In this document: in pieces, positions 1 to 33,290 of the stretch
Position numbering within the stretch: position 1 is the stretch's first letter
Layout: every line of letters begins with the position of its first letter
Assembly (NCBI GenBank): GCA_021783595.1
Contig: JAJXTS010000011.1
Span: 1 to 33,290, forward strand
Origin: Chloroflexota bacterium
Lineage (GTDB): Bacteria > Chloroflexota > Limnocylindria > Limnocylindrales > CSP1-4
DNA: 33,290 nucleotides
Direction of reading: 5' to 3'
The notes under the pieces: model-generated
What the model was told of the DNA's origin: nothing
The model's database searches: none
Seen by the model: only the letters and a program-made list of their open reading frames with translations
Translations under genes and position numbers: made by a program

Positions 1-180
1 GACGCGCGCGGCTGGCGGCCGGGGCGCGGCGCGACCGCCAAGTCCGGGCCGGCCCACAAGATCGCGCGACACCGGCGGCACCCGCGACACCCCTGAGCCC
101 CGGGGCGTCGGGCCGTCGCCCGCGAGCGGGGGCATCGCCGCGGGCCAGCGCCGCGCGGCGACTTGCCCGATGCTGGCGGC

Positions 181-795
181 ATGCTCTCCAGTCCCGGGTC
201 CGACCAACTCATCGCGGAGATCGCGCTCGCCGTCATCGGGCTCGCGCTCGTCGCCTGGCTGCTCCCCCGCCAGCGCACGCGGGTCCGCCAGCACGGCGGC
301 CGGCCGGCGGCCCAGGCGGTGACGGCCGTCGCCGTCGTCGCCCTCGCCGTGTCGCTCCAGCCCGAGCTGTTCGACCTCAACACCGGGCTCACGCTGACGA
401 TCCTCGCCGTGTTCGTGGTCTTCCGACCGGAGGCGGTCGTGCGGCTCGTCGGCGGCCAGCGGGCAGAGTTCCGGGCCCTGGCCGCGGGCACGCGGCTGCG
501 GCAGCTCGTCGCAACCCACCCCGACCGCGCCTCGGCCGAGAGCGATCCGGCCGTCGGGGCGCAGCTCGCCGCGCTGGCGGCCAGCGAGGCGCCCGCAACC
601 GCCCGCTACGTGGCGCTGGTCCGATCCGCGGTCTTCGCCGAGCCCGACGGGGCCGGCTCGGCCGCCCGTCTCGCGGATCTCGCCGTCGAGGAGGCGCGGC
701 TCCGTCGGGCGGTCGGCCCGCGGCCGGCCTTCGAGGGCGGCCCGGCCAAGGTTGACGAGGCGCCCGTCCGCGAGCCGCCCGCCCGGGACGGATAA
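181..795 (+). CDS. small integral membrane protein, unknown function
   Basis: This gene encodes 204 residues. Three hydrophobic segments are visible (about residues 9-28, 42-58 and 66-83), followed by a soluble, Ala- and Arg-rich tail of about 120 residues that ends in a Pro-rich stretch. The last membrane segment runs into a basic helix, so the tail is probably cytoplasmic. I do not recognise the family. I chose the ATG at 181 over an in-frame TTG at 163 because a -10-like hexamer, GATGCT (169-174), sits exactly 6 nt before the ATG. That would give a leaderless transcript, and there is no Shine-Dalgarno at either site. The 180 bases upstream hold nothing else I can identify. Coding periodicity is good; function is unknown. 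Confidence 0.6.
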   Translation: MLSSPGSDQLIAEIALAVIGLALVAWLLPRQRTRVRQHGGRPAAQAVTAVAVVALAVSLQPELFDLNTGLTLTILAVFVVFRPEAVVRLVGGQRAEFRALAAGTRLRQLVATHPDRASAESDPAVGAQLAALAASEAPATARYVALVRSAVFAEPDGAGSAARLADLAVEEARLRRAVGPRPAFEGGPAKVDEAPVREPPARDG

Positions 796-872
796 CCCCC
801 CAGCCCGTCCCGGCGCCGGAGGCGGGCGGTCGGGCAGCCTGCCGCGGACGGCGCGCCGCCTGCCGCGAGGAT

Positions 873-886
873 CGAACCTTCGTTCG
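873..886. promoter_or_regulatory. LexA/SOS-box-like palindrome
   Basis: The sequence CGAAC-CTTC-GTTCG is a perfect inverted repeat. It fits the CGAAC-N4-GTTCG half-site rule of Gram-positive and actinobacterial LexA boxes. It lies about 200 bp upstream of the nrdJ promoter and no other gene start is near it. A chance match is unlikely at this base composition, but binding is inferred and the distance from a promoter is unusual. Confidence 0.4.
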
Positions 887-907
887 CCCACGGGGCTGTG
901 CGTCGCC

Positions 908-980
908 GGTGGACAAGGACGCCCGACCTGTGGACAACCGCGCGGCTCGGTGTGGATGGCGGCGGCCCGGACGTGGAGGG
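908..980 (+). promoter_or_regulatory. phased array of DnaA-box-like sites
   Basis: Four GTGGA cores lie in one orientation at 909, 930, 952 and 973, that is, 21, 22 and 21 bp apart, about two helical turns. The site at 929-937, TGTGGACAA, is the exact complement of TTGTCCACA, the DnaA box favoured in high-GC actinobacteria. The sites at 908-916 (GGTGGACAA) and 951-959 (TGTGGATGG) are one- to three-mismatch variants, and the site at 972-980 is weaker. They lie upstream of the NrdR boxes of the nucleotide reductase gene. Confidence 0.45.
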
Positions 981-1027
981 ACGCCCGCTCCGAGACGGCG
1001 GGGCGACCGGTGGCGATCAGCGGCCTA

Positions 1028-1076
1028 GCACAATATGTTGCGATCCGATTGACCCCCGCACCACTACATCTTGTGG
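1028..1076. promoter_or_regulatory. tandem NrdR boxes
   Basis: Two 16-bp sites, 1028-1043 and 1061-1076, each match 12 of 16 positions of the NrdR consensus ACACWATATATWGTGT; their cores are CAATATGTTG and CTACATCTTG. Their centres are 33 bp apart, close to three helical turns, as is usual for NrdR box pairs. They end 8 bp before the -35 hexamer. NrdR is the ATP/dATP-sensing repressor of ribonucleotide reductase genes, and the next gene is such a reductase. Confidence 0.75.
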
Positions 1077-1084
1077 TTTGGGTC

Positions 1085-1113
1085 TTGACCTCGCCCCGCC
1101 GGGCACGTAGATT
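1085..1113 (+). promoter_or_regulatory. sigma-70 promoter of nrdJ
   Basis: A -35 hexamer TTGACC (1085-1090) and a -10 hexamer TAGATT (1108-1113) are separated by exactly 17 bp. Transcription should start near 1120. The promoter sits just downstream of the NrdR boxes, consistent with repression at this site. Confidence 0.75.
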
Positions 1114-1119
1114 CGACGA

Positions 1120-1401
1120 GTCGCCCTGACGCTGGACGACCATCGAAGGGTCCGTGGGGTGGGCGGCAACCGCCGCCCGTCGGCCCGGAGAACCGTCCGG
1201 CGCAGTCGACCCGACGGACGGCCTCGCAGCTGCGCCTCACCCCCATCCGTGAGCGCGAGGTCGGCTCCCGCCAGGTGCGTCCGTGCGTGAACGCCAGCCT
1301 CCCCGGGCTCCGTACTCGGGGACGGTACGCCCGGGCGACCGTGACGAATCGTCGGCGCCAGTGGAGGGCCCGCCAGAGCGGGCGCGGAGGAGACGCAACT
1401 G
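1120..1401 (+). promoter_or_regulatory. long structured 5' leader of nrdJ
   Basis: The predicted transcript has a leader of about 280 nt with no convincing reading frame. Clear hairpins are visible: CCGTCCG (1193-1199) with CGGACGG (1215-1221); a bulged stem with arms 1302-1315 and 1325-1335; and GCCCGC-CAGA-GCGGGC (1368-1383), which ends 2 nt before the Shine-Dalgarno GGAGGAG (1386-1392). This layout could gate ribosome access. A segment at 1183-1198 vaguely resembles a B12 box, but I cannot fit a complete cobalamin riboswitch. Confidence 0.4.
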
Positions 1402-4400
1402 ATGGCCCAGGCACGCGAGGTTGTCCCGGTGATGGACGCGAAGGTCGGCACGAGGAAGTCGAAGGCTGGCTCGGCCGCGGCCGAGAGCCGCACCGGGCTC
1501 GGGGGGCCCTACGGCGCCAGCTTCACGGGCGAGGGCACGCGCGGCCTCACGCTCGAGCGCCGCTGGACGCGGCCGGGCGTCCACCCGTATGACGAGATCA
1601 CCTGGGAGTACCGGACAGCGGGCATCAGCTCCGAGACCGGCAAGACCGTGTTCGAGCAGAAGGACGTGGAGGTCCCCGCCTTCTGGAGCCAGCTCGCCAC
1701 CAACGTCGTGGTCAGCAAGTACTTCCGCGGCCACGTGGGCACGCCGGAGCGCGAGCACAGCGTCAAGCAGCTGATCGACCGCGTCGTCCAGACCATCGCC
1801 GCGTGGGCGGAGACCAACCGCTACTTCGCCACGGACGAGGACCTGGCTGCGTTCCAGGCCGAGCTGACCCACCTGCTCGTCCACCAGAAGATGAGCTTCA
1901 ACTCGCCCGTCTGGTTCAACGTCGGGATCGAGCCCAAGCCGCAGTGCTCGGCCTGCTTCATCAACTCGGTCCAGGACAACATGAGCAGCATCATGGACCT
2001 CGCCAAGACCGAGGCCATGCTGTTCAAGTACGGCTCGGGCGCGGGCGTGAACCTGTCGCCCATCCGCTCGTCCAAGGCCAGGATGTCCGGCGGCGGCATC
2101 GCGTCGGGCCCGGTCAGCTTCATGCGCGGCTACGACGCGTTCGCGGGCGTCATCAAGTCGGGCGGCAAGACCCGCCGCGCGGCCAAGATGGTCATCCTCA
2201 ACGTGGACCATCCGGACGTCATGGACTTCATCGAGTCCAAGGCCAGCGAGGAGCGGAAGGCCTGGGCCCTGATCGAGCAGGGCTACGACCCGTCCTTCAC
2301 CGGCGAGGCGTACGGCTCGGTGTTCTTCCAGAACGCCAACCACAGCGTCCGCGTCACGGACGACTTCATGCGCGCGGTCGAGCGCGACGCGGAGTGGCAG
2401 ACCCACGAGGTCACCGACGGGCAGCCCGCCGGCACCTACAAGGCGCGGGACATCTTCCGCAAGATGGCCGAGGCGGCCCACCTGTGTGGCGACCCGGGCA
2501 TCCAGTACGACACCACCATCAACGACTGGAACCCGGTGGCCGCCAGCGCGCGGCAGAACGCCACCAACCCCTGCTCCGAGTTCAGCTTCATCGACGACAC
2601 CAGCTGCAACCTCGCCAGCCTCAACCTGATGAGGTTCGTCCGCGAGGACGGCGAGTTCGACGTGGACGCCTTCCGCTTCGCGGTGAAGGTCACGATCACC
2701 GCCCAGGAGATCCTGGTCGACAACGCCAGCTACCCGACCCAGAAGATCGAGGCGAACAGCCACCGCTTCCGGCCGCTGGGCCTGGGCTACGCCAACCTCG
2801 GCGCGCTGCTCATGAACCGCGGCCTCGGCTATGACTCGGACCGGGGCCGGGACTACGCCGCCGCCGTGACGGCGATCATGCACGGCGAGGCCTATCGCCA
2901 GAGCGCCGTCATCGCCCGGGACCACGGCGGCGCCTTCGTCGAGTTCGACCCCAACCGCGAGCCGTTCCTGCGCGTCGTGGACATGCACCGCGACGCCGCG
3001 CGCCGGCTGCCCGAGGACACGATCCCGGCAGACATGGTCGGGGCCGCCCGCTCGGCCATCGACGAGGCGCTCGAGCTGGGCCGGCAGCACGGCTACCGCA
3101 ACGCCCAGGTGACGCTCCTCGCGCCCACCGGGACCATCGCCTTCATGATGGACTGCGACACCACCGGGATCGAGCCCGACATCGCGCTCATCAAGTACAA
3201 GAAGCTCGTCGGCGAGGGCTACCTCAAGATCGTCAACCAGACGGTCCCGCACGCCCTGCGCACGCTCGGCTACACGCCGGAGCAGGTGGAGGAGATCCTC
3301 GCCTACATCAACGAGCGCGAGACCATCGAGGGCGCGCCGGGCCTCAGGAGCGAGCACCTGCCGGTCTTCGACTGCGCGTTCAAGCCGGTCAACGGCGAGC
3401 GGTCCATCCACTACATGGGCCACGTCCGGATGATGGGGGCGGTCCAGCCGTTCCTGTCCGGCGCCATCTCCAAGACGGTCAACATGCCCGAGGCCGCCAC
3501 GGCCGAGGAGATCGGGGCCGTCTACCTGGAGGGCTGGAAGCGGGGCCTCAAGGCAATCGCGGTCTACCGCGACGGCTCCAAGCGCAGCCAGCCGCTGTCC
3601 ACCGGCAAGAAGAAGGACGAGACGCCCGAGGGCTCGGTCGAGGACAGGGCCACCATCGAGAGCCTGCGCAAGCAGCTCGCGGCGGCCCAGGTCGAGGCCA
3701 CGCGGCCGCACCGCCGCCGCCTGCCAGCCGAGCGCAACGCGATGACCCACAAGTTCGAGATCGCCGGGCACGAGGGCTACATCACGGTGGGCCTCTACCC
3801 GGACGGCCAGCCGGGCGAGATCTTCCTCAAGATGGCCAAGGAGGGCTCGACGATCTCGGGCCTGATGGACACGCTGGCCACCTCGGTGAGCCTGGCGCTC
3901 CAGTACGGCGTGCCGCTCAAGGACGTGGTGAACAAGTTCGCCCACGTCCGGTTCGAGCCGAGCGGGTTCACCGGCAACCCCGAGATCCCCATCGCCAAGT
4001 CGCTGGTGGACTACATCTTCCGGTGGCTCGGCAGCCGGTTCCTGCCCGAGGAGGACCGGGCCACGCTCGGCCTGATCGACCGCTCGCAGGTCGTGGCCGA
4101 GGCGCCCGCCCCGTTCGCCGCCAACGCGCTCAAGCCGAGGGCCGACGAGGGTGTGACCGCCCAGTCCGAGGCGCTGGCCTCGCCGCAGGCAGCCCCGGCC
4201 CCAGGCGACGCCGCCAAGGGGCCGGCCGCGACGGCAGCGACCGCCGCGCCGACCGCGAAGCCCGCGTCGGTCCCGGCGGCCAAGGGGGCCCCGGGGGCCA
4301 GCGGCCCGTCGGCCAACGGCGCCGGCAAGAGCCTGTCCGCCATCGCGTCCTCGCTCGGCGGCTCGCTCTCGGGCACGGCCAAGGTGGCCTTCGCCGCCCA

Positions 4401-4500
4401 GGCCGACGCCCCGAGCTGCGCCGAGTGCGGCTCGATCATGGTTCGCAACGGCTCCTGCTACAAGTGCCTCAACTGCGGGTCCACCTCGGGCTGCAGCTGA
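1402..4500 (+). CDS. nrdJ: vitamin B12-dependent (class II) ribonucleoside-diphosphate reductase
   Basis: Reduces ribonucleotides to deoxyribonucleotides with an adenosylcobalamin-derived radical; oxygen-independent. The protein has 1032 residues. The NPCSE motif (389-393) carries the putative thiyl cysteine C391. C402 (in SCNLASLNL) and C185 (in CSACF) are the likely redox pair. The APTGTI loop lies near residue 573. A C-terminal TSCPD-type domain starts near 783, followed by an Ala/Pro/Gly-rich linker (about 915-1000) and a zinc-ribbon-like tail with cysteines 1006, 1009, 1019, 1022, 1025 and 1031, expected to re-reduce the active site. No ATP cone is evident at the N terminus. The ATG follows GGAGGAG by 9 nt. 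It is transcribed alone, with a strong hairpin 25 nt after the stop. NrdR boxes, and possibly DnaA and LexA sites, lie upstream. No other ribonucleotide reductase is in the window. Confidence 0.95.
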   Translation: MAQAREVVPVMDAKVGTRKSKAGSAAAESRTGLGGPYGASFTGEGTRGLTLERRWTRPGVHPYDEITWEYRTAGISSETGKTVFEQKDVEVPAFWSQLATNVVVSKYFRGHVGTPEREHSVKQLIDRVVQTIAAWAETNRYFATDEDLAAFQAELTHLLVHQKMSFNSPVWFNVGIEPKPQCSACFINSVQDNMSSIMDLAKTEAMLFKYGSGAGVNLSPIRSSKARMSGGGIASGPVSFMRGYDAFAGVIKSGGKTRRAAKMVILNVDHPDVMDFIESKASEERKAWALIEQGYDPSFTGEAYGSVFFQNANHSVRVTDDFMRAVERDAEWQTHEVTDGQPAGTYKARDIFRKMAEAAHLCGDPGIQYDTTINDWNPVAASARQNATNPCSEFSFIDDTSCNLASLNLMRFVREDGEFDVDAFRFAVKVTITAQEILVDNASYPTQKIEANSHRFRPLGLGYANLGALLMNRGLGYDSDRGRDYAAAVTAIMHGEAYRQSAVIARDHGGAFVEFDPNREPFLRVVDMHRDAARRLPEDTIPADMVGAARSAIDEALELGRQHGYRNAQVTLLAPTGTIAFMMDCDTTGIEPDIALIKYKKLVGEGYLKIVNQTVPHALRTLGYTPEQVEEILAYINERETIEGAPGLRSEHLPVFDCAFKPVNGERSIHYMGHVRMMGAVQPFLSGAISKTVNMPEAATAEEIGAVYLEGWKRGLKAIAVYRDGSKRSQPLSTGKKKDETPEGSVEDRATIESLRKQLAAAQVEATRPHRRRLPAERNAMTHKFEIAGHEGYITVGLYPDGQPGEIFLKMAKEGSTISGLMDTLATSVSLALQYGVPLKDVVNKFAHVRFEPSGFTGNPEIPIAKSLVDYIFRWLGSRFLPEEDRATLGLIDRSQVVAEAPAPFAANALKPRADEGVTAQSEALASPQAAPAPGDAAKGPAATAATAAPTAKPASVPAAKGAPGASGPSANGAGKSLSAIASSLGGSLSGTAKVAFAAQADAPSCAECGSIMVRNGSCYKCLNCGSTSGCS

Positions 4501-4525
4501 TCGGCAGACCACGTCCTGCGGCAGA

Positions 4526-4551
4526 GGGGCCCCGGCCGGTGCCGGGGCCCC
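4526..4551 (+). terminator. intrinsic terminator of nrdJ
   Basis: A perfect 11-bp stem, GGGGCCCCGGC (4526-4536) with GCCGGGGCCCC (4541-4551), closes a CGGT tetraloop and is followed by TTCGT. The U tract is short, as is usual at this GC content. Confidence 0.75.
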
Positions 4552-4561
4552 TTCGTGCTCG

Positions 4562-4587
4562 GTCGCCAGCGCCGCGCCGCTGGCGAC
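4562..4587. other. second perfect hairpin after nrdJ
   Basis: GTCGCCAGCG (4562-4571) pairs perfectly with CGCTGGCGAC (4578-4587) around a 6-nt loop, 10 nt after the terminator stem. It may be a backup terminator or a 3'-end stabiliser. No T tract follows. Confidence 0.4.
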
Positions 4588-4673
4588 ACGTCCGGTCGCG
4601 ACACGGGCGACGCCCCCGAGGGGGCCCGAAGCGCGTAGAGTCCGCCCGACAGCGGCAGAGCACGGGGGCCAAC

Positions 4674-5147
4674 GTGGCGAGGCAGGACTGGGCCGAGATC
4701 TCGGACGAGAAGGCGGCGCGCCGTCTCGGCGAGCGGCTGGGGGTCGTGTTCGACGCCCCGGCCGTGGCGACCCGGGGCGGGGATGAGGGTGCGTTCGCGC
4801 TGGCCGGCGAGGAAGCCTGGGTGGCGCTCCTGCTGGAGCGCAAGCACGGCCACCCCGTGGAGAACGTGCTGCAGTTCTGGCCCTGGCTGGAGCGGAACCG
4901 ACGCCGCCTGGTCCTCGTCCACGCCATCGCACCCGACGCCCGCCGGCGGACCGGCTCGCGGGCTGACCTCACCGTCTGGCTGGGCGCGATGATGGAGCGG
5001 GTGCTCCGCGGGCGGTTCGCCTACTGCCGCGTGGATCTGGGCTCGGCGACCGAGGGCCCGCAGCTGGATGCCGCGCGCGCCGCGATCGAGGCGCTGCGCC
5101 AGCCGCTCGAGGGCCGGGGCCTGCTGGGCAACAACCCGGGCACCTAG
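4674..5147 (+). CDS. conserved-looking soluble protein, unknown function
   Basis: This encodes 157 residues from a GTG at 4674; I see no better ATG in frame. The protein is soluble and mixed alpha/beta in character, with no signal peptide or membrane segment. A stretch around residues 60-75 reads LERKHGH...ENVLQFWPWLE, followed by a hydrophobic strand (LVLVHAIAP). An E-x-K pair beside strands faintly recalls PD-(D/E)xK nuclease folds, but I would not assign that function. A TAGAGT hexamer at 4635-4640 could be its -10. It stands alone between the nrdJ terminator and the CFA-like gene, so context gives no clue. Confidence 0.6.
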   Translation: MARQDWAEISDEKAARRLGERLGVVFDAPAVATRGGDEGAFALAGEEAWVALLLERKHGHPVENVLQFWPWLERNRRRLVLVHAIAPDARRRTGSRADLTVWLGAMMERVLRGRFAYCRVDLGSATEGPQLDAARAAIEALRQPLEGRGLLGNNPGT

Positions 5148-5249
5148 CGGGACGCGGCCGGGGCCGCAGGACGGGCCGCGGCCGGAGGACGGGCCGCTGC
5201 CGCCGGCGCACAGTCATCGCCATCGGAGGTGACTCGATGACGGTCGAGA

Positions 5250-6368
5250 TTGGCTCCGGTATTGCGCCGCGCCCACGTCCGGGTGTCCAGCGCGGCGGTC
5301 CTGGCCCGGCTGCTGCCTCCGACCGAGAACGCGTTCGCGGATTCGTTCCTGCGCGGCGACATCGACATCGGCGGGGACATCGCGGTGGCGATCGGGGCTG
5401 CCCGCGACGTGGACCTGCGACGGCTGTCGGGGACGGACCTGCGACGGCTGGCGCGCTGGGCCCTGGAGCTGCGCCGGACCCGGGCCGGGATGCCGACGGC
5501 ACCGCTCGCCCGCCCGGCGGCCCGCCTGACCGGACGGCGGCACTCCCGCGCCAGGGACATGGAGGCGCTCCGCTTCCACTACGACGTCGGCGAGTCGTTC
5601 TACCGGCTGTGGCTTGACCGGCGCCTGACGTACTCGTGCGCCTACTTCGAGCGCGACGACGACCCGACACGCGATCTCGATGCCGCGCAGGAGGCGAAGC
5701 TCGACCTCGTCTGCCGCAAGCTCGACCTGCGGCCCGGGCAGCGTCTCCTCGACATCGGCTGCGGATGGCGCTCGCTGGTGCTCCACGCCGCCGAGCGCTT
5801 CAAGGTGGATGCCCTCGGCGTGACGCTGTCGGGGCGCCGGGCCGTGGAGGCGAACCGCCGGGCCGCGCTGATGGGCCTCGACCATCGGGTGCATGCCGAG
5901 GTCCGGGACTACCGGGACCTCGCGCCGCTCGGCCCGTTCGACGCCGTGGCGTCGGTCGGCATGTTCGAGCACGTGGGCGCGGCGATGCTGCCGGCCTACT
6001 TCGAGGCGGCGTACCGCGCGCTCCGGCCGGGCGGCCGGTTCCTCAACCACGGCATCACCACCGCAGAGCGGGGCCGCGCCGCGAACCCTCTCCCCGGAGG
6101 CTGGCGGGGCGGCCTCCGGCGCACCACGTTCACCGAGCAGTACGTCTTCCCGGACGGCGAGCTCGTCCCGGTCGAGCGGGCGGTCGCGGCGGCTCGGGAC
6201 GCGGCGGTGGCGGCCGCCGGCGAGGAGGTCGCGCGCACGTGGCGCCTGTACATGGCGGGGGCGCGCGTCGGGTTCGAGCGGGGCGAGATCGATGTGGCAC
6301 AGCTGCTGCTGGCCCGTCCGCTCGGCGACCGCGCGACCGCGCCCAGACCCCTGCGGCCGTGGTGGTGA
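5250..6368 (+). CDS. cyclopropane-fatty-acid-synthase-like SAM methyltransferase, C-terminal deletion
   Basis: Homologue of CFA synthases, which methylate double bonds of membrane lipids using SAM. Visible parts: an N-terminal lipid-handling region (1-100), HYDVGESFYRLWLD (110-123), the cysteine C130 in TYSCAYF, the SAM loop LLDIGCGW (166-173), E240 in SVGMFEHVG, and H267/I269 in NHGI. These correspond to the bicarbonate-site residues of E. coli Cfa. The family normally has about 30 residues with a REHYxxTLxxW motif, carrying the last site residue Tyr317, between the VFPDGEL segment and the final WRLYMAG. Here VERAVAAA (308-315) runs directly into RDAAVAAAGEE, so that segment and its Tyr are missing. 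The start is doubtful: the best Shine-Dalgarno, GGAGGT (5225-5230), serves an ATG at 5237 in another frame, while this frame opens only after a stop at 5238, with TTG at 5250. The gene may be frameshifted, decaying, or altered in activity. Confidence 0.75.
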   Translation: MAPVLRRAHVRVSSAAVLARLLPPTENAFADSFLRGDIDIGGDIAVAIGAARDVDLRRLSGTDLRRLARWALELRRTRAGMPTAPLARPAARLTGRRHSRARDMEALRFHYDVGESFYRLWLDRRLTYSCAYFERDDDPTRDLDAAQEAKLDLVCRKLDLRPGQRLLDIGCGWRSLVLHAAERFKVDALGVTLSGRRAVEANRRAALMGLDHRVHAEVRDYRDLAPLGPFDAVASVGMFEHVGAAMLPAYFEAAYRALRPGGRFLNHGITTAERGRAANPLPGGWRGGLRRTTFTEQYVFPDGELVPVERAVAAARDAAVAAAGEEVARTWRLYMAGARVGFERGEIDVAQLLLARPLGDRATAPRPLRPWW

Positions 6369-6486
6369 CGGAGGTCGCCGAGGGTCGCCGGAATGGCGGG
6401 TTGGGCACGTCCGGTCGTGGCCATTGGACCGTTGTCGGCGGGGGCGGGCGGGAGGATGCTCGCGGCACTTCGCACGGAGGTGCCAC

Positions 6487-6687
6487 ATGGACGCGAGAGT
6501 CGGAGACCGCATCGTCGTCGAGTCGGAGCGGGTGGGACAGCCCGACCGGGTCGGTGAGATCCTCGAGGTGACCGACACGCCCTTCGGCCGCAGCTTCAGC
6601 GTCCGGTGGGAGGACGGCCACGTGTCCGAGATCCGCCCCGCCGCCGGCAGCGCGCGGGTCGTCCACGCCGTGCCGCAGCCCGGCTGA
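6487..6687 (+). CDS. DUF1918 family small protein
   Basis: A 66-residue protein starting MDARVGDRIVVES, with the typical DUF1918 pattern of a small beta-barrel: GDRIVVES..., a GEILEV turn, then FSVRWEDGHVSEIRPAAG. The family is common in actinobacteria and relatives; its role is not established, though the fold resembles small SH3-like barrels. The ATG at 6487 is supported by GGAGG (6476-6480) 6 nt upstream. It lies 118 bp after the CFA-like gene in the same direction and converges with the methyltransferase on the other strand. Confidence 0.85.
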   Translation: MDARVGDRIVVESERVGQPDRVGEILEVTDTPFGRSFSVRWEDGHVSEIRPAAGSARVVHAVPQPG

Positions 6688-6737
6688 CCGGCTGATCCGC
6701 CCGGCGGACCGACCGCTGACCGCCGCTCGCCCGGGGG

Positions 6738-7412
6738 TCAGGCCCGCAGGTCCGCCCGCCAGATGACCGTGAGCGGGCCGATCCCCCGCATCCGGGTGCG
6801 CCCGTGCGCGACGAACGAGGCCTCGGCCGCGCGGAGCCCGGCGTGCCCCGTCTCGACGTGGGCCCAGCGCTCCGGCAGGTCGTAGACCAGCGCCCGGGCG
6901 CCCGGCCTCAGCACCCGGCGGATCTCCGCGAAGCCGCGCTCGGCGTCCGGCCAGTGGTGTGCCGACAGCGAGCTCACGACGAGGTCGAACGTCGCGTCCC
7001 CGAAGGGCATCGCCGCCACGTCGCCCTCGACGAGCGTCGCCCGGTCTCGGCTGCGGGCCCGCTCGAGGCGTCGGCCCGTCGCGCTGAGCATCGCTGGGTC
7101 AACGTCGAGGCCGGTCCACGTGCCGTCGGGCAGACGGTCGAGCAGCCGCTCGGCGAGGTGCCCGGGCCCCGGTCCCACCTCGAGCACGGCCGGGGTGGCG
7201 ATGCCGGCCATGGCGTCTGCGCAGTCGGCCGCGATGTCGCGGTAGTAGCCGCCGAGCGCCAGGTCCGCCGCCGCCTCGTACACGCCAACCCCGGGCGCCG
7301 ACGACGTCCGGATCGACTGCGCCGCGCGGCGGACGACCGGCTGCGCCAGCCAGGCGGCGACCGCGCCCAGCCCGGCCACCACGACCACGCGACGCCTACC
7401 CATGGACGCCAT
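6738..7412 (-). CDS. membrane-anchored class I SAM-dependent methyltransferase
   Basis: A protein of 224 residues from ATG 7412, or 221 from ATG 7403. An N-terminal hydrophobic stretch (about residues 8-24, VVVVAGLGAVAAWLAQP) suggests a single membrane anchor. The rest is a Methyltransf_11-type domain: motif I VLEVGPGPGH, an acidic strand end GLDVDP that would bind the SAM ribose, GDVAAMPFGDATFDLVVSS (motifs II/III), and EIRRVLRPGARALVYD. The substrate is unknown; close relatives act on quinones, lipids or small metabolites. The gene is monocistronic and its start faces the SPFH gene. No clear Shine-Dalgarno is seen. Confidence 0.8.
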   Translation of the reverse strand: MASMGRRRVVVVAGLGAVAAWLAQPVVRRAAQSIRTSSAPGVGVYEAAADLALGGYYRDIAADCADAMAGIATPAVLEVGPGPGHLAERLLDRLPDGTWTGLDVDPAMLSATGRRLERARSRDRATLVEGDVAAMPFGDATFDLVVSSLSAHHWPDAERGFAEIRRVLRPGARALVYDLPERWAHVETGHAGLRAAEASFVAHGRTRMRGIGPLTVIWRADLRA

Positions 7413-7546
7413 GATGCGCGTTCTCGCTCCGCCTCGCCCCGGGGCCGGGCCGGCAGGTGGCGCCGGGGCGCCCCGTGGCCCCCAGGCCGTGACCGGCGCC
7501 CCGCGCCCGGGGCCAGGCAGCCCGAGGCCCGCGCCCAGCGGGCTTG

Positions 7547-7568
7547 TATCATGGTGATATCATTCTGA
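7547..7568. promoter_or_regulatory. 11-bp tandem repeat, candidate operator of the SPFH/RHH pair
   Basis: TATCATGGTGA (7547-7557) is followed immediately by TATCATTCTGA (7558-7568), 9 of 11 positions identical. The overlap includes the palindrome TGATATCA (7555-7562). Each TATCAT also resembles a -10 hexamer. The AT-rich block stands out against its surroundings, 40 bp upstream of the SPFH start. A ribbon-helix-helix protein is encoded next to it, and such proteins bind tandem sites, so autoregulation is plausible. Confidence 0.45.
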
Positions 7569-7608
7569 TCGCGCCCAACCCGTCAGGCGCTGAGGAGCCC
7601 GAAGCACC

Positions 7609-8514
7609 ATGAACAACAAGGAACGCACTGCCAGCTCGCTGCCCGGCATCCCGATGCTGGTCGGCATCTTCGTCCTCACCGTCGCGGTGCCACTGGCGTT
7701 CGTCTGGTGGCTCGATGCGGTGATCGTCCCCATGGGCGACCGGGTCGGCACGCTCGAGGCCCTGGAGATCCTGGCGTGGACGGCCGTCTACGTCGTCATC
7801 CTGCTCGGCTGGAGGGGCCTCACGGCCGTCAACCCCAACGAGGCCCGGGCGGTGGTCCTGTTCGGCCGCTACCGCGGGACCCTGCGCGAGCAGGGCATGG
7901 CCTGGGTCAACCCGCTCACGCAGCGGCCCAAGGTCAGCGTCCGCGTCCGGAACTTCGAGACCAGCAAGCTCAAGGTCAACGACCACGACGGCAACCCGAT
8001 CGAGATCGCGGCGGTCGTCGTGTGGAAGGTCACCGACACGGCCGAGGCGCTGTTCGAGGTGGACGACTACGAGAACTTCGTCGCCGTGCAGGCCGAATCC
8101 GCCCTGCGGAACCTCGCCACGTCCCACCCGTACGACGCCCACGACGACGGGCCGACGTCTCTCCGGGCCAACCCGGCCGAGGTGGCGGAGCAGCTCAAGG
8201 CAGAGATCCAGGACCGTCTGGAGCAGGCCGGGGTCACGGTGATCGAGGCGCGGATCAGCCACCTCGCCTACGCCCCGGAGATCGCCAACGCGATGCTCCG
8301 CCGGCAGCAGGCAAACGCGGTCATCGCCGCCCGGACGCGGATCGTCGAGGGCGCGGTGGGCATGGTCGAGATGGCGCTCGAGCAGCTCTCGGCGAAGCAG
8401 GTCGTCCAGCTCGACGAGGAGCGCAAGGCGCAGATGGTCAGCAACCTGCTGGTGGTCCTCTGCTCCGAGCACGAGACCCAGCCGGTGCTCAACACCGGGA
8501 CGCTGTACGCCTAG
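7609..8514 (+). CDS. SPFH/Band 7 (prohibitin-like) membrane protein
   Basis: A protein of 301 residues. Two membrane segments (about 12-38 and 51-70) precede a Band 7 domain that begins at [21 protein letters not shown] (about 72-92) and continues to about residue 250, ending in a helical, coiled-coil-like region rich in Ala and Glu ([16 protein letters not shown], then [23 protein letters not shown]). SPFH proteins oligomerise on membranes and organise microdomains or protease complexes; the specific role here is unknown. The ATG lies 11 nt after GAGGAG (7592-7597). A ribbon-helix-helix gene follows after 54 bp in the same direction, a pairing I recall from other high-GC bacteria. Confidence 0.88.
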
Positions 8515-8568
8515 GGCGCTGACGATTCGCGGGCGGAGCCGGACGATGCCGAGCGGGGAGCCGCCACC

Positions 8569-8742
8569 ATGGCCGAGCGCAAGCCGTTCCTGCTCCGCCT
8601 GGACCCCGAGACCCACGCCGCCCTCCAGAAGTGGGCCGCGGACGACCTCCGCTCGGTGAACGGCCAGGTGGAGTACCTGCTCCGGCGCGCGCTCAAGGAC
8701 GCCGGCCGCCTCCCCGGCCGCACCCCGCCCCGCGCGCCGTAG
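8569..8742 (+). CDS. ribbon-helix-helix (Arc/CopG-like) DNA-binding protein
   Basis: A 57-residue protein. Its first strand, KPFLLRLDPETHAAL, is typical of Arc/MetJ/HicB-type ribbons, where alternate residues contact DNA; two helices follow (THAALQKWAADD and SVNGQVEYLLRRALKDAG). It ends in a Pro/Arg-rich tail. The ATG is preceded by GGGGAG (8555-8560) at 8 nt. Directly downstream of the SPFH gene, it is probably co-transcribed with it and may repress the pair through the tandem repeat at 7547-7568. It could also be an antitoxin-like protein, but no toxin is adjacent. Confidence 0.8.
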   Translation: MAERKPFLLRLDPETHAALQKWAADDLRSVNGQVEYLLRRALKDAGRLPGRTPPRAP

Positions 8743-8761
8743 CGCCGGGCGGCCCCCGGCG
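8743..8761. terminator. hairpin between convergent genes
   Basis: CGCCGGG (8743-8749) pairs with CCCGGCG (8755-8761) over a 5-nt loop, right after the RHH stop codon and before the end of the opposing gene. There is no T tract, so activity is uncertain. Confidence 0.4.
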
Positions 8762-8808
8762 AGCTCCTTCGCGGGGCCGACGTGTCGGCGCGCGCCCGGC
8801 TCGCTCGC

Positions 8809-9678
8809 CTACGGCCAGGTGAACGTGGCCGTGAGCGGCGTCGCCCCGAACCCGTTCTCGGAGTTGCGGAGCACGATCATCCAGGAGTTCGGCGGCTGCA
8901 CGCCGAAGCCCTGGCTCACGCCGGTCGCGCCGGTGCTCGCGATCACCTGCTTGAGCCCGGGGCCTCCCTGCTCGATGAGGTCCACCTCATACAGGAACGG
9001 GTGGCCGCCCCAGTCGGCGGTCACGTGGTAGTAGCCCTTCGCGCGCGGCGTGGCGACAACCTGCAGGCCGTTGAAGGCGGCGTCGGCGGTGCCGTCGAAC
9101 CGTGCGTCGCTGATGGTGACCTTGGGCTTGAGGGTGGGGTACGTGAGCGTCACGTCCACGACCGGGGCCGCCGAGCCCGAGCCCCGGAGCGTGAGCTGGT
9201 AGGCCGCCGACGTCGCCGCCACCGAGCTCGAGATGGTGCCGCCGGCCGCCGTGCGGCAGTCGGGCTGGGCGCCGCTCGCGGCCAGGCAAACCGTGGAGTT
9301 CCCGCCCGACTCGGTCTGGAGCGTCACGGTCACGGGTCCCGTCTGGGCCGTGAACGCGATGGATCGCGTCGTGCCGTTGGGGTCCGTGACCGCGTCGAGC
9401 GCCAGCTGCACGAACCGGATCGTGGCCGCCGCGACCGGCTTGGGCGTGGGCGTTGGGCTGGGTGTGGGAGACGGCGATGGCGACACGGGAGCGGCCGACG
9501 GCGCCGCCGACCCTCCGGTCGGCGCAGCTGACGCGGACACGGCGCTCGAGGCCGACGGGGCCGCGGACGGTGCCGGGGGACTGGCCCTGGTCCCGAACAG
9601 CGAGGTCGCGACCAGGATCCCGACCAGGACGGCGAGGATGAACGCCAGGAGCAGGACCAGCCGCTGCATGTTCGTCAT
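8809..9678 (-). CDS. secreted or membrane-anchored Ser/Pro-rich protein, unknown
   Basis: A protein of 289 residues. A hydrophobic N-terminal segment (about 6-28, LVLLLAFILAVLVGILVATSLF) acts as signal or anchor, followed by a low-complexity linker of Ala, Ser and Pro (about 32-80, ending in SPTPTPKP repeats), as in surface proteins. The C-terminal 200 residues look like beta-sandwich material with many Thr, Val and Gly; two cysteines (in VCLAASG and DCRTAAG) could form a disulphide. No known family is recognised. The ATG at 9678 is favoured because TACCAT lies exactly 6 nt upstream (9685-9690), fitting a leaderless start. The next gene, also on the minus strand, ends at 9710. Confidence 0.75.
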   Translation of the reverse strand: MTNMQRLVLLLAFILAVLVGILVATSLFGTRASPPAPSAAPSASSAVSASAAPTGGSAAPSAAPVSPSPSPTPSPTPTPKPVAAATIRFVQLALDAVTDPNGTTRSIAFTAQTGPVTVTLQTESGGNSTVCLAASGAQPDCRTAAGGTISSSVAATSAAYQLTLRGSGSAAPVVDVTLTYPTLKPKVTISDARFDGTADAAFNGLQVVATPRAKGYYHVTADWGGHPFLYEVDLIEQGGPGLKQVIASTGATGVSQGFGVQPPNSWMIVLRNSENGFGATPLTATFTWP

Positions 9679-9709
9679 GCGCCCATGGTAGAGGCGCGGC
9701 CACGCGCCG

Positions 9710-10216
9710 TCAGTCGTCGGCCCGCGGCGGGGCGGGGCTCGCCAGCCCCTCGACGATCTCGACGCCGGGCAGGGCCGCCAGGATCGACGGCGGCGCGATC
9801 ACCTTCCAGGCGCGCGACCCGCCGCCCAGCACGATCCGCTCCCGGCCCATCACCGCGGCGTCCACCCAGACCGGCAGCCCGGTCGGCAGGCCGAAGACCG
9901 TCACCCCGCCGATCTCGTGGCCCGTGATCGCGCGCGTCTCATCGGGCGACGCGAAGGACGACTTGCGCCCGAGCCGGCCCCTGACCACGCGATTCACGTC
10001 CAGGCGATGGGTCGCGAGCACCACGCACGCGGCGTAGACGGGCTCGGCGCCCTTGCCGACCACCACGATCGTGTTCGCGGAGTCCGCGGGGTCGAAGCCG
10101 TAGTGGGCGCAGAACGCCGCCGTGTCGGCGAGGGCGGGGTCGCACGGGAACAGCTCGGACGGCCCGAGGCCGGCCAGAGCCGCCTCCAGGGCGTCGCGGT
10201 CGGGATCGTCGCTCAT
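9710..10216 (-). CDS. YbaK/ProX-type aminoacyl-tRNA deacylase domain protein
   Basis: A protein of 168 residues. The YbaK fold is recognisable from TIVVVGKGAEPVYAACVVLATHRLDVNRVVRGRLG and GHEIGGVTVFGLP. YbaK-family proteins hydrolyse mischarged tRNAs, such as Cys- or Ala-tRNA(Pro), in trans; which mischarged tRNA this one serves cannot be read from sequence. The conserved lysine of the family probably corresponds to the Lys in VVGKGAEP or to one in RLGRKSSF. The ATG at 10216 has no Shine-Dalgarno, but TACCGT (10225-10230) 8 nt upstream could be the -10 of a near-leaderless transcript. It is divergent from the aldehyde dehydrogenase gene. Confidence 0.8.
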   Translation of the reverse strand: MSDDPDRDALEAALAGLGPSELFPCDPALADTAAFCAHYGFDPADSANTIVVVGKGAEPVYAACVVLATHRLDVNRVVRGRLGRKSSFASPDETRAITGHEIGGVTVFGLPTGLPVWVDAAVMGRERIVLGGGSRAWKVIAPPSILAALPGVEIVEGLASPAPPRADD

Positions 10217-10366
10217 GGCGGGCAACGGTAGCGCGGAACGGGATGCCTCGGGTGGCGCCGGACCTGCTGCACTACCCTTCCGCCCAGCCCCGGGGGGACG
10301 CCGCAGCGCAACCCGGGCCACGCCGACCACCGCCCCCCAGCCCGAGCCCGCAGCCCGGAGGCCGCG

Positions 10367-11884
<1,518 letters not shown>

Positions 11885-12125
11885 GGGCCCGGCGACAACG
11901 TACGGTCTCGACGGAGGCGCGCAGCCGAGAGCAGTCGCCCGCCTCGCGCCAGGCGTCCACACGGCAGGCCAACCGGCGAGCCGCCGCGGCGGCGTCCGAA
12001 CCGGGCGCGACCACCACCGGCAGGTGGCCGCCGGCGGGACGGCAGGGCGGGCGCGCGCCGCGGGCGAGCCATGTAGGCTTGGCCGAGCAGCGACCGCCGC
12101 GCCGGCTGGCGGCCAGAGGTGAGCG

Positions 12126-13070
12126 ATGACCGATCCGCGTGACGCCTGGGCCGAGTTCGAGGCCCGCCTGACCGCCGCCCTCGCCGCGATGGAGCACGCG
12201 ACCTACCTCGTGGTGTCGGTCGCGGCGGACCCGCGGGCGGGCGCCAGCGCGTACGTGCAGTTCGCCCAGGGCGGCCTGCTCGGGTTCCGGGCGGAGGCGG
12301 CCGGCAACCACTGGCTCCCGCCGGGACACGGGCTCCGGCCAGCGCAGGAGGAGCGCCTCGTCGCGCTCGGCTGGCAGCGGCCCGGCGCGGCGTCCGAGGG
12401 GCGCAACTGGATCCGGGAGTGGCAGGAGCCGGTCCCGTTCGCCGACGCCGCGGACTTGGCCGTGCGGACGCTCCGCGAGGTCTACGGCGCCTCGAGCCCC
12501 GATGACCTGCGCTACCGCAGCGGCGGCTTCCCGGCCCACCACGGGGTCGTGCCCGAGCCCGGGCTCGGCATCCCGCCCGACCGGCCCATCCCCGAGCACC
12601 CGGCCGCCCCGCTGGTCCCCGGCCAGGCGCACCCGGCCCCGGCACCGGACGAGACCGAGGCGGCCCTGCAGGCCGCGCTCGCCGAGTTCGTCGCCGGCGC
12701 GGACCTGACGCCGGACCGCGACGGCGACCTGCCGATCCGGGTCGGCTCGGCGCTCATGTTCGTGCGGCCCGTCGCCGGGCGGCCGCCGCTGCTCCAGGTG
12801 TTCGCCCCGCTCGTGTCCGGCGTGGACATGACCTCGGCGCTCCTCGAGTCGCTCAACGACATCAACCGCCACATCCTGTTCGGCCGCGTGTTCTGGACCG
12901 AGCGCGAGGTGGTGGTCTCGATGGAGGTCACGGCCGTGGGGATCAGCGCCGCCCAGATCGCCTTCGCCTGCGTGCAGCTGGGCAACCTCGCGGACCACCT
13001 CGACGACGTCCTGCGCGGACGGTTCGGCGGGCGCACGATGTTCGAGGTGCCCAAGACGCTGCTGAACTAG
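12126..13070 (+). CDS. TY-Chap / YbjN-like peptide-binding chaperone family protein
   Basis: A protein of 314 residues in two parts. The N-terminal half (1-125) starts with WAEFEARLTAALAAMEHATYLVVSV and resembles the TY-Chap N domain. It is joined by a Pro-rich linker (about 140-175) to a C-terminal half with the features of YbjN/CesT-type chaperones: PIRVGSALMFVRPV, LLQVFAPLVSGVDMTSALLESLNDINRHILFGRVFWTEREVVVSMEVTA. These folds bind peptides; in actinobacteria they are linked by comparative genomics to secretion and conflict systems. No such partner is adjacent here. No signal peptide. The ATG follows AGAGGTGAG. A hairpin follows the stop. Confidence 0.75.
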   Translation: MTDPRDAWAEFEARLTAALAAMEHATYLVVSVAADPRAGASAYVQFAQGGLLGFRAEAAGNHWLPPGHGLRPAQEERLVALGWQRPGAASEGRNWIREWQEPVPFADAADLAVRTLREVYGASSPDDLRYRSGGFPAHHGVVPEPGLGIPPDRPIPEHPAAPLVPGQAHPAPAPDETEAALQAALAEFVAGADLTPDRDGDLPIRVGSALMFVRPVAGRPPLLQVFAPLVSGVDMTSALLESLNDINRHILFGRVFWTEREVVVSMEVTAVGISAAQIAFACVQLGNLADHLDDVLRGRFGGRTMFEVPKTLLN

Positions 13071-13094
13071 GCGCTCGGCTCCGAGGCGGGTGCT

Positions 13095-13116
13095 CGCCCG
13101 CGGTGCCCCGCGGGCG
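13095..13116 (+). terminator. hairpin after the TY-Chap gene
   Basis: CGCCCGCGG (13095-13103) pairs perfectly with CCGCGGGCG (13108-13116) around the TGCC loop, 25 nt after the stop codon. No T tract is present. Confidence 0.5.
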
Positions 13117-13165
13117 GGTGCGGTTCCCGGCCGGGCGGCGGCCGAATCTGCACGGCCCAGGGGGG

Positions 13166-13194
13166 TTGTCAGGGAATCCGCAATGGCCTAGACT
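13166..13194 (+). promoter_or_regulatory. sigma-70 promoter of the primary sigma factor gene
   Basis: TTGTCA (13166-13171) and TAGACT (13189-13194) are separated by exactly 17 bp. The expected start is near 13201, giving a leader of about 157 nt. Its -10 closely resembles that of nrdJ (TAGATT). Confidence 0.7.
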
Positions 13195-13204
13195 ACTGGG
13201 CCAA

Positions 13205-13226
13205 TGGCGTGTCATTTGACACGCCA
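13205..13226. promoter_or_regulatory. perfect 22-bp palindrome at the rpoD transcription start
   Basis: The arms TGGCGTGTCA (13205-13214) and TGACACGCCA (13217-13226) are exact inverted repeats separated by TT. The site begins about 4 bp after the predicted transcription start. It is either an operator positioned for repression, or a 5'-terminal mRNA hairpin; its 2-nt centre favours a DNA site. The binding protein is unknown. Confidence 0.6.
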
Positions 13227-13357
13227 CTACGCATGTTGGGAAGGCGTGATCCCGACGTGGATGGCGGCCCCGCGGCCAATCCCCTGAGCCCCAATCCCCT
13301 GAACCTCGGCAACACTCCCCCGCCGCGCGGCTGGGCGCGGCCCCTGACTGGAGAATC

Positions 13358-14884
13358 GTGATCTCGTTCGACGCTACTTCCCCTGCCTCCGAGACCGAGG
13401 CCGCGCTCGCGGCCGCGTCCATCGAGTTGGACCCCGAGGCGGCCGAGCTCGAAGCGGCCGCGCTCGTCGCGGACATCCCGGCCGGGCCGGAACCGGTCGT
13501 CGCCCCGCCTGAGGAGGTCGAGGCTGACACCTCTGCCGAGGTGCTGGACACGGACGACTCCGTCCGGCTGTACCTGCGCGAGATCGGACGGGTGCCGCTC
13601 CTGACCGCCGAGGAGGAGGTCATCCTCGCCAAGGGCATGGAGCTGGGCGCCCAGGCCAAGAGCGAGCCGTGGAAGGCGATCCTGTCGATCCACGAGTGGA
13701 CGCTCCACAGCACCGAGGCAACTGCTCGGGCGAAGAGCCGCAAGTACACCCTCCCGTTCCAGGCCGAGTCGCACCGCGTGGTGGCCGAGGCCCTGCGCGC
13801 GGACGACGCGCTCGACCTGCTGATGACGATGCCGGCGCTGGGCCTCGCCGAGGGGCTCAAGAAGGCCGAGTCGGACGCGCTCAGGGAGCGGCTCGCGCGC
13901 GCCTGCAGCCTCCGGTCCGTCTACAACGAGCGCCTCGACGTCGAGAGCTTCACCGAGGTGCTGGACTGGATCGAGGGCGAGCTCGGCCGGCCAAACGCGG
14001 AGATCCGCGCCAACACCGCGCTGCGCGCGCTGCGCGACTGGGCCCGCGACGAGATCGCCTACCCGGCAATCCAGCGCTACCTCGAGGCAGGGCGCGCGGA
14101 CGACCTCATGGGCGAGGTCGGGCCCGCCCTCAAGCACCTGGCCAAGGAGTCGCGGGACCACCTCACCTCGGCCAACCTGCGGCTCGTCGTGTCCATCGCC
14201 CGCAAGTACATCAACCAGGCGGGCATGGGCCTGCTGGACCTGGTCCAGGAGGGCAACGCCGGCCTGATCCGCGCCGTGGACAAGTTCGAGTACGAGCGCG
14301 GCTTCAAGTTCAGCACCTACGCCACCTGGTGGATCCGCCAGGCCATCCAGCGCGGCCTCGCGGACCAGAGCCGGACCATCCGGATCCCGGTCCACATGGT
14401 CGAGACGATGGGTCGCGTGGCGCGCGTCGTGCGCGAGCTGTCCACGCAGCTCGGCCGCGAGCCCACCAACGCCGAGATCGCCGCGGCGCTGCCGGACGAG
14501 ACGCCGGCGATGACGCCGCAGCGGGTCGAGGAGATTCGCAAGCTGGGCCGCGAGCCCGTGTCGCTCCAGTCGCCCGTCGGCGACGAGGGCGATGCCGAGC
14601 TGGGCGAGCTCATCCCGGACGAGGACGCCGTCTCCCCGCTCGACGTGGTCGCGGACCGCATGCGGCGCGAGCAGATCGAGCACGTCCTGGCCAGCCTCGA
14701 CCGCCGCGAGCAGCGCGTCCTGCGCCTCCGCTTCGGCCTCGACGACGGGCACGCACGGACGCTCGAGGAGGTCGGGCGCGAGTTCGGCCTCACGCGCGAG
14801 CGCATCCGCCAGATCGAGGTCCAGGCGCTGCGCAAGCTCCGCCACCCCTCCCGCAGCCGCAAGCTCCGCGAGTTCGCCGCCTAG
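13358..14884 (+). CDS. rpoD: primary RNA polymerase sigma factor (sigma-70 family, RpoD/SigA)
   Basis: A sigma factor of 508 residues. Order: an acidic, Ala-rich N terminus (1-62) without a clear region 1.1; region 1.2 (65-97, [29 protein letters not shown]); a long insert (about 98-262); region 2 (263-340, with [49 protein letters not shown], the -10 and melting elements); region 3 (345-425); and region 4 (about 440-505, with the helix-turn-helix [20 protein letters not shown] that reads the -35). The region 2 and 4 motifs are those of housekeeping factors. The start is GTG 13358 after GGAGA with a short 3-4 nt gap. A strong terminator follows. The insert is discussed separately. Confidence 0.95.
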
Positions 14885-14919
14885 ACGCGGGCTCTCGCCT
14901 CGGGGATCGGTGCCCAACC

Positions 14920-14952
14920 AGCCGGCCGCGTCGCTCGCCGACGCGGCCGGCT
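14920..14952. terminator. strong terminator after rpoD
   Basis: A perfect 14-bp stem, AGCCGGCCGCGTCG (14920-14933) with CGACGCGGCCGGCT (14939-14952), closes a 5-nt loop and is followed by TCGATT. It lies between convergent genes and could work on both strands. Confidence 0.75.
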
Positions 14953-14991
14953 TCGATTCCCGGCGGTGGGGACGAGCACCGGTCAACGCGA

Positions 14992-15011
14992 CCGCGACCC
15001 GCCGGTCGCGG
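14992..15011 (-). terminator. hairpin downstream of the GT39 gene
   Basis: CCGCGACC (14992-14999) pairs with GGTCGCGG (15004-15011) over a 4-nt loop. It lies about 80 nt past the stop codon of the minus-strand glycosyltransferase gene, so it may end that transcript. There is no T tract. Confidence 0.35.
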
Positions 15012-15089
15012 GTGGCGGGCGGGCGCCGAGCGGCCCTGCCAGCGCCGGTCGGGGCGGGCGGGCCGTCGCGCGGGAAAGGGCGCTGCCGC

Positions 15090-17159
15090 TCAGCTGCCGG
15101 CGGCGAGGCTCGAGGCGGTCGCGGCCGAGGAGCAGTCGTAGACCGATGTGGCGGTGCCGTTCACGGTGACGGCGCTGCAGGCCGAGCCGACCCACGACGA
15201 GACGTCCGACGAAGTGCTGCCGCCGCCGGGCCCGGCACCCTGGCCGCCGAGCTCGATGAAGCGCAGCTGGCCGGATGCCACGTACGCTCGCAGCTGGGCC
15301 AGCGAGAGGGCGTTGTCGCTGCCGGTGAAGCCGCCCGTGGACATCACGGCTCGGCCGGTCGAGAGCTCGATCTGGCCCGCCGTGGTGGAGTCGGACACGG
15401 CCAGCAGCCACTTGGCCCCGCCCTGGTTCGCCTCCAGGTAGCCCACGACGTCCGACGACAGCGAGACGCCGCCGGGGCCGCCCATGCCGCCGCCGAACGA
15501 CCCGCCGGGGTCGCTCGCGACGCCGGCACCGGACGGGGCCGCGCTCGCCGGGCCGGATGCGGAGCCGGCGCCTGACGCAGCGCCTGCCGCGAACCCGCCC
15601 ACGAATGCCGTCTGGCCGCCGGAGCCTCCCGGGCCGCCGAAGCCGCCGTCGCGGCCCGCCGACGGGCCCGCCGCCGGATCGCCGCCGGAGTAGGCGGTCT
15701 GCATGGTGTCGATCGCGTAGGCCGCCGGCCCCGCGAGGAGCGCGGCGAGGCCGAGGCCCGCCGCCGCCAGTTGGAGCCGTCGCGTCCGCGCGGTCGCCCG
15801 CAGCGTGAGCACCGGCACTGTCAGGGAGGTCGCCGCCAGGACGACGAGCCCCAGCCCGGGCGCGAACGAGGGGGTGCGGTCGAGCAGCATCAGCGCCACG
15901 CCCGCGGAGCCGACCATCGCCAGCCCGAGCGCCAGGCCCGCCCACGGGTGTCGCTCCCGAGCCCTCCAGATCGCCACCACGCCACCGCCGACGAGCGCGC
16001 CGACCGCGGGGGCCATCGCCACGACGTAGTAGCTGTGGATGGTGCCCGACATGAGGCTGTAGACCGCGGCGTTGATTGCCAGCCACAGGCCCCACATCAG
16101 GAACGAGGCGCGGGCGAGGTCCGTTCTCGCCGCCCTGGCCCGGGCGACCAGGCCGGCCGCCAGGCCCACCACCGACAGCGGCAGGAACCAGCCGATCTGC
16201 CCGCCCAGCTCGGTGTTGAACAGACGCAGCAGTCCCGGCGTGCCCGAGAAGGTGCCGCCATTGCCCTGTCCGCCGCCGGCGGTGCCGCCGAGGACGCGGG
16301 CGAGGCCGTCGTAGCCGAGGACCAGGTTGAGCGCCGTGCCGTCCGACGATCCGCCGACGAAGGCGCGGGCCGACGCGGGCAGCAGCGTCATCGGGAGCAC
16401 CCACCACGCCGAGGCGACGGTCACCGATGCCGCCGCCACGACCAGCCCTGCGACGCGGCGCCGCCATGAGCCGCGCCCGGCCGCCGCGTAGGTGATCGCG
16501 AACGCCGGCAGGACCAGGTAACCCTGCAGGAGCTTGGTCTCGAACGCGAGACCGACCAGCGCCCCGGCCAGCGCGAGCCAGCGCAGCCGATCCGTCTCCA
16601 GCGCTCGGACGAGCGCGTAGGCGGCGCCGGCCCACAGCAGCGCGAGCAGGGCGTCGGGGTTGTTGTAGCGGAAGATCAGCACCGCGGCCGGTGTCAGCGC
16701 CGTCACCAGGCCCGCGATGATCGAGGCGGGCGCCCCGAGCGTCCGGCGGACGGTCGCCATCACCAGCGCCACCGCCGCGACGCCCATGAGCGCCTCGGGC
16801 AGGAGGATCGACGCGGGCGACAGGCCGAACAGGCGCACCGACAGGCCCATCACCATCGTGGCGAGGGGCGGCTTGTCCACCGTGATGAAGTTGGCCGGGT
16901 CGACCGAGCCCATGAACCAGGCCACCCAGGACTGGCTCGCGGCCCAGGCGGCGCCGCTGTAGAAGACGTTGGCGAAGCCGCTGACGGTGAGGTTCACGAG
17001 GTAGAGCACCGCGGCGAGGCCCATCACGCCGGCAGTTGCCGGCAGGACCCACGCCCCGTCGACGGCCCGGTCCCGGGCGACGAGGCGACGGAGGCTGCCC
17101 GCAACAGTCGGCGGGGCGCTGTGGCGGCGGCCCGCGCTGGGCGGGGCAATGGCGGTCAT
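15090..17159 (-). CDS. GT39/ArnT-like membrane glycosyltransferase (YkcB-like)
   Basis: A polytopic protein of 689 residues that should transfer a sugar from a polyprenyl-phosphate donor to an extracytoplasmic acceptor. After a short cytoplasmic head come many hydrophobic helices; the first loop contains FITVDKPPLATM, the D-K-P-P signature of ArnT/PMT-type enzymes, and LIFRYNNPDALLALLWAGAAYAL follows. Near residues 490-560 a Gly/Ala/Ser-rich linker leads to an extracytoplasmic C-terminal domain (LEANQGGAKWLLAVSDSTTAGQIELSTG...GGFTGSDNALSLAQLRAYV) typical of YkcB-like members. The ATG at 17159 is set by AGGAG 7 nt upstream, inside the end of gtrA; longer openings are unlikely. The start lies 4 nt after the gtrA stop, so the two are translationally coupled. 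Sugar and acceptor are unknown. Confidence 0.88.
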   Translation of the reverse strand: MTAIAPPSAGRRHSAPPTVAGSLRRLVARDRAVDGAWVLPATAGVMGLAAVLYLVNLTVSGFANVFYSGAAWAASQSWVAWFMGSVDPANFITVDKPPLATMVMGLSVRLFGLSPASILLPEALMGVAAVALVMATVRRTLGAPASIIAGLVTALTPAAVLIFRYNNPDALLALLWAGAAYALVRALETDRLRWLALAGALVGLAFETKLLQGYLVLPAFAITYAAAGRGSWRRRVAGLVVAAASVTVASAWWVLPMTLLPASARAFVGGSSDGTALNLVLGYDGLARVLGGTAGGGQGNGGTFSGTPGLLRLFNTELGGQIGWFLPLSVVGLAAGLVARARAARTDLARASFLMWGLWLAINAAVYSLMSGTIHSYYVVAMAPAVGALVGGGVVAIWRARERHPWAGLALGLAMVGSAGVALMLLDRTPSFAPGLGLVVLAATSLTVPVLTLRATARTRRLQLAAAGLGLAALLAGPAAYAIDTMQTAYSGGDPAAGPSAGRDGGFGGPGGSGGQTAFVGGFAAGAASGAGSASGPASAAPSGAGVASDPGGSFGGGMGGPGGVSLSSDVVGYLEANQGGAKWLLAVSDSTTAGQIELSTGRAVMSTGGFTGSDNALSLAQLRAYVASGQLRFIELGGQGAGPGGGSTSSDVSSWVGSACSAVTVNGTATSVYDCSSAATASSLAAGS

Positions 17160-17163
17160 GGCA

Positions 17164-17652
17164 TCACTCCTGGGGGTTGCGCATGGAGGAGACACGGACG
17201 AGCGCGCGTTCCCGGTCGGCGGCGATCCAGCTCCGGAGCAGGACGAACCGGGCGACGGTGGCGAGCGCATTGGCGGCGACGAGGACGGCCAGCTCCGCGA
17301 GGCGGCCGGCGCGCGGCGCGAGGGCGCCGAGCAGGCTGACGGACAGCGTCGTGACGGCGAGCGCGACCGCGAGGGCGATCAGGCCGCCGATCTGGTCGCG
17401 GACCATCGACCCGCCGCCCCGGACGCCGAACGTGAGGCGGCGGTTGGCCGCGGTGTTCGCGAGGGCGGTCAGGACCAGCGCGAGCGCGTTGGCCGCGGTC
17501 GCGCCGGTGGCGGTGCGGAGGAGCAGGTACAGCGCGGCGTAGGCCGCCGTGGACGCGATTCCGATCGCGCCGAACGCGAGGAGCTCCCGGCCGAGCCGGT
17601 GGCGGAGCAGGCGGCGGAGGGCGGCCGGGGCGGGCAGGCGGGCGGTGTCCAT
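17164..17652 (-). CDS. GtrA-family membrane protein (sugar-lipid flippase-like)
   Basis: A protein of 162 residues with four predicted membrane helices and the GtrA signature: ELLAFGAIGIASTAAYAALYLLL, ALANTAANRRLTFGVRG and a final NALATVARFVLLRSWI. GtrA proteins are thought to move polyprenyl-phosphate sugars across the membrane for glycosyltransferases. The next gene, 4 nt on, is such a transferase, which supports the pairing. A response-regulator-type direct repeat lies 24 bp upstream of the start, so expression is likely controlled by the two-component system encoded just upstream. Confidence 0.88.
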   Translation of the reverse strand: MDTARLPAPAALRRLLRHRLGRELLAFGAIGIASTAAYAALYLLLRTATGATAANALALVLTALANTAANRRLTFGVRGGGSMVRDQIGGLIALAVALAVTTLSVSLLGALAPRAGRLAELAVLVAANALATVARFVLLRSWIAADRERALVRVSSMRNPQE

Positions 17653-17675
17653 GCCCGGAGTCTCGGGCGTGGGCC

Positions 17676-17692
17676 CTTTCGAACCCGTTACG
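17676..17692 (-). promoter_or_regulatory. candidate response-regulator site upstream of gtrA-GT39
   Basis: On the minus strand it reads CGTAAC-GGGTT-CGAAAG, a direct repeat of CGWAAS with an 11-bp period, the geometry of OmpR/PhoB-family sites. Its 12 half-site bases are identical to those at 20381-20397. It ends 23 bp before the gtrA ATG; a GAGACT hexamer (17659-17664) between them could be the -10. Confidence 0.55.
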
Positions 17693-17706
17693 CGGCCGGC
17701 GGCCTG

Positions 17707-17740
17707 CCGGGCGCCGCCGGGGAGGCGGCGGGGCGCCCCG
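17707..17740 (-). terminator. imperfect GC hairpin after the histidine kinase gene
   Basis: GCCGCC (17713-17718) pairs with GGCGGC (17724-17729), with imperfect outer GC pairing on both sides. It begins 11 nt past the kinase stop codon and could end the ferric reductase-regulator-kinase transcript before the gtrA promoter. No T tract. Confidence 0.35.
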
Positions 17741-17750
17741 AGGACGCCTC

Positions 17751-19028
17751 CTAGCCGACGGAGGACCGACCCCAGCTCACCGCGAAGCGGGCGCCGCCCG
17801 AGGGCGACGAGCCCAGGCTCCAGCGCCCGTTGGTGGCCTGCACGATGGCATCGCCGATCGCGAGGCCCAGCCCCGCGCCGCCAGTGTCGGCCGCGGTCGT
17901 CACAGAGCGGTGGAAGCGGTTGAAGATCCGCTCACGCTCGTCGGGCGGGATGCCGGGACCCGAGTCGTCCACGGCCACGAAGGCGCGGCCCGCCTCCACG
18001 CCCACGGTCACGCCCACCGCCCCGCCCTCGGGCGAGTACTTGCAGGCGTTGTCCACCAGCACGCCCACCAGCCGGTCCACCAGCTCCGCGGACGCGGCGA
18101 TGACCACGGGCGAGGCGGTGGCCTGCACGGAGAGCCGCAGGTGCCGGGCCTCCGCGACGGCCGCGAACCGGTCCGCGGTCTGGCTCGCGAGCACCGCCAG
18201 GTCGATCGGGCCCGCCGGCGGCGGCTCGGCGGCGGCGTCGAAGCGGGCCAGCCAGAGCATGTCCTCCAGCAGCCGCCGCATCCGCTTGGATTCGCGCTCC
18301 ACCTTGGTGAACGCCGTGCGGTACCACGCGGCGTCGCGCTCCGTGGCCAGCGCCAGCGACGTGTGCGCCTCGATCACCGACAGCGGCGTGCGCAACTCGT
18401 GGGAGGCGTCCGCGGTGAACTCCAGCTGGCGGCGGCGAGCGGCCTCGATGGGCTGGGCCACGCGCTGCCCGACGATGGTGGCCCCCACGAACACGGCGCC
18501 CAGCAGGAACGGCGCGATCAGCAGGACGCCGAGCGCGATGGTCGCCTGCGTGTCGGCGACCTGCGATGTGTCCTGGGCGGCGATCACGTAGACCGATCCC
18601 ATCTGCTGGCCGGCGATCCGGACGCTGGTCCCGTCGATCGTGGCGTCCTGCGGCGACGAGACGGCCTTCAGGGCCGCCGGCAGGGCCGGGGTCTGGTTGC
18701 CGATGGGCGTCACCGTGCCGTCGGCGGCGACGGTCCAGATGAGGACGGGCGCGCCGAAGGGCCTGCCGGGGTCTCGCCCCAGGTTGAGCGAGCCGCCGCT
18801 CGCGCCGCCACCGTCACCGGCCCCGCTGCCGCCCGCGACCCCCCCGTCCGGCGCCAGGCGGGTGAACGTCTGCATGACCCGCTGGTCGATCTGAGCGGTC
18901 AGGTCCCGCGTCGCGAACGCGACGACGCCAGCCGAGATCGCGATGTAGGCGACGGCCACCACCCCCGTCGCGGCGAGCGCGACCCGGATGGACTGGCGGC
19001 GGACGGCCGGCACGTGGGTCATGGTCAT
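17751..19028 (-). CDS. two-component sensor histidine kinase
   Basis: A kinase of 425 residues. Membrane helices at about 15-39 and 162-186 enclose an extracytoplasmic sensor of about 120 residues with a Gly/Ser-rich stretch (61-80) and a small beta-rich part. The phosphoacceptor is H210 in the H box DASHELRTPLS, only about 20 residues after the second helix, so a full HAMP domain seems absent. The catalytic domain has N box VDNACKYS (326-332), G1 DDSGPGIPPDERERIFNRFHR (354-374) and G2 GGAGLGLAIG (383-392). Its ATG overlaps the TGA of the response regulator (ATGA at 19025-19028), so the pair is coupled. The signal is unknown; the operon mate upstream is a haem-binding redox membrane protein. 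Confidence 0.92.
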   Translation of the reverse strand: MTMTHVPAVRRQSIRVALAATGVVAVAYIAISAGVVAFATRDLTAQIDQRVMQTFTRLAPDGGVAGGSGAGDGGGASGGSLNLGRDPGRPFGAPVLIWTVAADGTVTPIGNQTPALPAALKAVSSPQDATIDGTSVRIAGQQMGSVYVIAAQDTSQVADTQATIALGVLLIAPFLLGAVFVGATIVGQRVAQPIEAARRRQLEFTADASHELRTPLSVIEAHTSLALATERDAAWYRTAFTKVERESKRMRRLLEDMLWLARFDAAAEPPPAGPIDLAVLASQTADRFAAVAEARHLRLSVQATASPVVIAASAELVDRLVGVLVDNACKYSPEGGAVGVTVGVEAGRAFVAVDDSGPGIPPDERERIFNRFHRSVTTAADTGGAGLGLAIGDAIVQATNGRWSLGSSPSGGARFAVSWGRSSVG

Positions 19029-19693
19029 CCGGCGTCGAGCCGGTAGCCGGAGCCGCGGACGGTGACGATCCGGACCCCGGCGTCGGGCAGCTTGGAGCGG
19101 AGGCGCGACATCTGCACGTCGATGGCGTTGGAGCCGAGCGGGTCCGTCTCGTCCGCCCAGGCGTGCTCGGCGATGGCCTTGCGATCCACGACCGCCGGCG
19201 CACGGCGGATGAGCAGCTCCAGGATCCGGTACTCGGTGGCGGTGAGCGCGATCTCGCGGCCGTTGGCGGTGACCACGTGCGAGACGGGGTCGAGAGCGAG
19301 CCGGCCGGCGCGGAGGATCGGCTGGTCCACGCCGCGCGGTCGGCGCTGGAGCGCGCGCACCCGGGCCAGCAGCTCGCCGAAGTCGAACGGCTTGACGAGG
19401 TAGTCGTCGGCCCCGGTGTCGAGGCCGCGGATGCGGTCGGCCGGGGCGTCGCGGGCGGTGAGCATCAGCAGGCCCGTCGGGCGCTCGTGCCGCCGGGCCC
19501 AGGCCACGACGTCGATGCCCTCGGCACCGGGCATCCGCCAGTCGATGATCGCGACGTCGTACTCGTACCACCTGAGCTGGTCGATGGCGTCGTCGCCGCG
19601 GTCCACGGCGTCCACGTGGTACCCCGCGTCCGTCAGGCCCAGGACCAGGACGTCCCGCAACCCCTCGTCGTCCTCGGCCACCAGCACGCGCAT
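19025..19693 (-). CDS. OmpR-family response regulator
   Basis: A protein of 222 residues. The receiver domain has the acidic pair E7/D8, phosphoacceptor D51 in AIIDWRMPG, T79 and K101 in VKPFDFGELLARVRAL. The C-terminal winged helix runs from about 125, with LTATEYRILELLIRRAP, the recognition helix region SNAIDVQMSRLRSKL and the final wing VRGSGYRL. It lies 27 nt after the ferric-reductase-like gene and overlaps the kinase start by 4 nt. The 11-bp-period direct repeats at 17676-17692 and 20381-20397 are the best candidates for its binding sites, implying control of its own operon and of gtrA-GT39. Confidence 0.95.
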   Translation of the reverse strand: MRVLVAEDDEGLRDVLVLGLTDAGYHVDAVDRGDDAIDQLRWYEYDVAIIDWRMPGAEGIDVVAWARRHERPTGLLMLTARDAPADRIRGLDTGADDYLVKPFDFGELLARVRALQRRPRGVDQPILRAGRLALDPVSHVVTANGREIALTATEYRILELLIRRAPAVVDRKAIAEHAWADETDPLGSNAIDVQMSRLRSKLPDAGVRIVTVRGSGYRLDAG

Positions 19694-19720
19694 CCCGACG
19701 ACTCCCTCACCGGTGCTCGC

Positions 19721-20281
19721 TCAGCGGGCCAGCGACTGCGGCCCGAGCGCCATGGTCGCACCCCGGTCGACCCAGCGCCACGTCGCGGCGCCGGCCACCA
19801 CCGCGAGCGCGGTCGCCTCGATGACCACCATCCAGGGCGCCATCGCGTCGCTGCCGGCGGTCACGGCATGGGCGAAGGCCAGTGGCCACATCAGGTAGCT
19901 GGCCCAGTGGACCGCGCGCCAGGCGTGCTGGCCGAGATGCCGCCGCAGGAGGCTGGTGGCGATCAGCGCCACGAACAGGTAGAGCGCGATCACGCCCAGC
20001 GCGACCGGGACGGGGCGCCAGGACGAGGCGAGCGGCACGAGCGCGGCGCTCAGCCCCAGGCGGAGGTAGGGGTCCAGGATCGCGGCGAGGACGTGCGTCG
20101 TGAGGAAGGCCACTGCCAGGAGCGACACCCGCCGGTGCAGCTCGTAGTTGAAGAACCGGGGCCAGCCGGCGGCCTGGAACCGGGTGACGGTGACCAGGCC
20201 GAGCGCGGCGCTCGCGGTGAGCATCAGCAGCGAGACGATGCCCGCGCCGCGGGCCGCGAACCACAGGATCTGCTCTGACAT
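19721..20281 (-). CDS. ferric-reductase-like haem transmembrane protein (MsrQ/FRE-like)
   Basis: A protein of 186 residues with five to six hydrophobic segments (about 5-30, 51-69, 90-111, 122-141, 150-168). Histidines lie where ferric-reductase-like domains ligate haem: H49 and H63 in the second helix region, H125 in HWASYLMW and H138 in FAHAVTAGSD. It lacks any FAD/NAD-binding domain, so electrons must come from or go to a partner. An ApbE flavin transferase gene lies 174 bp upstream in the same direction, suggesting that a flavinylated protein is that partner. GAGGAG lies 8 nt before the ATG. It appears to head the operon with the response regulator and the kinase. Confidence 0.85.
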   Translation of the reverse strand: MSEQILWFAARGAGIVSLLMLTASAALGLVTVTRFQAAGWPRFFNYELHRRVSLLAVAFLTTHVLAAILDPYLRLGLSAALVPLASSWRPVPVALGVIALYLFVALIATSLLRRHLGQHAWRAVHWASYLMWPLAFAHAVTAGSDAMAPWMVVIEATALAVVAGAATWRWVDRGATMALGPQSLAR

Positions 20282-20380
20282 CGGGGGCGCTCCTCGGGGG
20301 GGTGACGGCGGCGGGGCCGAGGGGGGAGATGCCCCGCCGCCGCGGTTTGTGCTCGGTGGCGCGAGTGTCGCGCCCGGACT

Positions 20381-20397
20381 CTTTCGTCGCGGTTACG
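20381..20397 (-). promoter_or_regulatory. candidate response-regulator site upstream of the ferric-reductase operon
   Basis: On the minus strand it reads CGTAAC-CGCGA-CGAAAG. Both half-sites are identical to those at 17676-17692 while the 5-bp centre differs, as expected for an OmpR-type direct repeat. It lies 100 bp upstream of the ferric-reductase ATG. Confidence 0.55.
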
Positions 20398-20436
20398 GGT
20401 CCCGGGCCGCGACTGCGCTGACCAGGCGCGGCGCCG

Positions 20437-20464
20437 CCCGTCAGGCGCGGCCCGTCAGGCGCGG
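20437..20464. repeat. 14-bp perfect tandem duplication over the apbE stop codon
   Basis: CCCGTCAGGCGCGG occurs twice without a gap (20437-20450 and 20451-20464). The second copy contains the apbE stop codon (TCA at 20455-20457 on the plus strand), so the duplication rebuilt the end of the gene. A partial third match lies just upstream (20423-20433). Confidence 0.8.
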
Positions 20465-21408
20465 CCCGCCGTGTCCGCGGCGGCGGCGGCGGCCGGCTCG
20501 GGCCAGCCGCCGACCCGGACCACGGACCCGTCCTGGGCCACGAGCCGCGCGGGCAGCCGCGCCGACGCCAGCCAGTCCACGGCGGCGTGGCCCAGGACGA
20601 TGCAGGCGGTGGAGGCGGCGTTGGCCGCCTCGCAGGTGTCGGCGACCACGGTCGCGGTCCGCCACGGCGTCTCGGCGGGCAGGCCAGTCCGCGGGTCCAC
20701 GATGTGGTGCGCGGTGGCCCCCGTGTCCGCCGCCCAGCGCCGGACGGTGGTGGACGAGGTGGCCAGCCCGCCCCGCTCGATCGCGACCACCTCGCCCGGC
20801 CCGTCGGGATCGGCGCGGCTGTCCTCGGCCATCAGGATCCGCCAGCCGCCCTCGGGTGGGCGCCCGAGGACCGCCACGTCGCCGCCGAGGCTCACGAGCA
20901 CTCCGGCACCGGGCCCGGCGGCGGCGAGCGCCGCGACGGCGCACAGGTCCGAGGCGAGGCCCTTGCCCGTGGCGCCCAGGTCGAGCTCCACGTCGGTCGG
21001 TACGCGGACCGTGCCGGTCCGCTCGTCGAGATGGATCACCGACCAGCCCGGGACCGGCGCCAGCCGGAGTTGCAGGGGGCGCGTGGTGCCCGCGATGCGG
21101 TCGAAATCGTCGTCGTAGCCGGCGATCCGGAGGGCGCGGCCGATGGTGGGGTCAACGGCCCCGCCGGTCGCGCGCGCCGCCTCCAGCGACCCGGCCAGGG
21201 CGCGGGCGAGCAGCGCCGACACGCGGACCTGCTTGCCGCGCGCGGAGTTGAGGCCGACCAGCTCCGAGTCGGCACGGAACCGCGAGTAGGCGCGGTCCAC
21301 CTCGGCGAGGACCAGCTCGGCTGCGGCTCGCGCGGCATCCAGGTCGCCGTCGCTCACGACCAGGCGAGCGCGGGCGCCGAGCGCCTGCCAGTCAGCCGTG
21401 CCGAGCAC
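20455..21408 (-). CDS. apbE: FAD:protein FMN transferase (ApbE family)
   Basis: A protein of 317 residues that covalently attaches FMN from FAD to Ser/Thr of target proteins. Visible motifs: VLGTADW at the start (the family's MGT), DRAYSRFRADSELVGLNSARG (38-58), VDPTIGRAL (85-93), DLGATGKGLASD (143-154, the K/G flavin-binding loop), LVSLGGDVAVLG and GLATSSTTVRRW, then AHHIVDPRTGLP (233-244). In the Mg site, VVADTCEAANAASTA has Asn where classical members have Asp. No signal peptide is seen, unlike the lipoprotein ApbEs of Gram-negatives. The GTG at 21408 starts 2 nt after the stop of the preceding small gene, so the two form an operon. No FMN-binding-domain substrate is in the window. Confidence 0.88.
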   Translation of the reverse strand: MLGTADWQALGARARLVVSDGDLDAARAAAELVLAEVDRAYSRFRADSELVGLNSARGKQVRVSALLARALAGSLEAARATGGAVDPTIGRALRIAGYDDDFDRIAGTTRPLQLRLAPVPGWSVIHLDERTGTVRVPTDVELDLGATGKGLASDLCAVAALAAAGPGAGVLVSLGGDVAVLGRPPEGGWRILMAEDSRADPDGPGEVVAIERGGLATSSTTVRRWAADTGATAHHIVDPRTGLPAETPWRTATVVADTCEAANAASTACIVLGHAAVDWLASARLPARLVAQDGSVVRVGGWPEPAAAAAADTAGRA

Positions 21409-21410
21409 GA

Positions 21411-21689
21411 TCAGGAGCCCCCGGACGAGACGTGCGCGAAGCCCGTGGAGGCGCCCACGGACGGGGCCAGGCTGAAGAGGCCCGCCGCGGCGGACGAGGT
21501 CGAGGCGGTGGTGGCGCCTGCCGCGGACACCGCGGCGGCCGATGTGGTGGTGCCGGCGTAGGTCACCGCCGCGAGGTACGTGAAGCCGGTCGTGGCGGCC
21601 ACGCCGATCGCCGCGGTCCCGATGGTCAGCCTGCGGAGCCGGGCGAGGTTCCGGGACCGATCCTCGCGGGCCTTGTCGATTGCGTTCAT
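21411..21689 (-). CDS. small single-pass membrane protein upstream of apbE
   Basis: A protein of 92 residues. A basic N terminus (MNAIDKAREDRSRNLARLRR) precedes one membrane helix (about 21-45), so the C-terminal half should be outside. That half is made almost only of Ala, Ser, Thr and Gly and ends FAHVSSGGS. No known domain. Its stop lies 2 nt from the apbE start, so it is co-transcribed and probably coupled. Its tail contains AGATT, close to but not the same as the [S/T]GAT flavin-acceptor motif, so it could be an unusual ApbE substrate or an adaptor for the haem protein. No clear Shine-Dalgarno precedes ATG 21689. Confidence 0.65.
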   Translation of the reverse strand: MNAIDKAREDRSRNLARLRRLTIGTAAIGVAATTGFTYLAAVTYAGTTTSAAAVSAAGATTASTSSAAAGLFSLAPSVGASTGFAHVSSGGS

Positions 21690-21703
21690 GGCCCCATGGT
21701 CCG

Positions 21704-21720
21704 GGCGCAACCCTTGCGCC
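21704..21720. promoter_or_regulatory. inverted repeat in the promoter region of the apbE operon
   Basis: GGCGCAA (21704-21710) and TTGCGCC (21714-21720) form a perfect inverted repeat over CCC, 15 bp upstream of the start of the small membrane protein gene. It could be an operator; it does not match the CGWAAS repeats seen in the neighbouring operons. Confidence 0.35.
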
Positions 21721-21822
21721 TTGATGACAGCCGGAATGAGACTTCGCCCATGTTCGGGCCCCGGCCCGTGGCGGGCGGGATGGGTCCGGGCGGCACGAGC
21801 CGCCGCACCCGGGCGGCCGATC

Positions 21823-22130
21823 ATGCAATCGCAAGGCCCGATCCGGGACCATGCGCCCGTGATCGCCCGCCGCGACCGCCACCGCGCGCTGCTGGCGCTG
21901 CTCGCGCTCGGGCTGGGCGCCCGGTTCGACCTCGGGGTCTTCAGCCCCGCCTCGCTCGCCGACGTCCCGGTCCTGGCCCAGGTCGCCGGGCTCCTCGGCC
22001 TGTTCGGCAAGCTCGGCAAGCTCGGCAAGCTCGGCAACGAGTACAGCGTGCTCACCGCCAATGCCTACAACCCCTGGGCCCTCGTGGGCACGCCGAGCCT
22101 CGCGAACGTGGCGGCGTCGGGCTCCGGCGC
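21823..22130 (+). pseudogene. possible remnant of a membrane glycosyltransferase gene
   Basis: An open frame here runs without a stop into the DNA glycosylase frame. It encodes a hydrophobic helix (HRALLALLALGLGARFDLGVF) and then, close by, a segment EYSVLTANAYNPWALVG that resembles the NAFNLWALLG motif of polyprenol-sugar-dependent mannosyl/GT87-like transferases. In those enzymes the two elements lie hundreds of residues apart, so this looks like an internally deleted remnant. A tandem GKL repeat lies between them. The resemblance is by eye only; it could be chance or an N-terminal extension of the next gene. Confidence 0.3.
22006..22032 (+). repeat. three tandem copies of a 9-bp unit
   Basis: GGCAAGCTC is repeated three times in a row (22006-22014, 22015-22023, 22024-22032), followed by a partial GGCAAC. 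In the plus-strand frame it encodes GKL three times. It is a small microsatellite-like array, not a CRISPR. Confidence 0.85.
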
Positions 22131-22242
22131 CCGGGTCGCGCCCTGCCGCCCGCCCCGGAACGCTGAGCCGCTGGGCGCCGGGCCGCCTTGCCTCGCGCGC
22201 GGACCGGTGGCAGCCGGAGAGGCGACGCGGCACCATGGCCAC

Positions 22243-22908
22243 GTGACCGACCCTTGCCCCGCCCCGCCGCGCCCGGCCGCGCCCCTCGACGAGGCTTCGC
22301 TGGCCCTGGCCGTGGACCGCCTCGCCGCCCGGGACCCGGTGCTCGCCGCGTCCGTGGCGCGCCACGGGCATCCGCCCCTGTGGGCCCGCGCGCCAGGCTT
22401 CCCAACGCTCGTCCACATCATCCTCGAGCAGCAGGTCTCGCTCGCCTCGGCCCGGGCAGCGTTCGACCGCCTCGCGGTGGCGCGCGCCCCGCTGGCCCCG
22501 GCCACCTTCCTCGAGCTCGGGGACGGGGAGCTGCTGGAGATCGGCTTCAGCCGCCAGAAGGCGCGCTACGGCCGCGAGCTCGCCCGGGCCGTGCTCGACG
22601 GCCGGCTCGACCTCGACGCGCTCGGCTCGCTCGACGACGAGGCGGTGGACGCCCAGCTGACGGCGATCCCCGGGATTGGACCGTGGACCGCGACGATCTA
22701 CCGGCTGATGGTCCTGGGCCGAGCGGACGCGTGGCCCGCGCACGACCTGGCGCTGGCGCAGGCGGTTGCGGATTTGCAGGGGCGGTCAGCCCGGCCGGAC
22801 GCCCGCGAGATGGCGGCGCTGGCGGATTCCTGGCGCCCGTGGCGGGCGGTTGCCGCCCGGATCCTCTGGCACCACTACCTGAGCGAGCGCGCCCGCCGCG
22901 CCGGGTGA
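22243..22908 (+). CDS. AlkA-type DNA-3-methyladenine glycosylase (HhH-GPD family)
   Basis: A protein of 221 residues that excises alkylated bases from DNA to start base excision repair. FPTLVHIILEQQVSLASARAAFDRL is the family's helical core with the QQVS signature. The helix-hairpin-helix is LTAIPGIGPWTATIYRLM, followed by the catalytic Asp in WPAHDLALAQAV. The final WRPWRAVAARILWHHYL is typical of AlkA-like members. Of the AlkA domains only the HhH-GPD part is present, as in short family members. I chose GTG 22243 because an ATG just before it at 22235 terminates at once and the frame further upstream encodes unrelated sequence. No Ada regulator is adjacent. Confidence 0.88.
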   Translation: MTDPCPAPPRPAAPLDEASLALAVDRLAARDPVLAASVARHGHPPLWARAPGFPTLVHIILEQQVSLASARAAFDRLAVARAPLAPATFLELGDGELLEIGFSRQKARYGRELARAVLDGRLDLDALGSLDDEAVDAQLTAIPGIGPWTATIYRLMVLGRADAWPAHDLALAQAVADLQGRSARPDAREMAALADSWRPWRAVAARILWHHYLSERARRAG

Positions 22909-22965
22909 CGGCGGTCTGCCCCGCCGCCGGGCCGGTTTCGGCGGAGCCCGTATGCTGTCGGGACC

Positions 22966-23820
22966 ATGTCGCTCTACCGTCTGGAGCACCCGCTCCCCGC
23001 CCTCGACCGTCCCGTCGTGCTGGCCGCATTCGACGGCTGGGTGGACGCGGGCGCCGGCGCGTCCACCGCGCTCGCGCAGATCGCGCAGGGCGGGGCCACG
23101 CTCGCCACCTTCGACGCGGACGCGCTGTACGACTACCGCGCGCGCCGGCCCACCCTCGACATCCGCGACGGGCGCCCGGCTGCGCTCGAGTGGCCCGAGC
23201 TTCGCCTCCTGCACGTTCGTCACGGGGGCCGGGACCTGCTGACGCTCAGCGGGCCGGAGCCCGACTTCCGCTGGCACGCGCTGGTGGCGGACGTGGTCGA
23301 GCTGCTCGGCCGCCTGGGCGTGCGCGAGTGGATCAGCCTGGGCTCCATCCCGGCGGCCATCCCGCACGGGCGCCCGGTCCCCGTCTTCGGCACGGAGTCC
23401 GAGCCCGGCCTGCTGCGCGGGAACGTCGCCGCCGGGCCGACCGGGCTGCTCCGCGTACCCGGGGCCGCGCTCTCGGTCCTCGAGATGGCGGTCGCGAGCG
23501 CCGGCCTGTCCGCCGTGGGCTACTTCGCGCAGATGCCCCACTACGTCACCGGCGGCTACGCGCCCGCGTCGCTGGCGATCCTCCACGCGCTCGACCAGCA
23601 CCTCGGGGTGGAGCTGCCGCGCGGCGACCTGGTCGAGGAGTCGGGCCGGCTGCGGGCCAGGCTCGACGCCGCCGTGGCCGCCGACGAGACGACCCGCGCG
23701 TACGTGGCCCGACTCGAGGCCATGACGGGCGAGGACCGCCCGCTCGCGGGCGACGACCTGATCGGCGAGATCGAGCGCTTCCTGCGCGAGGAGCGCCGGG
23801 GGGACGGCCCGACGGGCTAG
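22966..23820 (+). CDS. PAC2 (proteasome assembly chaperone 2) family protein
   Basis: A protein of 284 residues with the PAC2 fold: RPVVLAAFDGWVDAGAGASTAL at the start, TFDADALYDYRARRP, a central LGVREWISLGSIPAAIPHGRPVPVFGTE, and VGYFAQMPHYVTGGYAPASLAILHAL. In actinobacteria and relatives such proteins are widespread and their role is undefined; a link to the proteasome is known only in eukaryotic and archaeal members. The ATG at 22966 has no Shine-Dalgarno, but TATGCT (22951-22956) lies 9 nt upstream, so the transcript is probably leaderless or nearly so. The stop codon overlaps that of the convergent helicase gene. Confidence 0.9.
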   Translation: MSLYRLEHPLPALDRPVVLAAFDGWVDAGAGASTALAQIAQGGATLATFDADALYDYRARRPTLDIRDGRPAALEWPELRLLHVRHGGRDLLTLSGPEPDFRWHALVADVVELLGRLGVREWISLGSIPAAIPHGRPVPVFGTESEPGLLRGNVAAGPTGLLRVPGAALSVLEMAVASAGLSAVGYFAQMPHYVTGGYAPASLAILHALDQHLGVELPRGDLVEESGRLRARLDAAVAADETTRAYVARLEAMTGEDRPLAGDDLIGEIERFLREERRGDGPTG

Positions 23821-25850
23821 AACCGCTCCCGGCGGACCACCACCCGCTGGCCGCGGATCGTGGCGTCGCGCAGGGCGCCGACGACCCGCTCGGCGGCGGC
23901 CTCGGGGACCTCGACGAGCGAGAAGCCGTCGGCGATCTGGATGGCCCCGATGTCGCGCCCCTGGAGGCCCGCCTCGTTGGTGATCGCCCCGACGAGGTCG
24001 CTGGGGCGCACGCCGCCCGCTCGGCCGAGCCCGACGAACAGCCGCGTGACGCCGCTGCCGTGGGACCCGCGCGCCGGAGGGCGGACCACGGGCCGGCCGT
24101 CGGGGGTCTGCCAGCCGGTGGGACGGAACCCGCGGGGGCCGGCCGAGGCGGCAGGGCGGGCGAGCGGCGGGCGCCACGGGCCCGGCCGCGGGCCATCGAA
24201 GCCCGGGCGGTCGCCGGCGTCCTCGGGCATGGCATCGCGCGGCGCGAACGGCGGGCGCTCCCCGGTCGGGCGCGGCCCCGGCATCGGGTGGGGCCGGAGC
24301 ATCCGGCTGCCGGGGACCTCCCCGTGGACCGGCGGCCGGCGCCCGGCGCCTCGGTTCGCCGCCCACGGGGCACCGGCGCCGCGGCCCACCGCCTGGGGCA
24401 GCATCGCGGGCGCGAGCTCGACCGTGTCCTCGGCACCGCGCGCTTCCTGGTCCGCTTGCGCCACGGCCGCGAGCGCGATGTCCACGAGGTCGAACTCGTC
24501 CGCCAGCGGCTCCACGACCGCGCGATAGCGGTCGTGGCCGCCGGCGAGCAGCGCCTCGCGCAGCGTGCCGCGCAGCAGCTCCATCCGCTTCTCGCGCAGG
24601 TCCGCGATGGTGGGCAGGCCGGCGATCTCGAGCGGGCGCCCGATGGCGCGCTCGATGTCGCGCAGCAGGCGGTGCTCGCGCGGCTCGACCAGGGTGATCG
24701 CCACGCCCTCCCGCCCGGCCCGGCCCGTCCGCCCGGTGCGGTGGACGTAGGTGTCCGGCGACGACGGGACGTCATAGTTGACGACGTGGGTGACGTGCTC
24801 GATGTCGAGCCCGCGGGCGGCGACGTCGGTGGCGACGAGCACGTCGAGCGCGCCGTCGCGGAAGCGGCCCATGATCCGGTCTCGCTGCTCCTGGGCCAGG
24901 CCGCCGTGCAGGGCCGCCGCGTCGCGGCCGCGGCCGGCGAGCGCCTCCGCCAGGTCGTCCACCTCGCCGCGCGTGCGCGCGAACACGAGGGTCGCCGCAC
25001 CGTCCTCGAGGTCCAGGATGCGGCCCAGGGCCGCGAGCTTGTCCGCGCGGCGGACGATGTACGCCACGTGCCGGACCCTGGCCGGCTCTCCGGCCGGCGC
25101 CTCCTCGCGCGCGACGCGGACCCGTTGCGGGGCGTGCAGGTGCCGCTCCGCCAGGGCGGCGATCGGCCCGGCGATGGTGGCCGAGAACAGCGCCGTCTGG
25201 CGCTCGCGCGGCAGGGCGCCCAGGATCCGGTCGAGGTCCTCGGCGAAGCCCATGTCGAGCATCTCGTCCGCCTCGTCGAGGATCACCGTCGCCACCTCGT
25301 CAAGGCGGAGCGTGCCGCGCTCGAGATGGTCCACGGCACGGCCGGGCGTCGCCACCACCACGTCAACCCCGCGGGCCAGGCGCGCGAGCTGGGCGGCGAT
25401 CGGCTGGCCGCCGTAGACCGGCACCACGCGCACGCCCAGATCACGGCCGTAGCGGTGGATCGCCTCGGCCACCTGCATCGCGAGCTCGCGGGTGGGCGTA
25501 AGGACCAGCGCGGCGGGGCGGCTGCCGCCCCCGGCGCGGGGCGCTCCCCGTCCGTCAACCCGGTCCCCAGCCGCCCGTGCGGCATCGAGCCTGCCGGCGA
25601 GAGCCTGGAGGATCGGCAGCGCGAAGGCAGCCGTCTTGCCGGTGCCGGTGGGTGCCTCGGCCAGCAGGTCGCGGCCGGCCAGCAGCGGCGGGATCGCCGC
25701 CTCCTGGACGGGCGTGGGCTCCTCGTACCCCAGGGCGACGAGCGCCGCGAGCAGGCGCGGGTCCAGGCCGAGGGCAGCGAAGCCGATGGGGCTGGCGGCC
25801 GCGAGATCGGCTGGCGCGGGAGTCAGGGGCGTGACGGGCGGTTCGGACAC
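23817..25850 (-). CDS. DEAD-box ATP-dependent RNA helicase with C-terminal DbpA-type RNA-binding domain
   Basis: A protein of 677 residues. The Q-motif region is F24 to Q49; Walker A is APTGTGKT (66-73); PTREL (119-123); TPGR (168-171); DEAD (192-195); SAT (223-225); and motif VI HRTGRTGRAGREG. A Pro/Gly/Arg-rich linker (about 480-600) joins this core to a DbpA/CsdA-like RNA-binding domain (VTRLFVGLGRAGGVRPSDLVGAITNEAGLQGRDIGAIQI...). Such enzymes remodel rRNA and structured mRNA, often in ribosome assembly or cold adaptation. GTG 25850 is preferred over an ATG at 25934: a -10-like TACCCT lies exactly 6 nt upstream (25857-25862), predicting a leaderless mRNA. The -10 region overlaps a small TCCCC-GAT-GGGGA inverted repeat. 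Confidence 0.92.
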   Translation of the reverse strand: MSEPPVTPLTPAPADLAAASPIGFAALGLDPRLLAALVALGYEEPTPVQEAAIPPLLAGRDLLAEAPTGTGKTAAFALPILQALAGRLDAARAAGDRVDGRGAPRAGGGSRPAALVLTPTRELAMQVAEAIHRYGRDLGVRVVPVYGGQPIAAQLARLARGVDVVVATPGRAVDHLERGTLRLDEVATVILDEADEMLDMGFAEDLDRILGALPRERQTALFSATIAGPIAALAERHLHAPQRVRVAREEAPAGEPARVRHVAYIVRRADKLAALGRILDLEDGAATLVFARTRGEVDDLAEALAGRGRDAAALHGGLAQEQRDRIMGRFRDGALDVLVATDVAARGLDIEHVTHVVNYDVPSSPDTYVHRTGRTGRAGREGVAITLVEPREHRLLRDIERAIGRPLEIAGLPTIADLREKRMELLRGTLREALLAGGHDRYRAVVEPLADEFDLVDIALAAVAQADQEARGAEDTVELAPAMLPQAVGRGAGAPWAANRGAGRRPPVHGEVPGSRMLRPHPMPGPRPTGERPPFAPRDAMPEDAGDRPGFDGPRPGPWRPPLARPAASAGPRGFRPTGWQTPDGRPVVRPPARGSHGSGVTRLFVGLGRAGGVRPSDLVGAITNEAGLQGRDIGAIQIADGFSLVEVPEAAAERVVGALRDATIRGQRVVVRRERF

Positions 25851-25965
25851 GCAGAGAGGGTATCCCCGATGGGGAATGGGCCCCGCGTGCCGATCGGCCG
25901 ACGCGGGAGGTCGGCCGTTGCCGGGGGCGAGCACGGTCGCGGAGCGGACGCGCCGTGCGACGCGC

Positions 25966-27449
25966 CTATGTGCCCAGAACCGTCTCGCCGCCCATCAGGT
26001 AGCGGTCCACGCCCTCCGCCGCCATCCTGCCCTCGCGGATCGCCCACACGACCAGCGACTGGCCGCGGACGCAGTCTCCGGCCGCGAACACACCGGGGAC
26101 GGACGTCATTCGGTCAGCCCCGGTGCGCACGTTGCCGCGCCCGTCGAGCTCGCAGCCGAACGCCTTCGGCAGGGCCGGCTCCGGGCCGAGGAAGCCCATC
26201 GCGAGCAGCACCAGGTCGGCGTCGATCACCTGCGCCGTGCCGGGAACCTCGCGCAGCTCCTGGCGCCCGTCGGCCCCGGCAGCCCAGGCCACGTCCACGA
26301 TCTCGACGGCGGTGACGTGCTCGCTGCGGCCGATGAAGCGGCGCGCGGTGGTCTGGTACCGGCGCGGGTCCTCGCCCCACAGCGCGGCCGCCTCCTCCTG
26401 CCCGTAGTCGAGCTTGCGGACCCTTGGCCACTCCGGCCACGGGTTGCCGGGCTGGCGCGTGTCGGGGGGCCGGGCGAGGATCTCCAGCTGGCGCACCGAC
26501 GCGGCACCCTGCCGGATTGCCGTGCCCACGCAGTCGGTGCCGGTGTCGCCGCCGCCGATGACGATGACGCGCTTCCCGCGCGCGTCGATCGGCGCCTCGG
26601 ACGCCGCGCCGCCGTCCAGCAGCCGGCGCGTGTTGCCGCGCAGGTAGCTCATGGCGAAATGAATGCCACCGAGCTCCCGCCCGGGAATGGGCAGGTCGCG
26701 GGCGAGCGTGGCGCCCGTGGCCAGGACCACCGCGTCGTGATCGGCGGTCAGGCGGTCGGCACCGACGTCCGCGCCGACGGTGACGCCGGTGACGAACCGG
26801 ATGCCCTCGGCCTCCATGAGCTCCACGCGGCGCCGGACGACGCCCTTGTCCAGCTTCATGTTCGGGATGCCGTACATCAGCAGCCCGCCGACGCGGCCGG
26901 CCCGCTCGAACACGGTGACCGCGTGCCCGGCCCGGTTGAGCTGGTCCGCCGCCGCGAGCCCGGCCGGCCCGCTGCCGATGACGGCGACGGCGAACCCGGT
27001 CCGCGCGAGCGGCGGACTGGGCGCGATCCAGCCGGCCTCCCAGGCGCGGTCCGCGATCTCGGCCTCGATGGTCTTGATGGCGACCGGGTCGCCGTTGATG
27101 CCCACCGTGCACGAGCCCTCGCAGGGCGCCGGGCAGACGCGGCCGGTGAACTCGGGGAAGTTGTTGGTGAAGTGGAGGCGGATGCTCGCCTCGCGCCACT
27201 GGCCCCGGTAGACCATGTCGTTCCACTCGGGGACCAGGTTGTTGAGCGGGCAGCCCGATGCCATGCCGCCGATCAGCGCCCCGGTGTGGCAGAACGGAAT
27301 GCCGCAGTCCATGCACCGGGCGCCCTGCTCGGCGAGCTGCGCCTCGGTCAGGCGGGGGTGGTCCTCGCCCCAGTCGCGAATCCGCTCCAGCGGCGGCCTT
27401 GACGGCATGGCCCGGCGGGCAAACTCGAGGAACCCGGTCGGCTTGCCCA

Positions 27450-27450
<1 letters not shown>
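25966..27450 (-). CDS. gltD: glutamate synthase small (beta) subunit
   Basis: A protein of 494 residues that passes electrons from NADPH through FAD and iron-sulphur clusters to the GltB subunit for glutamate synthesis. The N-terminal ferredoxin-like part has cysteine clusters CMDCGIPFCHTG...GCPLNNL and CPAPCEGSC. The FAD site is AVIGSGPAGLAAA, the NADPH site VIVIGGGDTGTDCVG, and the closing FAD motif VFAAGDCVRGQSLVVWAI. The length is normal for the family. The ATG overlaps the gltB stop by one base (TGATG), so translation is coupled. No terminator is obvious before the helicase gene, 115 bp on. Confidence 0.96.
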
Positions 27451-32051
<4,601 letters not shown>

Positions 32052-32275
32052 CGGGGCGACCTCCGTCGGTGGGAAACGGGGCCCGACGATACGGGCGGGA
32101 CTGTTGAAGGGCAGGGTCCGCAGGGGTGGTGGTTGGGTTGCGGTTCGGGCCCCGGGTTCGACCGGCCGGGTCGGGAGGCAGCCGTCGGGGGCCCCGTCGC
32201 AGCGACCACCGGGCCGCGGGCGGCGTTCCGCGCGGGCTGGGGCGCCGCGCCGTCCGCGGGGCGATACTGGGACCG

Positions 32276-32722
32276 ATGCGACGCGTGGTGGCGGAGGCGC
32301 TGGTCGGCGCCTCCCGAGCGGAGGTCTGGCAGCTGCTCGACGATCTCGAGGACATGCCGCGCTGGCTGCCCGGGGTGCGAGCCGTTGCTTCCTCCGGCCC
32401 CGCCCGAAACGGCACGCTCTACCGCGTGCGGACCTCGGTCCTGGGCCTGGCGCGCGCACGGGACTGGGAGATCCGGGACCACCGCCCGCCGGCCCGCCAG
32501 GCGCGCGTGGCGCGAGACGGCGCGCTGGAGCTGACACTGGTCCTGGCGCTCGACGTCCGCGGCTCGGGAACCCGTGTTCGTGCGGAGCTCGAGCTCAGGT
32601 CCGCGCTCGCGGCGCCGCTCGGCGCAGTCCACGAGCTGGTGGCAGCCCCATGCGCCGTCGCCGACGCCAGACGGTTGGTCGGCGCCGTGAAGCGCGCGTT
32701 CGAGGGACGGCCGCGACGCTAG
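32276..32722 (+). CDS. SRPBCC-superfamily (polyketide cyclase/START-like) protein
   Basis: A protein of 148 residues. The helix-grip fold is indicated by [31 protein letters not shown], the standard SRPBCC opening, followed by alternating strands and a long C-terminal helix ([27 protein letters not shown]). Members bind hydrophobic ligands; this one has no identifiable ligand. The ATG at 32276 is chosen because GATACT (32263-32268) lies 7 nt upstream, consistent with a leaderless transcript, and upstream codons are not protein-like. It is divergent from gltB, sharing a 224-bp intergenic region. Confidence 0.8.
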
Positions 32723-32745
32723 CTGTGGCCGGGCTGCGGTCGTGC

Positions 32746-32770
32746 GTGCCGGGCGCGACAGACCCGGCAC
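32746..32770 (+). terminator. hairpin after the SRPBCC gene
   Basis: GTGCCGGG (32746-32753) pairs perfectly with CCCGGCAC (32763-32770) over a 9-nt loop, 24 nt after the stop codon. No T tract. Confidence 0.5.
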
Positions 32771-32790
32771 CGCCCTCGCGGGCAAACGAA

Positions 32791-32893
32791 AACGGACCGC
32801 CTGTGAGGACAGGTTCGGGGCTCCGCCGCCGCCCGGCATCCCGCCGGAGGAACGACGCGCCGCCCCATGTCATCCGAATGTTGGCGGTCCGTT
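32791..32893. other. nested inverted-repeat structure, possible structured RNA or small mobile repeat
   Basis: The ends AACGGACCGCC (32791-32801) and GGCGGTCCGTT (32883-32893) are perfect 11-bp inverted repeats 81 bp apart. Inside, GACA (32808-32811) can pair with TGTC (32868-32871), GGGGC (32817-32821) with GCCCC (32862-32866), and CCGGC (32833-32837) with GCCGG (32843-32847). These pairings are nested and together form one long hairpin of about 103 nt. No protein-coding frame fits it. Confidence 0.4.
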
Positions 32894-33290
32894 CGATGCG
32901 CCAACCGTACGCTCGCGGCGACCGCGCCGCCAGACGCCAGATGGGCCAGCCGCGACGCGCCGAACGGGGCACCCCGGTCGGGCCGCGCCGGGGGCCGATC
33001 GGGCCTCACCCACGTACCTCGGGCGGACCGCTCGGCCGGGCCGGCATCGGAACCGGCCCCGGCCCGCGCCCGGGGCCTGGGGCGGGCCTGCCGGGCCTCC
33101 ACGTGCATCCGCCGACGACGCAACGGTGCGGCGCCCGCACAACCAGGTCGCCCCGCGACGCAGTCGTGCGCTCCGGGGCCCAGCCTGGGCGCGAGGGTGC
33201 ACGATCGCTGCGCGGGGCGGCGCATTCCTGCGGCGAGCGCACCGTTGGGTCGTGGGGCGCAACGGGCCGGCGGGCGCGACGTGCGAGCCG
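32894..33290. other. no gene recognised
   Basis: About 400 bases to the end of the window. The open frames on both strands give low-complexity Arg/Pro/Ala products without motifs, as expected from shadow frames at this GC content. I see no tRNA, no RNase P or tmRNA signature and no clear promoter. Confidence 0.6.

Follow-up and report, generated by a model that had tools for sequence, protein, structure and literature searches.

ApbE, an FAD:protein FMN transferase, places FMN on the last Ser or Thr of an [S/T]GA[S/T] motif (PMC8238504; PMC12052999). Its known substrates, i.e., FMN_bind, NqrB/RnfD, DUF2271, DUF3570, Flavodoxin_4 and FMN reductase (PMC8238504; PMC11334425), carry the Ser/Thr target in a motif of this kind and are encoded near apbE, and orphan apbE genes are still present in 670 genomes (4%) after the addition of DUF2271 and DUF3570 (PMC8238504). 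The so-called MsrQ-like flavinylation clusters, described mainly in Actinobacteria, combine ApbE with a PF01794 haem protein, sometimes with a NuoF-like NADH subunit, and possess an FMN-binding-domain protein as acceptor (Meheust et al. 2021, PMC8238504). It has furthermore been demonstrated, with an engineered 7-residue flavin tag of the DxxSGAT type, that a short terminal motif suffices for ApbE, and that such a tag performs best at the end of a protein (PMC12052999). As regards glycosyl transfer, the available portions of a study on Bacillus subtilis (PMC7961091) describe the YclJK regulon, which comprises ykcBC and yngABC and in which one two-component system governs a YkcB-type transferase and a GtrA protein; YclJ activates the genes of a proposed YkcC-YngA-YkcB pathway and the regulon rises at low oxygen, and those portions describe no ApbE/haem module.

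The window, i.e., the whole stretch of 33,290 nucleotides that was analysed, is contig C25 of a 258-contig, 2.6 Mb assembly (genome G000) from a soil bacterium. A row of seven minus-strand genes had been proposed for it in an initial annotation, and both coordinates and order were found to agree, from 21689 down to 15090. These genes and their associated operators are as follows:

21712..21728, minus strand: operator GTCATCAAGGCGCAAGG, before the tail gene
21411..21689, minus strand: tail protein, 92 aa, with a basic N-terminus, one membrane helix, a Ser/Thr-rich tail and C-terminal SSGGS; proposed FMN acceptor (Ser92); no Pfam or NCBIfam match in family searches
20455..21408, minus strand: ApbE, FAD:protein FMN transferase, without signal peptide (PF02424, E 4e-50)
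20380..20396, minus strand: operator GTAACCGCGACGAAAGA, before the haem-protein gene (unit of haem protein, response regulator and kinase)
19721..20281, minus strand: MsrQ/ferric-reductase-like membrane haem protein (PF01794, E 2e-8)
19025..19693, minus strand: OmpR-family response regulator (PF00072 and PF00486)
17751..19028, minus strand: membrane histidine kinase with a small extracytoplasmic domain (PF00512 and PF02518), of a family kept in relatives
17675..17691, minus strand: operator GTAACGGGTTCGAAAGG, before GtrA (GtrA-GT39 unit)
17164..17652, minus strand: GtrA-type membrane protein, proposed lipid-linked sugar flippase (PF04138, E 2e-9)
15090..17159, minus strand: GT39/GT-C transferase (PMT_2) with a YkcB-like C-terminal domain, YkcB_C (PF13231, E 4e-29; PF24878, E 1e-26)

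The tail gene and apbE overlap, at the stop of the former and the GTG start of the latter, as do the genes for the regulator and the kinase. The complete seven-gene order was found again in three relatives (L038/L058, L040/L056 and L041/L060), while other relatives carry the subsets tail-ApbE-haem or tail-ApbE-haem-regulator-kinase; the named near relatives are uncultured Chloroflexi metagenome-assembled genomes (MAGs).

As in MsrQ-like clusters, a PF01794 membrane haem protein adjoins apbE, and this pairing is conserved. The window ApbE is similar to ApbE enzymes of solved structure (E-values as low as 3e-41) and keeps the GGD, ATSG-like and HHIxDPxTG regions, such that both the ApbE fold and the catalytic motifs are present. 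Four His residues of the haem protein (49, 63, 125 and 138) are invariant in the alignment and are read, as expected from knowledge of the family (PMC8238504), as two b-haem sites; the model of this protein is all-helical (pLDDT 74), and a fold search of the model against the PDB was uninformative (best match E 0.79). In most related loci the next gene after that of the haem protein is NuoF-like (Complex1_51K and NADH_4Fe-4S), followed in some Dormibacteria by a ferredoxin gene (Fer4_15). A NAD-binding or NuoF-like donor is absent from the window cluster, yet present in most relatives and on contig C44 of the same genome, where a second locus (L146 5374-7736; L217, L218) comprises a haem protein, NuoF and a tail protein ending SHAVSGGS. 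The ApbE search found no ApbE on contig C44, whose tail protein may be served by the ApbE of the window.

The initial annotation held that the usual FMN-binding-domain acceptor is missing, and an FMN_bind (PF04205) protein is indeed absent from the window cluster. The sole FMN_bind gene of the genome lies on contig C19 (G000:C19) and adjoins a separate ApbE of its own, for which reason it was rejected as a hidden acceptor. In a search of 201 Chloroflexota genomes, the haem protein was found in 88 and an FMN_bind domain in 46; 68 of the 88 are without any FMN_bind, and a comparison of the match lists by hand across the 201 genomes returned no FMN_bind within 28 kb of a haem-protein match. That an acceptor as such is lacking, however, is not supported, the small protein encoded upstream of ApbE being the likely one.

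This 92-residue tail protein is probably the ApbE acceptor in the window, with Ser92 as the putative FMN site. It ends FAHVSSGGS, and its AlphaFold model consists of one helix (residues 3-44), with the remainder unstructured and of low confidence. Close relatives align chiefly over the N-terminus and helix and over the last residues, and the terminal G-G-S shows no variation among eight homologues. Proteins of this type recur upstream of related apbE genes (44 loci) and at haem-protein loci, the latter sampled evenly over the phylum Chloroflexota, and their ends include TSGGS, TTGGS, VSGGS, TTGGSR, SGVS, SGTS and SGSS. The window protein thus carries SGGS, while exact SGAS or TGAS, i.e., the canonical [S/T]GA[S/T] substrate motif, occurs in only a few relatives (VATGAS in L158, GSGAS in L173, SSGAS in L182 and VTGASR in L082). 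Relatives next to an ApbE/haem-protein pair of this kind retain a C-terminal [ST]G[AGSVTL]S, a relaxed form of the ApbE target. The assignment as acceptor is supported by the finding that a flavin tag works best at the end of a protein (PMC12052999). It is weakened by the window motif being SGGS rather than SGAS, and by the absence of the Asp that starts the classical motif; GGS for GAS and the loss of Asp were each only partly tolerated in published mutants of other proteins (PMC12052999).

To control for bias, open reading frames (ORFs) were chosen without reference to the motif: each had to lie immediately upstream of ApbE and to possess a single hydrophobic stretch together with a tail of low complexity. 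Of 76 distinct tail-like proteins selected in this way from Chloroflexota, 54 have [ST]G[AGSVTL][ST] at their end (followed by one more residue in two of the 54), as against 1.2 expected, and in Actinomycetes 16 of 20 end in this motif or in [ST]xGS, with 0.7 expected for each; the expected counts are the motif frequencies in the interiors of the same tails, and both sets, having been drawn from loci similar in ApbE or haem protein, consist of related sequences and not of independent trials. Approximately 30% of the Chloroflexota upstream tail-like proteins do not fit the motif. An earlier count, in which the motif was required, gave 3 of 1281 background membrane-type ORFs. On the comparison with tail interiors, the C-terminal motif as a chance product of low complexity was rejected.

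Several additional proteins were observed at or near such loci. Upstream one-helix proteins with other conserved C-termini are encoded at G000:C38 (L053 2976-3626) and G000:C198 (L054 7830-8630) as well as in L047, L048, L051, L052 and L199; at these other ApbE/haem-protein loci the ends are TRQSGKP, TRQSGRP, TTASGKP and SQSGAKP, and one-helix proteins ending in this manner perhaps represent a further, second type of tail acceptor. In L060 (the same as L041), an additional and longer tail protein, which ends ASTGGS and has its own operator, is encoded at 10258-10689, between the kinase and GtrA genes, and L079 possesses two tail genes in tandem. The GT39 proteins also end in Ser/Ala-rich tails that resemble the tail motif (SSLAAGS at 15090-15110 of the window, SSAAGGS in L058), a likeness that may be due to chance.

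The N-termini of 65 tail proteins contain 365 Lys/Arg versus 135 Asp/Glu residues, and their tails are nearly uncharged and 41% Ser plus Thr; on the basis of the basic N-termini and nearly uncharged tails, the positive-inside rule predicts an N-in/C-out orientation and, therefore, a tail outside. Twin-arginine export of the tail protein was considered and rejected, as the Arg-Arg pair is not conserved among homologues. An export signal or lipoprotein anchor is usual for ApbE, although cytosolic ApbEs are known. Neither was found on the ApbEs of these loci, at nearly all of which the domain begins no more than approximately 20 residues after the preceding stop, and this represents a real difficulty for a tail located outside: either the FMN is added prior to translocation of the tail, or the tail remains on the cytosolic side. 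The first possibility is favoured, while the second is the main rival and holds that the tail is flavinylated but cytosolic, its FMN acting as the entry port from NuoF or ferredoxin to the inner haem, with the outer acceptor meeting the haem protein directly. The absence of a signal peptide from ApbE across the whole family and the cytosolic character of the NuoF-like and ferredoxin partners are in line with such an arrangement, yet the charge distribution given above predicts the opposite orientation, and a cytosolic tail is considered unlikely.

It could also be argued that the small protein merely supports the haem protein structurally and that its end is kept for another reason, say, for binding to the haem protein or as a glycosylation site, the ApbE target being some other protein. 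The GT39 enzyme could O-glycosylate Ser/Thr-rich tails, and the N-terminal helix region of the tail protein is conserved too; yet most tail-protein loci have no GT39 gene nearby, the motif lies at the very end of the protein and, in some members, agrees exactly with the ApbE target motif, and no other candidate ApbE target was found in the tail/ApbE/haem loci. A purely structural role is accordingly regarded as distinctly unlikely, and the tail protein is retained as the putative FMN acceptor.

The initial annotation also proposed shared operators, and this proposal was confirmed: the 17-bp consensus GTMAYSNNNNCGMAAGR has five matches in the 2.6 Mb assembly, three of which lie within this 6.6 kb, while the reversed control pattern has no match in the whole assembly. 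No clear target gene was identified for the remaining two matches (G000:C3:24713-24729 and G000:C185:270-286). The consensus is composed of two half-sites approximately 11 bp apart, a spacing often used by OmpR-type regulators. A looser scan of the window alone, allowing two mismatches, gave a number of matches not above chance; both were exact and located in the two intergenic regions. Across the genus, 44 sites versus 8 for the control were counted in twelve genomes, and 484 kb of related loci contain 49 versus 2, mostly just before tail genes or a kinase-tail-ApbE run; as the pattern was derived from some of the sites counted, the counts there are not independent, and the control together with the positions in loci not used for the derivation forms the stronger part. 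A chance origin of the operator is rejected by these genome-wide and cross-species counts. Sites were also found before regulator-kinase genes (L247, L250) and before GtrA-GT39 genes (L248, L251, L252) on contigs that lack the redox genes or carry only some of them. Owing to this co-occurrence, and to the 72-99% identity of the response regulator in linked relatives, we infer that the linked regulator binds the operator. The kinase was suggested in the initial annotation perhaps to read a redox state; its extracytoplasmic domain is conserved in relatives and contains no conserved Cys or His, such that redox sensing through residues of this kind was discarded. Small secreted-looking ORFs ending AREAQENAGQFPTVP, without Pfam match, adjoin these genes in L065 (5309-5695), L082 and L083, the one in L065 just downstream of an operator, and are a possible further regulon member.

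The YkcB-like GT-C enzyme (PF13231 and PF24878) and the GtrA protein (PF04138) are present in one unit, a combination matching the YkcC-YngA-YkcB pathway proposed for B. subtilis (PMC7961091). The GT2 (YkcC) gene of that system, whose product would charge the lipid carrier, is missing from the seven window genes, yet present in the Dormibacteraeota MAG L094, where GT2-GtrA-GT39 adjoins tail-ApbE-haem-NuoF-regulator and each unit has its own operator. Gene-neighbourhood analysis indicates that GT39 is absent nearby in most Chloroflexota loci and in all tested Actinomycetes loci; it is linked to tail/ApbE/haem genes only in this genus, in L094 and, more weakly, in L162, L163, L178 and L179, which we take to be Ktedonobacteria-like. 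The suggestion that the redox and glycosylation halves answer one signal is supported in part, as far as the shared operator is concerned, which extends beyond the genus to L094, whereas the physical linkage of GtrA/GT39 is lineage-limited. Co-regulation of the redox and glycosyl-transfer modules is well supported by the operator sequences, and the two modules share one operator and probably one two-component system. That the glycosylation genes are mere chance neighbours, the two halves having separate roles and signals, would fit the restricted linkage but is most improbable, since several genomes, L094 among them, carry the same operator before each of the two modules, even where these lie on different contigs.

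Computation thus yields the gene content, a C-terminal motif conserved in the proteins encoded beside ApbE, the absence of FMN_bind nearby and the conservation of the operator, and the interpretation of the whole as a two-component-controlled envelope redox regulon with an FMN-tagged tail acceptor is considered reasonably likely. ApbE would take FMN from FAD and attach it to Ser92, the final residue of the tail protein. The latter would be anchored by its single N-terminal helix, and its flexible tether, rich in Ser and Thr, would most likely lie outside the membrane. Electrons would cross the membrane through the MsrQ-like protein, in the presumed outward direction and via two b haems, to reach the tethered flavin, which would in turn give them to a putative acceptor outside. 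The cytosolic donor in most relatives is likely the NuoF-like NADH-oxidising subunit encoded next to the haem protein, for which the window genome has a matching gene elsewhere (C44). In response to a presumed signal, the response regulator, acting on the 17-bp operators, would activate the tail-ApbE pair, the haem-protein and regulator genes, and the GtrA/YkcB-type unit with its presumed sugar target.

The locus thus resembles an electron conduit of the MsrQ-like kind whose acceptor would represent a new, minimal class, with FMN borne by the terminal residue of a flexible tether. A one-helix tail protein with a target-like end would take the place of the FMN-binding-domain acceptor of the MsrQ-like clusters; the known ApbE substrates listed above are folded domains, whereas the site proposed here is the very C-terminus of a disordered tail, and in contrast to the engineered tag its motif is natural, shorter, degenerate and without Asp. 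With flavinylation as predicted, the locus would work like an MsrQ-like flavinylated electron carrier, yet it lacks the usual FMN_bind protein. The strongest new point is this candidate minimal C-terminal-motif class of ApbE acceptors, found in two phyla. The literature searched, outside which lie preprints and most subscription papers, contains no description of tail-type ApbE substrates or of ApbE with GtrA. According to a broader proposal, one-helix membrane proteins of this type form a class of ApbE substrates that is both undescribed and widespread among Chloroflexota and Actinomycetota; a cytosolic ApbE would load FMN onto the terminal residue of their disordered tether, and they would be exported thereafter and serve as a swinging one-cofactor electron arm for MsrQ-like haem proteins. 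This proposal is viewed as evenly balanced.

The existence of apbE genes for which no target can be recognised is an acknowledged gap, and the tail proteins offer a simple answer to it at many actinomycete and Chloroflexota loci; if real, the C-terminal tail class would explain numerous orphan apbE genes and would, in some lineages, be co-regulated with cell-surface glycosylation. A covalent flavin acting as electron carrier would then require no folded domain, which would change the way in which acceptors are searched for, and the tail proteins would represent natural templates for flavin tags. Furthermore, the shared operator points to a concrete regulon that would switch envelope redox and surface glycosylation together.
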